A stretch of DNA of 64,000 nucleotides. Origin: Flavobacterium luteolum. GTDB lineage: Bacteria; Bacteroidota; Bacteroidia; Flavobacteriales; Flavobacteriaceae. The first letter of the stretch is position 1, and every line of letters starts with the position of its first letter. Below the pieces are notes generated by a model, which did no database searches, was not told the origin of the DNA, and saw nothing but the letters and a program-made list of their open reading frames with translations. Position numbers and translations under genes: made by a program. Positions 1-64,000 of this stretch are shown here, piece after piece. The stretch is taken from assembly GCF_027111275.1 (NCBI RefSeq), contig NZ_CP114286.1:4884501-4948500 (forward strand). The letters run 5' to 3'.

Positions 1-5
1 ATTTT

Positions 6-38
6 AAAACCCGTTTGAGTACATCAAACGGGTTTTTT
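6..38 (+). terminator. Hairpin terminator upstream of hisG (possible his attenuator)
   Basis: Arms at 6-18 and 24-36 are perfectly complementary (13 bp, core ACCCGTTTGA) around a 5-nt loop, followed by a run of T at 33-38. It ends about 52 nt before the hisG start. It could end an upstream gene or be the terminator of a his leader attenuator whose leader peptide lies outside the window. The similar arrangement before ilvD in this window favours the second reading, but the leader itself cannot be seen. Confidence 0.8.
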
Positions 39-90
39 AATTCAAGCTCTCTTTGTACTCAAACTATTAATCCAACAAACAACTAAAAAA

Positions 91-948
91 ATGAGTACTT
101 TAAAAATTGCAATTCAAAAATCGGGTCGTTTAAACGAAGACAGCATTCAAATTCTAAAAGACTGCGGTATTTCAATCAATAACGGAATCGATCAATTAAA
201 AGCTGAAGCTTCAAATTTTCCTCTTGAAGTTTTATATCTTAGAAATTCAGATATCCCTCAATACTTGATTGATGGAGTAGTAGATTTAGCCATTGTTGGC
301 GATAATCTTTTGGTAGAGAAAGGAAAAGGAATTGAAGTGGTTCAGAAGCTTGGATTCTCAAAATGTAAAGTTTCTGTAGCAGTTCCTAAAACTTTCGAAT
401 ACAATTCGGTTCAGGATTTAGCTGGACTTCGTATTGCTACTTCTTATCCAAATACAGTTAACGAATATTTCAGTAAATTTGGTTTAAGTGTTGATATTCA
501 CCAAATTTCAGGTTCTGTAGAAATCGCACCAAATATCGGACTTGCAGATGCTATTGTAGATATCGTTTCAAGCGGAAGCACTTTGTTTAAAAATAACTTG
601 AAAGAAGTTGAAGTTATTTTGAAAAGTGAGGCAGTTTTAGCAGTTTCTCCAAAAGTTTCTCCTGAAATCCAAAAACACATCGATACTTTAAAATTCAGAA
701 TTCAGGCAGTTTTAAGAGCTAGAAATTCAAAGTATATTTTAATGAATGTTCCAAATGATAAAATTGAAGCCGTTGGAAAAATCCTTCCAGTTCTTAGAAG
801 TTTGACAGTTCTTCCTTTGGCTCAAGAAGGCTGGAGCAGTGTACACTCTGTAATCGATAAAGATACTTTCTGGGATGTAATAGATCAATTGAAAGAAGTA
901 GGAGCAGAAGGAATTCTAGTTTGTCCAATTGAGAAAATGGTGCTATAA
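91..948 (+). CDS. hisG: ATP phosphoribosyltransferase, long form (HisG)
   Basis: This cytosolic enzyme joins ATP and PRPP in the first committed step of histidine synthesis. The 285-residue length fits the long, self-sufficient form with a C-terminal HisG_C domain (about residues 215-285), which binds histidine for feedback inhibition in known enzymes; no HisZ partner is needed. The PRPP-binding segment ADAIVDIVSSGSTL lies at about 152-165, and the VGDN segment is at about 69-72. It opens the histidine operon, starting from an ATG in an A-rich context without a Shine-Dalgarno motif. A 125-nt spacer separates it from hisD. Confidence 0.97.
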   Translation: MSTLKIAIQKSGRLNEDSIQILKDCGISINNGIDQLKAEASNFPLEVLYLRNSDIPQYLIDGVVDLAIVGDNLLVEKGKGIEVVQKLGFSKCKVSVAVPKTFEYNSVQDLAGLRIATSYPNTVNEYFSKFGLSVDIHQISGSVEIAPNIGLADAIVDIVSSGSTLFKNNLKEVEVILKSEAVLAVSPKVSPEIQKHIDTLKFRIQAVLRARNSKYILMNVPNDKIEAVGKILPVLRSLTVLPLAQEGWSSVHSVIDKDTFWDVIDQLKEVGAEGILVCPIEKMVL

Positions 949-967
949 AAATAGAAGTTCCAATATG

Positions 968-1070
968 AAAATTCCAAATTCCAAACTGTAGATACTGCTT
1001 TGCGAACTTAGCATTTTTCAAGACAAAGAGAATAATAAAACCTTGCGCCCTTTGCGGTAAAAAAAATAAA
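968..1070. repeat. hisG-hisD spacer with word-like repeats
   Basis: The spacer holds AAATTCCAAATTCCAAACT (969-987), a word also found at 10426 and 46597, and CTTTGCGAACTTAGC (998-1012), which matches sequence near 40071-40145. The segment after it (CCTTGCGCCCTTTGCGG) belongs to the same CTTTGCG word family. No open frame of interest is seen. It is one of several short non-coding repeat families in the spacers of this window. Confidence 0.55.
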
Positions 1071-1073
1071 GGC

Positions 1074-2357
1074 ATGAATAAAATAGATAATCCAAAACCA
1101 GAAATCTGGTCAGAAATATTAAAAAGACCAACACAAACTGTTGATGATATTGAAGTTACAGTAAAAGAAATCTTTAAAGAAGTTCAAAGAAAAGGAGATG
1201 AAGCTGTGGCAAAATATACTTCAATTTTTGACGGAATTTCGTTAGAGAACTATGACGTTTCTCAAGCAGAAATTGAAGAAGCAATTAGTCTGATTCCGAT
1301 TGAATTGAAAGAAGCGATCGAACTAGCAAAAAACAATATTTATAACTTCCATAACGCTCAAAAAACAGATCGCGTTTCTGTTGAAACTATTGATGGGGTA
1401 AATTGCTGGCAGGAAAAAAGACCAATTCAGAAAATTGGTTTATACATTCCAGGTGGTACAGCACCATTGTTTTCAACTGTTTTAATGCTTGCGGTTCCAG
1501 CAGAAATTGCGGGTTGTAAAGAAATTGTATTGTGCTCTCCTCCAGATAAAAAAGGAAAAATTAATCCCGCAATTTTATATGCCGCAAATTTATGTGGTGT
1601 AACTAAAATTTTGAAAGTTGGTGGAATTCAAGCAATTGCAGGAATGACTTTCGGTACACAATCTATTCCAAAAGTGTATAAAATTTTCGGACCAGGAAAT
1701 CAGTTTGTAACCGTAGCAAAACAATTGGCAACTCAGTTTGGAGTTGCAATCGATATGCCTGCCGGTCCTTCAGAATTGTTAATTGTGGCAGACGACTCTG
1801 CTGTTCCTGCTTTTGTGGCTTCAGATTTATTGTCTCAGGCTGAGCATGGAACTGACAGTCAGGTAATTTTAGTTTCGACTTCAAGAAAGCTAATTGATGA
1901 AGTCGAAAAAGAGGTTCAGTCTCAATTAGAAGTGCTTCCAAGAAAAGCCATTGCAGAAAAAGCGATTGAGAATTCGAAATTAATTTATGTTGAAAATGAT
2001 CAGATTGCTTTAGATTTAATTAATGAATACGGGCCTGAGCATTTTATTATCTGTTCAGAATATGATGATTTCTATTGTAACGGAATCGTAAATGCAGGTT
2101 CTGTTTTCATCGGAAATTATACGCCAGAAAGTGCAGGAGATTACGCGTCAGGAACCAATCATACTTTGCCTACAAATGGCTATGCTAAGAATTATAGCGG
2201 CGTAAATCTGGACAGTTTTATGAAATCGATGACTTTTCAAAAGATTTCAGAAAAAGGAATTCAAAACATTGGAAAAGCAATAGAGTTAATGGCTGAAGCC
2301 GAAGGATTACATGCGCATAAAAATGCTGTGACATTAAGGTTGAAGAGTTTAGATTAA
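1074..2357 (+). CDS. hisD: Histidinol dehydrogenase (HisD)
   Basis: The enzyme oxidises histidinol to histidine in two NAD-dependent steps, the last of the pathway. The 427-residue length is typical. Recognisable segments are IGLYIPGG near 121-128, GPGNQF at 206-211 and SQAEHGTDS at 254-262, which contains the Gln and His that bind zinc in E. coli HisD. SGTNHTLPT near 358 and the C-terminal AEGLHAHKNA segment complete the signature. It follows hisG and precedes hisC in the order of the enterobacterial operon. Confidence 0.97.
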   Translation: MNKIDNPKPEIWSEILKRPTQTVDDIEVTVKEIFKEVQRKGDEAVAKYTSIFDGISLENYDVSQAEIEEAISLIPIELKEAIELAKNNIYNFHNAQKTDRVSVETIDGVNCWQEKRPIQKIGLYIPGGTAPLFSTVLMLAVPAEIAGCKEIVLCSPPDKKGKINPAILYAANLCGVTKILKVGGIQAIAGMTFGTQSIPKVYKIFGPGNQFVTVAKQLATQFGVAIDMPAGPSELLIVADDSAVPAFVASDLLSQAEHGTDSQVILVSTSRKLIDEVEKEVQSQLEVLPRKAIAEKAIENSKLIYVENDQIALDLINEYGPEHFIICSEYDDFYCNGIVNAGSVFIGNYTPESAGDYASGTNHTLPTNGYAKNYSGVNLDSFMKSMTFQKISEKGIQNIGKAIELMAEAEGLHAHKNAVTLRLKSLD

Positions 2358-2362
2358 GAAAG

Positions 2363-2445
2363 AGGCAAGAAGCAAGAAGCAAGAAGCAAGGACAAAGAAA
2401 ACAGCATGATAGAAATCTTTTGTCTTTCATCTTGATTCTTTCTTC
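2363..2445. repeat. hisD-hisC spacer with AAGAAGC repeats
   Basis: The segment has GGCAAGAAGCAAGAAGCAAG in tandem 7-mers (2364-2390), followed about 30 nt later by a C/T-rich stretch containing CTTGATTCTTTCTTCTC that can partly pair with it. It is a simple-repeat version of the inverted word repeats seen in the other his spacers. No gene is seen in it. Confidence 0.45.
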
Positions 2446-2464
2446 TCAAAAAAGATAAAAAAAA

Positions 2465-3511
2465 ATGAAATTCGATATAAATACAATTACACGTGAAAAT
2501 GTAAAATCTTTAAAACCCTATTCTTCTGCAAGAGATGAGTTTGAAGATTTTGATACAGCCGAAATGATTTTTTTGGATGCCAATGAAAATCCGTTTCAAA
2601 ATGGAGTAAACCGTTATCCAGATCCGCAGCAAAACTCAGTTAAAGCGATTTTGGCTAAAAACAATAATACGAAGCAAAGTCAGATTTTGCTGGGAAATGG
2701 AAGTGACGAAGTTTTAGATTTGCTTTTTAGAGCTTTCTGTGAACCGAAAAAAGACAATATTATTTCTCTGCCTCCAACATACGGAATGTATGGTGTTTTA
2801 GCAAATATCAATGCTGTAGAAAACAGAGAAGTTCTGTTGGCAACGGATTTTCAGCCTCAAGTTGAAAAGATTTTAGAAGCGGTTGATGAAAATACAAAAA
2901 TCATCTTTTTATGCTCGCCAAACAATCCAACTGGAAATTCATTCTCAGACGAAAGCGTAGTGAAATTACTTCAAAATTTCAAAGGTTTAGTCGTAATTGA
3001 TGAAGCTTATATTGATTTCTCAAATAAAGAAAGCTGGCTGACAGAAATAGATGAATACCCAAATTTGGTGATTACACAAACACTTTCTAAAGCTTATGGT
3101 TTAGCTGGAATTCGTTTAGGAATCTGTTATGCTTCTGAAGCTGTTATTTCGGTTTTAAATAAAATTAAACCGCCTTATAACGTAAACGAATTAACGCAGC
3201 AAAGAGCGAAAGAGCGATTAAAAGATTCAGAAAAAATTAAGCAAGAAATAGCCTCTATTATTGAGCAAAGAGAAGAATTACTTAAAGTTTTACTTGAGGT
3301 AAGTTTTGTTGAAAAAGTATATCCAACAGAAGCTAATTTTATATTAGCAAAAGTGGATGATGCGGACAAAAGATACGATCAATTAATCGAAAAAGGAATT
3401 GTGATTAGAAACCGAACTACACAACCTTTATGCGAAAATTGTCTTCGTTTTACAATTGGAACAAAAGAAGAAAACGCTGTTGTAATTAGAGAATTAAAAT
3501 TGTTGAATTAA
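2465..3511 (+). CDS. hisC: Histidinol-phosphate aminotransferase (HisC)
   Basis: This PLP-dependent class I/II aminotransferase converts imidazole-acetol phosphate to histidinol phosphate. The 348-residue length is usual. Signatures are LLGNGSDEVLDLLFRAF (cofactor phosphate region), SPNNPTGN, VIDEAYIDFS with the PLP-contacting Asp/Tyr, and LSKAYGLAGIRLG, whose Lys should form the Schiff base. It lies in the histidine operon, so that role is preferred over a general aromatic aminotransferase. Confidence 0.97.
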   Translation: MKFDINTITRENVKSLKPYSSARDEFEDFDTAEMIFLDANENPFQNGVNRYPDPQQNSVKAILAKNNNTKQSQILLGNGSDEVLDLLFRAFCEPKKDNIISLPPTYGMYGVLANINAVENREVLLATDFQPQVEKILEAVDENTKIIFLCSPNNPTGNSFSDESVVKLLQNFKGLVVIDEAYIDFSNKESWLTEIDEYPNLVITQTLSKAYGLAGIRLGICYASEAVISVLNKIKPPYNVNELTQQRAKERLKDSEKIKQEIASIIEQREELLKVLLEVSFVEKVYPTEANFILAKVDDADKRYDQLIEKGIVIRNRTTQPLCENCLRFTIGTKEENAVVIRELKLLN

Positions 3512-3519
3512 AAAATATA

Positions 3520-3668
3520 GCCACAGATTATACAGATTAAAAGGATTTTTTATTCTGTTTGTGTTTGATTTTTTTGCCACGAATTACACGAATTTACACG
3601 AACTGAATTAGTGAAATTTGTGTAATTCGTGGCAAAAGGAAATTATTTTAATCCTTTTAATCTGTGGC
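3520..3668. repeat. Nested inverted repeat in the hisC-hisB spacer
   Basis: The outer arms are GCCACAGATT..ATTAAAAGGATT (3520-3546) and AATCCTTTTAATCTGTGGC (3650-3668); the left arm carries one extra copy of a 9-nt word. The inner arms, 3574-3595 and 3614-3635, match at 21 of 22 positions (core CCACGAATTACACGAA). The right outer arm ends only 13 nt before the hisB ATG, so the hairpin would sit in the operon mRNA. It could act as an RNA processing or translation element, or be an inserted repeat; which is unknown. Confidence 0.75.
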
Positions 3669-3681
3669 AAAACAAAAAAAT

Positions 3682-4818
3682 ATGAAAAAAGTACTTTTTA
3701 TCGATCGTGACGGGACGATCGTTTTAGAACCTGAAAATTACCAATTAGACAGCTTGAATAAACTGGAATTTTATCCAAAAGCATTTCAATATTTGGCTAA
3801 AATTGCAAGCGAATTAGATTACGAATTGGCAATGGTAACCAATCAGGACGGATTAGGAACTGATAGTTTTCCTGAAGATACATTTTGGCCAACACAGAAT
3901 TTTATTCTAAAAGCTTTTGAAAATGAAGGAGTTGTTTTTGATGAAATTTTCGTAGATAGAACTTTTCCAGAGGAAAATGCGCCAACACGTAAGCCAAGAA
4001 CAGGAATGCTAACTAAATACCTAAATAATCCAGAATACGATTTAGAGAATTCTTTTGTTTTAGGAGATCGTTTAACTGATGTAGAATTGGCTAAAAATCT
4101 GGGTGCAAAAGCCATTTTCATGAATGATACGGATGGTGCAGGAAGCAATGAAATTTCAGCTAAACGTGAAGAATTGAACGAAACAATTGCTCTACAAACG
4201 ATGGATTGGAAGAAAATCTATGAGTTTTTGAAGTTAGAAGCTCGTTCAGCATCAATTACAAGAAAAACTAACGAAACGGATATTTATATCAATCTAAATC
4301 TTGATGGAACAGGAAAAAGCAAAATAGACACCGGAATTGCCTTTTTTGACCACATGTTAGACCAAATCTCACGTCATGGTCAAATGGATCTGGAAATCAC
4401 TGTAAAAGGAGATTTAGAAGTAGATGAGCATCACACCATCGAAGATACTGCTATTGCTTTGGGAGAAGTTTTCGCGAAAGCACTAGGAAACAAATTAGGA
4501 ATTGAGCGTTACGGATTCTGTCTTCCAATGGATGATTGTTTAGCGCAAGCAGCAATTGACTTTGGTGGAAGAAACTGGCTGATTTGGGAAACGGAATTCA
4601 AACGTGAAATGGTTGGTAAAATGCCAACAGAAATGTTTTATCACTTCTTCAAATCGTTTACAGACGGTGCAAAAGCCAACTTAAACATAAAAGCAGAAGG
4701 AATCAACGAGCATCATAAAATCGAGGCGATCTTTAAAGCTTTCGCAAAAGCGATAAAGGTAGCCGTAAAAAGAGATACCGAAAAAATGATTTTACCTTCG
4801 ACGAAAGGAATGCTTTAA
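3682..4818 (+). CDS. hisB: Bifunctional histidinol-phosphatase / imidazoleglycerol-phosphate dehydratase (HisB)
   Basis: Two enzymes of the pathway are fused, as in E. coli. Residues 1 to about 165 form a HAD-type phosphatase (FIDRDGTIV nucleophile motif at 6-14, later [11 protein letters not shown]). Residues from about 190 form the IGPD domain with [13 protein letters not shown] and [10 protein letters not shown], the His/Glu clusters that bind manganese. I start it at the ATG at 3682, immediately before [10 protein letters not shown]; an in-frame GTG at 3664 lies inside the repeat arm and is less likely. The 378-residue length fits the fused family. Confidence 0.96.
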
Positions 4819-4821
4819 TTG

Positions 4822-4915
4822 AGTCGAAAGTTAAAAGTCATAAAGTCGAAAGATTTCAAATTATGGATATCAAAGAGCGACTTTAAGACTTTAGACTTTA
4901 GACTTTAAGACTAAA
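4822..4915. repeat. hisB-hisH spacer with GACTTTAAGACTTTAGAC repeats
   Basis: The left part (AGTCGAAAGTTAAAAGTC) is the approximate complement of the right part, where the words GACTTTAAG and ACTTTAGACTTTAGACTTT run in tandem. The right-hand word recurs in the hisH-hisA (about 5559) and hisF-hisI (about 7168) spacers. This is an inverted, low-complexity intergenic repeat with no coding potential seen. Confidence 0.55.
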
Positions 4916-4920
4916 ATTAA

Positions 4921-5508
4921 ATGAAAATAGTAATTATAAATTACGGAGCAGGAAATATTCAGAGCATTATGTTTGCTATTGAAAGATTGGGTTTTAAAGC
5001 CATTTTGAGTAATAATCCAGACGAAATAAAAGCTGCTGATAAAGTGATTTTTCCTGGCGTGGGCGAGGCGAGTTCGGCGATGGAAAAACTTCGTGAAAGT
5101 GGTTTGTATAGTTTGATTCCGCAATTGAAACAGCCAGTTTTGGGAATTTGCCTCGGAATGCAATTAATGTGTAATAAAACAGAAGAAGGAAATACAAAAG
5201 GTCTTGGGATTTTTGATGTGGATGTTTTGAAATTTTCAAGCAATGTAAAAGTGCCTCAAATGGGATGGAATCAAATTTATGATTTAAAAACCGATTTGTT
5301 TAAAGATATTTCTGAGAATGAATTTATGTATTTGGTTCATAGTTTTTATGCACCCAATTGCAAGGAATCTATCGCCACAACAAATTACGATGTTGAATAC
5401 GCATCGGCTTTGCAAAAAGATAATTTTTACGGAACTCAGTTTCACCCAGAAAAAAGTGGCGATGTTGGAGAAAAGATTCTAGGTAATTTTTTAAAAATGC
5501 CAATTTAA
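4921..5508 (+). CDS. hisH: Imidazole glycerol phosphate synthase, glutaminase subunit (HisH)
   Basis: HisH releases ammonia from glutamine and passes it to HisF, forming IGP and AICAR. It is a class I glutamine amidotransferase: the nucleophile Cys77 lies in LGICLGMQL, the oxyanion region is FPGVGEA, and the His/Glu pair is in GTQFHPEKSG near the C-terminus. The 195-residue length is typical. Its partner hisF lies two genes downstream, with hisA between them, as in enterobacteria. Confidence 0.97.
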   Translation: MKIVIINYGAGNIQSIMFAIERLGFKAILSNNPDEIKAADKVIFPGVGEASSAMEKLRESGLYSLIPQLKQPVLGICLGMQLMCNKTEEGNTKGLGIFDVDVLKFSSNVKVPQMGWNQIYDLKTDLFKDISENEFMYLVHSFYAPNCKESIATTNYDVEYASALQKDNFYGTQFHPEKSGDVGEKILGNFLKMPI

Positions 5509-5555
5509 ATATCAAAAATCAATATCAATCAAAATACCAATTTTTAAGAATCAAA

Positions 5556-5598
5556 AAGACTTTAAGACTTTAGACTTTCAAACTTTAAGACTAAAAAT
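5556..5598. repeat. hisH-hisA spacer with GACTTTAAGACTTTAGAC repeat
   Basis: AAGACTTTAAGACTTTAGAC followed by TTTCAAACTTTAAGACT is the same word family as in the hisB-hisH spacer. The upstream half of the spacer (5509-5555) consists of AATCAAAAATCAATATCAAT-type words. No terminator is seen, which agrees with operon continuity. Confidence 0.5.
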
Positions 5599-5601
5599 AA
5601 A

Positions 5602-6327
5602 ATGAGAATAATACCAGCCATAGATATCATTGAAGGAAAATGCGTTCGTTTGTCCAAAGGTGATTATGATACTAAGATAATTTACAATGAAAATCCGCTT
5701 GAAGTGGCGAAATCATTTGAAGCACATGGAATCGAATATCTGCACTTAGTAGATCTTGACGGTGCAAAATCAAGCAAAATTGTCAATTATAAGATATTAG
5801 AACAAATTGCAACTCAAACAAGCCTTAAAATTGATTTTGGTGGCGGATTAAAGTCTGATGACGATTTGAGAATTGCTTTTGAAAGTGGTGCAAATCAAAT
5901 TACAGGCGGAAGTATTGCTGTAAAAAACAGAGCAATTTTCGAAAAATGGATTTCAGAATATGGTTCAGAGAAAATCATTTTGGGCGCTGATGCAAAAGAT
6001 GAAAAAATTGCTGTTTCTGGTTGGTTAGAAGAATCTAATGAAGATTTAGTTCCTTTTATTCAAGATTATCAATCAAAAGGAATTCAGTATGTCATTTGTA
6101 CTGATATTGCCAAAGATGGGATGCTTCAAGGGCCAAGTTTTGATCTTTACAGTAAAATTTTAGGAGAAGCAAAAGACGTAAAACTAATTGCTTCTGGCGG
6201 AATTTCAACTTTCGACGAATTACCAAAACTAGCCGAATTAGGTTGCGAAGGAACAATTATTGGTAAAGCAATTTACGAAGGAAGAATTAGTTTGAAACAA
6301 TTAGAGAATTTTATAATTAGTAAATGA
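5602..6327 (+). CDS. hisA: ProFAR isomerase (HisA)
   Basis: HisA catalyses the Amadori isomerisation of ProFAR to PRFAR, the substrate of HisHF. It is a (beta/alpha)8 half-barrel repeat protein of 241 residues. The N-terminal [20 protein letters not shown] holds the catalytic Asp (residue 8), DFGGGLKS and [12 protein letters not shown] are the phosphate-binding loops, and ILGADAKD carries the second catalytic Asp at about 130. The paralogue hisF follows directly. Confidence 0.97.
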
Positions 6328-6335
6328 GAAAATTT

Positions 6336-6396
6336 GATAATTAGATAATGATTTAGCAAATGCAGAAAATTATCTAATTGACTAATTATCTAATTA
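6336..6396. repeat. hisA-hisF spacer inverted repeat
   Basis: GATAATTAGATAAT (6336-6349) is complementary to the tandem TTATCTAATTGACTAATTAT (6369-6388), so the spacer can fold into an AT-rich hairpin with the word TATCTAATTA repeated on the right arm. It resembles in design, though not in sequence, the repeats of the other his spacers. Confidence 0.55.
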
Positions 6397-6409
6397 ACAC
6401 ATTAAATAA

Positions 6410-7165
6410 ATGTTAGCAAAAAGAATAATACCTTGCTTGGATATAAAGAACGGAAGAACGGTAAAAGGCGTTAATTTCGTTGATTTGCGCGATGCTGGCG
6501 ATCCTGTAGAATTGGCTGAAATTTATTCTGCTGAAGGTGCAGATGAATTGGTTTTCTTGGATATTTCGGCAACAGAAGAAAGACGCAAAACACTTGTGAA
6601 TATGGTGCGAAGCGTAGCAGAAAAAATCAATATTCCGTTTACGGTTGGTGGTGGAATTTCATCTATAGAAGATGTTGATATCCTTCTGAATAATGGAGCT
6701 GATAAAGTCTCAATTAATTCATCGGCAGTAAAAAATCCGCAGTTAATCAATGATTTGGCTAAGAAGTTTGGAAGCCAATGTGTTGTAGTTGCAATCGATG
6801 CTAAACAAATCGACGGAAAATGGATTGTACATTTAGTTGGCGGAAAAGTACCAACTGAACTGAATTTATTCGACTGGGCTGTTGAAGTGGCAGAACGTGG
6901 TGCGGGAGAAATCCTTTTTACTTCAATGGATAATGACGGCACTAAAAATGGTTTTGCAAACGAAGCTTTGGCTAAACTTTCAGAATTGGTAAACATCCCG
7001 ATTATTGCTTCTGGAGGAGCCGGAAATATCCAGCATTTTGTTGATTCGTTTAAAGAAGGAAAAGCAGACGCGGCTTTAGCAGCAAGTGTTTTTCACTTTA
7101 AAGAGATTGAAATCAAAGCATTGAAACAAGAATTAAGAAATAATAATATTGAAGTTCGATTATAG
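6410..7165 (+). CDS. hisF: Imidazole glycerol phosphate synthase, cyclase subunit (HisF)
   Basis: HisF uses ammonia from HisH to cyclise PRFAR into IGP and AICAR. It is a TIM barrel of 251 residues with [18 protein letters not shown] at 6-23 (Asp11 catalytic), FTVGGGIS and IIASGGAGN phosphate loops, and [14 protein letters not shown] with the second Asp near 130. The protein is homologous to HisA, and the two genes are adjacent. Confidence 0.97.
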
Positions 7166-7167
7166 TT

Positions 7168-7200
7168 TTGACTTTAAGACTTTGGACTTTACAACTTTAG
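7168..7200. repeat. hisF-hisI spacer repeat
   Basis: GACTTTAAGACTTTGGACTT followed by TACAACTTTAGAA fills most of the 44-nt spacer and is the third copy of the GACTTTAAG word family within the operon. Only one orientation is present here, so it has no obvious hairpin partner locally. Confidence 0.45.
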
Positions 7201-7209
7201 AATAAAATT

Positions 7210-7806
7210 ATGGAAATCGATATCAAAAGCGCACATGGACTAATTCCCACGATAATTCAGGATTCAGAAACTAAAAATGTTCTGATGCTGGGCTATATGA
7301 ATGAAGAATCGCTTCAAAAGACAATAGAAACACAAAAAGTAACTTTCTTCAGCCGTTCCAAGCAAAGACTTTGGACAAAAGGCGAAGAGAGTGGTAACTT
7401 TTTAAATTTAGTCAGCATTAAAAACGACTGTGATGGCGATACATTACTAATTCAGGCAAAACCTGTCGGACCAACATGCCACACAGGTGCAGATACGTGT
7501 TGGCAAGAACCAAATGATGCAAATTATGGGTTTATTTCACAATTAGAAAACACGATTAAAACCAGAAGAGAAAACGCTGATTCTGAGAAAAGTTATGTGG
7601 CTTCTTTATTTGAAAAGGGAATCAATAAAATTGCTCAGAAAGTAGGTGAAGAAGCGGTAGAAGTGGTAATTGAAGCTAAAGATGATAATGATGATTTATT
7701 CCTTAGCGAAAGCGCCGATTTATTGTTTCATTATTTAATTCTGCTTCAAGCAAAAGGATATCAATTGAATGATGTTGTGGAAGTTTTAAAAGGACGCCAG
7801 AAATAA
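7210..7806 (+). CDS. hisI: Bifunctional phosphoribosyl-AMP cyclohydrolase / phosphoribosyl-ATP pyrophosphatase (HisIE)
   Basis: Two early steps are fused: HisE hydrolyses PR-ATP to PR-AMP and HisI opens the adenine ring. The HisI part covers about residues 1-110, with FFSRSKQRLWTKGE, NDCDGDTLL (metal-binding) and GPTCHTGADTCW (zinc Cys). The HisE part follows, with KIAQKVGEEAVEVVIEA and ESADLLFHYL. The 198-residue length is normal for fused HisIE. It is the last his gene, so the eight genes encode every step from PRPP to histidine. Confidence 0.97.
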   Translation: MEIDIKSAHGLIPTIIQDSETKNVLMLGYMNEESLQKTIETQKVTFFSRSKQRLWTKGEESGNFLNLVSIKNDCDGDTLLIQAKPVGPTCHTGADTCWQEPNDANYGFISQLENTIKTRRENADSEKSYVASLFEKGINKIAQKVGEEAVEVVIEAKDDNDDLFLSESADLLFHYLILLQAKGYQLNDVVEVLKGRQK

Positions 7807-7815
7807 AAATATTTG

Positions 7816-7865
7816 GTTTCAAGTTTCAAGTTCCATGGGATAACCTGAAACTTGAAACCTGAAAC
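7816..7865. repeat. Inverted GTTTCAAG-type repeat after hisI
   Basis: GTTTCAAGTTTCAAGTT (7816-7832) faces CTGAAACTTGAAACC (7845-7859) across a short loop. The same word family occurs as an inverted pair at 21258-21325, 36042-36179, 40023-40261 and 47021-47078. It lies between convergent hisI and the CBM9-like gene and could help end transcription, although it lacks a clear T-run. Confidence 0.7.
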
Positions 7866-7874
7866 AAACTAAAC

Positions 7875-8573
7875 TTACTCCATAAACTCAAAAGCAGTAA
7901 ATTCTGTTGGTTGATGAAATCCAAAAATTGAAGTTTTATATGACTGTAAAGCAAGATATTCGGTTGTGTTACCGTAATCAATCCTAAAAGTATTTCCTTT
8001 CCATTTTGTTCCAATTTTTGGCTTCTGAAAGCCTCCATTTTTAATTTTTTCAAGACTCGAAAAAGGAATTTTAATTTCTACAGCATATCCTTCGGGAGTT
8101 ATTTTACTTACAGATTCGAGGCCTTTAATGTCAAAATCCATTGCAGTATTCCAGCCTCCACATTCTGGCGAAATACATTTTAAAAGCAAATCGTAGTTTA
8201 TAGAAAATGCATTTACGCCAATTTCTATATAATTTTGGCTATCTCCATCGGGATCTAGGAAAATTTCAACTAAATCATCGGTATTAAATATTTGAGAGTC
8301 TTTTGTTTGTTGTGTTCCAATAATTTTAGAATCAATAGAATTAAAAGCAACGTAAAGATTTTCATTATTCCACAAAAGAGAGACAAAGGTTTTCTGAGTG
8401 GCTTTTTCTTCTGTATTATGAATCACAAATGGGCCTAAAAAAGGTTTATCCCAATCAGATAAATTACCGTCAATTCTTATTTTATTGTTGGTTTTATAGA
8501 CAGGAATGTTTTGTGAATTTGCAGCTATCGAAAACATCACAATTAAAAAGAAAACCAGCTTATTCAAACTCAT
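7875..8573 (-). CDS. Secreted carbohydrate-binding family 9-like protein
   Basis: After an N-terminal signal peptide (SLNKLVFFLIVMFSIAANSQ) comes a single domain with the CBM9-like pattern: IRIDGNLSDWDKPF, LWNNENLYVAF, DDLVEIFLDPDGDSQNYIEI and YAVEIKIPFSSL. Such domains in Bacteroidota occur in outer-membrane-associated proteins of unknown substrate. I start it at the ATG at 8573, which places the signal peptide at the N-terminus; ATGs further upstream (8579, 8624) would add a hydrophobic extension. It is convergent with hisI and divergent from the peptidase gene. Substrate binding is inferred from the fold only. Confidence 0.8.
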   Translation of the reverse strand: MSLNKLVFFLIVMFSIAANSQNIPVYKTNNKIRIDGNLSDWDKPFLGPFVIHNTEEKATQKTFVSLLWNNENLYVAFNSIDSKIIGTQQTKDSQIFNTDDLVEIFLDPDGDSQNYIEIGVNAFSINYDLLLKCISPECGGWNTAMDFDIKGLESVSKITPEGYAVEIKIPFSSLEKIKNGGFQKPKIGTKWKGNTFRIDYGNTTEYLALQSYKTSIFGFHQPTEFTAFEFME

Positions 8574-8684
8574 ACACATGAAATCTAAAATTTTGAGAGC
8601 ACTAAAATAGAGAAGAATAATCAATTTCGACGCTGTTTATTGATATTGAAATGATAATTTTTCAAAAAAAATAATTCGAATGTT

Positions 8685-8692
8685 TACATTTG
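8685..8692 (+). promoter_or_regulatory. Putative promoter -7 box (TACATTTG)
   Basis: TACATTTG matches the Bacteroidota TAnnTTTG box exactly, 49 nt upstream of the M1 peptidase start. No good TTG box is seen 19-20 nt upstream, so the call is tentative. Confidence 0.45.
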
Positions 8693-8741
8693 TTGAAGAT
8701 TAAGCTGGTTTAATTGCCTAATTATTTCAAATTTATAAATA

Positions 8742-10397
8742 ATGAAAAAATACTTTGGTGGCGTAGTTTTCGCCTTTTTGGTTGGTTTTAGTGCCAATGC
8801 TCAAGGACTTTTAAATAAGTCAGAAACTGTATTTACGCATCAGGATACTTTGCGTGGAAGCATCACAAAAGAGAGAGCATGGTGGGATTTAAAATATTAT
8901 CACCTTGATATAAAAGTGAATCCGAAAGAAAAGTCAATTTCAGGTTCTAATACAGTTCGTTACACTGTTTTAACAGAAAACAACCGTATGCAGATCGATT
9001 TGCAGCAACCAATGAATATTACCAAAGTAACGCAGAACGGAAAAGAGTTAAAGTTTGAAAGAGACAGAAACGCATTTTTCATCACTTTAAACGAAAAACA
9101 AAAAGTTGGCGATACAAAAGAGATTGTAGTTTCATTTAGCGGAAAACCTAAAGAAGCTGTTAAAGCACCATGGGACGGTGGTTTTTCTTGGAAAAAAGAT
9201 AAAAACGGAAAAGATTTTATTGCTACATCTTGTCAAGGTTTAGGCGCGAGCGTTTGGTGGCCTTGCAAGGATCATATGTATGATGAAGTAGAAAATATGT
9301 TAATCAGCGTGAATGTTCCTGGAGACTTAACGGAAGTTTCAAACGGAAGATTACAAAGTGTTAAAAAAGAAAAAGACGGAAGTAAAACTTTCAACTGGTA
9401 CGTTTCAAATCCTATCAACAATTACGGAGTAAATATTAATATTGGCGATTACGTTAATTTCTCAGAAGTTTTTAAAGGCGAAAAAGGAAATTTAGATTGT
9501 AATTATTATGTATTAAAAGACAATTTAGCTCTGGCAAAAGAGCAGTTTAAAGATGCTCCTAGAATGTTGAAAGCTTTTGAAAACTGGTTTGGTTCTTATC
9601 CTTTCTACGAAGACAGTTATAAATTAGTTGAAGTTCCATATTTAGGAATGGAACACCAAAGCTCTGTAACTTATGGAAATCAATATAAAAATGGTTATTT
9701 AGGACGTGACTTAAGCGGAACAGGTTGGGGATTAAAGTTTGATTTTATCATCATTCACGAATCTGGGCACGAATGGTATGCTAATAATATCACGTACAAA
9801 GATATTGCAGATATGTGGGTTCATGAGAGTTTTACAAACTATTCTGAAAGTCTTTTTGTGGAGTATTATTACGGAAAAGATGCTGGTGCAGAATACGTAA
9901 TTGGATGCAGAAAAAATATTCAGAATGATAAACCAATTATTGGTCATTACGATGTAAATAATGAAGGTTCTGGCGACATGTATCCAAAAGGAGCTTCAAT
10001 GCTTCATATGATTCGTCAAGTAATCAATGATGATGCAAAATGGAAATCGATTTTGAGAGGTATGAATAAAACTTTTTATCATCAAACCGTTACAGGAAAG
10101 CAGATTCAGGATTATATTAACGAACAATCTGGAATTAATTTTAACAGAGTATTTGCTCAATATTTAACTACAACTCAAATTCCGGTTTTTGAATATATGT
10201 TTAAAAATGGAACTTTTGGCTACCATTGGACAAACTGTGTTGCTAAATTTGATATGCCAGTAAGAGTAAAATTAAATGGTGTTGAAACTTGGCTGAAACC
10301 AACCACAGAATGGCAATCAGTAAAAACAGATAATGAAGATAGAAAACTAGAAGTAGACAAAGATTTCTATGTGACAACTTCTAATATAGTCGAATAA
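8742..10397 (+). CDS. Secreted M1-family metallopeptidase (aminopeptidase)
   Basis: The gene encodes a zinc aminopeptidase of the gluzincin M1 family, probably periplasmic or surface-exposed. The signal peptide is KKYFGGVVFAFLVGFSANAQ. The N-terminal beta-domain is followed by the exopeptidase segment LGMEHQSS (301-308, a variant of the usual GAMEN), the zinc motif HESGH at 339-343 and the third ligand Glu362 in WVHESFTNY. At 551 residues it is shorter than PepN-type enzymes and lacks the large C-terminal helical domain, as is common for Bacteroidota members. It is monocistronic, with its own terminator just downstream. Confidence 0.93.
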   Translation: MKKYFGGVVFAFLVGFSANAQGLLNKSETVFTHQDTLRGSITKERAWWDLKYYHLDIKVNPKEKSISGSNTVRYTVLTENNRMQIDLQQPMNITKVTQNGKELKFERDRNAFFITLNEKQKVGDTKEIVVSFSGKPKEAVKAPWDGGFSWKKDKNGKDFIATSCQGLGASVWWPCKDHMYDEVENMLISVNVPGDLTEVSNGRLQSVKKEKDGSKTFNWYVSNPINNYGVNINIGDYVNFSEVFKGEKGNLDCNYYVLKDNLALAKEQFKDAPRMLKAFENWFGSYPFYEDSYKLVEVPYLGMEHQSSVTYGNQYKNGYLGRDLSGTGWGLKFDFIIIHESGHEWYANNITYKDIADMWVHESFTNYSESLFVEYYYGKDAGAEYVIGCRKNIQNDKPIIGHYDVNNEGSGDMYPKGASMLHMIRQVINDDAKWKSILRGMNKTFYHQTVTGKQIQDYINEQSGINFNRVFAQYLTTTQIPVFEYMFKNGTFGYHWTNCVAKFDMPVRVKLNGVETWLKPTTEWQSVKTDNEDRKLEVDKDFYVTTSNIVE

Positions 10398-10420
10398 TTT
10401 TTTTTAATTTTCAATATAGA

Positions 10421-10462
10421 AAATCCCAAATTCCAAATTTCGTTGGAGTTTGGGATTTTTTT
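10421..10462 (+). terminator. Terminator of the M1 peptidase gene
   Basis: AAATCCCAAATTCCAA (10421-10436) pairs with TTGGAGTTTGGGATTT (10443-10458) with one G-T type difference, followed by a T-run. The left arm carries the AATTCCAAATTCC word shared with two other spacers (968, 46597). Confidence 0.8.
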
Positions 10463-10470
10463 TGATTCTA

Positions 10471-10503
10471 AAACCCGACAGGTTTTAAAAACCTGTCGGG
10501 TTT
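10471..10503. repeat. Perfect 33-bp palindrome
   Basis: AAACCCGACAGGTTTT (10471-10486) is the exact complement of 10488-10503, with one central base. The T/A tails on both strands mean it could act as a bidirectional terminator, but it sits right after another terminator and looks like an independent repeat element. Confidence 0.8.
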
Positions 10504-10523
10504 GTTGTTTTTAGTATTTAGTA

Positions 10524-10623
10524 TGTCATTTCGACGAAGGAGAAATCTTCGCAAGAAACTCCACAAATATTGGGCTTTCGTTATGGAGCTACTTATGAAG
10601 ATTTCTCCTTTGTCGAAATGACA
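10524..10623. repeat. MITE-like 100-bp inverted repeat
   Basis: The 27-bp arms at 10524-10550 (core TCATTTCGACGAAGGAGAAA) and 10597-10623 match at 26 of 27 positions, with 46 bp between them. A shorter inner pair (CTCCA / TGGAG) lies inside the loop. No transposase frame is present. It resembles a small non-autonomous element or REP-type repeat lying between convergent genes. Confidence 0.75.
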
Positions 10624-10684
10624 AAAACCTTGAATTTAAAGGCTTTTTTTATTAGAATTTGGAAGTTCTTTATGGGATTTAAAC

Positions 10685-12229
10685 CTATCGATTATTCAAT
10701 TTAGCTTTCTCCTTTATAATATCAGCAATTTTTCTGTTTTCGATTTTGCTTTCCAGCCACGAAATAATATCAAGATATAAGAAAGCTCTTTTTTCGTAAG
10801 TGTTTTTCTCAAGTTCTACGAAACGGGCGTGCATTTTTTTAAATTCCTTTTTAATATCAGCAGGATAGAAGTTGTTTAGATTTCTTAAAAACTTAATAAT
10901 CTCCTTTTGGACTTCGTGCAAGTCGTTCATTTTTAATAAAAACTTATAGGTGCTCTTTAGGTGATTTTCTAAGTAATAATCTTTTCCAATTTCATAATGT
11001 GCAATCAGAGATAATAATCTTGCAAAACACATTAAATCTTCACGCATCGTCAAGTTTTTATTGTTGATGATCTTATCTAAATAATTAATGCATTCATTGT
11101 ATTTTTCGTTACCAAAATAAATAGAAGCAATTTTATAGAAAAACAACATTTCGTGATGTTCGTCAAGATGTTCACTGTGTAATTTAAGTTTGCTTAAAAT
11201 CTCTGGAATCAAATATTCGCTTTCTGCAAAAGTTCCTTCTAATATATGTAGGTTTAATTTGTTGTTGTATACATATAAAAAAGACAGTGAGGCAAGATTG
11301 TCATTTACTGGAAATTTAAGATCGGTAATCGTTTCTTCTAAAAGATTTAAATATCTTTTAAAATTTGATGTGTATTTCAACATGTAAAGCGATTCCAGAA
11401 AATAATGATTTCCTTTTAAGAAAAATACTGGATTCAGATAAATCATATTTGGATTATCATAAAAAAGCTGAACCCATTTATAGGCAAACTTGTAACTCGC
11501 CAAGAAATCTTGAACTAGAAAGCTTCGCCAAAGATTAGCGTTATAAAACCAGTATTTCTCGCGGAAACCAAATTTGCTTTCATCTAGTTTTGAGATATGT
11601 CTATTAAAATAGTCGTCTATATATTTGTACTCCTCGTCACTTTTTACGTAACCAGTTTTTAGCATGATTCCGTATAGCTGAAGCGATAAATTAGACAGTT
11701 TGCTTGAAATCGTATTTCTATAGTTTAATTCTTTGGCCTGAACAACCAATTCGTCAGCACGTCCTTGAATACTTCGTGTGATATATTGCGATTCAATAAG
11801 TTTTTCGAATTCAACAATTTCATACGCCATATATTTTTCGTCATTCTCTAAAGCTTGCTGTTTTGTTTTGTCTAGAATTTTCAAACTCTGCTTGTATAAT
11901 CCTTTATTATAAAGAATAACAGCAAAATCCATTTGTTCGCGAAGCTGATAACGAATATTCTGGCTAGGAATATTTAATCTTATACTGACAAGAATTTGTT
12001 TGTATAAGTATGATTTTAAGTTAGATAGCTGCACTTTTTGGATTGTACCACTTTTCAGAATGAGTTTTTCATCGTAAACTTCAGATTTATCTAAAATATT
12101 GAATAATTCGATAAATTTTGTGTTTGAACTCGTTTCTAATCGGCTTGCAAAAATTTTAAACTGCCTTTTTTCTGATTTCGAAAGTGATTTGATTAGAACA
12201 AATAAGAAATCTTTTTGATGGTTAGCCAT
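10685..12229 (-). CDS. Conserved helical protein of unknown function (TPR-like)
   Basis: I do not recognise a named family. The 514-residue product has no signal peptide or membrane segment and is almost entirely alpha-helical by its residue pattern, with Leu/Tyr/Phe-spaced repeats such as YNKGLYKQSLKILDKTKQQA (about 110-129) and NEKYNECINYLDKIINNK that resemble TPR helices. Charged Lys/Glu-rich helices dominate the C-terminus. It begins about 150 nt from leuA on the opposite strand, so the two share a divergent control region. A scaffold or protein-interaction role is only inferred from the helical repeats. Confidence 0.75.
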   Translation of the reverse strand: MANHQKDFLFVLIKSLSKSEKRQFKIFASRLETSSNTKFIELFNILDKSEVYDEKLILKSGTIQKVQLSNLKSYLYKQILVSIRLNIPSQNIRYQLREQMDFAVILYNKGLYKQSLKILDKTKQQALENDEKYMAYEIVEFEKLIESQYITRSIQGRADELVVQAKELNYRNTISSKLSNLSLQLYGIMLKTGYVKSDEEYKYIDDYFNRHISKLDESKFGFREKYWFYNANLWRSFLVQDFLASYKFAYKWVQLFYDNPNMIYLNPVFFLKGNHYFLESLYMLKYTSNFKRYLNLLEETITDLKFPVNDNLASLSFLYVYNNKLNLHILEGTFAESEYLIPEILSKLKLHSEHLDEHHEMLFFYKIASIYFGNEKYNECINYLDKIINNKNLTMREDLMCFARLLSLIAHYEIGKDYYLENHLKSTYKFLLKMNDLHEVQKEIIKFLRNLNNFYPADIKKEFKKMHARFVELEKNTYEKRAFLYLDIISWLESKIENRKIADIIKEKAKLNNR

Positions 12230-12277
12230 TGTAAAAAATAATAATATAACTTATTGATTATAAGTTAGTTAATAAGG

Positions 12278-12293
12278 TATAAAACGTTTTATA
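12278..12293. promoter_or_regulatory. Perfect 16-bp palindrome in the divergent leuA region
   Basis: TATAAAACGTTTTATA is fully self-complementary. A second small inverted repeat, TTCATT-AA-AATGAA (12304-12317), follows. Both lie between two divergent genes and upstream of the likely leuA promoter, where an operator would be expected. AT-rich sequence raises the chance of coincidence. Confidence 0.4.
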
Positions 12294-12341
12294 AATAGTA
12301 TAATTTCATTAAAATGAATTTCATACTGTAATAGTACAATA

Positions 12342-12349
12342 TATATTTG
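12342..12349 (+). promoter_or_regulatory. Putative leuA promoter -7 box (TATATTTG)
   Basis: TATATTTG fits TAnnTTTG exactly and lies 29 nt before the leuA ATG. The sequence 19-20 nt further upstream has TTTC rather than TTG, so only the -7 box is well supported. Confidence 0.5.
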
Positions 12350-12378
12350 TTATCAAGATGTGAAATTACATTAAATAA

Positions 12379-13551
<1,173 letters not shown>

Positions 13552-13601
13552 AAAATAAACTAGGAACAATAAGGATTTAAAGACATAAATAGCGAGAGAT
13601 T

Positions 13602-14720
13602 ATGAATTTAAAAATTGCAGTTTTACCAGGAGATGGAATTGGACCTGAAGTAATATTACAAGCTAAGAAAGCTATGTACGCCATTGGCGAAGTGTATAAT
13701 CATGAATTTGTTTTTGAAGAAGCGCTGATGGGAGCGGTTGCTATCGATAAAACAGGAAATCCGTTACCGGAACAAACTTTAAATCTGTGTTTAAACACTG
13801 ATGCAGTTTTACTTGGTGCGATTGGAGATCCTAAATATGATAACAACCCAAATGCAAAGGTTCGTCCGGAACAAGGATTGTTGAAACTGCGAAAAGAATT
13901 AGGATTGTTTGCTAATATTCGTCCTATAAAACCTTATAAAGCCTTAATTGAATCTTCTCCTTTAAAAAGAGAAATTATTGAAGGAGCTGATTTTACCATT
14001 TTTAGAGAATTAACTGGTGGAGCTTATTTTGGTGAAAAAACACTTAATGAAGAAGGAACACATGCTTCAGATTTATGTGCATATTCAGAAGAAGAAATTA
14101 CCAGAATTGCTCATTTAGCTTTTCAATCAGCACAAAAGCGACGCAAAAAGCTAACAATGGTGGATAAAGCAAATGTTTTGGAGACTTCAAGATTATGGAG
14201 AAAAGTAGTTCAGAAAGTGAGCGAAGAGTATTCAGATGTTAAGCTTGATTTCTTATTTGTAGATAATGCAGCAATGCAGTTAATCTTAAATCCGAAACAG
14301 TTTGATGTGATTTTAACTGAAAACTTGTTTGGAGATATTTTATCTGATGAAGCCAGTGTAATTACAGGTTCAATTGGTTTATTGCCATCTGTGTCTTTAG
14401 GAGAAAAAAATGCTTTGTTTGAGCCAATTCACGGATCATATCCGCAGGCAAAAGGAAAAAATATTGCCAATCCGATTGCTTCGATTTTAGCGGCAGCGCT
14501 TTTGTTAGAGCATTTTGGATTAACTAAAGAAGCTCATGTAATTTATAAAGCGGTAGAAAAAGCAATTGAATACAAAGTAGTTACAGTTGATTTGAAACCA
14601 GATTCAAAGTTTGGAACTAACGAAGTAGGAGAGTTTGTTTCTAATTTTATTTTCAGCAAAGATGATTTGCTGTATTTCAATAATGACAATGTTAGTATTG
14701 GGCAATCTACAATTGTTTAA
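13602..14720 (+). CDS. leuB: 3-isopropylmalate dehydrogenase (LeuB)
   Basis: LeuB oxidatively decarboxylates 3-isopropylmalate using NAD. The 372-residue protein begins with IAVLPGDGIGPEV, has the substrate Arg cluster around LLKLRKELGLFANIRPIKPY, and the metal-binding Asp region NLFGDILSDEASVITGSIGLLPS. FEPIHGSYP marks the cofactor loop. It lies 50 nt after leuA and probably shares its transcript. The isomerase genes leuC and leuD, which act between LeuA and LeuB, are not in this window. Confidence 0.95.
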   Translation: MNLKIAVLPGDGIGPEVILQAKKAMYAIGEVYNHEFVFEEALMGAVAIDKTGNPLPEQTLNLCLNTDAVLLGAIGDPKYDNNPNAKVRPEQGLLKLRKELGLFANIRPIKPYKALIESSPLKREIIEGADFTIFRELTGGAYFGEKTLNEEGTHASDLCAYSEEEITRIAHLAFQSAQKRRKKLTMVDKANVLETSRLWRKVVQKVSEEYSDVKLDFLFVDNAAMQLILNPKQFDVILTENLFGDILSDEASVITGSIGLLPSVSLGEKNALFEPIHGSYPQAKGKNIANPIASILAAALLLEHFGLTKEAHVIYKAVEKAIEYKVVTVDLKPDSKFGTNEVGEFVSNFIFSKDDLLYFNNDNVSIGQSTIV

Positions 14721-14802
14721 TATTTTTTGTTAAAATGTGAATATAATAACAAGAAGTATTTGAAATGTTGAGATTTTATTTTTTTACTTCCAGAAGTTTG
14801 CT

Positions 14803-14810
14803 TACTTTTG
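14803..14810 (+). promoter_or_regulatory. Promoter -7 box of the ilv leader (TACTTTTG)
   Basis: TACTTTTG matches TAnnTTTG exactly and ends 18 nt before the leader peptide ATG, so transcription would start at about 14815 and give a very short 5' end. No TTG is visible at the ideal upstream distance; the position directly ahead of the leader peptide supports the call. Confidence 0.6.
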
Positions 14811-14828
14811 TGACACTAAAAAAAATAA

Positions 14829-14906
14829 ATGATGCAAATCTCAATTATTATTACTTCTGTCGTTGTTGTCAATGTGATTCACACATCTGCATCGGGAATG
14901 TTATAA
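14829..14906 (+). CDS. ilvL: ilv operon leader peptide (Ile/Val-rich, 25 residues)
   Basis: This short frame starts at tandem ATG codons (14829, 14832) and ends at TAA 14904-14906. Its centre reads SIIITSVVVVNVI, giving five Ile and five Val among 25 residues. It lies between leuB and ilvD, just downstream of a TAnnTTTG box and 24 nt before a terminator hairpin that precedes ilvD. That is the standard layout of a ribosome-mediated transcription attenuator. Stalling at the Ile/Val codons would leave GGAATGTT (14895-14902) free to pair with AACCTTCC (14931-14938, 7 of 8 positions) and block the terminator; a ribosome reaching the stop codon would cover that segment. The peptide itself probably has no other function. 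Confidence 0.88.
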   Translation: MMQISIIITSVVVVNVIHTSASGML

Positions 14907-14929
14907 ATATAATTGAAAGACTATATTAC

Positions 14930-14960
14930 AAACCTTCCAAATACTGGAAGGTTTTTTTTT
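14930..14960 (+). terminator. ilv attenuator terminator
   Basis: AAACCTTCCA (14930-14939) pairs perfectly with TGGAAGGTTT (14945-14954) around AATAC, and the T-run continues to 14960. It lies between the Ile/Val leader peptide and the ilvD start at 14991, so it would end transcription when Ile- and Val-tRNA are plentiful. Confidence 0.9.
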
Positions 14961-14990
14961 GAATTAAAATAAAAAATAAATAAAACAATA

Positions 14991-16664
14991 ATGGAATTAA
15001 ATAAGTACAGCAAGACCATCACACAAGATCAAACACAGCCAGCGGCACAAGCGATGTTGTACGGAATTGGTTTAACTGAAGAAGATTTAAAGAAAGCACA
15101 AGTTGGTATTGTGAGCATGGGTTACGATGGTAACACTTGCAACATGCACTTGAACGATTTAGCAAAAGATGTTAAAAAAGGTGTTTGGGATGCAGATCTT
15201 GTCGGACTTATTTTTAATACCATTGGTGTTAGTGACGGAATTTCTAACGGAACTGAAGGTATGCGTTATTCACTAGTTTCTCGTGATGTAATTGCAGACT
15301 CTATCGAAACAGTTGCGGGTGCACAATGGTACGACAGTATTATTGCAATTCCTGGATGTGATAAAAATATGCCTGGAGCTTTAATCGCAATGGGAAGATT
15401 AAATCGTCCGTCTCTTATGGTTTATGGAGGATCTATTCATTCAGGAAAATGGAAAGGAGAATCACTAAATATTGTTTCTGCTTTTGAAGCTTTAGGAAAA
15501 AAAGTAAAAGGAGAAATTACTCCAGAAGATTTTAAAGGTGTTATCCAGAATGCTTGCCCAGGAGCTGGTGCTTGTGGTGGTATGTATACTGCAAACACAA
15601 TGTCATCTGCAATTGAAGCATTAGGAATGAGTTTACCATACAGCTCTTCGAACCCTGCTTTAAGTCAAGAAAAAAGAGATGAATGTCTTGTTGCTGGAGC
15701 TGCTATTAAAATATTATTAGAAAAAGATATTAAGCCAAGAGACATTATGACTCGTAAGGCTTTTGAAAATGCTATTACAATTGTAGCCGTTTTAGGAGGT
15801 TCTACAAATGCTGTTATGCACTTAATTGCAATGGCACATTCTGTTGGTATAAAAATAACTTTGGATGATTTTCAGGCTATTAATGACAGAACTCCTGTTT
15901 TGGCCGACATGAAACCAAGTGGTAAATACATGATGGAAGATGTTCATGAAGTTGGTGGTATTCCTGCTGTAATGAAATACTTGCTGAAAGTGGGGCTTAT
16001 TCATGGAGACTGTTTAACTGTAACAGGAAAAACAGTAGCCGAAAATTTAGCTTCAACTCCAGATTTACAAGACGGACAAGAAGTAATTCATGAAATTCAA
16101 AAAGCATTAAAACCAACAGGAAATATTCAGGTTTTATACGGAAATCTTGCTTCTGAAGGTGCTGTTGCAAAAATCAGCGGAAAAGAAGGAGAGTATTTTG
16201 AAGGGCCGGCGGTTGTATTTGAAGGCGAATTTGAAGTAATTCCAGGTCTTCAAGCCGGGAAAATTAAACCAGGTAATGTAGTTGTAATTAGAGGTTGTGG
16301 ACCAAAAGGAGGTCCAGGAATGCCAGAAATGTTAAAACCAACATCTGCTATTATCGGAGCGGGATTAGGAAGTACTTGTGCTCTAATCACAGACGGTAGA
16401 TTTTCTGGAGGCTCACACGGGTTCGTAGTAGGACACGTTACACCAGAAGCTTATGATGGTGGTGGTATTGCACTAGTAAAAGATGGAGATATAATCGCTA
16501 TTGATGCTGTAAAAAACACAATTGACTTAAAAATTTCTGACGAAGAATTTGCAGCTCGTAAAGCGGCTTGGGTTCAACCAGCGTTAAAAGTTGACAGAGG
16601 GGTTTTGCTTAAATATGCAAGATCAGTATCAAGCGCTTCTACAGGTTGCGTTACCGATAATTAA
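14991..16664 (+). CDS. ilvD: Dihydroxy-acid dehydratase (IlvD)
   Basis: IlvD dehydrates dihydroxy acids to 2-oxoisovalerate and 2-oxo-3-methylvalerate, using an Fe-S cluster. The 557-residue length fits the family. The cluster Cys are visible in [13 protein letters not shown] (about 43-55), [17 protein letters not shown] and [35 protein letters not shown] is the C-terminal signature. It is the first structural gene after the attenuator. Confidence 0.97.
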
Positions 16665-16734
16665 TTTAGAATTAAAATTAAACAGTAAAATACCAAAAGC
16701 CAAAATCTAATCCAAAACCAACTTATTCAATAAA

Positions 16735-18435
16735 ATGATAAAAACAATTTACAAATCATTTTTGTTTCTATTGCCTTTAGTTTCATTTTCTCAAAATGCA
16801 AAAATTGAGAATCTAAAAAAAGAGTATAATCTGCAAGTCAAAAAAAGTGGTTTCATTCTTTTGGAAGATAAGAATAATTCCGAAAATATTAAAATTGCAA
16901 ATGCTAACGGAGATATTGTTTATTCTTACAAGAAGAATAATAAAACTGGATTTGTAAGCGGATTAAACTGCGGGAAATTTTTCACATCAACAGTGAAAGG
17001 AAGCGGTAATGATGGTGGTGGTTATATGATTTTTGAAGGTATGAATGTTGAAATACATGATGCTAAAAATCCAGATGTTGGAACCAAAACCAATTTTAAT
17101 TTCACAAATGGAGTATGGAATCAGCCTTTTGAGTTTTATAGCTTTTTTGACAGTACGGATAAGGTTGGTATAATTAATTCATGTGGCGAAATAATAGTAC
17201 CGGCTACATATAAACGTATTGGAAATTTCAACAAAGTTGGACAAGCATTAGCATATACTGATACAGATTTTACAGTTTTGGATACATTAGGTAAATCTTT
17301 GCTGAAACAGCCATTTAAGCATGGATTGGAAAGAGTCTTTAAGCATGATTATAACGTTTATGTAAAAGACAACCGTGTGAGATCAAGTTTAGATGGTAAA
17401 CAGTTTGGAATATTTGATTTTAAAGAAAACAAACAGTTAATACCAAACAACTATGATGAGATTTCACCTATAGATAAAATGTATTATAGAGTTAAAGAAG
17501 AGAAGGATGCCTTTGCTTATTTAGCAAAAAAGAATGATATAATTGAGGTTATTGATTATTCAAATTTCAAAAATATTCTTCCTATTTCAGTAGGAGCCAA
17601 TGGTATTTCTTCGATATCTGAATTAGGCAATAAATATGTGACTATTTTCTATAAAACAAAAAAAATAATTAGACAAGTAAGTCAAACCGTAAGTAACGAC
17701 GAATCAAAGTATTGCAAGAATGTCTACTACGATGGAAAAGTGCTTTTTGATGCTAAACTAGAAATCGAAGACATTAAGATTTATAAGGATCGTTTGCTTG
17801 TGCTTCAGTTATATAATGGAGGATCAATGATTTATGATTTGCAAAAATCAAGTTTTATTGCAACATTTCCAGAGAATTTAATAACTGTATACGATTATGA
17901 AATGCCAAGATCAATGGTTTTTAAAAAAGAGTATATGTATGATGCAAGAGACACTTTTTTTAATGTAAGTATTCCATGCAAAGGTCCAGGTTGTCAGACA
18001 AGTAATTCAAGTAAAGGAGCTCTTTGCGATTTTAATGGAAAGTTAAGAACAGATTTTTTACAAGATGTTAGTTATATAGTTGTGAAGCTAGATAAAACGC
18101 AAGATAAGTTTCTTTTTTTAACGCATAAAAGACCTGCAGATTTTACTTTGAATTTTAACCTTTACGACAATGACGGAAAGTTAAAACTAGAAAACTTTAG
18201 AATAGAGGATAATCAAAAAGAATATGCTCTGCTTACAAAAGAGAATACTTTGGTTCTTAATGAAGTTATAGAAAAAACTTCTGTCTATGGCAAAACTGCT
18301 TTTGATGTAAGTGGAAATATTATCGGAGAGCGTTATATGTATTTAAGTGATCCAGCTAAAAAAGAAGTAATAAAAACCGAATACACAAAAGAACAAGTCG
18401 AGTCTCAGAAAAACAATAGATTCTTAAAAAAATAA
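16735..18435 (+). CDS. Secreted WG-repeat-like protein inside the ilv gene run
   Basis: A signal peptide (IKTIYKSFLFLLPLVSFSQ) leads into a 566-residue beta-rich protein. Segments such as KVGIINSCGEIIVPATYKRI and QFGIFDFKENKQLIPNNYDE follow the WG-repeat pattern (hydrophobic-Gly-hydrophobic, then a PxxYD/E-like turn), a type that forms beta-propeller-like or solenoid structures. The function is unknown. It lies between ilvD and ilvB on the same strand, with 5 nt between it and the next gene, and no terminator is seen around it. A link to amino acid synthesis is not evident from its sequence. Confidence 0.75.
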   Translation: MIKTIYKSFLFLLPLVSFSQNAKIENLKKEYNLQVKKSGFILLEDKNNSENIKIANANGDIVYSYKKNNKTGFVSGLNCGKFFTSTVKGSGNDGGGYMIFEGMNVEIHDAKNPDVGTKTNFNFTNGVWNQPFEFYSFFDSTDKVGIINSCGEIIVPATYKRIGNFNKVGQALAYTDTDFTVLDTLGKSLLKQPFKHGLERVFKHDYNVYVKDNRVRSSLDGKQFGIFDFKENKQLIPNNYDEISPIDKMYYRVKEEKDAFAYLAKKNDIIEVIDYSNFKNILPISVGANGISSISELGNKYVTIFYKTKKIIRQVSQTVSNDESKYCKNVYYDGKVLFDAKLEIEDIKIYKDRLLVLQLYNGGSMIYDLQKSSFIATFPENLITVYDYEMPRSMVFKKEYMYDARDTFFNVSIPCKGPGCQTSNSSKGALCDFNGKLRTDFLQDVSYIVVKLDKTQDKFLFLTHKRPADFTLNFNLYDNDGKLKLENFRIEDNQKEYALLTKENTLVLNEVIEKTSVYGKTAFDVSGNIIGERYMYLSDPAKKEVIKTEYTKEQVESQKNNRFLKK

Positions 18436-18440
18436 TTTTT

Positions 18441-19508
18441 ATGAAAATAAAAAATACCATAAAATATTTGCCATTAATTTTTATTTCAATCAATGCTTTT
18501 TCACAGTTAAAACCTGAAAAAGTCGATTTAGATAAATTCTCATTCAATGTAAATTATCAAATTCTGCCTGCAAAGTTTGTTGCATTAGAAAAAAGAACTT
18601 TTAGTACAGAAACCGTCATTGGTCCAGATTTTACACCTTTTTATTCAAATAAAGAAACATTGAATAACAAATTAAATCTATACGGATGGAAAAGAAGCGT
18701 CAGATATTCAAACGTTGATATCGAGGTAAAGCTGAAAAGCTTTAAAATGGGAGAACCTAAACTGGAGTCAAAAGTTGATGAATCGAAAGATAAAAATGGA
18801 GTAGTCGTCAAGACCACAAACTATTTTGTAACTGCAGTAATTGAAGCGAAAGGAGTTGCAGTCGTCAAGATCAAAGGAGCATTAACTGAATCTGGAAGCG
18901 ATGAAGAGATTGTTTATGATTTTAACAAAGATTTTGTCTATAAATCGCTTAATGACAACGCTAATTCTGAAGTTGTAAAAGAGGCTTTTAAGAAAGAAAA
19001 AACAGATTTTTATAATGAAAGCATTAAAAATTATGTTGATGGAGTTTTTAGCGATACAAATTATAAACTCAATAAAGTCTACGGATTGGAGCCTACAACT
19101 TATAGAGAGAATTTATGGATTATAGATTCTAAAGATGAAGAAGGAGGAATTCAGAAAGAAGCTTTAGAGGCAGTGAAAGTAATTTTTGCAAAAATGTCTG
19201 CAACTGCACCAATTGATGAAATTGTATCAGATATGAATCCATTAATTGAATATTTTGACTCTTTAAAAACAAAGTATACAGGAAGTGACAAATCAAGTAA
19301 AAAAATCAGATACTCAGCTTATTATAATCTAGGACGAATTTATATTCATTTAGATCAGCCTGAAAAAGCAATTAAAGAAGGAGAAGGATTAATTGCTAAT
19401 GATTATGATAAAAAAGATGGAAAAAAAATTATAGAGGATGCAAACTATGACTTGGAAAATTTTAAAAAATCAACCTACAAGTCAAAACATAATCCCGTAT
19501 TATATTAA
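18441..19508 (+). CDS. Secreted protein of unknown function with C-terminal helical repeat
   Basis: I do not recognise the family. The 355-residue product has a signal peptide (KIKNTIKYLPLIFISINAFSQ), a charged beta-rich middle, and a C-terminal segment (KIRYSAYYNLGRIYIHLDQPEKAIKEGEGLI) that looks like a TPR motif. It follows the WG-repeat-like gene by 5 nt, so the two are almost certainly co-translated and may form a surface or periplasmic pair. Together they split ilvD from ilvB. Confidence 0.75.
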   Translation: MKIKNTIKYLPLIFISINAFSQLKPEKVDLDKFSFNVNYQILPAKFVALEKRTFSTETVIGPDFTPFYSNKETLNNKLNLYGWKRSVRYSNVDIEVKLKSFKMGEPKLESKVDESKDKNGVVVKTTNYFVTAVIEAKGVAVVKIKGALTESGSDEEIVYDFNKDFVYKSLNDNANSEVVKEAFKKEKTDFYNESIKNYVDGVFSDTNYKLNKVYGLEPTTYRENLWIIDSKDEEGGIQKEALEAVKVIFAKMSATAPIDEIVSDMNPLIEYFDSLKTKYTGSDKSSKKIRYSAYYNLGRIYIHLDQPEKAIKEGEGLIANDYDKKDGKKIIEDANYDLENFKKSTYKSKHNPVLY

Positions 19509-19562
19509 TAAGTATTTAAAATAGTATCTCATACTATATTAAGTGCCAAAAAATAAAAAAAA

Positions 19563-21251
19563 ATGAGAATATCAGGGGCAGAAGCCGTTATAAGATGTTT
19601 ATTAGCAGAAGGAGTAGATTTAATTTATGGTTACCCAGGCGGTGCTATAATGCCAGTTTACGACGAATTATATAAATTTCAAGATCAATTGCACCATGTT
19701 TTAGTACGTCACGAACAAGGTGCAACACATGCAGCGCAAGGTTATGCGAGAGCAACAGGAAAAGTAGGAGTGGCAATTGCTACTTCTGGTCCAGGAGCTA
19801 CAAATTTAGTTACAGGTATTGCAGATGCTCAAATCGACTCAACTCCGTTAGTATGTATTACAGGGCAAGTTGGAAGACATTTATTAGGATCTGATGCGTT
19901 TCAGGAAACAGATATTATCGGAATTTCAACTCCGGTTACAAAATGGAATTTTCAGGTAACTGAAGCTTCTCAGATTCCTGGAATTATGGCAAAAGCATTT
20001 TATATTGCACGTTCTGGACGTCCAGGACCTGTATTGGTTGATATTACTAAAAATGCTCAGTTTGATGAGTTTGATTTTAGCTATGAGAAATGTACTGGAA
20101 TTAGAAGTTATATTCCAGTACCAAAATTAAACTTAGATAAAGTTGCCGAAGCAGCAGCTTTGATCAATAGCGCTAAAAAACCTTTTATTGTTTTTGGACA
20201 AGGAATTATTCTTGGCGAGGCAGAAGCTGAGTTTAAAGCAGTTGTTGAAAAATCTGGAATTCCTGCGGCTTGGACAATTTTAGGATTATCAGCTTTACCA
20301 ACAGATCATCCTTTAAATGTTGGTATGCTTGGAATGCACGGAAATTATGCGCCAAATTTACTAACAAACGAATGTGATGTTTTAATTGCTTTCGGAATGC
20401 GTTTTGATGATCGTGTTACAGGTAAATTAAGCACTTATGCAAAACAGGCAAAAGTAGTTCACTTTGAAATTGATCCAGCAGAGGTTGATAAAAACGTAAA
20501 AACAGAAATTGCTGTTTTAGGAGATGTAAAAGAATCTTTAGCTGCTTTATTACCATTGTTAGATGCAAAATCTCACGATGCTTGGCACAACGAGTTCAAA
20601 GAATTAAGCAAAGTTGAATTTGATTCAGTAATAAAAGAAGAATTAAATCCAACTAACGGTAAAGGAATTTCGATGGGAGAAACTATCGAAATGATAAACA
20701 AACACTCAAAAGGAGACGCAATCATTGTTTCAGATGTTGGTCAGCACCAAATGTTTGCTTGTCGTTATGCTAAATTCAATTCGACTAAAAGTAATATTAC
20801 TTCGGGAGGTTTAGGAACTATGGGATTTGCATTGCCTGCTGCGATTGGAGCAAAAATGGGAAAACCCGAACGTGAAGTAGTAGCGATTATTGGTGATGGA
20901 GGCTTCCAAATGACAATTCAGGAACTTGGAACTATTTTCCAGACTCAGGTTCCAGTGAAGATTGTTATTCTAAACAATGAATTCTTAGGAATGGTTCGCC
21001 AATGGCAGGAATTATTCTTTGATAATAGATATGCTTCAACAAAAATGATTAATCCAAACTTCATTGCAATTGCTGAAGGTTATCATATCAAATCTAAAAA
21101 AGTTACACAGCGTGAAGATTTAGATGCAGCGGTCGCTGAGATGCTGGCTTCAAAAGATTCGTATTTCTTAGAAGTTGTAGTCGAAAAAGAAAATAATGTT
21201 TTCCCAATGATTCCAACAGGAGCTTGTGTATCAGAAATTAGATTAAGTTAA
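19563..21251 (+). CDS. ilvB: Acetolactate synthase large subunit (IlvB)
   Basis: This TPP- and FAD-dependent enzyme makes acetolactate or acetohydroxybutyrate from pyruvate. The 562-residue protein shows GYPGGAIMPVYDEL near 21-34, the catalytic Glu in VRHEQGATHAAQGYARATG, a central FAD-binding domain, and the C-terminal TPP motif GDGGFQMTIQELGT with NNEFLGMVRQWQELFF. Its regulatory subunit follows as ilvN. Confidence 0.97.
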   Translation: MRISGAEAVIRCLLAEGVDLIYGYPGGAIMPVYDELYKFQDQLHHVLVRHEQGATHAAQGYARATGKVGVAIATSGPGATNLVTGIADAQIDSTPLVCITGQVGRHLLGSDAFQETDIIGISTPVTKWNFQVTEASQIPGIMAKAFYIARSGRPGPVLVDITKNAQFDEFDFSYEKCTGIRSYIPVPKLNLDKVAEAAALINSAKKPFIVFGQGIILGEAEAEFKAVVEKSGIPAAWTILGLSALPTDHPLNVGMLGMHGNYAPNLLTNECDVLIAFGMRFDDRVTGKLSTYAKQAKVVHFEIDPAEVDKNVKTEIAVLGDVKESLAALLPLLDAKSHDAWHNEFKELSKVEFDSVIKEELNPTNGKGISMGETIEMINKHSKGDAIIVSDVGQHQMFACRYAKFNSTKSNITSGGLGTMGFALPAAIGAKMGKPEREVVAIIGDGGFQMTIQELGTIFQTQVPVKIVILNNEFLGMVRQWQELFFDNRYASTKMINPNFIAIAEGYHIKSKKVTQREDLDAAVAEMLASKDSYFLEVVVEKENNVFPMIPTGACVSEIRLS

Positions 21252-21257
21252 GAAAAA

Positions 21258-21325
21258 AGTTTCAGGTTTCCAGTTTCAGGTTTCAATCCCGATAGTCATC
21301 GGGGGTAAAACATGAAACTTGAAAC
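21258..21325. repeat. GTTTCAGG/CTTGAAAC inverted repeat with CCCGATAGTCATCGGG core
   Basis: GTTTCAGGTTTCCAGTTTCA on the left and CATGAAACTTGAAAC (21311-21325) on the right flank a near-palindromic core CCCGATAGTCATCGGG (21288-21303). The core is a variant of CCCGATAGCTATCGGG at 40085 and 40183, and the arms belong to the family after hisI. The element lies between ilvB and ilvN inside the operon. Confidence 0.65.
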
Positions 21326-21345
21326 AAATAAAACTAAAAAAACAA

Positions 21346-21867
21346 ATGGAAGATAAAACATTTACCATATCGGTATACTCAGAAAATAATGTGGGTTTAT
21401 TAAATAGAATATCAGGAATATTCTTAAAGCGTCACATTAATATATTAAGTCTAAATGTTTCAGAATCAGAAATTGAGAACGTTTCAAGATTTATCATCGT
21501 AGTAAATACGACAGAAAAATGGGTTCAGAATATTGTTGGACAAATTGAAAAACAAATTGAAGTTATAAAAGCATTTTATCATACAGATGAAGAGACTATT
21601 TTCTTAGAAAATGCTTTGTTTAAAATTGCTTCAAGTTTGTTGTTTGATGAGAAACAAATTCAGAATATTATTAAAGAGAGCCAGTCTACAATTGTGACAG
21701 TTTCTCGTGATTTCTTTGTGATTTCAAAATCAGGAAGACGTTCTGAAATTGAAGAATTATACCAAAAGTTCAAACCATACGGAATTATGCAGTTTGTACG
21801 TTCGGGAAGAATATCAGTTTCTAAACAAAAAATGGAGATTTCTTCTTTATTAGAAACCTTTAAATAA
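21346..21867 (+). CDS. ilvN: Acetolactate synthase small (regulatory) subunit (IlvN)
   Basis: This subunit confers valine feedback control on IlvB. The N-terminal ACT domain is recognised from KTFTISVYSENNVGLLNRISGIFLKR, with the Gly in VGLLNRI expected near the valine site. The C-terminal ALS_ss_C-like part (about 80-173) follows. I start it at the ATG at 21346; an in-frame TTG at 21319 lies inside the repeat arm and would add a Lys-rich tail. The product is 173 residues, a usual length for this subunit. Confidence 0.93.
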   Translation: MEDKTFTISVYSENNVGLLNRISGIFLKRHINILSLNVSESEIENVSRFIIVVNTTEKWVQNIVGQIEKQIEVIKAFYHTDEETIFLENALFKIASSLLFDEKQIQNIIKESQSTIVTVSRDFFVISKSGRRSEIEELYQKFKPYGIMQFVRSGRISVSKQKMEISSLLETFK

Positions 21868-21927
21868 TAAAATCTTAGTTATATATAATCAATATTAAAT
21901 TTCATTTCATTAAATATTAAAACAAAA

Positions 21928-23397
21928 ATGGCAAATTATTTCAATACATTACCACTTAGATTACAATTAGAACAATTAGGAGTTTGCGAATTTATGGAGC
22001 AATCAGAATTTGCAGACGGAATTGCAGCATTAGCTGGAAAAAAAGTTGTAATTGTTGGTTGTGGAGCACAAGGTTTGAATCAAGGTTTAAACATGAGAGA
22101 CTCTGGTTTAGACATTTCTTATGCATTGCGTGCAGATGCAATTGCAGAAAAAAGAGCTTCTTATAAAAATGCAACTGAAAATGGTTTCAAAGTAGGAACT
22201 TATGAAGAATTGATTCCAACTGCAGATTTAGTTTGTAACCTTACACCAGACAAACAACATACAGCTGTGGTAACTGCTATTATGCCATTAATGAAACAGG
22301 GTTCTACTTTATCTTACTCTCACGGATTCAACATCGTAGAAGAAGGGATGCAGATTCGTAAAGACATCACTGTTATTATGTGTGCTCCTAAATGTCCAGG
22401 TTCTGAGGTACGTGAAGAGTATAAAAGAGGATTTGGTGTTCCAACTCTTATCGCAGTTCACCCAGAAAATGATCCAAACGGATTTGGTTTAGATCAAGCA
22501 AAAGCTTACGCTGTAGCAACTGGAGGACACAGAGCAGGAGTTTTAAGATCATCTTTCGTAGCTGAAGTAAAATCAGATTTAATGGGTGAGCAAACTATTC
22601 TTTGTGGTTTACTTCAAACTGGATCTATTTTATGTTTCGATAAAATGGTTGAAAAAGGAATCGATGCTGCTTACGCTTCTAAATTAATCCAATACGGATG
22701 GGAAACTATCACTGAAGCTTTGAAACACGGTGGTATTACAAATATGATGGATCGTTTAAACAATCCTTCAAAAATTGAAGCTTACGAATTAGCTGAAGAA
22801 TTGAAAGATATCATGCGTCCGTTGTTCCAAAAACACCAAGACGATATCATTTCTGGAGAATTCTCTAGAACTATGATGATTGACTGGGCTAATGATGATG
22901 TTAACTTATTAAAATGGAGAGCTGTAACAGGAGAAACTAACTTCGAAAAAACAGCTCCGCAAGACGCTCCAATCTCAGAGCAAGAATATTTTGACAATGG
23001 AGTGTTAATGATTGCAATGGTAAAAGCTGGTGTTGAATTAGCTTTCGAAACAATGACTGAAGCTGGAATCATTGAAGAATCTGCTTACTATGAGTCATTA
23101 CACGAATTGCCATTAATTGCAAATACAATTGCAAGAAAGAAATTATTCGAAATGAACCGTGTAATTTCTGATACTGCAGAGTACGGATGCTACTTATTTG
23201 ATCATGCATGCAAGCCATTATTGACTGAATTCATGAAAAAAGTTGAAACTAACATTATTGGTAAACCATTTTCAACTTCAAACGGAGTAGATAATGCAGT
23301 ATTGATCGCTGTTAACAAAGAAATTCGTCAACATCCTATCGAAGAAGTAGGAGCTTGGTTGAGAGAGTCTATGACGGCTATGAAAAAAATTGGATAA
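21928..23397 (+). CDS. ilvC: Ketol-acid reductoisomerase, class II (IlvC)
   Basis: IlvC isomerises and reduces acetolactate to dihydroxyisovalerate with NADPH. At 489 residues it is the long class II form (as in E. coli, about 491) with a duplicated helical domain. The dinucleotide motif [21 protein letters not shown] lies near 35-55, followed by [17 protein letters not shown], whose Arg/Lys fit NADPH preference. It closes the ilv gene run. Confidence 0.97.
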
Positions 23398-23412
23398 TAA
23401 AAATTTGGGAAC

Positions 23413-23642
23413 TTCCGCAGGATCCGATTCTGCGGAATTTGCACTGTATCAATGATTTGTAATATTTTGAATTAGTAAGCACTTATTAAGAAAAAAGATA
23501 TAGATGCATATTGCATTCACTTAACTTCAGAGAGTGAGTAAGTTAAGTGAAGCGGATCCCTAAAATGGGGTATATTTTACAAAAATATACTTGTTTGAAT
23601 TTCTGTTTTAATTAATAAAGATGCTTCTATTTTCAAAATAGA
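23413..23642 (+). other. Hairpin-rich spacer downstream of ilvC
   Basis: No frame of interest is seen in the roughly 490-nt gap between ilvC and acs. Four or more local hairpins follow each other: TTCCGCAG/CTGCGGAA (23413-23437); ATGCA/TGCAT (23504-23516); a 12-bp perfect stem TTCACTTAACTT/AAGTTAAGTGAA (23516-23551); GTATATTTT/AAAATATAC (23570-23590); and TCTATTTT/AAAATAGA (23626-23642). The series ends at the terminator at 23698. It could be the ilvC 3' UTR, a small RNA or a decayed element. Confidence 0.5.
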
Positions 23643-23697
23643 GAAAAATCACGCAGTGCGCATTACAAAATTAATTGTTATTGAAATTTGTTAAATT

Positions 23698-23733
23698 AAA
23701 AAAGGCATAATATCTATTTATTATGCCTTTTTT
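23698..23733 (+). terminator. Strong terminator after ilvC region
   Basis: GGCATAATA (23704-23712) pairs with TATTATGCC (23719-23727) around TCTATT, flanked by A6 and T6 runs that extend the stem. It isolates acs from the ilv transcript. Confidence 0.9.
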
Positions 23734-23890
23734 GCCTTCTATTTTTGATTTAAAAAGTAAAATTTTAAATCAAACACAAATAATTATCATATTTTATTAA
23801 ATAAATGTTTTTATTTGATAAAATTTATGAATTAAATTATTTCACGGATACGTTCAGATTTAATACATTTATAAAAAAATTCAACAAACG

Positions 23891-25801
23891 ATGAGCTATT
23901 ACAAAATTGAAAATTTAGAACAATATTTTAAACATTACAATAAGTCAATAAGAGAGCCAAGAAAATTTTGGGGAAAAATAGCTGAGGAAAATTTCACATG
24001 GTACCAGCATTGGGAAAAGGTTGTTGATTTTAATATGGCGGAAGCAGAAGTAAAATGGTTTACAGATGCTAAAGTTAACATTACCAAAAATTGTATTGAT
24101 AGACATTTAAGCAAAAGAGGAGAGAAGACAGCAATTATTTTTGAACCAAACGATCCTTCTGAAGAAGCTTTACATATAACGTATAATGAACTATACGAAA
24201 GAGTTTCAAAAATGGCAAACGTCCTTCGTGAGCAAGGTGTTCGTAAAGGAGATAGAGTTTGTATTTACTTGCCAATGATTCCAGAATTGGCTGTTTCTGT
24301 TTTAGCTTGTGCTAGAATTGGAGCTATTCACTCTGTTATTTTCGCTGGATTTTCTGCTTCGGCAGTTTCTGCGAGAATCAATGATTGTGAATGTAAAATG
24401 GTAATCACATCTGATGGAGGCTACAGAGGAAATAAAACAATTGATCTTAAGGGAATTGTAGACGAAGCTCTAGAAACTTGTCCTTCTGTTACAAAAGTTT
24501 TAGTTGCTAAAAGAACTAATACTAATGTTAAGATGAAAGATGGTCGTGATGTTTGGTTACAACCATTATTAGATGCAGCTTTAGATAATAGTGTTGCTGA
24601 AATTATGGATGCCGAAGATCCTTTGTTTATCTTATATACTTCAGGATCAACTGGGAAACCAAAAGGAATGGTTCATACTACTGCTGGTTATATGGTATAC
24701 ACTGCGTATACTTTCAAAAATGTATTCAACTACGAAGACAATGATATTTTCTGGTGTACTGCAGATATCGGATGGATTACAGGTCACTCTTATATATTAT
24801 ACGGACCATTATTGAATGGTGCTACAACTGTAATTTTTGAAGGAGTTCCTTCTTATCCAGATTTTAGCCGTTTTTGGGATATTATCGAAAAGCATAAAAT
24901 TACACAATTCTATACTGCGCCAACTGCAATTCGTTCATTAGCAAAAGAAAGTTTAGATTACATTCAAAAATACCCTCTTAAATCACTTAAAGTTATCGGA
25001 TCTGTTGGAGAGCCAATTAACGAAGAGGCTTGGCACTGGTTTAATGACCACGTAGGAGATAAGAGATGTCCGGTTGTAGATACTTGGTGGCAGACAGAAA
25101 CAGGAGGAATCATGATTTCGCCAATTGCTTTTGTAACACCAACAAAACCTACTTACGCAACTTTGCCATTACCTGGGATTCAGCCTGTTTTGATGGATGA
25201 AAAACGTAATGAAATTGAAGGAAACCAAGTAGTTGGAAGTTTATGTATTAAATTCCCATGGCCGGGAATTGCCAGAACTATTTGGGGTAATCATGATCGT
25301 TACAAAGAAACTTATTTCTCTGCTTTCCCTGGAAAATATTTTACAGGAGACGGTGCCTTAAGAGACGAAGTTGGGTATTACAGAATTACAGGTAGGGTAG
25401 ATGATGTTGTTATTGTTTCTGGACATAATTTAGGAACAGCTCCTATTGAAGATGCGATCAACGAACACCCAGCTGTTGCGGAATCTGCAATCGTTGGATT
25501 CCCTCACGATATTAAAGGAAATGCTTTATATGGTTTTGTTATTCTAAAAGAAACTGGAGAAGTTAGAGATAGAAATAACTTAACAAAAGAGATAAACCAA
25601 TATATTTCTGATCACATTGGGCCAATTGCGAAATTAGATAAAATTCAATTCGTTTCTGGTTTGCCAAAAACTCGTTCTGGAAAAATTATGCGTAGAATTT
25701 TGCGTAAAATAGCCGAAGGAGATTCTTCTAATTTTGGAGATACTTCGACTTTATTAAATCCAGAAATAATAGAAGAAATTATGAAAGAAAGAATTTCTTA
25801 A
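23891..25801 (+). CDS. acs: Acetyl-CoA synthetase (Acs)
   Basis: Acs activates acetate to acetyl-CoA through acetyl-AMP. The 636-residue protein has the ATP loop YTSGSTGKPKGMVHTT near 250-265, WWQTETGG, the TGD motif FTGDGALRDEVGYYRITGRVDDVV, and the C-terminal KTRSGKIMRRILRKI, whose Lys is the site of regulatory acylation in known Acs. It begins with the N-terminal ACAS extension. The two downstream minus-strand genes (exonuclease-like and CBS-cNMP protein) are frequent neighbours of acs in other bacteria. Upstream TACATTTA (about 23863) is one base off the promoter consensus. Confidence 0.97.
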   Translation: MSYYKIENLEQYFKHYNKSIREPRKFWGKIAEENFTWYQHWEKVVDFNMAEAEVKWFTDAKVNITKNCIDRHLSKRGEKTAIIFEPNDPSEEALHITYNELYERVSKMANVLREQGVRKGDRVCIYLPMIPELAVSVLACARIGAIHSVIFAGFSASAVSARINDCECKMVITSDGGYRGNKTIDLKGIVDEALETCPSVTKVLVAKRTNTNVKMKDGRDVWLQPLLDAALDNSVAEIMDAEDPLFILYTSGSTGKPKGMVHTTAGYMVYTAYTFKNVFNYEDNDIFWCTADIGWITGHSYILYGPLLNGATTVIFEGVPSYPDFSRFWDIIEKHKITQFYTAPTAIRSLAKESLDYIQKYPLKSLKVIGSVGEPINEEAWHWFNDHVGDKRCPVVDTWWQTETGGIMISPIAFVTPTKPTYATLPLPGIQPVLMDEKRNEIEGNQVVGSLCIKFPWPGIARTIWGNHDRYKETYFSAFPGKYFTGDGALRDEVGYYRITGRVDDVVIVSGHNLGTAPIEDAINEHPAVAESAIVGFPHDIKGNALYGFVILKETGEVRDRNNLTKEINQYISDHIGPIAKLDKIQFVSGLPKTRSGKIMRRILRKIAEGDSSNFGDTSTLLNPEIIEEIMKERIS

Positions 25802-25816
25802 TTTAAAATGTAAATA

Positions 25817-25852
25817 AAAAAAAAGCCTCTTAATTTTAAGAGGCTTTTTTTT
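25817..25852 (+). terminator. acs terminator
   Basis: GCCTCTTAA (25825-25833) pairs with TTAAGAGGC (25836-25844), flanked by A8 and T8. The same GCCTCTTAA stem is used in the terminator at 26391. Confidence 0.92.
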
Positions 25853-25900
25853 ACTTTTAATTGAAACTTGGTATTTTGAAATTGATATTTTAATCTGTCT

Positions 25901-26293
25901 TTATGGAGCAATTTTTAAACTTAAATCGTTTACAAAAACGAGAGGCTGCATGTTGCTCAAGTTAGTAAGCGATAGAACACCTTTTTTATTTTCGTTTACT
26001 GCATTTATTCTAAAACAAAACTCATTGCCATCTTTATCTCTTAACGTTATAAATTCGGTAGTATCATCAGAAAAGTTCTGACAGCTGTTCGAGATTGTAT
26101 ATTTGTACATCACGCTCATTCTGTCGTTATTGTAATTGTATACTTTCCCGTCTGGGGTAAAAGTCCATTTTATATTACGGTTGGTGTTAGAGTACCAGCT
26201 TCCTAGAATGCGTTTAGACGAAGGATCTTGATTTTGTGCAAAAATTGCTGAAGCAAAAAACAGCAATGGCGCTATAAATAGTAGTTTTTTCAT
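25901..26293 (-). CDS. Small secreted lipocalin-like protein
   Basis: The 130-residue product has a clean signal peptide (KKLLFIAPLLFFASAIFAQ). The mature part begins RILGSWYSNTNRNIKWTFTPDGKVYNY, the pattern of small lipocalin-like beta-barrels of Bacteroidota: a GxW turn, then a strand with TFxxDGxxxx. Two Cys (in NSCQNF and EFCFRI) may form a disulphide. No ligand can be predicted. It lies downstream of acs on the opposite strand. Confidence 0.7.
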   Translation of the reverse strand: MKKLLFIAPLLFFASAIFAQNQDPSSKRILGSWYSNTNRNIKWTFTPDGKVYNYNNDRMSVMYKYTISNSCQNFSDDTTEFITLRDKDGNEFCFRINAVNENKKGVLSLTNLSNMQPLVFVNDLSLKIAP

Positions 26294-26390
26294 AGATTTT
26301 CAATGATAAAAAAGGTTTTATATTAATGTACTATAAAAATACAATTTTACTTAATTTGAAAAATAAGTGAGTTTGTAAATTTCTGTTAAT

Positions 26391-26425
26391 AAAAAAACGC
26401 CTCTTAAAATTAAGAGGCGTTTTTA
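26391..26425 (-). terminator. Terminator of the CBS/cNMP-exonuclease operon
   Basis: CGCCTCTTAA (26398-26407) pairs with TTAAGAGGCG (26410-26419) and has A-runs on the plus strand that read as T on the minus strand. It lies just after the minus-strand exonuclease-like gene. Confidence 0.88.
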
Positions 26426-26452
26426 TATAGTATTGATTAGAATTTTAAGGAT

Positions 26453-27049
26453 TTATTTAATTCCTAGTCTAGATTTTAGTTTCAAGAACAAAAGTCCAAT
26501 TCTGTATGCATCTTCTGCAGAAGAATTTCTATCACTTTTTGGAATTTTATAAATTCCGCATAAATCATCCAGAGAAAATTGTTTGTCGTTTATATCAGTC
26601 AATTTTCTGTACATTACATCAACATCTAAAGCTTCATTTTTAAGACGTCCACAATTTAAACGTTCTAGTGCGGCATTTAGCATTTCAATATCAAAATTGA
26701 TATGATGTCCAACCAAAATTGAGTTTCCTATAAAATTAACCAAAGCTTCAAGAGCATCAGGTTCAGGCATTTTCATCATCTTGCTTTCAATGATAAATTC
26801 ATTTGAAAGTCCGTTGTCCTGAAGATATTTATATTGTAATAAAACTGTTTCGAAATTTTCTTTAATAACAATGCTGTCGTCAATAACTGAAAAGGCTCCA
26901 AGAGATAATATAACATCCTTATCCGGATTTAAGCCAGAAGTTTCAGTTGATATCACAACAAACTTATTAGGTTTAGTTTCGAATTTAGTTAAATAGTCTT
27001 TCCAGAAATCTGGATAGTCTTTATTGATATTTTTCAGCCAGTCTAGCAT
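26453..27049 (-). CDS. DEDDh exonuclease-like protein with altered catalytic residues
   Basis: The 198-residue protein has the RNase H-like fold of DnaQ/PolC-type 3'-5' exonucleases. Motif I reads VVISTETSGL (31-40), where the family normally has D-x-E: Ser34 replaces the first Asp and Glu36 is kept. Motif II, VGHHINFDIEMLN, keeps Asp120. Motif III, NSSAEDA, keeps Asp180 but has Asn175 where the catalytic His is expected. Two of five catalytic residues are thus missing, so nuclease activity may be weak or lost. The start codon lies 3 nt after the stop of the CBS/cNMP gene, so the two are translationally coupled. The pair is commonly found near acs, which suggests a role connected with acetate metabolism or its control. 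Confidence 0.85.
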   Translation of the reverse strand: MLDWLKNINKDYPDFWKDYLTKFETKPNKFVVISTETSGLNPDKDVILSLGAFSVIDDSIVIKENFETVLLQYKYLQDNGLSNEFIIESKMMKMPEPDALEALVNFIGNSILVGHHINFDIEMLNAALERLNCGRLKNEALDVDVMYRKLTDINDKQFSLDDLCGIYKIPKSDRNSSAEDAYRIGLLFLKLKSRLGIK

Positions 27050-27052
27050 ATT

Positions 27053-28969
27053 TTATGAGAATTGCGTCAATTGAAATTTACTCTTAATCAGTTCCTCCAG
27101 ATCTTTCATTGGGGCTAATGCATTTTTTAATTTCTCTTTGTCAGATTTTGACATTTCTCTTAAATTAATATATTGGCCAGAGTCGTCATTTTTTAATCCT
27201 TCAACAGTTCTAAATTTAGAAAGCGTTAAGAAAGCTTCTGCGCAGCTTAAATAAATTTCGGCATTTTTAGAATCTGTAATGGCTAATTGTTTGAATCTAA
27301 GATAAGTATTTTGAATTCCTTTTATATTTGCATTTAGTATCAATAGACGAGCTCCGTCGATTAAAGGCATTAAAGCCCTTGTCTTGATATCAAATTTATC
27401 TTTATTTGGACCATCTTCTTCAGTTATAAATTTCTTGAAGAAACTCAATGGAGAGTTTCTCTTTAAAGCGTCATTTCCTAAGAAGTCGAAGAATAAAGTG
27501 TTGTTAACGGCATTTTTGAAAATTACATTTTCAATTGCTTCTTCAATTTTTGGTTCGCCAAAAACAATTTCATAATCAAAGAAAATACTGCTCAAATCAT
27601 TACTGTTTTCACCTGGAGTATTCATCCAGCTATTGTATTGTTTTGTCCAGTCGCTCAATGATTTACACCAAAGCATGTTGCTTGCCATATGTCCGTTTGG
27701 GCAATAATCATAACCTACTTTTTCTAATATAGAAGTAGCACGTTTAGCTAATCTTAAGAAATAATCTTTTACTTCTCTGTACTTCTCAGGAGTTACATCT
27801 TCAAAAATTAAGATGCTGTCTTGATCTGTAAGTAATAATTGCTCCTTACGTCCTTGACTTCCAATACTTAACCAAGCAAAACGTGCAGGAGGGGAGCCCA
27901 AATCTAAAATTGCTAGTTCGACAGCTCGCTTTATAATCGCTAAATTAATCTCACTTGCAATATTACTAACATGCGAAATTGGAATATTTTTTTGAATCGA
28001 ATTCTGAATCAAATCAGATAAACGATCACGTATTTGTTTTAAATCTTTTGGAAGCTGTGAACGTTTAATCTCTTTAATTAATACACCAGGGTTACTTGCT
28101 TGTGCTACAATAAGATCGTGTTCAGAAATAATTCCTTTTACTACAGATTTACTTGTGCCATCTTTGGTTACACATAAATGCGTAACATTGTGTTTCAGCA
28201 TTAGTAATTGCGCTTCTGCCAAAGACACATTTTCTAGAACGGTAACAACTGGCGAAGACATAATTTTGTCTATAGTTGCAGTAATAGGATAGCGTCCAGT
28301 TGCAATCTTAGATGATAAATCGGCATTGGTTACAATACCAATTGGGTGATTTTTTTCGCCACAAATTATAATATTATCTAACATTGAATCTGTCATCAAA
28401 TTTGCGACATCTTTAATTATAGAATCTGCTTTCGTTGTTAATGGCGAATTGTTATAGTTAAGAGACTGAATATATTGCATTTCTGTCTGTTGGTCAATGT
28501 AGTCACTATCAGAAACTAATTTACCATTAGAGCTCATGCTGTCCTTTGTGTGACGTGAATTTACAGCAAAACTTTCCAACAGAAAGTTTAAAACGTCTGA
28601 ATTATTGGCTACAAAAGGTCTAAAAACAGCGATCGGAATAGCATAAATAATACTTTCTTCACGTGCTTTAGCCGTCATCATATAGTTATTTTTTGCAAAA
28701 AATGGGCGTAAACCAAAAATATCGCCTTCATGGCATTTATTTATAATAGTTTCCTCAGCGTCCGCAATAGTTGTAAGATTGATGACACCAGAAGCTACAA
28801 CATAAAAGCTGTCATGAAGCGGATCGTTATTTTGAAATAATACCGCATGTTTTTCTAAATTAATGACACGAATATTCGTGGCTATATCTGATAATTCCTG
28901 AAAGGTTAAATTATCAAACGGTTTGTATTCTTTTAAAAAATCTGCAATATGCTCAGCAACTGTATTCAT
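27053..28969 (-). CDS. cNMP-binding / CBS / DUF294 putative nucleotidyltransferase
   Basis: This is a 638-residue cytosolic multidomain protein. Residues 10-130 form a cyclic-nucleotide-binding domain (NDPLHDSFYVVASGVINL, EGDIFGLRPF). Residues about 170-290 hold two CBS domains (IGIVTNADLSSKIA, KGIISEHDLIVAQA). A DUF294 nucleotidyltransferase-like domain follows, with WLSIGSQGRKEQLLLTDQDS, the GS-x(n)-D-x-D pattern that binds metal and nucleotide in that superfamily. The last part is the DUF294_C substrate-binding region. Such proteins are thought to be adenylate-responsive protein-modifying or signalling enzymes, but their target is unknown. It is coupled to the exonuclease-like gene. Confidence 0.88.
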   Translation of the reverse strand: MNTVAEHIADFLKEYKPFDNLTFQELSDIATNIRVINLEKHAVLFQNNDPLHDSFYVVASGVINLTTIADAEETIINKCHEGDIFGLRPFFAKNNYMMTAKAREESIIYAIPIAVFRPFVANNSDVLNFLLESFAVNSRHTKDSMSSNGKLVSDSDYIDQQTEMQYIQSLNYNNSPLTTKADSIIKDVANLMTDSMLDNIIICGEKNHPIGIVTNADLSSKIATGRYPITATIDKIMSSPVVTVLENVSLAEAQLLMLKHNVTHLCVTKDGTSKSVVKGIISEHDLIVAQASNPGVLIKEIKRSQLPKDLKQIRDRLSDLIQNSIQKNIPISHVSNIASEINLAIIKRAVELAILDLGSPPARFAWLSIGSQGRKEQLLLTDQDSILIFEDVTPEKYREVKDYFLRLAKRATSILEKVGYDYCPNGHMASNMLWCKSLSDWTKQYNSWMNTPGENSNDLSSIFFDYEIVFGEPKIEEAIENVIFKNAVNNTLFFDFLGNDALKRNSPLSFFKKFITEEDGPNKDKFDIKTRALMPLIDGARLLILNANIKGIQNTYLRFKQLAITDSKNAEIYLSCAEAFLTLSKFRTVEGLKNDDSGQYINLREMSKSDKEKLKNALAPMKDLEELIKSKFQLTQFS

Positions 28970-29189
28970 ATATGTGATAATTTATTTTTAAAGTATCGAA
29001 TGTAAAAATAGTAAAATAAAGTCTTACAACGAAAGGTTCTTTAGCAGAAACTAATTATTTTAAAGAAATGTTAAAAGATAATGGCAATAAGACTTAAAAA
29101 AGTTTTAATGTTTTGAAATTTTAAATATTTCTAATTCAAAAAAAGATTTTTTATTTAATGAAAAATGACTGTCTAAAGTACGTTTGATG

Positions 29190-29575
29190 ATTTTTTAATA
29201 TTTGAAAATATTTTGGTTTTAAAATCATACACTGCAATTATAGACGATTTCAATATACGAAAAATGTTTTACTTAAAATCAAACTGTAGATAAATCCAGT
29301 AAATGAAATTTCTAATATTTGAGAATTTTTTAAAATAAAAATCATACAGCGTATTTATGGTGATTTGAATTTAAGTAAAATGTTTGAATTGAAATACTAA
29401 CTTAAATACGGTATGCTAAATTTTTAATATTTGAGATTTTTTTAAAATGAAAATCATATAACGCATTTATAGCGATTTGAATTTAGAATAACAAACTGTA
29501 TAATCTAGCAGATCAAATTTTCAATATTTGAGAATTTTTTAAAATGAAAATCATATAAGGAATTTTGAGAGATTT
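29190..29575. repeat. Four-copy degenerate tandem repeat in a 1-kb non-coding region
   Basis: The 1036-nt gap 28970-30005 has no frame of interest. Within it a block anchored on AATATTTGA recurs at 29197, 29314, 29426 and 29523 (periods 117, 112 and 97 nt). Each copy continues with a T/A-rich stretch, then ATCATA at 29224, 29341, 29453 and 29550, then in three copies TTTAT-GTGATTTGAATTTA-like sequence. The copies are clearly related but diverged. The rest of the gap holds a small palindrome, CTTGAG-G-CTCAAG (29750-29762), and otherwise plain AT-rich sequence. No tRNA or att site is recognised. Confidence 0.7.
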
Positions 29576-29697
29576 CAGTTTAAAAAAAAATGTAAAAGTT
29601 TTAATCTAAAAAGAACTAGAAGCAAGGATGATAAATTTTCCATAAAACGAAAACACTGCGTCTAAAAGTTATAGAGCGCGTTGTAGGCAGGTTTCTA

Positions 29698-29729
<32 letters not shown>

Positions 29730-30005
29730 GTCAAAACAGGATAGTAGCGCTTGAGGCTCAAGGGATTTTGTATAAATCAAGGGTTTTAAAAGCTTTACAT
29801 ATTCTTTACTTTAAATTATCATCCCTATGAATTAAAATAACTTTACTCTCTTCTTTTATATTAATTACACTATTTTATGCTCTGCTTGGTACCGATTTAT
29901 ACATTATAACTTTTTGGGACAATCGTCAAAAACCATTAAAATACTTAGACATTTCATTTGATACGTAAAATATTAGCCCATTACTCAGGTTATACTATTT
30001 TTAAA

Positions 30006-30317
30006 TTACTTATCTCTTTTTCTTTTGATTTCTTCTAACATTTCTTCATGTGTAATTACACGACCCTCTACGATGTCTCTTTTGCCTTCTTCAATTGACG
30101 CTGTTAGTTCCATCATATAATGTTCTTCTGGAGAAAGAATTTTTGCAATTTCAAGCATTTCATCTGGTGTAAATGAATTGGTTTTTAGTTTTCTGTAGAA
30201 TGTTGGTCCCGCTATTCCAATCTTATCAATAATATAATTTTTTTTGTACGGCGATTTGTTTATTAATTCGTCGATTTCGCTAACTATTTTTTTATAAGTG
30301 AGAATTTCTTGTATCAT
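30006..30317 (-). CDS. Small HTH protein with antitoxin-like C-terminus
   Basis: The 103-residue protein has an N-terminal XRE-like helix-turn-helix (NYIIDKIGIAGPTFYRKLKT, about 27-46) and a C-terminal segment EGKRDIVEGRVITHEEMLEE that resembles the tail of RelB/Phd-type antitoxins (GRVxxHEE). That tail usually neutralises a partner toxin. No toxin gene is seen on either side: downstream is the 1-kb non-coding region, upstream a divergent regulator. It may be an orphan antitoxin, a regulator of mobile origin or simply a transcription factor. Confidence 0.65.
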   Translation of the reverse strand: MIQEILTYKKIVSEIDELINKSPYKKNYIIDKIGIAGPTFYRKLKTNSFTPDEMLEIAKILSPEEHYMMELTASIEEGKRDIVEGRVITHEEMLEEIKRKRDK

Positions 30318-30347
30318 ATTTGATATTTTTTTATTTCGTTTATGTTA

Positions 30348-30355
30348 CAAATATA
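30348..30355 (-). promoter_or_regulatory. Putative minus-strand promoter box for the small HTH gene
   Basis: The minus strand reads TATATTTG here, an exact TAnnTTTG, 31 nt upstream of the 30317 start. No TTG box is visible at the expected distance. Confidence 0.45.
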
Positions 30356-30520
30356 GTAATAAAAATGATAATTTAGGAGACTTCTTAAGCATCTGGCGTA
30401 GCATTAAATGTTTGATGGTTTTAATAAAGTCTTATAAATTGAGTTTTGAATTATTTGAGAAGTCAGATAATTTAGAATTAACATTTCTAAATATCTCATA
30501 AATAATTTAAGTAAAAATCC

Positions 30521-30528
30521 TATATTTG
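30521..30528 (+). promoter_or_regulatory. Putative promoter box for the XRE regulator
   Basis: TATATTTG is an exact TAnnTTTG, 21 nt before the ATG at 30550, predicting a very short 5' UTR. The presence of this box also argues against starting the protein at an in-frame TTG at 30526, which lies inside it. Confidence 0.55.
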
Positions 30529-30549
30529 ACATTTACGATACACATCAAT

Positions 30550-30957
30550 ATGACAGAGAAAAAAGTACATCAAGGTAGAAATATAAAGCGTTTCCGTGAA
30601 ATGTTGGGCATTAAACAAGAAGCCCTTGCCTATGAATTGGGCGAAGATTGGAATCAAAAGAAAATCTCTATGTTAGAGCAAAAAGAATTGATTGAAAATG
30701 ATATTCTAAATCAAGTTGCTAAAATTCTAAAAGTACCTGTTCAAGCGATCGAGAATTTTGATGAAGATTCTGCAATTAATATCATAGCAAATACTTTTCA
30801 TGATAGTGCTGTTGCGAATACTTTTAGAGATGGTTCACAGGTAAACTTCAACTGTACATTCAACCCTCTTGATAAAATGGTAGAACTATACGAGCGTATG
30901 CTTGAACAACAAAAGGAAATGATTGAGAAATTGGAAAAGATTATAAATAAAGAATAA
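30550..30957 (+). CDS. XRE-family transcriptional regulator
   Basis: The 135-residue regulator has an N-terminal HTH (NIKRFREMLGIKQEALAYEL, then WNQKKISMLEQKE) followed by KVPVQAIENFDEDSAINIIA, a linker seen in many Bacteroidota HTH proteins that occur in several copies and often near mobile elements. The C-terminus (DKMVELYERMLEQQKEMIEK) is a predicted coiled coil, probably for dimerisation. It is divergent from the small antitoxin-like HTH gene, with a shared 230-nt control region. Its targets are unknown. Confidence 0.8.
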   Translation: MTEKKVHQGRNIKRFREMLGIKQEALAYELGEDWNQKKISMLEQKELIENDILNQVAKILKVPVQAIENFDEDSAINIIANTFHDSAVANTFRDGSQVNFNCTFNPLDKMVELYERMLEQQKEMIEKLEKIINKE

Positions 30958-30963
30958 AAAGTT

Positions 30964-31347
30964 CTATTCATATAATTTATTCAAAATCATCTCTTTTGGC
31001 ACAACATCGCCTCCGCCATTTTTTGTAAACTGAATTACATCATCTTTTACAAATAAAACTGCGCTGGACGAAATACCGTCTTTATCTTTTAATTTTATTT
31101 GAGCCTTATCGCCATGCGGATAAACATGTCCGGTAACTTCCAAAATTCCTGAATTTAAATCTTTGTGTTCGCTTGTAACTTCGGCGGTTCCAAAAATCTT
31201 ATAATTTGATTGTGCAATCGTAATTCTAAAAATATATTCTTTCTTGCAGTCTTTGCATTTTTGGTTTCCCCAAGTTCCTGAGAATTTGTTTTGCTGTGAG
31301 AATGCTTGCAAGGAAATTAAAAATGCCAGGAAAAGAAATTTTTTCAT
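30964..31347 (-). CDS. Secreted DUF2147-like small protein
   Basis: The 127-residue product starts at the ATG at 31347 with signal peptide KKFLFLAFLISLQAFSQ; a longer upstream frame would bury the signal. The mature part opens with FSGTWGNQKCKDCKKEYIFRI, a GxW start followed by two CxxC-spaced Cys, and continues as alternating beta strands, like small DUF2147-type or lipocalin-like proteins. Assignment to a named family is tentative. Its 3' end lies 6 nt from the end of the convergent XRE gene. Confidence 0.6.
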   Translation of the reverse strand: MKKFLFLAFLISLQAFSQQNKFSGTWGNQKCKDCKKEYIFRITIAQSNYKIFGTAEVTSEHKDLNSGILEVTGHVYPHGDKAQIKLKDKDGISSSAVLFVKDDVIQFTKNGGGDVVPKEMILNKLYE

Positions 31348-31386
31348 TGTAGTTTGTTTTATTAAAATCTGAGCCAAATATAAATT

Positions 31387-31417
31387 AAAAAAGCATCACA
31401 AATTTGCGATGCTTTTT
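31387..31417 (-). terminator. Terminator for the minus-strand gene ending at 31435
   Basis: AAAAAAGCATC (31387-31397) pairs with GATGCTTTTT (31408-31417); the A-run reads as T on the minus strand. The stem is short but A/T extended. Confidence 0.7.
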
Positions 31418-31434
31418 CCAAATTGTTTTAAAAT

Positions 31435-31851
31435 CTATAATTTTTTCAAATAAACCGATTTACCATTTAACGATACGTCAACTTGATTCGTTTTCTCGTT
31501 AAATGATGTTCGCAAGGCATTTCCGTTAAAAATGGTAACGTCGCCGTACACATGGCCAGTTTCAGTTGATGTATAATCAAATTTTACTTTTTTGTTTCCT
31601 GGCTCAATGCCTAATTTGTAACTTGAAAATTTTGTTCCTCTTAAATCAAAATCTTGCTGCGAATCGATAATTTTTCCGTCAGCATAAAAATTGGTAACCG
31701 ATTTGCTTAATGTAATGTCCGGATAATACTGATTAACTTTTTTTAGAAGCTCATATTGCTCAACACTAGCATCTTCGAGTTTTGAGGTAATAGTTTGAGC
31801 AAATGAAATTGATGTAAATAAAACTGCTAATAATAAAAGGTACTTTTTCAT
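31435..31851 (-). CDS. Small secreted protein of unknown function
   Basis: The 138-residue product has a signal peptide (KKYLLLLAVLFTSISFAQ) and a mature part with beta-strand alternation: VTNFYADGKIIDSQQDFDLR, KVKFDYTSTETGHVYGDVTI. I do not recognise a family. It is separated from the DUF2147-like gene by a terminator, so the two are probably independent units despite the same strand and similar size. Confidence 0.65.
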   Translation of the reverse strand: MKKYLLLLAVLFTSISFAQTITSKLEDASVEQYELLKKVNQYYPDITLSKSVTNFYADGKIIDSQQDFDLRGTKFSSYKLGIEPGNKKVKFDYTSTETGHVYGDVTIFNGNALRTSFNEKTNQVDVSLNGKSVYLKKL

Positions 31852-31959
31852 GCTGTCTTAATTTAAAGATTAATAGATAGTTACGCTAAATAATTTTCGC
31901 GATTACTTTAATTTATTGTTATAAACTTCTTCAAGTTCTATAACAAGGTATGAAATCTT

Positions 31960-31967
31960 TACCTTTG
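31960..31967 (+). promoter_or_regulatory. Putative promoter of the MFS transporter (TACCTTTG)
   Basis: TACCTTTG is an exact TAnnTTTG, 29 nt before the start codon. About 22 nt upstream the sequence reads GTTC rather than TTG, so the -33 box is imperfect. Confidence 0.5.
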
Positions 31968-31996
31968 CAGAAAATTATAAGCCCTTTTTTAAGATA

Positions 31997-33226
31997 ATGA
32001 CAACAAAAAAATATATCCAGCTCATTCTGATCTTAGGTTCTTTAACCGCTCTTGGACCTTTTTCGATCGATATGTATCTGCCTGGTTTCTCTGGAATTGC
32101 AAAGGATTTAAATACCACTGTCGCTAAAGTTTCTATGAGTTTATCTAGTTACTTTATCGGAATTTCTGCTGGACAATTGCTTTATGGGCCTTTATTGGAT
32201 CGTTTTGGACGCAAAAAACCTTTATTTGTTGGACTCCTAGTGTATATTCTAGCTTCTCTAGGCTGTATTTATGTGGCTGATATTGATTCTTTTATATTTC
32301 TTCGTTTTGTTCAGGCTATTGGAAGCTGCGCCGCAACAGTTGCTTCTGTGGCAATGGTTCGTGATTTATTTCCTGTAAAAGATATACCAAAAGTATTTTC
32401 GCTTTTAATGCTTGTTGTTGGTCTTTCTCCAATGCTTGCGCCAACGATTGGCGGTTATGTTACAGAAGATTTAGGTTGGCATGCCGTATTTTTCATTTTG
32501 ATGTGTATGGGAATCGTGATTTTAGTCGCTTCACAATTTGGACTTCCAAATACCTATCAGCCAGATGCTTCAATTTCGCTGAAACCAAAACCAATTATAA
32601 CTAATTTCATTTCTGTTTTAAAAGAACCTCAATTTTATACGTACGCGTTTACAGGTGCAGTTGCATTTTCTGGATTGTTTTCTTACGTAGCCGCTTCTCC
32701 ACTTGTTTTTATGGATATTTATAAGGTTGATGCTAAAACTTATGGATGGATTTTTGCACTAATGTCAGTTAGTTTTATCGGATCTAGTCAGTTGAATTCT
32801 ATGCTGTTAAAAAGATTTTCAAGCGAACAGATGATTTTTGGCGCTTTAATTTCGCAGTCTGTTATAAGTATAATATTTTTGATTTTGGCTTTAAATAATC
32901 TTCTCGGACTTTATCAGACAATCGGAATGTTGTTCTTGTTTTTAGCTTGTCTAGGAATTTCAAACCCAAATACAGCAGGATTAACGCTTGCTCCTTTTGC
33001 CAAAAACACAGGAAGTGCTTCCGCGTTAATGGGAGCTATTCAGTTGGGAATTGGTGCTTTGGCTTCTTTTGCAATTGGTGTTTTTGTAAAAGATTCGGTA
33101 ACGCCAATGGTTGCCATTATGACTACTACAACAATTACAGCATTTATTATTTTAAATATCGGAAAACGCTTTGTTAAAAATAAGGTAGAATTGTCTGAAA
33201 GTGATGATATTATGGTTGGACACTAA
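31997..33226 (+). CDS. MFS multidrug efflux transporter, Bcr/CflA type
   Basis: The 409-residue inner membrane protein has about twelve hydrophobic helices. The N-terminus LGPFSIDMYLPGFSGIAKDL is the hallmark of the Bcr/CflA drug:proton antiporter subfamily; the loop 2-3 motif GQLLYGPLLDRFGRKKPLFV is the MFS A-motif. The Asp in SIDMYLP is the proton-relay residue in characterised homologues. Substrate is unknown. It stands alone, with a promoter box and a shared bidirectional terminator. Confidence 0.92.
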   Translation: MTTKKYIQLILILGSLTALGPFSIDMYLPGFSGIAKDLNTTVAKVSMSLSSYFIGISAGQLLYGPLLDRFGRKKPLFVGLLVYILASLGCIYVADIDSFIFLRFVQAIGSCAATVASVAMVRDLFPVKDIPKVFSLLMLVVGLSPMLAPTIGGYVTEDLGWHAVFFILMCMGIVILVASQFGLPNTYQPDASISLKPKPIITNFISVLKEPQFYTYAFTGAVAFSGLFSYVAASPLVFMDIYKVDAKTYGWIFALMSVSFIGSSQLNSMLLKRFSSEQMIFGALISQSVISIIFLILALNNLLGLYQTIGMLFLFLACLGISNPNTAGLTLAPFAKNTGSASALMGAIQLGIGALASFAIGVFVKDSVTPMVAIMTTTTITAFIILNIGKRFVKNKVELSESDDIMVGH

Positions 33227-33279
33227 AAGTATTGAAATCCGACAAAAGAAAATCGAATATTTTAAATCCTAAAAACTAC

Positions 33280-33312
33280 AAAAGCCAAAATCAAAATGAT
33301 TTTGGCTTTTTA
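33280..33312. terminator. Bidirectional terminator between MFS and NADH dehydrogenase genes
   Basis: AAAAGCCAAAATCA (33280-33293) pairs perfectly with TGATTTTGGCTTTT (33297-33310) around AAA. It lies between two convergent genes and has A and T tails suited to both directions. Confidence 0.88.
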
Positions 33313-33341
33313 TATTTCGTGATATTAGAATTTAGAACCTC

Positions 33342-34607
33342 TTAACTTTGTTGTCTTTTTTCAGGTCTAATAATCATTCTAAGCGATTGATCTTTTGCAA
33401 AATAAGCAACCATCCAATTCCAGAATGTGTTTAGTCTATTTCTATACGTGATTAAAGAAATTAAGTGAACGAACAGCCAGATAAACCAAGCGAAAAATCC
33501 TTTAAAATGCCATTTCGGACTTGGTAAATCTACTACAGCTTTGTTTTTTCCTATAATTGCCATAGAACCTTTGTCTTTATAAGCAAACGGTTTTAGCGGT
33601 TTGTTGGCTACCATCGCTTTAAAATTCTTAGCAAGATTTAATCCTTGCTGAATTGCAACTTGCGCCACTTGCGGATGTCCATCAGGAAAATTCGCATCAC
33701 CAGCCAAGATTGCGGTATCGCCAATAGCGTAAATATTATCTACAGCGTTGACTTTATTGTAAACATCTGTAGCCATTCGACGTCCGCGACCGTAACTTTC
33801 CTTTGGCATTCCTTCGAAAATTTTGGCAGAAACTCCCGCGGCCCAAATTAAGTTTTTGGTTTTAATGGTTTCTCCGTTTTCAAAATGTACCGTATCATCA
33901 ACATAATCGACAACACGAGTATGAAGCTTAACTACAACACCAAGTTTAGTAAGTGCGTCAAGAGTATCTTCTTGGGATTCTTTGCTCATTGGAGCCAATA
34001 GAGCATCTCCTCCATCAACTAAATAAACATTACTTGCAGATGTTTCTAATTCTGGGTATTCTTTTAATAGAATATTTTTTCTCATTTCGGCAAACATTCC
34101 AGAAACTTCAACTCCTGTTGGTCCACCGCCGGCCACAACGATCGTTAATAATTTACGGCGTTTGCGAATATCTTTGCAGATTGCTGCTTTTTCAAGGTTT
34201 TTAAGCAATGCATTTCGCATTTCGATGGCATCATTTAATGTCTTCATCGGAATGGCGTTTTTCATCACATTTTCCATTCCGAAATAGCTAGTTTCTGCTC
34301 CAGTAGCAAAAACGAGATAATCATAATCTAATTCTCCGTTGCTCAAAGTAATTTTCTTTTCAGCTGGTGAAACAGATAATAATTCGCCTAAACGAAAACT
34401 AAGATTCTTTTTGCCTGCAAAAAATTTCCTAAACGGATAACTAATGCTCGAAGGCTCTAAAAATGCAGTTGCAACCTGATATATAAGTGGTGGAAAAAAG
34501 TTATAATTATTCTTGTCGACAAGTGTTACTTGTATTTGAGGCTGATTTACAAGTTCTTTTGCTAGATTAATTCCTGCAAATCCCCCTCCAATAATGACTA
34601 TTTTCAT
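33342..34607 (-). CDS. Type II NADH:quinone oxidoreductase (NDH-2)
   Basis: The 421-residue flavoprotein passes electrons from NADH to quinone without pumping protons. The FAD motif IIGGGFAGINLAKELV is at 4-19, the NAD motif VVAGGGPTGVEVSGMFAEM lies near 160, and YAIGDTAIL is the second FAD contact. NNYNFFPPLIYQVATAFL is typical of NDH-2. A hydrophobic segment near the C-terminus (KGFFAWFIWLFVHLISLITY) likely anchors it to the inner face of the membrane. A perfect 14-bp palindrome lies about 63 nt upstream. Confidence 0.92.
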   Translation of the reverse strand: MKIVIIGGGFAGINLAKELVNQPQIQVTLVDKNNYNFFPPLIYQVATAFLEPSSISYPFRKFFAGKKNLSFRLGELLSVSPAEKKITLSNGELDYDYLVFATGAETSYFGMENVMKNAIPMKTLNDAIEMRNALLKNLEKAAICKDIRKRRKLLTIVVAGGGPTGVEVSGMFAEMRKNILLKEYPELETSASNVYLVDGGDALLAPMSKESQEDTLDALTKLGVVVKLHTRVVDYVDDTVHFENGETIKTKNLIWAAGVSAKIFEGMPKESYGRGRRMATDVYNKVNAVDNIYAIGDTAILAGDANFPDGHPQVAQVAIQQGLNLAKNFKAMVANKPLKPFAYKDKGSMAIIGKNKAVVDLPSPKWHFKGFFAWFIWLFVHLISLITYRNRLNTFWNWMVAYFAKDQSLRMIIRPEKRQQS

Positions 34608-34669
34608 ATATGTTGTAATTAAGTAGGATTATAAAATAATTCCTTATAAATATACAACTTTAATATACA

Positions 34670-34683
34670 ATGACAATTGTCAT
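34670..34683. promoter_or_regulatory. Palindrome upstream of the NADH dehydrogenase gene
   Basis: ATGACAATTGTCAT is a perfect 14-bp palindrome at about -63 relative to the NDH-2 start, between it and the 3' end of the helicase gene. It is a plausible operator for a dimeric regulator. Confidence 0.4.
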
Positions 34684-34688
34684 ATTTA

Positions 34689-36023
34689 TTACTTTTTGAA
34701 TTTTTTAACAGGTTTTTCAACTATATCGATTTTGTTCTGTAGGACATAACTCGCCATTAATTTCTCGATTAGTTCGTCTTTTGTAAGATGATGAAAAACA
34801 GTTTTCACTTTTGTTTTTAAATCCTGTGAAAGCTCATGATTTGGTTTTGTTTTGAAAATTTGTTTGGCCCATAAAAGCATATTGTTTTCTTCAAGACTTG
34901 CAGCAGAAGGTTTTTTAAACTCAGAAAATTTAATTCCTAATTCTCTTTCGAAATCAGCAATTTCAAAAACTTCTTCTTGCTGTAAAACAGTCAAAGAAAG
35001 TCCTTTTGCTCCTGCCCTTGCGGTTCTTCCACTTCGGTGAACGTAATTTTCGTAAGTGTCAGGCAAATGATAATTAATCACATACGAGATTTCTTTTACA
35101 TCAATTCCTCTCGCAGCCAAATCGGTTGCAACCAGAATATTAATATGTCCTTCACGAAACTGTTCCATAATTCTATCACGAATTCCCTGCGTCAGACTTC
35201 CATGAAGCGCTCCCGAAGAGAATTTATTGATTGCTAGATTTTTGGCTAATTTATTAACGGCAGCTTTCGTTTTACAGAAAATAATTCCTCTTTCGCCATC
35301 TCTAGAATTTAAGAAATGCATTAAAACTTCCAATTTTTCAATAGGATCTACCACAATATACTCATGGTCTATTCCTTCATTTCCAACAGTTTCCATATTG
35401 GCGCTTATCTGAACTACATTTTTGTTCAAATAATTCTGAATCAGTTGTTTTATGGTTCCAGGAAGTGTTGCCGAAAATAATAAAGTACGATGTTTTTTAG
35501 GCAATTCTGCAACAATTTCGTCTAAACTTTCTTTTAGAATAGCCACCATTTCGTCGGCTTCATCCAAAACTAAGTATTCTGTTTGTTTTAAATCAATTGC
35601 TTTTCGCTGAATCAAATCGATTAAACGTCCTGGAGTTGCCACAACGATTTGAGCGCCTTCTTTTAATCTTTCGATTTGTGGTTTTATTGGAGTTCCTCCG
35701 CAAATGGAAGCAATAGATATATTAGGAATATATTTTGAAAAATCTTCTAAGTTTCTAAAAATCTGCTGACCCAATTCTCTAGTTGGAACTAAAATCACAG
35801 CTTGAACTGTTGTCGATTCTGTATTTACCAATTGCAATAAAGGCAAACCAAATGCGGCTGTTTTTCCTGTTCCTGTTTTTGCTAAACCTACAATATCGTG
35901 AGTTTCGCCCAAAAATAGCGGAATTGTTTTTTGTTGAATTTCTGTTGGTTCAACAATGTTTAATTCGCTTAAAGCTTTTAAAATTGGAGCCGAAATTCCT
36001 AATGTTGAGAATGGTTTAGACAT
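34689..36023 (-). CDS. DEAD-box RNA helicase
   Basis: The 444-residue ATP-dependent RNA helicase shows the full motif set: Q motif (FSTLGIS..PTEIQQKTIP), motif I AKTGTGKT, Ia PTRELG, GG, TPGR, DEAD box VLDEADEMV, SAT, then ATDLAARGID and HRSGRTARAG. I start it at the ATG at 36023, giving MSKPFSTLG directly before the Q motif; an upstream frame enters the repeat region. The Lys-rich tail may bind RNA. Cold-adaptation or ribosome assembly are common roles for the family. Confidence 0.93.
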   Translation of the reverse strand: MSKPFSTLGISAPILKALSELNIVEPTEIQQKTIPLFLGETHDIVGLAKTGTGKTAAFGLPLLQLVNTESTTVQAVILVPTRELGQQIFRNLEDFSKYIPNISIASICGGTPIKPQIERLKEGAQIVVATPGRLIDLIQRKAIDLKQTEYLVLDEADEMVAILKESLDEIVAELPKKHRTLLFSATLPGTIKQLIQNYLNKNVVQISANMETVGNEGIDHEYIVVDPIEKLEVLMHFLNSRDGERGIIFCKTKAAVNKLAKNLAINKFSSGALHGSLTQGIRDRIMEQFREGHINILVATDLAARGIDVKEISYVINYHLPDTYENYVHRSGRTARAGAKGLSLTVLQQEEVFEIADFERELGIKFSEFKKPSAASLEENNMLLWAKQIFKTKPNHELSQDLKTKVKTVFHHLTKDELIEKLMASYVLQNKIDIVEKPVKKFKK

Positions 36024-36041
36024 GTTCTTTAATTTGTTTAA

Positions 36042-36179
36042 AGTTTCAGGTTTCAAGTTACACCAAAAACTTAATAAGTTGAAAGGAGAAATCACATTTA
36101 CTTTGAAATGCTATTTCTCCTTTTTATAAATTATGATACTATTTTAGATTCCAATAACTTGAAACATGAAACCTGAAAT
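36042..36179. repeat. GTTTCAGG inverted repeat enclosing a terminator
   Basis: AGTTTCAGGTTTCAAGTTA (36042-36060) faces AACTTGAAACATGAAACCTG (36156-36175). Inside, AAAGGAGAAAT (36082-36092) pairs with ATTTCTCCTTT (36113-36123), which can serve as a minus-strand terminator for the helicase ending at 36198. The outer arms belong to the five-copy GTTTCAAG family. Confidence 0.7.
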
Positions 36180-36197
36180 AATTTAACTTTTAAATTA

Positions 36198-37736
36198 TCA
36201 ATCTGGTTCGTTCATGATTTTTTCACGATACTTTTTACCAATTAATAAAGTTAATCTTTGTTTGTAATCGTCAACCAGCCATTCGCGGTAGTTTTTACTG
36301 CATTGGCTCAAACATTTAGAATAACGTTTAATACGATCTTCGATATCATCTTCTAGTTCTTTAGCCAGCATTTTTGCTTCCTGAAGCGTTTCTGTATTAT
36401 CTACACACATTCCTGCATGCTGATCTAGAGATTTATCTAAAACTACTTTAGAACGAAGGTTTTGTTTGATGATTAATTTATGTTCTTCGTCAACATCAAA
36501 ACTAACATCGGCCGTTTTACTGAATTTTGCACGCAATTCTGGTGGCATGCTATATTTAAAGAACATCTCGATTTCGTGGTCATCACGAAGATTCTCCAAA
36601 TAAAACTCTGGCGATTTAAAAATATGCTGCCAGTTTACAGGATCGCTCCATAAACCAAAACGAGCGGCATTGTTACCTAAATCGATAACTGTAAATTCGT
36701 CTTTTCCAGGCAATTTACGAGAACCACGACCAATCATCTGGAAATACAGAGTCAGAGATTTCGTTGCTCTGTTCAAGATAATCGTTTCTACAGTTGGTTC
36801 ATCAAAACCAGTTGTTAAGATTCCAACAGAAGTCAAAATTGCATCTGGAGTCTTCTTAAACCATTGCAGAATGTCTTTACGCTCTTCAGAACTGCTTGTG
36901 TTGTCTAAGTGGCGAATATCATATCCTGCTTCTCTAAACGTTTCATATACATATAAAGAAGTATGAATACCGTTATTAAAAATCAAGGTTTTCTTTCCTA
37001 AAGAACGTTCTGTATATGCGTGAAGCAGTTTTTCCTGCATCAAAGTATTGGTATACAAATCGTCTGATGATTTTACAGTATAATCACCATTAATACCTAC
37101 TTTAAGCGAAGTTAAACCAACATCATAGCTATAAGTTGTTGCTTTTGCTAAGAAGCCTTTCTCAATCAATGAACCAATTGTATCACCAACGATAAGTTCG
37201 TGGTAACTTTGGTGCATTGGTAATTTTATGTTAGAACTCAAAGGCGTTGCTGTTACTCCAAGAATAAAAGCATTTTTAAATGAGTTTAATAGTTTTCTAA
37301 ACGAGTTGTAATGTGCCTCATCAATAATCACCAAACCAATATTGTCTAGATGAAGTTTTTCATCATTAATACGGTTTTTTAAAGTTTCAACCATTGCCAC
37401 GAAACAAGAAAAATCATTCTGATCTGGCAATTCTTTTACTTTACTATTGATTATTTTGTTTGTTACACCAAAACCTGTAAGCATTTTTGAGGTTTGCTTG
37501 CAAAGTTCGATACGGTGCGTTAAAACCACCACTTTTTTATCGTTATGAGATAAATAGCGGCGAACGATTTCAGAAAATATCACTGTTTTACCTCCACCTG
37601 TCGGAAGCTGATACAGTAAATGATGCTTGGGAGGAGCATTGTCTAAACGGTCAAAAATAGCGTCAATATCGCCTTTTTGGTATGCATACAGTTCTTTTTT
37701 CTCTTCTCTTTGTATTTCTAAAGTGTTTTGAGACAT
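36198..37736 (-). CDS. Superfamily 2 DEAD/DEAH helicase (ResIII/UvrB-like)
   Basis: The 512-residue protein has motif I YQLPTGGGKTVIFSEI near 43-58, motif II VIIDEAHYNSFRK, motif III GVTATPLSS and motif VI MIGRGSRKLPGKDEF with an Arg finger. It is of the DNA/RNA translocase type related to the helicase parts of restriction and repair enzymes (DEAH, with a helicase_C domain), and no nuclease or methylase domain is attached. The Lys/Asp-rich C-terminal 130 residues are of unknown role. Its neighbours give no restriction-modification context, so a housekeeping repair or RNA role is more likely. Confidence 0.85.
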   Translation of the reverse strand: MSQNTLEIQREEKKELYAYQKGDIDAIFDRLDNAPPKHHLLYQLPTGGGKTVIFSEIVRRYLSHNDKKVVVLTHRIELCKQTSKMLTGFGVTNKIINSKVKELPDQNDFSCFVAMVETLKNRINDEKLHLDNIGLVIIDEAHYNSFRKLLNSFKNAFILGVTATPLSSNIKLPMHQSYHELIVGDTIGSLIEKGFLAKATTYSYDVGLTSLKVGINGDYTVKSSDDLYTNTLMQEKLLHAYTERSLGKKTLIFNNGIHTSLYVYETFREAGYDIRHLDNTSSSEERKDILQWFKKTPDAILTSVGILTTGFDEPTVETIILNRATKSLTLYFQMIGRGSRKLPGKDEFTVIDLGNNAARFGLWSDPVNWQHIFKSPEFYLENLRDDHEIEMFFKYSMPPELRAKFSKTADVSFDVDEEHKLIIKQNLRSKVVLDKSLDQHAGMCVDNTETLQEAKMLAKELEDDIEDRIKRYSKCLSQCSKNYREWLVDDYKQRLTLLIGKKYREKIMNEPD

Positions 37737-37845
37737 TGTTTATTTTTGGATTTTTGCAAAAATACACCGAAAAAACAGTTATTCATCTTCTTTTAACTTA
37801 AAATAAATGTTTTTTTTAAATAAAGATTTTTTATGAGAAAGGGTT

Positions 37846-38379
37846 TTAATAGTCGATTTTTTCCAAAATTGCTTCAAAATCGTACTTATTTCTCCATTTT
37901 TGCTCCGAAGTTTCGTTCTGAATTGCGTTAATTCGCAATTTAAAATCGTTAAAAATTCCATTTGAAACAATAAAATTGACTGCTTGCTCAAAAGAATTTA
38001 AGATGCTTTTGTAAAATAATTCCTGCTTGATTAAATTTTGAGAAGAAAACGTTTGCGCAATTTCGATATTGTAAAGCATAATATCGGCTACAATATAGGA
38101 ATCTACACCAAGCATCATAAAATGTTTTATGAGTTTTTGAGCAACCGATCTTCGCATTTTGGCTTTCGGACGCCATTTTGCTCCCGGTTTTTTAATTGGG
38201 AAATATTCGTGTGAGATTTTAACCTTTGCCTCCTGAAGCAATTTATCTTCTTTCGGATTAAAAACAAAGTCGTAATACACCTTTACAGGAGCAAATTTCT
38301 CGTACAATTCGATCAATTGTTCCTCTAATTGGTCTTTGCTTAATTCGCCTAAATATTTTTTTAAATCTCTTTTACTCAT
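37846..38379 (-). CDS. DUF6155-like protein
   Basis: The 177-residue cytosolic protein starts MSKRDLKKYLGELSKDQLEEQLIELYEKF and contains KVYYDFVFNPKEDKLLQEAK and YFPIKKPGAKWRPKAK, which I associate with the DUF6155 family of Bacteroidota and Firmicutes. It is mainly helical and basic in the middle. The start is the ATG at 38379; a TTG two codons upstream is less likely. Function is unknown. Confidence 0.7.
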   Translation of the reverse strand: MSKRDLKKYLGELSKDQLEEQLIELYEKFAPVKVYYDFVFNPKEDKLLQEAKVKISHEYFPIKKPGAKWRPKAKMRRSVAQKLIKHFMMLGVDSYIVADIMLYNIEIAQTFSSQNLIKQELFYKSILNSFEQAVNFIVSNGIFNDFKLRINAIQNETSEQKWRNKYDFEAILEKIDY

Positions 38380-38448
38380 TCTCAAAACTTAAGATTACAA
38401 AAGTAAATTACTTTCTTTATAAATACCTCAAAAACCAACGATAATACT

Positions 38449-38456
38449 TAATTTTG
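38449..38456 (+). promoter_or_regulatory. Putative promoter box (TAATTTTG) for the DUF3817-MscS pair
   Basis: TAATTTTG matches TAnnTTTG exactly, 28 nt before the 38484 start codon. No clear TTG upstream box is present. Confidence 0.45.
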
Positions 38457-38483
38457 CCGATATTAAACTTAAAAAATACATAC

Positions 38484-38777
38484 ATGCTCAAGATTTTCAA
38501 AGTTACTGCCATTTTAGAGGGAATCTCTTATTTAGTATTATTTGCTAATATGCTTATTATCAAAAACAATAATCCTGAACTTTACCATACATTATTACGT
38601 CCGTTAGGAATGACACATGGTGTTTTATTTATCGGATATATTCTTTTAGCTTTTTTATTGAAAAAATCAATGAATTGGGACTTAAAAACTTTCGGAATTA
38701 TTTTGGTTGCCTCTCTTATTCCGTTTGGAACTTTTTATATCGAGAAAAAATATTTAGAAACTAAAGCAAATGCATAA
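38484..38777 (+). CDS. DUF3817 small membrane protein
   Basis: The 97-residue protein has about three hydrophobic helices and the pattern FKVTAILEGISYLVLFANM followed by RPLGMTHGVLFIGYILLAF, characteristic of DUF3817. The conserved Glu of ILEG and His of GMTHG lie in or near membrane helices. It overlaps the next gene by 8 nt, so both are probably made from one mRNA. I start it at the ATG at 38484 (MLKIFKVTA). Function is not established. Confidence 0.85.
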   Translation: MLKIFKVTAILEGISYLVLFANMLIIKNNNPELYHTLLRPLGMTHGVLFIGYILLAFLLKKSMNWDLKTFGIILVASLIPFGTFYIEKKYLETKANA

Positions 38778-40017
38778 GCTTTTGGAGAAAATATTTAATT
38801 TTTTATATCCTGTTTTCAGAGACTGGGGAATGAGCCGTAATGTTGCGTCTTATACCAGTCTGATTTTTAATATTCTTATTCTAATAGCGCTGGCATATGT
38901 TATTTATTATGCTGCTAAATTTCTTTTGGTTACACTGACAGCCGTTTTTGCACAGCGTACCAAAACAAAGTTTGACGATTATTTAATTCAAAACAAAACA
39001 ACAAGATATACCGCTTATTTAATTCCGTTTTTCTTTATTTATAAAGCAGTTCCAGTAATTCTCGACAAATATGAATATTGGGAATCGATTTTCGGGAAAA
39101 TTGTCGGAATCTATATTGTATTGCTTGGATTGTGGATCGTTAGAACTGTTTTTAATTCGTTACGCGATTATTTAAAACAAAAGCCTGAATACAGCGACAA
39201 GCCAATTGACAGTTTTGTTCAGGTTATCATGATTGTGCTTTGGATTTTTGGAGTTGCGATGATTATTTCGACTTTATTTGGAATTAAAAAAGGCGAACTG
39301 TTAACCATTCTAGGAACACTTTCGGCAATTATTATCTTAATTTTTAGAGATACAATTCTTGGATTTGTTTCAAGTGTTCAGGTTGCGATAAACGATATGG
39401 TTCGTATTGGCGATTGGATTACAATGGATAAGTTTGGTGCCGATGGAGATGTTATCGAAATCAATTTGACAACAGTAAAAGTTCGAAACTTCGATAATAC
39501 AATCACAACTATTCCAACATACGCTTTAAGTTCAGATTCGTTTCAGAACTGGCGCGGAATGCAGAAATCTGATGGAAGACGTATCAAAAGACATGTTTTA
39601 ATAAAAAGCAGTACAATCCGTTTTTTGAATGATGAAGATTTGCATCAGCTAAAAAAAGTACAGTTGATAACTTCTTACATAGACAGCCGTCAAGCAGAAA
39701 TCGATAAATACAATGATCTTAGAGGAATTGATAAAACGCTTTCGCTAAATGGCCGAAACATTACCAATTTAGGATTGTTTAGAAAATATATTATGCAATA
39801 TTTAAATGACCATCCAGGATTGAATAAAAATATGCATATCATGTGCCGACAGCTACAATCTACCGCGCATGGAGTTCCGTTGGAAATTTATGTCTTTTCA
39901 AGTGACAAACGCTGGGCAAATTACGAATACATCATGGCCGATATTTTCGACCACGTAATGGCATCAGTTAGATATTTTGATCTTGAAATTTTTGAATTGC
40001 CTTCTACGTTAAGTTAG
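38770..40017 (+). CDS. MscS-type mechanosensitive ion channel family protein
   Basis: The 415-residue inner membrane protein has several N-terminal transmembrane helices, then the conserved pore-proximal and beta-domain segment LGTLSAIIILIFRDTILGFVS, with VAINDMVRIGDWITMDKFGADGDVIEINLTTVKVRNFDNTI, which is the MscS middle domain. It likely opens on membrane tension to release solutes. The C-terminal domain is longer than in E. coli MscS, as in the YbdG-like subgroup. The start ATG lies within the end of the DUF3817 gene. Confidence 0.9.
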   Translation: MHKLLEKIFNFLYPVFRDWGMSRNVASYTSLIFNILILIALAYVIYYAAKFLLVTLTAVFAQRTKTKFDDYLIQNKTTRYTAYLIPFFFIYKAVPVILDKYEYWESIFGKIVGIYIVLLGLWIVRTVFNSLRDYLKQKPEYSDKPIDSFVQVIMIVLWIFGVAMIISTLFGIKKGELLTILGTLSAIIILIFRDTILGFVSSVQVAINDMVRIGDWITMDKFGADGDVIEINLTTVKVRNFDNTITTIPTYALSSDSFQNWRGMQKSDGRRIKRHVLIKSSTIRFLNDEDLHQLKKVQLITSYIDSRQAEIDKYNDLRGIDKTLSLNGRNITNLGLFRKYIMQYLNDHPGLNKNMHIMCRQLQSTAHGVPLEIYVFSSDKRWANYEYIMADIFDHVMASVRYFDLEIFELPSTLS

Positions 40018-40022
40018 ATTTT

Positions 40023-40261
40023 GTTTCAAGTTTCAAGTTTCAAGTTGATATAGCATGCGCATATTTAACCGCTAAGTTCGCTATCCCGATAGCTATCGGG
40101 AACGCAAGGTTCGCAAAGTTTTTATACAAAGCTTTGCGAACTTTGCGTTTTTATTAAACTCCAATACAAAAATAACTTTGCTCCCGATAGCTATCGGGAT
40201 TGCGGTAAAACACACAAGCCAATCAACTTGAAACCTGAAACTTGAAACTTGAAACTTGAAA
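40023..40261. repeat. Composite intergenic repeat: GTTTCAAG arms, CCCGATAGCTATCGGG and CTTTGCG words
   Basis: The 250-nt gap between the channel gene and the lipoprotein gene is entirely repeat. GTTTCAAGTTTCAAGTTTCA (40023-40042) faces AACTTGAAACTTGAAAC-type sequence at 40224-40261. Inside are two copies of the perfect palindrome CCCGATAGCTATCGGG (40085-40100, 40183-40198) and an inverted pair GTTCGCAAAG / CTTTGCGAAC (40110-40141). Three of the window's repeat families are thus nested in one element. Confidence 0.8.
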
Positions 40262-40269
40262 CAAAAAAA

Positions 40270-40689
40270 CTACTCCTTCTCTATCCTTTCAAAAAGAAAC
40301 TCAGGATTGTTATATTCAATAGGAACTTCTGGAACGTAACACGGAAGATTAAAATAAGTTCCGATTACTCCCTTTCCTAGATAAAGTTTATTGTCTTTCT
40401 TTAAAAGCGCAAGTGGAACTCTTTTCCAAGCGCCACCAAAAGAAATATAATGATAATCGCCCCGAAGCGTATTACCTCTTAAATCGCCTCTTACGTCGCC
40501 AGAATCTTTTCCGGTTCCATAATGCGAAATTTCGTAACGGCCATAAAAACGTTTGTCATTTATATGAATATCAAAAATAGCCGTGTCTTTGTTGTTTACA
40601 GCGCGGTATAATTGATGATTGTATTTTTCTTTATCTTCTTTGGAATTGCAAGAAGCTAGTAATAAGCAGAGAAACAGAAATAATCGCAT
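40270..40689 (-). CDS. Putative lipoprotein
   Basis: The 139-residue product starts RLFLFLCLLLASCNSKED, a lipoprotein signal with the lipobox LLASC, so it should be acylated and membrane-anchored. The mature part contains FYGRYEISHYGTGKDSGDVRGDLRGNTLRGDYHY, a beta pattern in which short segments repeat (GDVRGD, GDLRGN). I do not recognise a family; function is unknown. Confidence 0.75.
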   Translation of the reverse strand: MRLFLFLCLLLASCNSKEDKEKYNHQLYRAVNNKDTAIFDIHINDKRFYGRYEISHYGTGKDSGDVRGDLRGNTLRGDYHYISFGGAWKRVPLALLKKDNKLYLGKGVIGTYFNLPCYVPEVPIEYNNPEFLFERIEKE

Positions 40690-40771
40690 AATTTATTTTT
40701 AGAAAAACAAAAATAGGTTTTTACAATGGGATTATTTCTTTAACTTTAAGGAAAACTTAAAACAAAACCCC

Positions 40772-41179
40772 ATGGAAGATAGAGACACTTTTTTAAAAGA
40801 ATTCAGAGGCGAAACTTTAGGAACTGTAAGTGCTCAATCTTCAGCAGATGAGATCTTTCAAAACCAGACCATCAGGCCCATTTTAAAACTTCAAAATGAC
40901 TTGTTCATTGCTGTTTTTATCAATTATGTAAACAAAAATAAACCCGATTTCTATTCTTACTCGGTTGAAAAGAAGCTTCAGACAATCGAAAATTCCATTC
41001 AAAAAGATATTAAATTTAGAAATTCATTAAAAGGAATTGTGATGGCGCTTTTTACAGTAGACGAATACAATACTTACATTCAAAATTCTTCTGATTTGAA
41101 TAAGCGAATGATGAATTTACTTATTGACCGATTGAAAAATCAGGTTCAATTGTTTGAAGTGGAATCGGATTCTAAGTAA
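40772..41179 (+). CDS. Conserved small protein of unknown function
   Basis: The 135-residue cytosolic protein reads MEDRDTFLKEFRGETLGTVS and later IEKDIKFRN-like SIQKDIKFRNSLKGIVMALF. Similar Flavobacteriia proteins are, as I recall, often labelled glyoxalase, but no VOC motif is visible, so I do not use that name. It is mainly helical. It precedes another unknown gene by 8 nt. Confidence 0.65.
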   Translation: MEDRDTFLKEFRGETLGTVSAQSSADEIFQNQTIRPILKLQNDLFIAVFINYVNKNKPDFYSYSVEKKLQTIENSIQKDIKFRNSLKGIVMALFTVDEYNTYIQNSSDLNKRMMNLLIDRLKNQVQLFEVESDSK

Positions 41180-41187
41180 TTTTTGAA

Positions 41188-41658
41188 GTGGAAATCGAAA
41201 TTAATAGTTCAAATGGAGATTTAAAGGCTTTTAAAGGCAATTCTTTATTATTTTATTCTACAGTTAAGATTAATATTTTTAACAGAATTATAAAAGTATT
41301 TAACTATGCTGATATTTTAGTTTTAGAATTAAAAATAACAGACTTAATTTTCAAAAGCAGCTATAAGATCTTGTTTCAAAATAATGATTTGATTAGTCAT
41401 GTTGCTCGAATTAGCTATGATGATATTTTTTTTGATGAAAATGAAAGCCTAAAAAAACGGTTTGATAATAGGATAATATCTTTCAATTGGAATTATTCTT
41501 ATTTTCATAAAAATATTAAAATTGCTCAAGTAAAGCATAATACAAAAAAATATCCATGCATAATGGAGTTAAATATAGAGGAGAAAAATTTAAACTTTCT
41601 TGATCAAATTTTAATCCATATTCTGTCAACGAGAATTGCTGATCCAAATGATAATTGA
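41188..41658 (+). CDS. Hypothetical protein with likely GTG start
   Basis: The 156-residue product has no recognisable domain. It is rich in Lys, Asn and Ile, with beta-like stretches (YADILVLELKITDLIFKSSY). The only upstream in-frame start is GTG at 41188, since the next Met is far inside. GTG starts are rare among the neighbours, so the gene could begin differently or be decaying. It lies 8 nt after the preceding gene. Confidence 0.5.
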   Translation: MEIEINSSNGDLKAFKGNSLLFYSTVKINIFNRIIKVFNYADILVLELKITDLIFKSSYKILFQNNDLISHVARISYDDIFFDENESLKKRFDNRIISFNWNYSYFHKNIKIAQVKHNTKKYPCIMELNIEEKNLNFLDQILIHILSTRIADPNDN

Positions 41659-41705
41659 TCTTCGGCTTAAATATGCTTTAATTTTAAATAACCATTAATA
41701 AACAA

Positions 41706-42284
41706 ATGTTCGACCAATTCCGAAACAAATTCTCTTTAACTGATGAAAAATGGAACGAATACATCGGTTATTTCAATCGAATTGAAGTTCCTGCGAAAAC
41801 TACCCTTTTAGAAGAAGGTGAAGTTTCAAAAAAACTTTATATCATAGAAAAAGGCTGTATTCGGGTTTGGTTTAACAATAACGGAAAAGATCTTACTACG
41901 CAATTCTTTTTTGAAAATGAGAGCGTTGCTTCTATCGAAAGTTTCATGAAGAAACTTCCGAGTCCGACAAATATAGAAACGATTGAGCCTTCGGTTTTGT
42001 GGTGGATTCATAAAAATGATTTGGATAAAATTCTCGAAGAAATCAAAGAAATACCAGCATTGAGGGATAGTCTCATTAATAAGCTTTTTGAGCGTACTTT
42101 TGATTATATGAAATATTTTGTTTCATTTATAAAAGATTCCCCTGTAGAGCGCTATGTTAATTTAATTCAACAAAGACCTCAAATCATATTGCGTGTTCCG
42201 CAACATTATATCGCTTCTTATTTAGGCATAACAACTGTACATTTAAGCAGATTAAAAAGCAAATTAGTAAATAAGAATAATTGA
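41706..42284 (+). CDS. Crp/Fnr-family transcriptional regulator
   Basis: The 192-residue regulator has an N-terminal cyclic-nucleotide-binding-like domain (EEGEVSKKLYIIEKGCIRVWF, then QFFFENESVASIESFM) and a C-terminal helix-turn-helix (QHYIASYLGITTVHLSRLKS). It lacks the N-terminal Cys cluster of Fnr, so it does not look like an Fe-S oxygen sensor. It lies 127 nt before a quinone oxidoreductase gene whose upstream region carries a GATAAC-AAAT-GTTATC palindrome, a plausible target. Confidence 0.88.
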   Translation: MFDQFRNKFSLTDEKWNEYIGYFNRIEVPAKTTLLEEGEVSKKLYIIEKGCIRVWFNNNGKDLTTQFFFENESVASIESFMKKLPSPTNIETIEPSVLWWIHKNDLDKILEEIKEIPALRDSLINKLFERTFDYMKYFVSFIKDSPVERYVNLIQQRPQIILRVPQHYIASYLGITTVHLSRLKSKLVNKNN

Positions 42285-42346
42285 CATATTAATATCAGCC
42301 AAACTTAAACTAGCTTATATAACTTATATGGTTTAAGAAGAAATTT

Positions 42347-42362
42347 GATAACAAATGTTATC
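42347..42362. promoter_or_regulatory. Candidate Crp/Fnr-type operator upstream of the oxidoreductase gene
   Basis: GATAAC (42347-42352) and GTTATC (42357-42362) form a perfect inverted repeat separated by AAAT, 16 bp overall. Its end is about 22 nt upstream of a near-consensus -7 box (TAATTTCG, 42384-42391), around position -40, where an activator would bind. Confidence 0.5.
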
Positions 42363-42411
42363 GTCTGCCCATAAACGGCTCTGTAATTTCGCTTCATAAA
42401 ATTTAATAATT

Positions 42412-43383
42412 ATGAAAGCAGCAGTAGTTTATAAAAAAGGCGAATTGCCTAAATATGCAGAATTTGAAGAGCCAATTGCATCAAATGAAAATGAAGTTTT
42501 GGTTTCGGTAAAAGCCGTAGCCATTACAAATCTGGATAAAGGAATTGCAAGCGGAGATCATTATTCTTCGGAAAAAGAAAATCAAAACGGATTTGTAGTT
42601 GGAAGCGACGGAATTGGAGTTCTAGAAAACGGAACGAGAGTTTACGCCCGCGGAATCTCAGGAACAATCGCAGAAAAAGCTTTAGTAGAGAAAAATCGAA
42701 TGGTTGTTTTACCAAATGGAATTGATGATGCAACAGCCGCAGCGATGCCAAACGCAGTTGCAGGTTCGGCAATGGCACTTCGTTTTAGAGCTAGCATCAA
42801 ATCAGGTGAAACGGTTTTGATAAATGGAGCAACTGGTTTTACGGGACAAATGGCGGTTCAAATTGCAAAACATTATGGAGCTAAAAAGATTATTGTTACA
42901 GGAAGAAATGAAAAAGCGCTTGAAAGCCTTTTAGAATTAGGCGCCGATGAAATTGTTTCTTTAAAAAAAGATGATGAATCTATTCTTTCTCAGTTAAAAG
43001 AAATCCATAAAAATACTCCGATAGATATTGTAATTGATTATTTATGGGGACATTCGGCAGAACTTATTTTTTCTGTTTTAAAAGGAAATGGAAATTTTAC
43101 GCATAAAACGAGATATATTTCTGTTGGTTCTATGTCTGGAGATACCATTCAATTATCAGCTCAGATTTTGAGAAGCGTTGATCTTCAATTGTCTGGTTCA
43201 GGTTTGGGAAGCTGGACAAAAGAAGAAGTGAAATTGTTATTTTCTGAAATCCTTCCCGAAATGTTTCTTTTAGCATCTAAAAATATACTAAAAGTAAATA
43301 TTGAAACCGTTCATTTATCAGATATTGACAGAATGTGGAATGCGGAAGTTCCTGACGGAAAACGTTTAGTGGTTCTTGTTTAG
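42412..43383 (+). CDS. Zinc-independent quinone oxidoreductase (MDR family)
   Basis: The 323-residue protein belongs to the medium-chain dehydrogenase/reductase superfamily. Its NADPH-binding segment is TVLINGATGFTGQMAVQIAKHY near 138-159, with GADEIV later. It lacks the zinc-ligand Cys cluster of alcohol dehydrogenases, which points to a quinone oxidoreductase-type enzyme. The preceding Crp/Fnr gene and palindrome suggest that it is induced by that regulator. Confidence 0.85.
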   Translation: MKAAVVYKKGELPKYAEFEEPIASNENEVLVSVKAVAITNLDKGIASGDHYSSEKENQNGFVVGSDGIGVLENGTRVYARGISGTIAEKALVEKNRMVVLPNGIDDATAAAMPNAVAGSAMALRFRASIKSGETVLINGATGFTGQMAVQIAKHYGAKKIIVTGRNEKALESLLELGADEIVSLKKDDESILSQLKEIHKNTPIDIVIDYLWGHSAELIFSVLKGNGNFTHKTRYISVGSMSGDTIQLSAQILRSVDLQLSGSGLGSWTKEEVKLLFSEILPEMFLLASKNILKVNIETVHLSDIDRMWNAEVPDGKRLVVLV

Positions 43384-43388
43384 AGGTT

Positions 43389-43424
43389 CTAAGGTTCTGA
43401 GTTTTTTCAGACTCAGAACCTTAG
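43389..43424. repeat. Inverted repeat between convergent genes (CTAAGGTTCTGAGT)
   Basis: CTAAGGTTCTGAGT (43389-43402) pairs perfectly with ACTCAGAACCTTAG (43411-43424). The right arm continues as CATCTTAGCAACTTAG, and the same ACTCAGAACCTTAG word recurs at 47085. It could stop transcription from both sides. Confidence 0.7.
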
Positions 43425-43436
43425 CATCTTAGCAAC

Positions 43437-45413
43437 TTAGTATCTTAGGATCTCAAGTAAAACTTCCTCAAATCTATTTCTTGGTAAAAACTGATCTTCT
43501 AGTGCTTTAGTAAAAGGAATTGGTGAATCTAAACTCGCTACACGTTTTACAGGAGCATCTAGATATTCGAAGCAATTTTCCATAATTAAAGCCGAAATAT
43601 CACTTGCGATTCCGCCAAACATGGTGTCTTCTTGGTAGATTATGGCTTTTCCTGTTTTCTTAACCGAAGCAAAAATAGTTTCGGTGTCTAAAGGCTGTAG
43701 AGTTCTTAAGTCAATTAAATCGGCATCAATTTCTGGATGTTGCGCTAAAGTTTCTAAAGCCCAATGAACAGTAGCACCAAATGCGATAATGGTTACTGAT
43801 TTTCCTTCTTTAACCAAAGCGGCTTTACCTAAAGGAATGGTATAATAGTCTTTAGGAACATCTTGATAAATACTGCGGTATAATAATTTATGTTCGAAGA
43901 ATAAAACAGGATTTGGGTCGTTAATTGCAGTATTTAAAAGTCCTTTTGCATCGTATGGAAATGCTGGATAAACTACTTTTAAACCTGGAGTTTTTGTAAA
44001 CCAAGCCTCATTGGTTTGCGAGTGAAAAGGTCCAGCCTGAGTTCCTCCGCCACAAGGCATACGAACGACAACATCGGCTTTTTCGCCCCAGCGATAATGA
44101 GATTTAGCCAAAAGGTTCACAATCGGATTAAATCCAGTTGAAACGAAATCAGCAAATTGCATTTCTACAATCGCTTTATAGCCGTTTATAGAAAGTCCCA
44201 TTGCTGCAGAAATTACAGCGCTTTCGCATATTGGTGTATTGCGTATTCGGTCTTTTCCAAAAGCATCGACAAAACCTTCTGTGATTTTAAATGCTCCACC
44301 ATATTCAGCGATATCTTGCCCCATAATTACAAGGTTTTTATGGCGCCACATGGACTGCTCTAAACTATTTCTAATAGCGTCTATAAAACGAATATTTTCT
44401 GAATCTGAATTATGGCTATATTCCTCATATTGATATTCTTTATAAACATCACTTAATTCTCCGCTATAAGTTGGTTCTATCTCTGGTTCGGCATTCGCAA
44501 TTGCCCAATTTTCATCAATTTCATGCTTTATTTCGGTATGAAATTGTTCGTCTAATTCAGCGGTTAGAATTCCGTTTTCAGTCAAATATTTCCTGAAATT
44601 CGTAACAGGATCTCTCAATTCCCATTGATCCATTAAATCTTGAGGAACATATTTTGTACCGCTCGCCTCTTCGTGCCCGCGCATTCTGAAAGTTTTAAAT
44701 TCCAATAAAACAGGACGCGGATCTTCCTGCATTTCTTTCTTTAGTTGCGATAGTTTATTGTAAATTTCTATAATATTATTTCCGTCAATAATCCAGCTTT
44801 CAATTCCGTAACCAATTCCTTTGTCTGCCAAGTTTTCGCAAGCGTATTGTTCGTTAGTTGGCGTTGAAAGTCCATAACCATTGTTTTCTATAACAAACAT
44901 TACAGGTAGTTTCCAAACAGCAGCAATATTCAACGCTTCGTGAAAATCGCCTTCACTTGTTGCGCCTTCTCCAGTAAAAACAGCGGTAATTTTTTTATTG
45001 TCTTGAAGTTTATTCGCAAGGGCAATTCCGTCAGCAATTCCTAGCTGTGGACCCAAATGCGAAATCATTCCAATAATATTGTATTCTTGGGTTCCAAAAT
45101 GGAAACTTCTATCGCGTCCTTTTGTAAAACCATTTGCTTTTCCTTGCCATTGCGAGAATAAACGGTGAAGCGGAATTTCTCGTGTGGTAAAAACACCCAG
45201 ATTTCGGTGCATTGGAAGCACATATTCAGATTGATCCAAAACAGCCGTAACTCCAACTGCAATAGCTTCTTGCCCTATTCCAGAAAACCATTTAGAGACT
45301 TTTCCTTGCCGAATCAAGATGAGCATCTTTTCTTCGATCAATCGTGGTTTTAATATTTTTTTGTATAAATCTAATAATTGCGCGTCAGTCAGGTTTTGGC
45401 GGTAAAAGATCAT
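43437..45413 (-). CDS. Branched-chain 2-oxoacid dehydrogenase E1, fused alpha and beta
   Basis: This TPP-dependent E1 component decarboxylates branched-chain 2-oxoacids made in Val, Leu and Ile breakdown. The 658-residue protein joins the alpha part (about 1-320, TPP motif GEGATSEGDFHEALNIAAVWKL, then NNGYGLSTP) and the beta part (about 350-658, QDIAEYGGAFKITEGF, VEMQFADF, YEDTMFGG-like YQEDTMFGG). Separate subunits are the rule in many bacteria; the fusion is common in Flavobacteriia. The E2 and E3 genes are not in this window. Confidence 0.9.
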   Translation of the reverse strand: MIFYRQNLTDAQLLDLYKKILKPRLIEEKMLILIRQGKVSKWFSGIGQEAIAVGVTAVLDQSEYVLPMHRNLGVFTTREIPLHRLFSQWQGKANGFTKGRDRSFHFGTQEYNIIGMISHLGPQLGIADGIALANKLQDNKKITAVFTGEGATSEGDFHEALNIAAVWKLPVMFVIENNGYGLSTPTNEQYACENLADKGIGYGIESWIIDGNNIIEIYNKLSQLKKEMQEDPRPVLLEFKTFRMRGHEEASGTKYVPQDLMDQWELRDPVTNFRKYLTENGILTAELDEQFHTEIKHEIDENWAIANAEPEIEPTYSGELSDVYKEYQYEEYSHNSDSENIRFIDAIRNSLEQSMWRHKNLVIMGQDIAEYGGAFKITEGFVDAFGKDRIRNTPICESAVISAAMGLSINGYKAIVEMQFADFVSTGFNPIVNLLAKSHYRWGEKADVVVRMPCGGGTQAGPFHSQTNEAWFTKTPGLKVVYPAFPYDAKGLLNTAINDPNPVLFFEHKLLYRSIYQDVPKDYYTIPLGKAALVKEGKSVTIIAFGATVHWALETLAQHPEIDADLIDLRTLQPLDTETIFASVKKTGKAIIYQEDTMFGGIASDISALIMENCFEYLDAPVKRVASLDSPIPFTKALEDQFLPRNRFEEVLLEILRY

Positions 45414-45437
45414 GTAGTTTTTTGTTTTTTAGTGTTT

Positions 45438-45445
45438 CAAATATA
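45438..45445 (-). promoter_or_regulatory. Putative minus-strand promoter box of the E1 gene
   Basis: The minus strand reads TATATTTG here, an exact TAnnTTTG, 25 nt upstream of the E1 start. No TTG is seen at the preferred distance. Confidence 0.45.
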
Positions 45446-45540
45446 ACAAATTGCTATTGTTTTATTAGATTTTGAAATAAATTTTTAATCAGAAATCTGC
45501 TTTTAATGGCTGAGCTTAAGATAATTTTCTAAATATTATA

Positions 45541-45548
45541 TACCTTTG
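45541..45548 (+). promoter_or_regulatory. Putative promoter box of the 2OG oxygenase gene (TACCTTTG)
   Basis: TACCTTTG matches TAnnTTTG exactly, 54 nt before the start codon at 45602. The upstream -33 region has no clear TTG. Confidence 0.45.
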
Positions 45549-45601
45549 TTAGCGAAAGGTGGTTATGACACCTTTTTTCTTTAAAACAAAAAATGTAAAG
45601 T

Positions 45602-46552
45602 ATGCAAAACATTCCTAGTGTAGACTTACGTGATTTCCTTTCGGACGACCCGAAACGTAAACAAAAATTTGTAAATGAAATCGGCAGTGCATTTGAAAAC
45701 ATTGGCTTCGTAGCCTTAAAAGGTCATTTTCTTGATGATCAGTTGGTAGACGAACTTTATGGCGAAATTAGAAACTTTTTCGCCTTGCCAATAGAAACTA
45801 AGCATAAATATGAAATTCCTGGAATTGGTGGACAAAGAGGGTATGTTTCTTTTGGAAAAGAACATGCTAAAGGCCGCAAAGAAGGAGATTTAAAAGAGTT
45901 TTGGCATTTTGGGCAGTACGTTGACGCATCTTCAAGATGGGCTTCTGAATACCCAGACAATGTTGAAGTTACCGAATTACCTCATTTTAATGTAGTTGGT
46001 AAAGAAGCTTATCAGAAATTGGAAAAAACAGGTGTTTATGTTTTAAGAGCTTTGGCTTTACATTTAGGACTTGATGAGTTTTATTTTGATAATTATGCAA
46101 AAGAAGGAAACTCAATTTTGAGACCAATTCACTACCCTCCTATTACTTCTGAACCAGAAAACGCGATTCGTGCAGCTGCTCATGGAGACATCAATTTAAT
46201 TACTTTGTTGATGGGAGCTCAAGGAAGAGGATTACAAGTTCAAAATCATGATGGTGAATGGATCGATGCCATTGCAGAAGATGACGAATTGGTAATCAAT
46301 GTGGGAGATATGTTATCTAGACATACCAACAATAAATTAAAATCTACAATTCACCAAGTGGTAAATCCGCCAAGAGAATTATGGGGAACTTCACGTTATT
46401 CTATTCCGTTTTTCATGCACCCAGTAAGCGATATGCGTTTGGATTGTCTTGAAAACTGTATTGATGAAAAAAATCCAAAGAAATACGAAGATATTTCGGC
46501 TGGAGAGTTTTTACACGAGCGTTTAGTAGAGTTAGGTTTAATTAAAAAATAA
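45602..46552 (+). CDS. Isopenicillin N synthase-like 2-oxoglutarate/Fe(II) oxygenase
   Basis: The 316-residue enzyme has the N-terminal DIOX_N part (VDLRDFLSDDPKRKQKFVNE) and the C-terminal double-stranded beta-helix. The iron ligands are His and Asp in AAHGDINLITLL and the distal His in STIHQVVNPP; RYSIPFF supplies the Arg-x-Ser that binds 2-oxoglutarate. Such genes are widespread in Bacteroidota with unknown substrate. The product is probably cytosolic, with no signal peptide. Confidence 0.85.
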   Translation: MQNIPSVDLRDFLSDDPKRKQKFVNEIGSAFENIGFVALKGHFLDDQLVDELYGEIRNFFALPIETKHKYEIPGIGGQRGYVSFGKEHAKGRKEGDLKEFWHFGQYVDASSRWASEYPDNVEVTELPHFNVVGKEAYQKLEKTGVYVLRALALHLGLDEFYFDNYAKEGNSILRPIHYPPITSEPENAIRAAAHGDINLITLLMGAQGRGLQVQNHDGEWIDAIAEDDELVINVGDMLSRHTNNKLKSTIHQVVNPPRELWGTSRYSIPFFMHPVSDMRLDCLENCIDEKNPKKYEDISAGEFLHERLVELGLIKK

Positions 46553-46596
46553 ACTTAAATAAATTTCTCCAGATTCCGAAATTTCGGGATCAGGAT

Positions 46597-46640
46597 AAAA
46601 ATTCCAAATTCCAAGTTTTTCTTGGGGTTTGGAATTTAAT
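46597..46640 (+). terminator. Terminator-like inverted repeat after the oxygenase gene
   Basis: AAAATTCCAAATTCCAAG (46597-46614) faces CTTGGGGTTTGGAATTTAAT (46621-46640) across a T-rich loop. The AATTCCAAATTCCAA word is shared with 968 and 10426. There is no strong T-run immediately after, so termination is moderate. Confidence 0.55.
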
Positions 46641-46685
46641 TTTTAGATATCTTTATGCTTGGAATTTATTTTAGAATAAAAAAAT

Positions 46686-47018
46686 ATGGACTTTAAAGAT
46701 CAATTAAAAAATCTGTTTCCAGATCATGTAGAATCAAACGAACCCGAACAAGTTGAGGAACAGGATCATGTGCTTTACGTACAGAAGGAACCAATGATTT
46801 GTAAATTTGAAAAAAGAAAAGGAAAACCAACTACTATAATTGAAGGTTATGAAGGCTCAGACGAAGATTTTAAAGTTTTAGCCAAAGAAATTAAAACCAA
46901 ATTAAGCGTTGGCGGAACTTTTAAAGACGATTCGATCATAATTCAAGGCGATTACCGCGACAAAATTATGGCAATCTTAAAAGAAAAAGGATTTAAAACC
47001 AAACGTGTAGGTGGATAA
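46686..47018 (+). CDS. SUI1/eIF1-family translation factor (YciH-like)
   Basis: The 110-residue protein carries the SUI1 fold in its C-terminal half: KFEKRKGKPTTIIEGYEGSDEDFKVLAKEIKTKLSVGGTFKDDSIIIQGDYRDKIMAILKEKGFK. That KRKGKPTTII..GF and VGGT pattern is typical of bacterial eIF1-like proteins such as YciH. The N-terminal 45 residues are acidic. A role in start-codon selection is inferred from the family. Confidence 0.9.
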   Translation: MDFKDQLKNLFPDHVESNEPEQVEEQDHVLYVQKEPMICKFEKRKGKPTTIIEGYEGSDEDFKVLAKEIKTKLSVGGTFKDDSIIIQGDYRDKIMAILKEKGFKTKRVGG

Positions 47019-47020
47019 AA

Positions 47021-47120
47021 AGTTTCAAGTTTAACGTTAAAAGTTTCAAGTTATTTGACTAACCTGAAACTTGAAACAAAAAAAACTCAGAACCTTAGTA
47101 CCTCAGAACCTTAGCAACTT
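47021..47120. repeat. GTTTCAAG and CTCAGAACCTTAG repeats before the phosphorylase gene
   Basis: AGTTTCAAGTTTAACGTTAA continues into GTTTCAAGTT and faces CTGAAACTTGAAAC (47064-47077), the fifth GTTTCAAG pair in the window. It is followed by ACTCAGAACCTTAG (47085-47098) and a second CTCAGAACCTTAGCAACTTA. Both word families occur elsewhere in this window, at 40023 and 43389. Confidence 0.7.
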
Positions 47121-47128
47121 AAAAAAAC

Positions 47129-47998
47129 ATGATTCAATCATCAGAATTAATACTAAACCCTGACGGAAGCGTTTATCACTTAAACCTTCGTCCGGAACAT
47201 ATAGCACACGACATTATTTTTGTCGGTGACCAAAACAGAGTAGAAAAAATCACTCAATTTTTCGATTCAATCGAACATTCTGCTCAAAAAAGAGAATTTA
47301 AAACTCAGACAGGAATTTATAAAGGCAAAAGAATTTCGGTAGTTTCTACAGGAATCGGACCTGATAATATTGATATTGTACTAAACGAATTAGATGCTTT
47401 GGTAAATATTGATTTAAAAACGCGTCAGCCAAAAGAAAAATTAACCTCTTTAAACATTATCAGAATTGGAACTTCGGGTTCTTTGCAGGAAGATATTCCG
47501 GTTGACAGTTTCGTAATGTCTAAATTTGGTTTAGGATTAGACAATATGCTTCGCTCCTATTTGATTGACGATGTTTCTATTACAGAAATGGAAGATGCAT
47601 TTGTAGCGCATACAAATTGGGATTCAAAAAAAGGAAAACCTTATGTGACGCAATGTTCTGAAAAATTAGAAAAACTAATAGAATCAGATCGAATTTTCAA
47701 AGGAATCACGGCAACTGCTGGAGGATTTTATGGTCCACAAGGAAGAGTTTTGCGTCTAAATATTCAAGACGAAGAATTAAATAATAAAATGGATAATTTT
47801 AGTTTTAATGGAACTAAAATTACTAATTTAGAAATGGAAACAGCAGCAATTTACGGGCTTTCGGCTCTTTTGGGGCATAATGCTTTATCGTTAAATGCAA
47901 TTATTGCCAATCGTGCTTCTGGAACTTTTAGCGCAGATCCGTACAAAGCTGTCGATGAATTGATTGCATATACACTGAATAAATTGGCAGGTAATTAA
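47129..47998 (+). CDS. Nucleoside phosphorylase (uridine/purine phosphorylase family)
   Basis: The 289-residue enzyme splits a nucleoside with phosphate to base and sugar-1-phosphate. Family signatures are VGDQNRVEKI (phosphate Arg region), VSTGIGPDNIDIVLNELDAL, IRIGTSGSLQEDIPVDSFVM and the ribose-binding NLEMETAAIYGLSALLGHN. It is of the uridine phosphorylase-like branch, but the base specificity cannot be read from the sequence. It starts a tight run with the DinB, VOC and DUF4265 genes. Confidence 0.88.
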   Translation: MIQSSELILNPDGSVYHLNLRPEHIAHDIIFVGDQNRVEKITQFFDSIEHSAQKREFKTQTGIYKGKRISVVSTGIGPDNIDIVLNELDALVNIDLKTRQPKEKLTSLNIIRIGTSGSLQEDIPVDSFVMSKFGLGLDNMLRSYLIDDVSITEMEDAFVAHTNWDSKKGKPYVTQCSEKLEKLIESDRIFKGITATAGGFYGPQGRVLRLNIQDEELNNKMDNFSFNGTKITNLEMETAAIYGLSALLGHNALSLNAIIANRASGTFSADPYKAVDELIAYTLNKLAGN

Positions 47999-48009
47999 TT
48001 GATTAATTT

Positions 48010-48450
48010 ATGCAAAATTCTATTCTTAAATTTGAACAGTTATTGAGCGAGAATGTCAATTATATTCCGACAATACAGAATGAAATTTTAGAAGCAAAAA
48101 ATCCTGGCAAGTGGTCTAAAAAAGAGATTTTAGGTCATTTAGTGGATTCTGCAATTCATAATTTGGTACGCATTACAGAAATTAATTATTCGGAAAAACC
48201 ATATCGTCATAGACCGTATAATCAGATGGATTTAGTAAATTTAAATCAGTATCAGAAAACAGATATTAAGGAGCTAACTCAGTTGTGGTTTTCGATAAAC
48301 AAGCAGATTGTGAGAATCATGAAGGCTGTAGATGAGAAGGCTTTAGATTATAAAATCATTTTGAGCGATGAATCTGTAATTGATTTGAGGTTTTTAATGA
48401 CCGATTATGTTGAACATTTAGAACATCATATTAATCAAATAAGAGCATAA
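48010..48450 (+). CDS. DinB family protein
   Basis: The 146-residue protein is a four-helix bundle type with GKWSKKEILGHLVDSAIHNL near 34-53 and DYVEHLEHHINQIRA at the C-terminus. The His residues in GHL and EHLEHH fit the metal triad of DinB/YfiT-like proteins. Some family members are thiol transferases; the partner is unknown here. It begins 12 nt after the phosphorylase gene. Confidence 0.85.
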   Translation: MQNSILKFEQLLSENVNYIPTIQNEILEAKNPGKWSKKEILGHLVDSAIHNLVRITEINYSEKPYRHRPYNQMDLVNLNQYQKTDIKELTQLWFSINKQIVRIMKAVDEKALDYKIILSDESVIDLRFLMTDYVEHLEHHINQIRA

Positions 48451-48453
48451 ATT

Positions 48454-48846
48454 ATGTTTTTGAGAGTAGCCAGACATACAAATGATCTAGAAAAAATTGA
48501 AAATTTTTATGTTGATGTGCTCGGATTTGAACGATTGGGCGGATTTGAACATCACAATAATTATAATGGTGTTTTTATCGGAAAACCTGGTTTAGACTGG
48601 CATTTTGAATTTACTCAATCTGATATTAAAGCCAAACATACTTTTGATGAAGACGATGTTATGGTGTTATATCCAAAAACTATTGCAGATTACGATAAAT
48701 TAGTACATAAATTAACGCAGCACAATATTGCAGTTATTCCATCGCTGAACCCTTTTTGGAATGAAAACGGAAAGATGATTCAGGATCCAGATGGTTATAG
48801 AATCGTAATATCTCCTTTAAAAGCTGTAATTAGTGAAATTGAATAA
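48454..48846 (+). CDS. VOC-family (glyoxalase-like) protein
   Basis: The 130-residue protein has the paired beta-alpha-beta-beta-beta modules of the vicinal oxygen chelate fold: ARHTNDLEKIENFYVDVLGFERLGGFE in the first module and MIQDPDGYRIVISPL in the second. His, Glu and Tyr positions suitable for metal binding are present (RHT, WHFEF). It overlaps the next gene by one base. Substrate is unknown. Confidence 0.85.
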   Translation: MFLRVARHTNDLEKIENFYVDVLGFERLGGFEHHNNYNGVFIGKPGLDWHFEFTQSDIKAKHTFDEDDVMVLYPKTIADYDKLVHKLTQHNIAVIPSLNPFWNENGKMIQDPDGYRIVISPLKAVISEIE

Positions 48847-49322
48847 TGGAACAAGAAACTCATAAAAAAATATTATTTAAATACTATAGTGATTATCTAG
48901 ACGAAGTCGTGTCTGAAACAATGTGGGCAGAAATTATTGATCTAGAAAAAGGTCTTTTCAAACTGGATAATATTCCGTTTTTCGGCCCTTTAATTGCTAC
49001 AGACGACATTTTTTACGCCGAATATGATGAAACAGAAGAACGTTTTATGCATAGAAAAACGATTCAGAATTCTGGAAATTCGATTATTCAGGTGGCAGTT
49101 TTAGAAAAAGGATTCGACAAGGAAATCATCAGAGAAAAATTGAAAGCAATTAATTGTTTGTCTGAAGGATTGAATGAAACCTTTTTCGCAGCAGAAATTA
49201 CTAAAGATGTAGATTACTCTTTGGTAAGAAGCCTTTTGAACGAATATGAATCTAAAGAAATTATAGAATTTGCAGAACCTTGCCTTTCAGAGAAACACAG
49301 GGCAGATTTATTAAAAAACTAA
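48846..49322 (+). CDS. DUF4265 protein
   Basis: The 158-residue protein shows VSETMWAEIIDLEKGLFKLDNIPFFGPLIATDDIFYAE, the DUF4265 signature (ETMWA, LDNIPFF, DDxxxAE). Its ATG overlaps the stop codon of the VOC gene (TAATG), so translation is coupled. Function is unknown. Confidence 0.82.
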   Translation: MEQETHKKILFKYYSDYLDEVVSETMWAEIIDLEKGLFKLDNIPFFGPLIATDDIFYAEYDETEERFMHRKTIQNSGNSIIQVAVLEKGFDKEIIREKLKAINCLSEGLNETFFAAEITKDVDYSLVRSLLNEYESKEIIEFAEPCLSEKHRADLLKN

Positions 49323-49380
49323 ACTTAACAATACGATTACGCATACGCATACCAAGCAACTTAACTTAAACTTAAAATAA

Positions 49381-50232
49381 ATGAAAACTGTCAAAATTGC
49401 GGGTGTTCCAGAACACTTCAATTTGCCGTGGCATCTATGTATTGAAAACGGCGAATTTGAAGAAGAGAACATCGACTTACAATGGACAAATGTTCCCGAA
49501 GGTACTGGGAAAATGTGTCAAATGCTTCGTGATGGAGAAACAGATTTGGCTGTTATTCTAACCGAAGGAATTTTAAAAGATATAGCAGCGGGAAATCCGA
49601 GTAAAATTGTTCAGATATATGTGCAGTCACCATTAATTTGGGGAATTCACGTTGATGCAAAATCTGATTTTCAAACGCTAAAAGATCTTAAAAATAAAAA
49701 AGCTGCGATTTCGAGATTGGGTTCAGGATCACAATTAATGGCTTATGTAAATGCAAATGAGCAAGGCTGGGAAATGGATGATCTCGAATTTGAAATTGTA
49801 AATACAATTGATGGTGCCGTTGATGCTTTGACTAACAAAAAAGCAGATTATTTTATGTGGGAACGTTTTATGACTAAGCCTCTTGTTGATAAAGGTGTTT
49901 TCAGACGTATTGACGACTGCCCTACTCCTTGGCCTTCATTTATCATTGTGGTTCGCGATGAGTTCTTAAAAAAGAATGGTAAAACAGTTGAAACGATTCT
50001 TAAAATAATCAACAAAACAACTGTTGATTTTAAAGAGATTCCAGAGATAGATAAGAAATTATCTAAACTGTTCAATCAAAAATCTGAAGATATTAAAGAA
50101 TGGCTGAAATTGACCCAGTGGTCACAAAAAAACTTGACAGAAAAATCTTTTAATAAAATTCAAAATCAGTTATTTGATCTGGGAATTATTGATAAAAAAA
50201 GTATTTTTGTAGAAACAGTAAAAGCATTGTAA
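49381..50232 (+). CDS. Substrate-binding-protein-like protein without signal peptide
   Basis: The 283-residue product has the type 2 periplasmic-binding fold (NMT1/SsuA-like): KIAGVPEHFNLPWHLCIENGEFEEENIDLQW at the start, DLAVILTEGILKDIAAGNP, and KKAAISRLGSGSQLMAYVNA. Unusually, it has no signal peptide or lipobox, and no permease or ATPase gene is nearby. It may therefore act in the cytoplasm as a binding or enzyme-like protein. Ligand is unknown. Its closest family use is thiamine-precursor or sulfonate binding, but neither can be supported here. Confidence 0.75.
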   Translation: MKTVKIAGVPEHFNLPWHLCIENGEFEEENIDLQWTNVPEGTGKMCQMLRDGETDLAVILTEGILKDIAAGNPSKIVQIYVQSPLIWGIHVDAKSDFQTLKDLKNKKAAISRLGSGSQLMAYVNANEQGWEMDDLEFEIVNTIDGAVDALTNKKADYFMWERFMTKPLVDKGVFRRIDDCPTPWPSFIIVVRDEFLKKNGKTVETILKIINKTTVDFKEIPEIDKKLSKLFNQKSEDIKEWLKLTQWSQKNLTEKSFNKIQNQLFDLGIIDKKSIFVETVKAL

Positions 50233-50251
50233 TACTTGCTTTTTGATTCGT

Positions 50252-51184
50252 ATGATGAAATTCCCTAAAATTGACTTACCGCGATTAAAATCTAAACTAC
50301 AGGTGAAATCACCGTGGGACAGGATTATTATCTCGATTCTAAGTCTTTTAATTACAATTCCGATTTTCATCATACTGCATCAAAATTTAATCGATCTGGA
50401 ATGGGCATTCAATTTAGATCGCATATTCATCTTTATTTTTGTTTTTGCAGCCATATTTTTTCTTCTGATGTATCTCAGAACAATTATTATTTTGTGTGTT
50501 GCAGTTTATTTGTTAATTCTGTTTTATGGATCTGTAATAGGAAATTATGGTTTTAACGAAATCTCAGAAGATTATAATTCTATGATTTATACCATGTCCG
50601 ACAATCCATATCCGCAAGATATTATTGTGGCAAAACTGCTTCCGTTTCCAAATAAAACAAAGATTATCAATGCTATAGAATACCAAAATCCTAAAGTGCG
50701 AAATTTTGCTGTTATGGCAACCACAAAGCATTTTAAAGGCATAAGAGGGTATTCAGATTATCGAACCATAATTCAATGTTTTGCTGTTTTTAAAGAAATA
50801 AATGGCAGATGGAATTATGTAAACGATCCAAAAGACGGTGATTATATTGCAACCGCCAGCGAATCTTTAGAATATTTTTCTGGCGATTGCGATGATCACT
50901 CTATTTTAATGGCTGCTGCTGTGCGCTCCATTGGCGGAACTCCACGCCTTATTCATACAAAAGGACATATTTATCCTGAAATTTTAATTGGTTCTATGAT
51001 TGATTTGGAAAAAGTCAATTACCTAATTAAAAATGTTCTTTTTGCAAAAGAAAGTTATGGCAAAAAACTGCACTATCATATAGACGAACGAGGTCAAGTC
51101 TGGATGAACTTAGACTATACAGCAACTTACCCTGGAGGGCCTTTCATGTATGAGGAAATTTTGGGAGCTTTAACCTTAAATTAA
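50252..51184 (+). CDS. Membrane-anchored transglutaminase-like protein
   Basis: The product (about 311 residues) begins with two hydrophobic segments (RIIISILSLLITIPIFIILH and a longer IFVFAAIFFLLMYL..LLILFYG). The C-terminal part has YFSGDCDDHSILMAAAVRSIGGTPRLIHTKGHIYPEI, which contains the Cys-His-Asp triad of the transglutaminase-like/papain fold: Cys in GDCDDHS, His in TKGHIYPE and a downstream Asp (MNLDYT). It begins at ATG 50252 (or 50255). It could be a membrane-bound cysteine protease or peptidoglycan-related enzyme; no partner is obvious. Confidence 0.75.
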   Translation: MMKFPKIDLPRLKSKLQVKSPWDRIIISILSLLITIPIFIILHQNLIDLEWAFNLDRIFIFIFVFAAIFFLLMYLRTIIILCVAVYLLILFYGSVIGNYGFNEISEDYNSMIYTMSDNPYPQDIIVAKLLPFPNKTKIINAIEYQNPKVRNFAVMATTKHFKGIRGYSDYRTIIQCFAVFKEINGRWNYVNDPKDGDYIATASESLEYFSGDCDDHSILMAAAVRSIGGTPRLIHTKGHIYPEILIGSMIDLEKVNYLIKNVLFAKESYGKKLHYHIDERGQVWMNLDYTATYPGGPFMYEEILGALTLN

Positions 51185-51400
51185 TACGCCTCAAAAAGCC
51201 ACTTAGACTAATTTTGACTTCAGTTAGAGTTAATTTGTAAACGATTGGTTATCAGTAAAGGCTCCGAAAATAAAGGCTTTCTGCATTAAAAGCAATTCAT
51301 TTTTATAAGTAAAAAAAATCTTCATAAATATTTGATTTCGAATATTTTAATGTCGTTTTTTTTTGTAACTTTTTCCTGTTTAACTTTTAATCACAAAATC

Positions 51401-51772
51401 ATGAAAAACTCTAAATTATTTACCCTCGTAATTGCCATTGCTGTCGTTGTATTAATTGTTTCATGCCATATGAAAAGAGACAAGCTTGTGAATTCATGGA
51501 AAGTTACTGCCGTAGAACCAAAAGAAGCTGTTTCTGATTCTACAAAAAACGCAATATTAGCCAACGGTATGCTTACTTTTACTGAAGATGGGCATGTAAC
51601 AGGATATTTGCTTCGTGAAATCACGGACGGAACTTATGCGCTAACACAAAAAGGAAAAAAACTTGTTATTAAAGATGAAGTTGGTACGCCTTATGTTTGC
51701 GAAAGCACTATAACAGACGATAAATTAATTCTAGATACCAAAGAAGCCAAACTAACATTTGATAAAATTTAA
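51401..51772 (+). CDS. Small lipocalin-like lipoprotein
   Basis: The 123-residue product begins KNSKLFTLVIAIAVVVLIVSC, a lipoprotein signal with Cys after LIVS. The mature part, KLVNSWKVTAVEPKEAV followed by GMLTFTEDGHVTGYL, follows the small lipocalin-like pattern (GxW-like SWK, then strand with F-x-DG). I start it at the ATG at 51401; a longer upstream frame begins in an unrelated hydrophobic stretch. The function is unknown. Confidence 0.7.
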   Translation: MKNSKLFTLVIAIAVVVLIVSCHMKRDKLVNSWKVTAVEPKEAVSDSTKNAILANGMLTFTEDGHVTGYLLREITDGTYALTQKGKKLVIKDEVGTPYVCESTITDDKLILDTKEAKLTFDKI

Positions 51773-51799
51773 ACAGAGAATTATCTCTTAATTAGATAC

Positions 51800-51838
51800 A
51801 AAAAACCATTCACTACAATTGTAAAGAATGGTTTTTTG
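51800..51838 (+). terminator. Terminator after the lipocalin-like gene
   Basis: ACCATTC (51805-51811) pairs with GAATGGT (51826-51832), flanked by A5 and T6. The T-run overlaps the -33 box of the ABC-F promoter. Confidence 0.8.
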
Positions 51839-51955
51839 ATTTTTAAGACTAAAATAAATATCTTTGCACTTCTTAAAATAAGCAACGCTTTATGTGAAAA
51901 ATAATTTCTTTCAGGAAAATTTAGTACGCAACCACTTTTTAGTGGCTGCTAAATT
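51836..51955 (+). promoter_or_regulatory. Promoter and structured 5' leader of the ABC-F gene
   Basis: TTG (51836-51838) and TATCTTTG (51859-51866) are 20 nt apart, a good Bacteroidota promoter, giving a leader of roughly 108 nt. The leader contains a start-stop pair ATG TGA (51891-51896) and a hairpin in which AATTTAG (51918-51924) pairs with CTAAATT (51949-51955) and CCACT with AGTGG (51932-51945). AAAGGA lies shortly before the ABC-F ATG, an unusual Shine-Dalgarno-like site for this genome. Translation-coupled control is possible but not proven. Confidence 0.55.
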
Positions 51956-51979
51956 ATTTATCTATAAAAGAAAGGAATT

Positions 51980-53566
51980 ATGCTTATTCTTCAAAATATC
52001 TCCTATCAGCATGAGAATAAAGACATGCTGTTTCAAAACATTAGTTTTGCACTCAACAATCATGATAAAACCGCTTTAGTCGGAAATAATGGTGTTGGAA
52101 AATCTACATTATTAAAAATTATTGCTGGCGAATTAAGGCCTTTTTCAGGACAAATTGTACAGCAATCAAAACCCTACTTTGTTCCGCAGTTATTTGGTCA
52201 GTTTAATGATTTGACTATTGCTGAAGCTTTACAGATAAAGGAAAAAATAACTTCACTTAAAGAAATACTTGAAGGTATTGTTACCGAAGAAAATCTTCAG
52301 CTTCTCAATGACGATTGGACGATTGAAGAGCGCTGTAACGAAGCTCTCTCCTATTGGCAACTCTATGATTTAGATTTAAATCAGAAAATGGAAACTTTAA
52401 GTGGCGGACAGAAAACGAAAGTCTTTTTGGCCGGAATTATAATTCATGAACCCGACTTGGTTTTCTTGGATGAGCCTAGTAATCATCTTGATTTTGTCAG
52501 CAGAACGTTATTATATGATTTTATAAAATCTACCTCTAGCAAATTGCTTATCGTTAGCCACGATAGAACATTGCTCAATCTTTTGAATAAGACTTTGGAA
52601 ATGACCAAAAATGAGATTTCTGTCTATGGAGGGAATTATGATTTTTATAGCGAACAGAAAAAAGTTGAAAACAATGCCTTAGAACAAGATGTTCAGAGTA
52701 AAGAAAAGGCACTGAAAAAAGCAAAAGAAAAAGAACGAGAAACAATTGAACGGCAGAACAAATTAGATTCTAAAGGAAAGAAGAAGCAAGAAAAATCGGG
52801 TGTTGCTAGGATTATGATGAATACGCTTCGAAATAAAGCCGAAAATAGCAGTTCGAAACTTAAAGATGTTCACGCCGAAAAAATCAGTGGTATTTCTGAG
52901 GATTTGAGACAGCTGCGTTCATCGCTTCCCGCTATAGATCAAATGAAATTTGGTTTTAATACTGCTTCATTTATTAAAGGAAAAACACTTTTTAAGGCTG
53001 CGGATCTTAATTATACTTATGGAAAAAAAGATCTTTGGCATGAGAATCTCAATTTTGAAATTCTTTCTGGCGATCGTTTTGTTATAAAAGGTGCCAATGG
53101 TTCTGGAAAAACGACTTTGATTAAAATTATTCTCAGAGAACTAAAACCAACAAAGGGGAATGTTAGTTCATTGGCAAAAAAAACAATTTATATCGATCAG
53201 GATTATTCATTATTGAATCAAAATCTTAAAATTTACGATCAGGCTCAGGTTTTTAACGACTGCGGTTTAGAAGAACATGAAATAAAAATGAGATTGAATC
53301 GCTTCTTGTTTTCTAGAAATGATTGGGATAAACCTTGCAATGCGTTGAGCGGTGGCGAAAGAATGCGCTTAATGTTATGCTGTTTAACTATTAGCAATGA
53401 ATCGCCTGAAATTATAATTCTAGATGAGCCGACAAATAATTTAGATATTCAGAATATTGAAATTCTTACTGCGGCAATTAATGAATATCAGGGAACGTTG
53501 CTTGTAATTTCGCACGATCAAACGTTTTTGGAACAAATTAATATTGAAAAAACAATCTCACTTTAA
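51980..53566 (+). CDS. ABC-F family ATPase
   Basis: The 528-residue soluble protein has two ABC domains in one chain: Walker A GNNGVGKST, LSGGQKTKVFLAG and VFLDEPSNHLD, then GANGSGKTT, LSGGERMRLMLC and IIILDEPTNNLD. Between them lies a Lys/Glu-rich linker (KEKALKKAKEKERETIERQN) typical of ribosome-binding ABC-F proteins. No membrane segment is present. ABC-F members either tune translation (EttA-like) or protect ribosomes from antibiotics; the leader with a start-stop codon pair hints at the second. Confidence 0.9.
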   Translation: MLILQNISYQHENKDMLFQNISFALNNHDKTALVGNNGVGKSTLLKIIAGELRPFSGQIVQQSKPYFVPQLFGQFNDLTIAEALQIKEKITSLKEILEGIVTEENLQLLNDDWTIEERCNEALSYWQLYDLDLNQKMETLSGGQKTKVFLAGIIIHEPDLVFLDEPSNHLDFVSRTLLYDFIKSTSSKLLIVSHDRTLLNLLNKTLEMTKNEISVYGGNYDFYSEQKKVENNALEQDVQSKEKALKKAKEKERETIERQNKLDSKGKKKQEKSGVARIMMNTLRNKAENSSSKLKDVHAEKISGISEDLRQLRSSLPAIDQMKFGFNTASFIKGKTLFKAADLNYTYGKKDLWHENLNFEILSGDRFVIKGANGSGKTTLIKIILRELKPTKGNVSSLAKKTIYIDQDYSLLNQNLKIYDQAQVFNDCGLEEHEIKMRLNRFLFSRNDWDKPCNALSGGERMRLMLCCLTISNESPEIIILDEPTNNLDIQNIEILTAAINEYQGTLLVISHDQTFLEQINIEKTISL

Positions 53567-53571
53567 AAGCA

Positions 53572-53607
53572 AAAAAAGGCGTCAGAATTATTCTGGCGCT
53601 TTTTTTA
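53572..53607 (+). terminator. ABC-F gene terminator
   Basis: GCGTCAGAA (53579-53587) pairs with TTCTGGCGC (53591-53599, one G-T wobble), with A7 before and T7 after. It directly follows the ABC-F stop codon. Confidence 0.85.
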
Positions 53608-53746
53608 GTTGCAAATAAAACTCGTAAAACATCACGTAATGATTACTTTTTAAGGGTGAAAAAACTATTGTTTTATGGCAAATTTTTTACGAAATAATCT
53701 GTAAATTGCAGAGAAGCTTATCTTTAAGCTATTTATTCTACAAGTA

Positions 53747-53754
53747 TACTTTTG
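53747..53754 (+). promoter_or_regulatory. Putative promoter box (TACTTTTG) of the acylase-like gene
   Basis: TACTTTTG fits TAnnTTTG, 38 nt before the start codon at 53793. The region about 20 nt upstream has TTTA rather than TTG. Confidence 0.42.
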
Positions 53755-53792
53755 AAAATCAGAACTTAACGTTTAATTAAATGTCTTAAATT

Positions 53793-54845
53793 ATGAAATC
53801 CAAAAACAGAATTCTTCCTGCCCTACTTGCTTTTACATTATTGATTACTGAAACTGTATTGCCATGTACAAGAATAGTTTACGAAGGTCTAAACGGAACA
53901 ATTATTACCGCCCGTTCAATGGATTGGCGAGGAGAAATTCCGGCTAATCTGTGGATTTTTCCGCGTGGAATAGAAAGATCTGGAGAAGTTGGTACAAGTT
54001 CAATAAAATGGAAATCAAAATATGGAAGCGTTATTACGAGCTCTTGGGACATTGCTTCTTCTGACGGAATGAATGAAAAAGGTCTTGTAGGCAATCTTTT
54101 ATGGCTTGTAGAATCGCAATATCCAGCATTTGAGAAAAATGGAAAAGTAAAAGGTCTGGCAGTTTCTTTATGGCTTCAATATGTTTTGGATAATTATTCA
54201 ACAGTTGCAGAAACGGTTTCTGTATTAGAAAAGAACGAATTTGTTATTACTTCATCACACATTCCGGGAACTAATATTTTTGCAACTGTACATTTATCGA
54301 TATCGGATTCTACTGGTGATAATGCTATTTTTGAATATATAAATGGAAAATTGGTTATTCACCATGACAGAAAATATGTAGCCATGACCAATTCTCCTAT
54401 TTTTGACCAGCAATTGGCTATCAATGCGTACTGGAAAGGTATTCCTGGTACAATTATGCTTCCTGGAACCAATCGTGCCGCAGATCGCTTTGTAAGAGCT
54501 TCTTATTATATTGATGCTATTCCGAAAACAGATAACACTAGAACGGCTTTGGCAAGTGTTTTTGGTGTTATTAGAAACTGTTCTGTTCCTTTAGGCATTT
54601 CATCAGAAACAGAACCCAACATCTCCTCTACCCGCTGGAGAACTGTTGCCGATCAAAAGAATTTGGTTTATTATTTTGATAATGTTTTGAATCCGAATGT
54701 AATTTGGGTAGAATTCAGTAAAATTGATTTTAGCGAAAAAGGAAAAATCAAAAAATTGAGCTTGGCCAATAATGAAAATTATTCAGGTGAATCTTTGATC
54801 AATTTCAAAGAAACAAAGCCTTTTCAGTTCGCCGGACTGGATTGA
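53793..54845 (+). CDS. Choloylglycine hydrolase / penicillin V acylase-like Ntn hydrolase
   Basis: The 350-residue secreted protein belongs to the linear-amide C-N hydrolase (Ntn) family. The signal-like N-terminus (ILPALLAFTLLITETVLP) is followed by CTRIVYEG, where the Cys, exposed by cleavage, is the nucleophile. SMDWRGEIPANLWIFPRG and DGMNEKGLVGNLL supply the Arg and Asp/Asn active-site positions seen in the family. Bile salts are an unlikely natural substrate for an environmental organism; acyl-amides such as penicillin V or quorum signals are alternatives that cannot be settled here. Confidence 0.88.
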   Translation: MKSKNRILPALLAFTLLITETVLPCTRIVYEGLNGTIITARSMDWRGEIPANLWIFPRGIERSGEVGTSSIKWKSKYGSVITSSWDIASSDGMNEKGLVGNLLWLVESQYPAFEKNGKVKGLAVSLWLQYVLDNYSTVAETVSVLEKNEFVITSSHIPGTNIFATVHLSISDSTGDNAIFEYINGKLVIHHDRKYVAMTNSPIFDQQLAINAYWKGIPGTIMLPGTNRAADRFVRASYYIDAIPKTDNTRTALASVFGVIRNCSVPLGISSETEPNISSTRWRTVADQKNLVYYFDNVLNPNVIWVEFSKIDFSEKGKIKKLSLANNENYSGESLINFKETKPFQFAGLD

Positions 54846-54935
54846 TTAGTCTCTTTTTGTTACTAGAAATACAGTTAAAACCTTCAAATTGAAAAGTTTG
54901 AAGGTTTTATTTTTGAAAAAAAGTAGAAAAAAATA

Positions 54936-54980
54936 TTGCGCAGTCAAATGACTTCATTATATTTGCAGTCAAATAACTGC
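54936..54980 (+). promoter_or_regulatory. ArsR-operon promoter with two operator copies
   Basis: TTG (54936-54938) and TATATTTG (54958-54965) are separated by 19 nt, an exact match to the Bacteroidota consensus. Two related palindromes cover it: AGTCA-AA-TGACT (54942-54953) between the boxes, and GCAGT-CAAATA-ACTGC (54965-54980) at the start site. They share CAGTCAAATRACT, so a dimer of the downstream ArsR protein could cover both and repress its own operon. Confidence 0.8.
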
Positions 54981-54983
54981 GTA

Positions 54984-55301
54984 ATGGAAATTAGAAGAGA
55001 TGTTTTTCAAGCAATAGCCGATCCTACTCGAAGAGCTATTTTAAGTTTAGTTGCCATTCAGGCTATGACACCTGGGGCGATTGCGGAGAATTTTAACTCG
55101 TCTAGACAGACGATTTCAAAACATATTCAGATTTTAAACGAATGTGAACTGTTACATCAAACACAAAACGGAAGAGAAATTTATTATCATTTAAACCCTG
55201 AAAAAATGAAAGAAATTGACAAATTCATCGAACCATTTAGAAAAATGTGGGACGATCGTTTTAATAAGTTAGAAGCAATTATGAAAAACTATAAAAAATA
55301 A
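54984..55301 (+). CDS. ArsR-family transcriptional repressor
   Basis: The 105-residue regulator has the winged-helix pattern [20 protein letters not shown], then [25 protein letters not shown] and an [12 protein letters not shown] wing. It lacks the Cys-x-Cys metal-binding pattern of ArsR/SmtB metal sensors, so it belongs to the non-metal branch often paired with AHSA1 proteins. I start it at the ATG at 54984, just after the operator; an upstream start would read through the promoter. Likely self-regulated. Confidence 0.9.
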
Positions 55302-55304
55302 ACC

Positions 55305-55772
55305 ATGGAAAAGAAAACAAAAATTCACGCCGAAGATGACAGACTGGATCTTGTGATTACGAGAGAGTTTAATCTGCCAGTTAAATTATTATTTAAAGCT
55401 CACACCGAATCTGAAATTGTTGCTCAATGGATGGGCACAAAAGTTTTGAAATTGGAAAGCAAGAAATACGGTGGTTGGGAGTTTGAAACCAGTGATCCTA
55501 ATGGAAATGTAGTTTTTAAGGCTAATGGTGTTTTTCATGATTTTGTTCTAAATGAAAAAATAGTTAGAACCTTTGAAATGGATAATATCAATTTTGCGCC
55601 ACAATTAGAATTTTTAGAATTTGAAAAGCTAACAGATGATACTAGCAAATTGACTATGCAGATTATCTACAAATCTATTGAACATAGAATGACGCAGTTA
55701 AAATTGCCGTTTGCGCAAGGCTTAAATATGGCACACAACCGATTGGAAGAAATTGTAACTAAAATAAAATAA
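55305..55772 (+). CDS. AHSA1/SRPBCC-domain protein
   Basis: The 155-residue protein has the START-like fold with LVITREFNLPVKLLFKAHTESEIVAQWMG, then KYGGWEFETSDPNGN and EIVTKIK at the end. The family binds hydrophobic ligands or Hsp90-like partners in eukaryotes; in bacteria it is often encoded next to an ArsR regulator, as here (3 nt after it). Ligand is unknown. Confidence 0.9.
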   Translation: MEKKTKIHAEDDRLDLVITREFNLPVKLLFKAHTESEIVAQWMGTKVLKLESKKYGGWEFETSDPNGNVVFKANGVFHDFVLNEKIVRTFEMDNINFAPQLEFLEFEKLTDDTSKLTMQIIYKSIEHRMTQLKLPFAQGLNMAHNRLEEIVTKIK

Positions 55773-55777
55773 AAATC

Positions 55778-56155
55778 ATGAGCAAAAAGAATAAAATTAT
55801 TTATTGGATTGCCACTTTATGGCTGGCTTTAGGAATGACAGCAACAGGAATTGTACAGCTGATTCCTGTAAAAGAAGAAGCAGAAATGATTCAACATTTA
55901 GGATATCCGCTTTACTTTTTAACCCTTTTGGGTGTTTGGAAATTATTGGGAGTTATAGCAATTTTAATTCCGAAATTCGGTTTATTAAAAGAATGGGCAT
56001 ATGCAGGTTTCTTTTTTGCAATGTCTGGCGCTGTGATTTCACATTTAGCTGTCAAAGATGATGCATCGGCACTTTTTGGACCAATATTATTAATTGTTTT
56101 AACTATTGTTTCTTGGTATTTCAGACCAGAAACTAGAAGATGCTGTTCAAATTAA
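55778..56155 (+). CDS. DoxX-like membrane protein
   Basis: The 125-residue protein has four hydrophobic helices (WIATLWLALGMTATGIVQLI, LYFLTLLGVWKLLGVIAILI, WAYAGFFFAMSGAVISHLAV, LFGPILLIVLTIVSWYF) and the DoxX_2-like KLLGVIAILIPKF segment. It ends RCCSN. It starts 6 nt after the AHSA1 gene, so ArsR, AHSA1 and DoxX form one operon. The family is linked to quinone or thiosulfate redox functions, but that is only suggestive here. Confidence 0.85.
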   Translation: MSKKNKIIYWIATLWLALGMTATGIVQLIPVKEEAEMIQHLGYPLYFLTLLGVWKLLGVIAILIPKFGLLKEWAYAGFFFAMSGAVISHLAVKDDASALFGPILLIVLTIVSWYFRPETRRCCSN

Positions 56156-56168
56156 AAAACATAAGAAG

Positions 56169-56726
56169 ATGAAAAAGCAACTGACAATAAACGAACAAGA
56201 AGAATTATTAAGCATTCTAGAAAAACGTTTTGAGAAGAATGCCAACCGCCATAAAGGTTTGGATTGGTCAAAAATAGAAGCTAAACTAAAAGCCAATCCA
56301 TCAAAATTATGGTCTCTTGATGAAATGGAAAGGACTGAAGGCGAGCCAGACGTAATTGGATATGACGCTAAAACTGATGAATATCTTTTTGTAGATTGTT
56401 CTGCTGAAAGTCCGAAAGGACGTAGAAGCATCTGCTACGATCACGAAGCATTAGAAAAAAGAAAAGAGCACAAACCTGCTGATAGCGCTATTAATATGGC
56501 TCAAGAAATGGGAATTGAAATCTTAAATGAAGAGCAATACCAAGAATTGCAAAAATTGGGAAAATTTGATGCTAAAACTTCAAGTTGGATTTTAACTCCG
56601 CCAGAAATAAGAAAATTAGGAGGTGCTATTTTCTCAGATTTTAGATACAATACAGTTTTTGTGTATCATAATGGTGCAGAATCGTATTATGCTGCGAGAG
56701 GATTTCGCGGTTTGTTAAGAGTTTAA
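56169..56726 (+). CDS. DUF4256 protein
   Basis: The 185-residue cytosolic protein has NRHKGLDWSKIEAKL, EGEPDVIGYDAKTDEYLFVDCSAESPKGRRSICYD and ILTPPEIRKLGGAIFSDFRYN, which I place in DUF4256. It is acidic and probably cytosolic; function is unknown. I start it at the ATG at 56169 because the longer frame overlaps the DoxX-like gene. It is likely the last gene of the ArsR operon. Confidence 0.83.
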   Translation: MKKQLTINEQEELLSILEKRFEKNANRHKGLDWSKIEAKLKANPSKLWSLDEMERTEGEPDVIGYDAKTDEYLFVDCSAESPKGRRSICYDHEALEKRKEHKPADSAINMAQEMGIEILNEEQYQELQKLGKFDAKTSSWILTPPEIRKLGGAIFSDFRYNTVFVYHNGAESYYAARGFRGLLRV

Positions 56727-56734
56727 AGAAGATT

Positions 56735-56762
56735 AAAAACCTCCATTATTGGAGGTTTTTTT
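56735..56762. terminator. Terminator after the DUF4256 gene
   Basis: CCTCCA (56740-56745) pairs with TGGAGG (56750-56755) with A and T tails on both sides. It overlaps the end of the convergent DUF2200 gene, so it may serve both directions. Confidence 0.8.
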
Positions 56763-57111
56763 ATTCTCTTAAAATCTTCTCCATTTTTTTGCCTTTGGCT
56801 ATTTCGTCTACTAGTTTATCAAGATAACGTACTTTCTGCATCAAAGGATCTTCTATTTCCTCTACGCGATAACCACAGATAATTCCAGTAATTTTAGAAA
56901 CATTTGGGTTTAATTCGGGAGCTTCTGCAAAGAAAGTTTCAAAGTCAACTTTCTTCTCAATTTGTTCTTGAAGCTGCTTATCGTTATATCCTGTAAGCCA
57001 TTTCATTACGATATCTAATTCTTCTTTGGTTCTCCCCTTCTTTTCCACCTTTTGAATATATAAAGGATAAACACTGGAGAATAGTAATTTATATACTCTT
57101 TCGTTTTTCAT
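56761..57111 (-). CDS. DUF2200 protein
   Basis: The 116-residue protein shows [42 protein letters not shown] and [34 protein letters not shown], matching the DUF2200 pattern. It is small, cytosolic and helical. It is convergent with the DUF4256 gene. Function is unknown. Confidence 0.85.
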
Positions 57112-57246
57112 TAGAACTCTTTTTTAGCAATAATTTGGTTTTTATGTAAATATAATTCAAAACTTAAAAAAAACTCAAATACAAGAATTATTTATACCTT
57201 AGATTCTGCAAAAGAATATCTTTTAACAATCTAAAAAACTATTTCT

Positions 57247-57645
57247 ATGGAAAATAATTCAAATGACGAGACACCAAAAGTGACAGGACTTGGCGGAATT
57301 TTCTTTTTTATGGATAATCCGAAAGAAACCAAAGAATGGTATGCCAAAAATTTAGGATTAGAAATCAATGATTGGGGATCTGCAAGTTTTGAATCTAGAA
57401 ACCTCGAAAACCCAGAACAGATTGAATCTACGCAGTGGTGTCCATTTAAGAAAGGCGATGAATATTTTTCTCCATCAAAAAAGGATTTTATGGTGAATTA
57501 CCGTGTTCAGAATATTGAGGGACTTTTAGAAAAATTAAAAGCAAACGGAGTTACTGTTCTCGACGATATCGAAACTTACGAGTATGGCAAGTTTGTACAT
57601 ATTATGGACACAGAAGGCAATAAAATTGAGCTTTGGGAACCTTGA
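57247..57645 (+). CDS. VOC-family (glyoxalase-like) protein
   Basis: The 132-residue protein has the VOC fold with GGIFFFMDNPKETKEWYAKNLGLEINDWG in the first module and KFVHIMDTEGNKIELWEP at the C-terminal metal/substrate site (Glu). It is larger than the other VOC proteins only by an acidic N-terminus. It stands alone; substrate unknown. Confidence 0.85.
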   Translation: MENNSNDETPKVTGLGGIFFFMDNPKETKEWYAKNLGLEINDWGSASFESRNLENPEQIESTQWCPFKKGDEYFSPSKKDFMVNYRVQNIEGLLEKLKANGVTVLDDIETYEYGKFVHIMDTEGNKIELWEP

Positions 57646-57694
57646 TTTAGTTTTGAGTTATGAATTATGAGTTATGAATTTTTGAAAAAACAGT

Positions 57695-58216
57695 ATGTTT
57701 AATACATTAATTAAGATCAATTGTCATTCGAAAAATAAGTTTTTAAAACTGATCGCGGGCAATTTATTAGAGAAATTATATTGCTGCGAAATAAACTGTG
57801 CAGAGATGGATAAAAGCGTCTTGTTTGCACACCATGCCCGCGGATGTACGATTGTAGCTTCTAAAATCTGTGAAAATGTTGTCATATTTCAAAATGTATC
57901 AATTGGAGCCAATTTAAAATACAATAAAACAAGTAAAGAATGGGAAAACGTGGGAAATCCTATCATTGCTAAAAATGTAATTATTGCTGACGGCGCCAAA
58001 ATTTTAGGCCCAATCTTGATTGGAGAAAACTCGGTTATTGGTGCTGGGGCTATTATAACAAAAAATATTCCCGCAAATAGTGTGGCGTATGGCGTAAATC
58101 AATTTAAACCCAAGGATGAAAATTACGATTTGATCTTCAATTCCAATATGATTGATTCTCAGAAAATGATAGAGGCAAATAAAAAATTGGTAGCCGATTT
58201 TAATCAAGGAAATTAA
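57695..58216 (+). CDS. Hexapeptide-repeat acyltransferase (serine acetyltransferase-like)
   Basis: The 173-residue product has a left-handed beta-helix (isoleucine-patch repeats such as GCTIVASKIC, VVIFQNVSIGANL, IIADGAKILGPILIGENSVIGAGAIIT). VLFAHHARG carries the His cluster typical of CysE-type active sites. The usual N-terminal helical domain of serine O-acetyltransferase is missing, so the acceptor is uncertain; a sugar or cysteine-pathway acetyltransferase is possible. Its stop abuts the convergent VOC gene. Confidence 0.75.
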   Translation: MFNTLIKINCHSKNKFLKLIAGNLLEKLYCCEINCAEMDKSVLFAHHARGCTIVASKICENVVIFQNVSIGANLKYNKTSKEWENVGNPIIAKNVIIADGAKILGPILIGENSVIGAGAIITKNIPANSVAYGVNQFKPKDENYDLIFNSNMIDSQKMIEANKKLVADFNQGN

Positions 58217-58612
58217 TCACATTCCTGGCCAATACAAGAAATTGAATTTATGTCCATCTGGATCTGCAAAACCAAAAGTATAACCTTGCTCAAAATTCTC
58301 AGGCTCAGAAAAAATAGTTCCGCCAATTTCTTTCACTTTTTTGTACCAAAGGTCAACTTCTTCCCTACTTTCGGCAGAAAGCGAAAAGATAATTTCATTT
58401 TCGTTTTTGGCATTTACTAAATCACCCTTTAAAGCAGTTTTGAATCTATCGGTTGTAAAAAAGTTGATGATAAAATTATTCTCCGCAATAGAAAAACTCA
58501 CGATTTCGTCTGTGTTTTGTCCGTTTTGTTTGAAGCCTAAATTGGTATAAAATTGAATTGTCTGCTGTAAATCATGAGTAACCAAGTTAGCCCATATCAT
58601 TTTCGTTTTCAT
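58217..58612 (-). CDS. VOC-family (glyoxalase-like) protein
   Basis: The 131-residue protein begins MKTKMIWANLVTHDLQQTIQFYTNLGF and ends with YTFGFADPDGHKFNFLYW, the two metal-side motifs of the VOC superfamily (His in VTHDL and a second His in DGHKF). It is the second-closest such gene in a 60-gene window that holds three VOC genes. Substrate unknown. Confidence 0.85.
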   Translation of the reverse strand: MKTKMIWANLVTHDLQQTIQFYTNLGFKQNGQNTDEIVSFSIAENNFIINFFTTDRFKTALKGDLVNAKNENEIIFSLSAESREEVDLWYKKVKEIGGTIFSEPENFEQGYTFGFADPDGHKFNFLYWPGM

Positions 58613-58714
58613 AAACTTTAGTTTTAATTGATCGAGACTAAGTTACTGATTTTATTATTTAAAGAGTTGTAAAATAATGGCAAAGATTTTCAGAATTCTT
58701 ATTTTTTGAGCGCC

Positions 58715-59209
58715 TTAAAAAGCAATTCCAAACTGAAAAGCTACTGTAAAACTAGCGGGATGATCATTTCCAAAACGAACTGGCAACGGCACGGCAATAT
58801 AATAACTGCAACTGCTACTTTGTATAATGGTTTTATTAAAAACGGGAGTAAATCCGTATCTTCCGCTGGTTTCAAAAGCTGCTCTTCCTGCAAATGTGTA
58901 GCCTTTTCCTAAAGCAACCAAAACGCCAGGATGAAATAATAAATTGGTCACTTTGCTTGTTCCCTGATCGTCTTTTATATTAGGAACCATTTCAAAAGAA
59001 AATCCGATTTTCTCATTTTTCCAGATATTTATTCCCGTTGGAAAACCAACCGCGTAATAATCTCTAAAGTTTACAGTAGTCTCATCTTCATTTATGGTGA
59101 CAATGGGATGCATGATGCCAAAATATCCCGTAATTTTTGGATAAGTAGTTTGCGAGAAAGCTGTAAAACCAGCAAATAATACAATAATAAAAGTTAGCTT
59201 AAAAGACAT
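58715..59209 (-). CDS. Putative outer-membrane beta-barrel protein
   Basis: The 164-residue product has a signal peptide (SFKLTFIIVLFAGFTAFSQ) and amphipathic beta strands (YYAVGFPTGINIWKNEKIGFSFEM, FTVAFQFGIAF). The C-terminal Phe after alternating hydrophobic residues is typical of barrels inserted by the BAM machinery. It is too small for a large porin, so an 8-strand type is plausible. Function unknown. Confidence 0.65.
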   Translation of the reverse strand: MSFKLTFIIVLFAGFTAFSQTTYPKITGYFGIMHPIVTINEDETTVNFRDYYAVGFPTGINIWKNEKIGFSFEMVPNIKDDQGTSKVTNLLFHPGVLVALGKGYTFAGRAAFETSGRYGFTPVFNKTIIQSSSCSYYIAVPLPVRFGNDHPASFTVAFQFGIAF

Positions 59210-59291
59210 TGTTTTTAATTTTGGTTATAAAAACAAAGCTAGAAGCATCTGTTGTCAAAAAATAGAACTCAATTTACCTTTTGTATCTGGT

Positions 59292-60134
59292 TTACTTTTT
59301 TGACTTTTTTCTATAAGCAGAAGGATTTTTTCCGGTATGGAGTTTAAAAATTCTAGTAAAATGGCTTTGGTCTGAAAAGCCTGTTATGTAAGCAATTTCA
59401 GTTAAAGTATGAGTCGAATTTTCAATAAGATTAATTGCTTTTTCGATACGGAGTTTTCTAACGTATTCGCCAAAATTTAAATCTTCAAAATGTTTTGAAA
59501 ATTCTCGTGATAAATAGGACGGATTTAAATCTAATTCGTTCGAAATTTTCTTTAAATCAAAAGTAAATTGAGCATCAATCTGATCTTGAATTATGTTTTT
59601 CAAATCCTTTACCCATGAAGGTGTTTTCCCTGATGTTTTTTTGTCTTTTAGAAACTTGTTATAAACTTCATGCAGCAATTTTTCGAACGGACTGTTCTGT
59701 AGATGGTTTTGCTGATATAAATGTGTAGCCCAGCTGTATAAGGCATCATACAATATCATACCTTTTTCTAGCAATTCCTGATCATCTTTGACATTATAAC
59801 CCATTCCAGCGGAAATAGCCCAAAGACCAGCCGATTCTTTTGCGATTTCGTGCCTGTCGGTATCTGCCCCGCGAACGATTCCTGCAATAATTTTAACTGC
59901 GGGATCTTTTATATCATATTTCTTAACGATATAATCAAAAGTGCATTCTTCATTGTAATGCGTAAATTCAACGTTTGGGATATCAAACGGAATGGCATTC
60001 AGCTCTTTTGCTTTCGTGATAACATTATCAAAAGGAACATAAATAAACTCAGATTGAGGATCAACAAACTTTCGAATTAACCACGGACAGGCAATTCGAT
60101 CTATTTTGGGTCTTTCTCTGGTTATCCATTTCAT
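59292..60134 (-). CDS. ChrB-domain / AraC fusion, putative regulator
   Basis: The 280-residue protein begins with the chromate-resistance ChrB C-terminal domain: KWITRERPKIDRIACPWLIRKFVDPQSEFIYVP and ILLKYGL-like IVKKYDIKDPA, then IVRGADTDRHE with the Cys and Asp/His positions of that domain. A linker leads to an AraC-type DNA-binding domain (DLKKISNELDLNPSYLSREF and ITGFSDQSHFTRIFKLHTGKNPSAYRK). Such a fusion would couple sensing to transcription. No chrA transporter lies in this window, and the target and ligand are unknown. Confidence 0.8.
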   Translation of the reverse strand: MKWITRERPKIDRIACPWLIRKFVDPQSEFIYVPFDNVITKAKELNAIPFDIPNVEFTHYNEECTFDYIVKKYDIKDPAVKIIAGIVRGADTDRHEIAKESAGLWAISAGMGYNVKDDQELLEKGMILYDALYSWATHLYQQNHLQNSPFEKLLHEVYNKFLKDKKTSGKTPSWVKDLKNIIQDQIDAQFTFDLKKISNELDLNPSYLSREFSKHFEDLNFGEYVRKLRIEKAINLIENSTHTLTEIAYITGFSDQSHFTRIFKLHTGKNPSAYRKKSKK

Positions 60135-60339
60135 TTCGAAATACTTTTATATCTTTAAAACTTTAGCTAAACTACATCTATTTATTATTTTTTCAAACGC
60201 TTGAATTTTAAAGTTTTGTGATTTTTTGAATGATGATAGATTAGAAATAAAAAAAACTTCTAAACTAATTGTCTTCAGCAATGAGAAGTTTCTAAACGAT
60301 TTTTCTATTTTTAGGCTTTAATACTTTATTAAACAATAT

Positions 60340-60876
60340 ATGATCCTAGCTTTTGATACTTATTACTTTGACCAAAAAGCAAAAACAATCTGTCTTGACT
60401 TTGCGAATTGGAATGAAGATAGAGATTTTAAAATTCATTCTGAAACAATAGACAATGTATCAGAATATATTCCTGGCGAATTTTATAAAAGAGAATTACC
60501 ATGTATTTTGAGTTTGTTAAACCAAATAGATTTGTCTAAGATTGAAGTTATTGTTGTTGATGGTTTTGTATACTTAAATGACGAACAGAAATATGGTTTA
60601 GGAGGTCATCTGTACGAAAAGCTAAATAAACAAATTCCGATTATTGGTGTTGCTAAAACGAATTTTGCTTCTATAGAAAAAAATAAAAAAGCTTTGTTTA
60701 GAGGAGATAGCAAGAAGCCGTTGTACATTACTTCTATCGGAATTGATTTGGATGAAGCTTATAAAAAAGTCGAAAGCATGCATGGAGAATTTAGAATGCC
60801 AACTTTATTAAAAGAATTAGATAGATTGACGAAGGAAAATTTAGAAACAGAAAAAGAGGAAAAGACACATATATAA
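60340..60876 (+). CDS. Endonuclease V-like protein (divergent)
   Basis: The 178-residue protein aligns by eye with endonuclease V: Asp6 in ILAFDTYY, the YIPGEFYKRELPCILSLL segment with Glu52, VVDGF with Asp74, and IIGVAK with Lys106. FRMPTLLKELD corresponds to the RLPEPTR region. These residues cut near deaminated bases in DNA or RNA in known enzymes. It is shorter than the usual 220-230 residues, with a divergent middle, so specificity may differ. It ends near a hairpin terminator. Confidence 0.72.
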   Translation: MILAFDTYYFDQKAKTICLDFANWNEDRDFKIHSETIDNVSEYIPGEFYKRELPCILSLLNQIDLSKIEVIVVDGFVYLNDEQKYGLGGHLYEKLNKQIPIIGVAKTNFASIEKNKKALFRGDSKKPLYITSIGIDLDEAYKKVESMHGEFRMPTLLKELDRLTKENLETEKEEKTHI

Positions 60877-60918
60877 TTCACTTATTATCAATATATTAAA
60901 ATTAGTCATACTCGTTCT

Positions 60919-60967
60919 AAAAAAAGTCGAACCATTTTTTTTAAAGAAAATGCGTTCGACTTTTTTT
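60919..60967 (+). terminator. Terminator after the endonuclease V-like gene
   Basis: AAGTCGAAC (60924-60932) pairs with GTTCGACTT (60954-60962), with A and T runs (A5 and T7). The stem loop is about 20 nt. It lies just downstream of the endonuclease gene. Confidence 0.75.
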
Positions 60968-61040
60968 ATTCGGTCGCCCGAGTCTGGTTTCTTTTTCAAT
61001 TTTGTATCGAAATAAAATTCTAACATCAAAAAACGATACA

Positions 61041-62096
61041 ATGAAAACTTCAGTAAAATTTTTAGCAGTTCTTTTAGTAAGTAACTTTTCTTTTGGACAA
61101 GATATCAACAGAAAAATTGATTCTATAATAAAAGACAATTATCAAAAGAATCCCAACGTTGGTATCAGTGTTGGTTTTATCAAAGACAACAAAGAATATT
61201 ACACTTCGTATGGTAATCTAGATTCTAAGAGTGATGCCAAAATTGATAAAAACTCGATATTCGAAATTGCTTCGATCACTAAAATTTTGACTTCTAATTT
61301 AATTGCACAAGCAGTGAATGAGAATAAAATTAAAACCGATGATTTTATAGACGCTTACCTTCCTACAGCATATGTACTGCACCCAAATCTTCAAAAGAAA
61401 ATAAGAATTTCAGATTTGGCCTCTCACCAATCTGGTTTGCCTGATATTGATTTTGGGAAACTGATTGAACTTAATCCGCAACAGCCTGTAAGCAGCGTAA
61501 CACAAGAAACATTATCTTCATTAGTTAATAACTGCACAGAATTAGCAGATTATGGCAAATATCGCTATTCAACAATAGGATATACTTTGCTTGGTCAAAT
61601 ATTAGAAAAGATCTATAATAAAAGTTATGATGAAATTATCAGAGAAAAGATGATTCAGCCATTAAAAATGAAAAGAACATTTACAAAAGATTTTAATGTA
61701 AAAAACATCACTACAAGCCATAATCCAGATGGCGGAATTCAGGAATTCTTCAAATGGAATATTACAGCTCCAGCTGGATTAATAAAATCAAACGCTTCAG
61801 ATATGATTCTTTATTTAAAAGCTGTTCTAAACGAAAAAAGCGCTGTTGGTAAAGCTGCATTGATTACAGAAAAAATCTACTATAAAGACCAAAAAAGAGA
61901 AATGGGATTAGGTTTAGGTATTATGACAGATGATAAAAATACCATTTATTCAAAATCTGGAGATTCTATGGGACAGTCTTCTATTATATGTTATAATAGA
62001 GACAAAAATTGGGGAATCATTATATTATTAGATCAGCGAAATTCAAAAATGAGACAAAATTTACTAAATACAATCTATGATACTGTTTTAAAATAA
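61041..62096 (+). CDS. Secreted serine hydrolase (beta-lactamase/PBP family)
   Basis: The 351-residue product has a signal peptide (KTSVKFLAVLLVSNFSFGQ) and a class C beta-lactamase-like fold: the nucleophile motif SITK in IFEIASITKILTSNLIAQ, the Tyr motif in YRYSTIGYTLLGQIL and SKSGDSMGQSS in the KTG/HxG position. Such proteins are often D-aminopeptidases or esterases rather than true lactamases; which is not clear here. I start it at the ATG at 61041, giving a clean signal peptide. It is convergent with the HD-domain gene and shares a terminator. Confidence 0.88.
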   Translation: MKTSVKFLAVLLVSNFSFGQDINRKIDSIIKDNYQKNPNVGISVGFIKDNKEYYTSYGNLDSKSDAKIDKNSIFEIASITKILTSNLIAQAVNENKIKTDDFIDAYLPTAYVLHPNLQKKIRISDLASHQSGLPDIDFGKLIELNPQQPVSSVTQETLSSLVNNCTELADYGKYRYSTIGYTLLGQILEKIYNKSYDEIIREKMIQPLKMKRTFTKDFNVKNITTSHNPDGGIQEFFKWNITAPAGLIKSNASDMILYLKAVLNEKSAVGKAALITEKIYYKDQKREMGLGLGIMTDDKNTIYSKSGDSMGQSSIICYNRDKNWGIIILLDQRNSKMRQNLLNTIYDTVLK

Positions 62097-62105
62097 ACTA
62101 AAATA

Positions 62106-62134
62106 AAAACTCCTCAATTTATTTGAGGAGTTTT
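62106..62134. terminator. Bidirectional terminator between the hydrolase and HD genes
   Basis: AAAACTCCTCAA (62106-62117) pairs with TTGAGGAGTTTT (62123-62134) around a short loop. It ends both convergent genes. Confidence 0.88.
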
Positions 62135-62138
62135 GTTA

Positions 62139-62720
62139 TTAAAGTTGCTCAGCGGTGCTCAGAAAACGATTATACTCTAGAATCTTATTCTTTAACCTTT
62201 CTGCTAAATAAGCGTTTCCATCTTTAAGCTCATTGTGAATAATTTCGGCTTCTTCAATATATTTTAACTTTTTCTCATCATTCCAATAATACGGAGGTTG
62301 ATATAAATTACATATTCTATCCGCCATTTTTACAGCCCAAACTTCTATTGGCTGCTTTTTAATTCTGTTTAAGCTATCGCGCATTTTTTCAAACGAATCC
62401 TGAATTTCCTCATTTTTAGTTAATGCCAAAACTCCCGATGCGACCTGAGTTCCAAATAAATCAATAACTTTTTCATAAGTAAATGCAGTGTCTTCAATAG
62501 TATCATGAAGCATTGCACATTTTACAGCTAAATCGGCATTCATATCTTCTGTAAACCGCACAGCATTTAAAACTTCAAAAACCACACTTCCAATATGATT
62601 GATGTATTCTACCCTTTCACCTTCATTACTGCCTCCATATTTTTGTCCGTCATGAAGTTTTGAAACCAATTGCCAAATATTTTGTATTTCGTCTATAGAC
62701 CAGTCTTTTTGCTGTTGCAT
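62139..62720 (-). CDS. Small HD-domain protein (alarmone hydrolase-like)
   Basis: The 193-residue protein has the HD signature LAVKCAMLHDTIEDTAFTYEK (His-Asp, then ED) and VWAVKMADRICNLYQPPYYW, like the hydrolase part of RelA/SpoT and small alarmone hydrolases (MESH1). A synthetase domain is absent. It may degrade (p)ppGpp or a related nucleotide. I start it at the ATG at 62720, immediately before the Gln/Lys-rich N-terminus; longer reading frames lack a match. Substrate is inferred from the family. Confidence 0.8.
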   Translation of the reverse strand: MQQQKDWSIDEIQNIWQLVSKLHDGQKYGGSNEGERVEYINHIGSVVFEVLNAVRFTEDMNADLAVKCAMLHDTIEDTAFTYEKVIDLFGTQVASGVLALTKNEEIQDSFEKMRDSLNRIKKQPIEVWAVKMADRICNLYQPPYYWNDEKKLKYIEEAEIIHNELKDGNAYLAERLKNKILEYNRFLSTAEQL

Positions 62721-62849
62721 AATTTTAATTTTGATTGGATGTAATTTATTGCTTTTTTTCGAATATTGAAAACATTCAATCAACCTTCTGCTTTTCTTTT
62801 ATGATATGATTGTATATTAGCTTCAACTAAAACTAAATCTTTAATCGGA

Positions 62850-63656
62850 ATGAATAATACTCAAGAGCTAATAGAAATATTACCTTTTCCCGAATTTGAG
62901 AATACTTTTAATAGTATAAATTCAAATGAAAAATTTGTTTTTTTGCCTCTTGCTACACTTCAATTTAAGAAGCATTCAGAATTTGAGAATAAGAGCTTTC
63001 ATTTTGTTTCGATTTGGGATACAGGAGATTATGAGGAAAGTTTTTTTAATGAGTTTAGAAAAAGTATAAGTTGTATCAAATTCAAAATAGAAAACAATAA
63101 GTATTCTTATCCAGAAGGCTTGAATTTTCCTTTTGTTGATTTATTATCTCAAGCATATGATTTAACTCACCAAAATTTCCAGCAGAATTTAGATTACTAT
63201 TTAGAACCTAAAAGCTATCATGAATTTTCCTCTGAAAAAAGTATTTTCAGCCAAGGACGAGAATTTGTCTTTAATTCCTTAAACGGCATCGATAAATTTG
63301 AATCAAGTTATTATTATGAAAGGATAACACAATATTTATATACCAAAGAAAAATATAAACTTTTTGACAAAATAAATCCACAGTTTACTTATTCTGAAAC
63401 TTTTATCGGTATAACAACGACCAAAGAAGAAGTTATGACAGGATTTAATGAAGAGGGAAAATCTAAAGATGAAATCATTAATAATCTGCTAGGAACGCCA
63501 GAATGGTTGCAGTCGCCTGAAGAAATTCCGGAAAAACTAAATTTAATTTTTATAGGAAGTGTTTATGAAGGAGATTTTACAAATGGATCAGCAGAAATAT
63601 ATCTTTTTTGGGATAAAGAAAATGATGAAGCCTATCAATTTTTTCAGTGGACATAG
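62850..63656 (+). CDS. Hypothetical protein of unknown function
   Basis: I do not recognise the 268-residue product. It has no signal peptide, is rich in Phe, Tyr and Glu, and contains ILPFPEFENTFNSINSNEKFVFLPLATL and FKKHSEFENKSFHFV. It lies upstream of another small gene that runs off the window, and the pair could be an effector/immunity or toxin-antitoxin-type unit, but nothing in the sequence shows this. It is divergent from the HD-domain gene (about 130 nt apart). Confidence 0.5.
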   Translation: MNNTQELIEILPFPEFENTFNSINSNEKFVFLPLATLQFKKHSEFENKSFHFVSIWDTGDYEESFFNEFRKSISCIKFKIENNKYSYPEGLNFPFVDLLSQAYDLTHQNFQQNLDYYLEPKSYHEFSSEKSIFSQGREFVFNSLNGIDKFESSYYYERITQYLYTKEKYKLFDKINPQFTYSETFIGITTTKEEVMTGFNEEGKSKDEIINNLLGTPEWLQSPEEIPEKLNLIFIGSVYEGDFTNGSAEIYLFWDKENDEAYQFFQWT

Positions 63657-63684
63657 AGACGATTAAACATTAAGTTAAATTACG

Positions 63685-64000
63685 ATGCAGGAAATTTTAG
63701 AAATAAAAGAACTAAATACCGAGGACATAAAATTTCTTAAAAAAGAATTAAAAAAAACGTATGTGCTTTCATTTTTTCTATCTCTCTTAGGCATTGCATT
63801 GCCAATTTACTTAATTTATCTAACTGTTACTAATAGTGATCTTGAAGACAAAGGATTTCCATTATTAATGATAGTAGTAATTTTTGGCTTTTGGACTTAT
63901 GCTGCTATCAAAGCAATGATAACTACTAGAGAAGAAAAACAGAATTTATTACTGCAAAAAAAGATAGAAGGAAATCTGAAAGTTTTAGAAAAAGAAATTG
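63685..64000 (+). CDS. Membrane protein, truncated by window end
   Basis: The frame starts at ATG 63685 and is open to the window end (at least 105 codons). The visible product has a charged N-terminus (QEILEIKELNTEDIKFLKKE) and two hydrophobic segments (YVLSFFLSLLGIALPIYLIY, then LLMIVVIFGFWTYAAIKAMI). It then turns Lys/Glu-rich, which suggests a coiled or cytoplasmic tail. No family is recognised and the C-terminus is not visible. It begins 28 nt after the previous gene, so they are probably co-transcribed. Confidence 0.6.
   Translation, partial: MQEILEIKELNTEDIKFLKKELKKTYVLSFFLSLLGIALPIYLIYLTVTNSDLEDKGFPLLMIVVIFGFWTYAAIKAMITTREEKQNLLLQKKIEGNLKVLEKEI

What the first reader, a model, noticed from the sequence alone, without database searches (positions are those of the whole stretch)
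14803..14991. Complete Ile/Val leader-peptide attenuator before ilvD in a Flavobacterium-type genome
Seen directly: a TAnnTTTG promoter box, a 25-residue frame with SIIITSVVVVNVI, and a perfect terminator stem (14930-14954) with a T-run, all within 190 nt of ilvD. A competing antiterminator is also visible: GGAATGTT (14895-14902), which overlaps the last leader codons, pairs at 7 of 8 positions with AACCTTCC (14931-14938), the left arm of the terminator. A ribosome stalled on the Ile/Val codons would leave that segment free, while one reaching the stop codon would cover it. A further segment, GATGCAAAT (14831-14839), can pair with ATCTGCATC (14885-14893, 8 of 9). The mechanism is known from enterobacterial ilv operons; its presence here in a non-Shine-Dalgarno, TAnnTTTG genome is inferred.
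Basis: partly seen in the sequence, partly recalled or inferred. Interest (0 to 1): 0.85.

Follow-up and report, generated by a model that had tools for sequence, protein, structure and literature searches.

The report
Isoleucine/valine leader-peptide attenuator before ilvD
In this Flavobacterium-type genome a tiny decoy gene packed with isoleucine and valine codons, followed by an RNA stop signal, most likely switches the isoleucine/valine synthesis genes on only when those amino acids run short; related bacteria carry the same kind of switch, sometimes two or three in a row.

Summary
Of 80 Flavobacterium upstream rows, 56 have both an Ile/Val leader and a terminator near ilvD, 24 neither, none only one. 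Leaders keep 8-12 Ile/Val codons, the terminator covaries, and in 45 of 45 distinct sequences the left arm can pair with the leader's end in an antiterminator.

Corrections: the conserved start is ATG 14832 (24 residues); the antiterminator is larger than the 8-nt match; the GATGCAAAT/ATCTGCATC pairing holds in a subset only; a covarying hairpin inside the frame (14872-14886) and a candidate segment-1:2 pairing were missed.

The same genome has his, phe and trp leaders with terminators and a thr leader without a clear one. BCAA leader-terminator units occur in 27 of 60 phylum-sample loci (opposite strand 0 of 60), and 14 loci carry two or three in series. Leader-peptide attenuation was already proposed in F. 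psychrophilum (PMC9723704): a new member of a known kind. Nothing was tested experimentally.

The parts
14803..14810 (+). TAnnTTTG promoter box (TACTTTTG)
   Evidence: Sequence. Present with small variations ahead of the leader in the aligned Flavobacterium rows (by eye). The promoter consensus itself is recalled, not from a call.
14832..14906 (+). Leader peptide frame MQISIIITSVVVVNVIHTSASGML + TAA (24 residues; ATG 14829 is an extra in-frame start found in a subset of relatives)
   Evidence: 45 distinct sequences hold 8-12 Ile+Val codons in 20-29-residue frames (other frames: medians 1 and 3).
14841..14848 (+). Candidate segment 1 (UCAAUUAU), may pair with 14909-14916 (AUAAUUGA)
   Evidence: 84.2% of cells paired against 82.1% in shuffles and 37-55% in slid registers; 3 of 8 pairs with a change on both sides. 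Probability 0.99 without a ribosome before the left arm is made. Against: a shuffled-segment duplex test is weak (12 of 45 sequences at 10 or fewer of 200; the window's sequence 43 of 200).
14872..14886 (+). Hairpin inside the leader frame (AUGUG AUUCA CACAU), possible pause hairpin
   Evidence: 90% of cells paired, 4 of 6 pairs with changes on both sides, covariation score 0.294 against 0.106 shuffled; slid registers 16-65%.
14895..14911 (+). Antiterminator 5' arm (segment 2): GGAAUGUU + AAUAUA, overlapping the last leader codons and the stop
   Evidence: Fold of the stretch from the frame hairpin to the left arm: 7 or more left-arm bases pair with the leader's end in 40 of 45 distinct sequences, 5-6 in the other five.
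14922..14938 (+). Antiterminator 3' arm (segment 3): UAUAUU + AACCUUCC, shares AACCUUCC with the terminator left arm
   Evidence: upper stem 92.2% of cells paired, 90.6% in shuffles, 22-61% slid; few changes.
14930..14960 (+). Intrinsic terminator: stem 14930-14954, T-run to 14960
   Evidence: inner seven pairs 45 of 45, with T-A/C-G (23/21) and C-G/A-T (40/5) exchanges; next two pairs 41 of 45.
14991..16664 (+). ilvD, dihydroxy-acid dehydratase, first controlled gene
   Evidence: TIGR00110 above cut-off.
19563..23397 (+). ilvB, ilvN, ilvC, likely the rest of the controlled genes
   Evidence: TIGR00118, TIGR00119, TIGR00465 above cut-off. That they form one transcript with ilvD is inferred.

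Best explanation
The stretch is a ribosome-mediated transcription attenuator of the ilv operon. RNA polymerase starts just after the TAnnTTTG box and a ribosome begins the 24-residue leader at 14832. If charged tRNA-Ile or tRNA-Val is scarce, the ribosome stalls on the Ile/Val codons (14838-14879). Segment 2 (14895-14911) is then free to pair with segment 3 (14922-14938); this takes up the terminator's left arm, and transcription runs into ilvD. If both are plentiful, the ribosome reaches TAA 14904 and covers segment 2. The terminator 14930-14954 then forms and transcription stops. Shown here: the conserved anatomy, covariation of the terminator and of the frame hairpin, and mutually exclusive folds. 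Inferred: the start of transcription, translation of the leader, stalling, and the response to starvation. With no ribosome, a candidate segment-1:2 pairing may favour termination; this step is the least certain.
For: Leader and terminator go together: 56 both, 24 neither, 0 mixed of 80 rows. Ile/Val codons are kept while the sequence drifts. The terminator covaries. In 45 of 45 distinct sequences the left arm pairs with the leader's end when the right arm is absent (5 or more bases; 7 or more in 40). Masked folding gives the expected contrast between a stalled ribosome and one on the stop codon. The controlled genes make Ile and Val. In other Bacteroidota with different sequences, in 51 units that I chose from the scan hits, the leader stop lies 17-36 nt (median 25) before the terminator; in 42 of 51 at least 6 left-arm bases pair upstream, and in 27 of these at least 4 partners lie in the end of the leader frame (no shuffle control). 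The same genome has amino-acid-specific leaders before hisG, trpE, the prephenate dehydratase gene and a long-frame aspartate kinase gene.
Against: No expression or starvation data. Single-sequence energetics of the antiterminator are unremarkable for the window (17 of 200 shuffles as stable; only 11 of 45 sequences at 2 or fewer of 200). Exchanging 5' and 3' halves between terminator classes gave mixed results. The antiterminator upper stem is nearly invariant, so covariation says little about it. The masked folds give the antiterminator also without any ribosome once the left arm is made (0.92), and at full-length equilibrium the terminator wins in every state modelled, so the switch must be kinetic. 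Fifteen fetched loci of relatives in which ilvD follows leuB have no such element within 2.7 kb upstream (L168-L182; L182 holds only 1.7 kb).
Confidence: 0.9

Rival explanations
1. An ordinary terminator after leuB plus a promoter for ilvD; the short frame is chance.
For: A terminator after leuA-leuB would be unremarkable, and some relatives have neither frame nor terminator.
Against: The frame's codon bias, its agreement with the terminator (both present or both absent) in 80 of 80 rows, the shared left arm and 0 of 1000 shuffles. The terminator also lies downstream of the ilvD promoter box.
Confidence: 0.03
2. The element is a metabolite- or tRNA-sensing RNA (riboswitch or T-box) that works without leader translation.
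For: Terminator/antiterminator anatomy is shared with such RNAs (recalled).
Against: No Rfam family reaches its cut-off in the window. The best weak match is Phe_leader, 31.8 bits against a cut-off of 55, over 14908-14960. Neither kind would need a run of Ile/Val codons.
Confidence: 0.03
3. The covarying palindrome 14872-14886 is a DNA operator for a repressor, which adds to or replaces attenuation.
For: Palindromes such as TGTGATTATCACA are symmetric also as DNA.
Against: It changes to TTGTTG/CAACAA and CGTAA/TTACG with pairing kept, as expected of an RNA stem, and the rest of the attenuator stays unexplained.
Confidence: 0.05
4. The leader acts mainly through translation (reinitiation or coupling to ilvD), not through termination.
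For: Reinitiation after leader genes close to the next gene is proposed for many groups, Bacteroidetes among them (PMC4833913, passages seen).
Against: 84 nt separate the leader stop from ilvD, against 11-14 bp in that proposal for Bacteroidetes, and a conserved terminator lies between.
Confidence: 0.03

Closest known systems
Enterobacterial leader-peptide attenuators of the ilv, his, thr, phe and trp operons (recalled)
   Same: Cognate-codon leader, terminator, competing antiterminator at the end of the leader frame, biosynthetic operon downstream.
   Different: No Shine-Dalgarno-like sequence seen before the leader, a TAnnTTTG box, ilvD as the first gene, an extra covarying hairpin in the frame, and segment 1:2 only a candidate. 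No Rfam leader family reaches its cut-off.
Leader-peptide attenuation proposed in Flavobacterium psychrophilum (PMC9723704; section 19 read, other passages seen)
   Same: Same genus; [quoted passage not shown] conserved 5' elements named at pheA and hisG among others.
   Different: The section does not name ilv, and 'ilv' does not occur in the main text. Its supplementary tables could not be read here.
Corynebacterium ilvBNC attenuator (PMC10272879, PMC11857589; search listing only, with the start of the abstracts)
   Same: A BCAA-operon attenuator outside the enterobacteria.
   Different: Another phylum and another first gene; details not compared.
Tandem attenuators of Salmonella mgtCBR (PMC3641672; abstract and section list seen)
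   Same: Two short frames act in one mRNA leader.
   Different: Those respond to ATP and to proline-tRNA charging. The serial units found here in relatives all carry BCAA codons, each with its own terminator. The window has a single unit.

Membership tests
Ribosome-mediated transcription attenuators of amino-acid operons | Short leader frame rich in codons of the regulated amino acids, kept in relatives | tested here: met
   8-12 Ile+Val codons in each of 45 distinct leaders; 56 of 80 rows.
Ribosome-mediated transcription attenuators of amino-acid operons | Intrinsic terminator between leader and first gene | tested here: met
Ribosome-mediated transcription attenuators of amino-acid operons | Antiterminator sharing the terminator's left arm, with its 5' arm where a ribosome at the stop codon would cover it | tested here: met
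   (45 of 45 distinct sequences, with differences in detail in five ACTCCC-type sequences and in L146). Energies alone are weak.
Ribosome-mediated transcription attenuators of amino-acid operons | Segment 1:2 (anti-antiterminator) pairing in the untranslated leader | tested here: inconclusive
Candidate 14841-14848/14909-14916: 84.2% of cells against 82.1% shuffled and 37-55% slid; weak in a duplex shuffle test.
Ribosome-mediated transcription attenuators of amino-acid operons | Biosynthetic operon of the same amino acids downstream | tested here: met
   ilvD, ilvB, ilvN, ilvC.
Ribosome-mediated transcription attenuators of amino-acid operons | Leader is translated and readthrough rises on starvation | not testable with these tools
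   Needs RNA and ribosome data.
T-box or riboswitch | Match to a described family | tested here: not met
   No family at its cut-off in the window; none of these among the eight weak matches at E up to 10 around the leader.
Rfam leader families (Phe_leader and the like) | Score at the family's cut-off | tested here: not met
   Phe_leader 31.8 bits against 55.

The most novel reading that the evidence does not exclude
The window's element is one module of a Bacteroidota-wide class of BCAA attenuators that multiplies into serial cascades. Thirteen loci hold two units in a row and a fourteenth, a Flavobacterium (L185), holds three, the first of which resembles the window's. Each unit has its own leader and terminator, with 7-29 nt from one terminator to the next ATG and no TAnnTTTG box in that gap. 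Polymerase would have to pass each stage in turn, so leakage falls multiplicatively and the response to Ile/Val shortage becomes steeper.
Probability: 0.6. Interest if true: 0.65.

Novelty: new member of a known kind. Interest (0 to 1): 0.5.

Why it matters
Attenuation by leader peptides is a textbook case from enterobacteria, with Shine-Dalgarno ribosome recruitment (recalled). Here a complete comparative case stands in a genus described as lacking Shine-Dalgarno sequences (PMC9723704, passage), and the same genome has leaders of this kind for five amino-acid pathways. That makes the coupling of transcription and translation in Bacteroidota testable at a defined site, and the serial arrays in relatives offer natural single, double and triple versions of the same switch.

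Tried and rejected
A riboswitch or T-box was considered and set aside. A leader before leuA in our genome was sought by eye: none seen. Of the 24 rows without a leader near ilvD, 15 were followed up with longer stretches (L168-L182): none in the last 2.7 kb; hits further up in L168-L170 look like gene ends. Four more have their leader further up (L183, L184, L185, L187); L186 showed none; L005, L108, L120 and L148 were not followed further. The leuC region of our genome gave no leader. The thr leader has no clear terminator.

Energy tests of the antiterminator gave weak single-sequence support and the half-swap test was mixed; the segment-1 duplex test was weak; told as evidence against. My first scan missed the first unit of the triple array; found on reading the sequence and by wider limits. 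One apparent double (L206) has a first unit that looks like coding sequence, and one (L022) shares a single terminator; neither is counted. L060 is counted from looser scans. For one search I left out 7 of the 49 hits (L022 second, L025, L048, L050, both of L052, L067) and added nine units of L183-L195. L188 and L213 are near-identical; a few rows and loci are probably one genome met in two searches. In L185 a TATTTTTG stands between the first leader and its terminator, so a second start there is not excluded.

Literature: nine searches. Their listings showed no ilv leader attenuator in Bacteroidota and no serial BCAA attenuators, but only open-licence papers are held and the listings are capped. 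PMC10219788 was searched for Bacteroid, Flavobacter, ilv and tandem: no occurrence. Lopatovskaya et al. 2010, a survey of attenuation seen only in a reference list, could not be read.

Full report
Setting. The window lies in a genome held as one contig of 5.36 Mb. Genes named by NCBIfam models are leuA 12379, leuB 13602, ilvD 14991, two frames without a match, ilvB 19563, ilvN 21319 and ilvC 21928. A TAnnTTTG box, a short frame and a terminator stand in the 270 nt between leuB and ilvD.

Conservation. I collected 80 upstream rows: the window, ten loci, and 69 places from 68 of the 79 other genus genomes that matched ilvD (150 searched, 80 with a match including our own). Near ilvD (leader start within 260 nt, terminator within 200 nt), 56 rows hold an Ile/Val leader and a terminator, 24 hold neither, and none holds only one (recounted). 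Of the 24, 15 were followed further up without finding one (0 of 15; the last one holds only 1.7 kb), four have a leader 1-1.4 kb up (L183, L184, L185, L187), one more showed none (L186) and four were not followed. The gene between leader and ilvD in L185 is ilvE above cut-off. The 56 rows give 45 distinct sequences. Their leaders are 20-29 residues long with 8-12 Ile+Val codons, against medians of 1 and 3 in the other frames. The ATG shared by the aligned leaders is 14832, so the leader is most likely MQISIIITSVVVVNVIHTSASGML.

RNA structure. (a) Terminator: the inner seven pairs form in 45 of 45 sequences, with exchanges on both sides. (b) Antiterminator: GGAAUGUU/AACCUUCC continues through a small internal loop into AAUAUA/UAUAUU. 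In the minimum-energy fold of the stretch from the frame hairpin to the left arm, 7 or more left-arm bases pair with the leader's end in 40 of 45 sequences and 5-6 in the five of the ACTCCC type; L146 has a different upper helix. The upper stem is 92.2% paired but nearly invariant (90.6% in shuffles). Energies alone are weak evidence (mean z -2.4; 11 of 45 at 2 or fewer of 200 shuffles; the window 17 of 200), and a half-swap test was mixed. (c) Hairpin 14872-14886 inside the frame: 90% of cells paired, 4 of 6 pairs with changes on both sides, far above slid registers. (d) Candidate segment 1:2, 14841-14848 with 14909-14916: 84.2% of cells, against 82.1% in shuffles and 37-55% slid; a duplex test against shuffled segments is weak (12 of 45 at 10 or fewer of 200; the window 43 of 200).

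Switch. In folds with a ribosome footprint of 30 nt masked, once the left arm is made, the antiterminator's lower stem has probability 0.92-0.98 with the ribosome on codons Ile5, Ile7, Val10, Val13 or Ile16, and 0.00 with it on the stop codon. Without a ribosome, segment 1:2 dominates before the left arm is made (0.99), but the antiterminator takes over afterwards (0.92). With the whole terminator made, the terminator wins in all seven states, so the outcome must be kinetic. The footprint and the start at 14816 are assumptions.

The same genome. Leaders were also found before hisG (MISIQLHHHHLHYCSQAMC), prephenate dehydratase (MASNRFYFSNNFYFFFSRSQDCAMVI), a long-frame aspartate kinase (MKSNSIKYQSTIITAQTGVAIAATIITTTTTTTP) and anthranilate synthase (MRTILNNTWWWSNLRQTS). 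All but the Thr one have a clear terminator. The his terminator is at window 6-36.

Other Bacteroidota. Of the 80 loci (biased to relatives of our ilvD), 48 have a BCAA leader with a terminator; opposite strand 0 of 80. In a phylum sample (158 genomes searched, 117 with a match) I fetched 60 of the 65 places with E below 1e-180, from 59 genomes: 27 of 60 have it, opposite strand 0 of 60. In 51 units that I chose from the hits, the distance from stop to terminator is 17-36 nt (median 25); in 42 at least 6 left-arm bases pair with upstream sequence, and in 27 of these at least 4 partners lie in the last 30 nt of the leader frame (no shuffle control).

Serial units. Fourteen loci hold two or three units: L035, L037, L053, L060, L068, L183, L184, L185 (three), L188, L192, L194, L213, L215, L244. 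They come from 169 scanned loci (80, 29, 60 of the phylum sample), some of which overlap. The gap from terminator to next ATG is 7-29 nt, with no TAnnTT[T/C]G match in any of the 15 gaps; 10 of 14 have such a box within 70 nt before the first leader. Only the gaps were tested in all; in seven loci whole units were scanned, and L185 has a match inside its first unit. The first unit of L185 (MKNLSIIPSIIIVNVIITSARGML, with ATGTGATTATCACAT and GGGGAATG) is of the window's type.

Literature. PMC9723704 (section 19 read) proposed leader-peptide attenuation before amino-acid operons in F. psychrophilum and named conserved 5' elements, pheA and hisG among them. For B. thetaiotaomicron, short frames 'reminiscent of leader peptides' were noted (PMC7366714, passages). 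[quoted passage not shown] I found no ilv case in Bacteroidota in the listings of nine searches of the open-licence library.

Verdict. By comparative evidence the window's element is a real, complete and conserved leader-peptide attenuator: a new member of a known kind. The serial arrays in relatives are the most novel part and are outside the window.

Noticed in passing
window 6-36, with leader at L161:520-579 just outside the window: His-leader attenuator (MISIQLHHHHLHYCSQAMC) before hisG; its terminator is the first feature of the window.
   Followed up: partly
L163 (phe), L164 (thr), L167 (trp), own genome: Phe/Tyr-, Thr/Ile- and Trp-rich leaders before the matching biosynthetic genes, each preceded by a TAnnTTTG-like box (phe TACATTCG); no clear terminator seen for thr.
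   Followed up: partly
L035, L037, L053, L060, L068, L183, L184, L185, L188, L192, L194, L213, L215, L244: Two or three BCAA leader-terminator units in series ahead of ilv genes.
   Followed up: partly
L035 and L037 upstream of the first leader: The TAnnTTTG box ends about 5 nt before the leader ATG, so these leaders may be translated from leaderless or nearly leaderless mRNA.
   Followed up: no
L168-L182: Flavobacterium loci in which ilvD follows leuB closely and neither leader nor terminator is found, perhaps natural losses of the switch.
   Followed up: partly
window 16735-18435 and 18441-19508: Two frames without NCBIfam match sit between ilvD and ilvB on the same strand.
   Followed up: no
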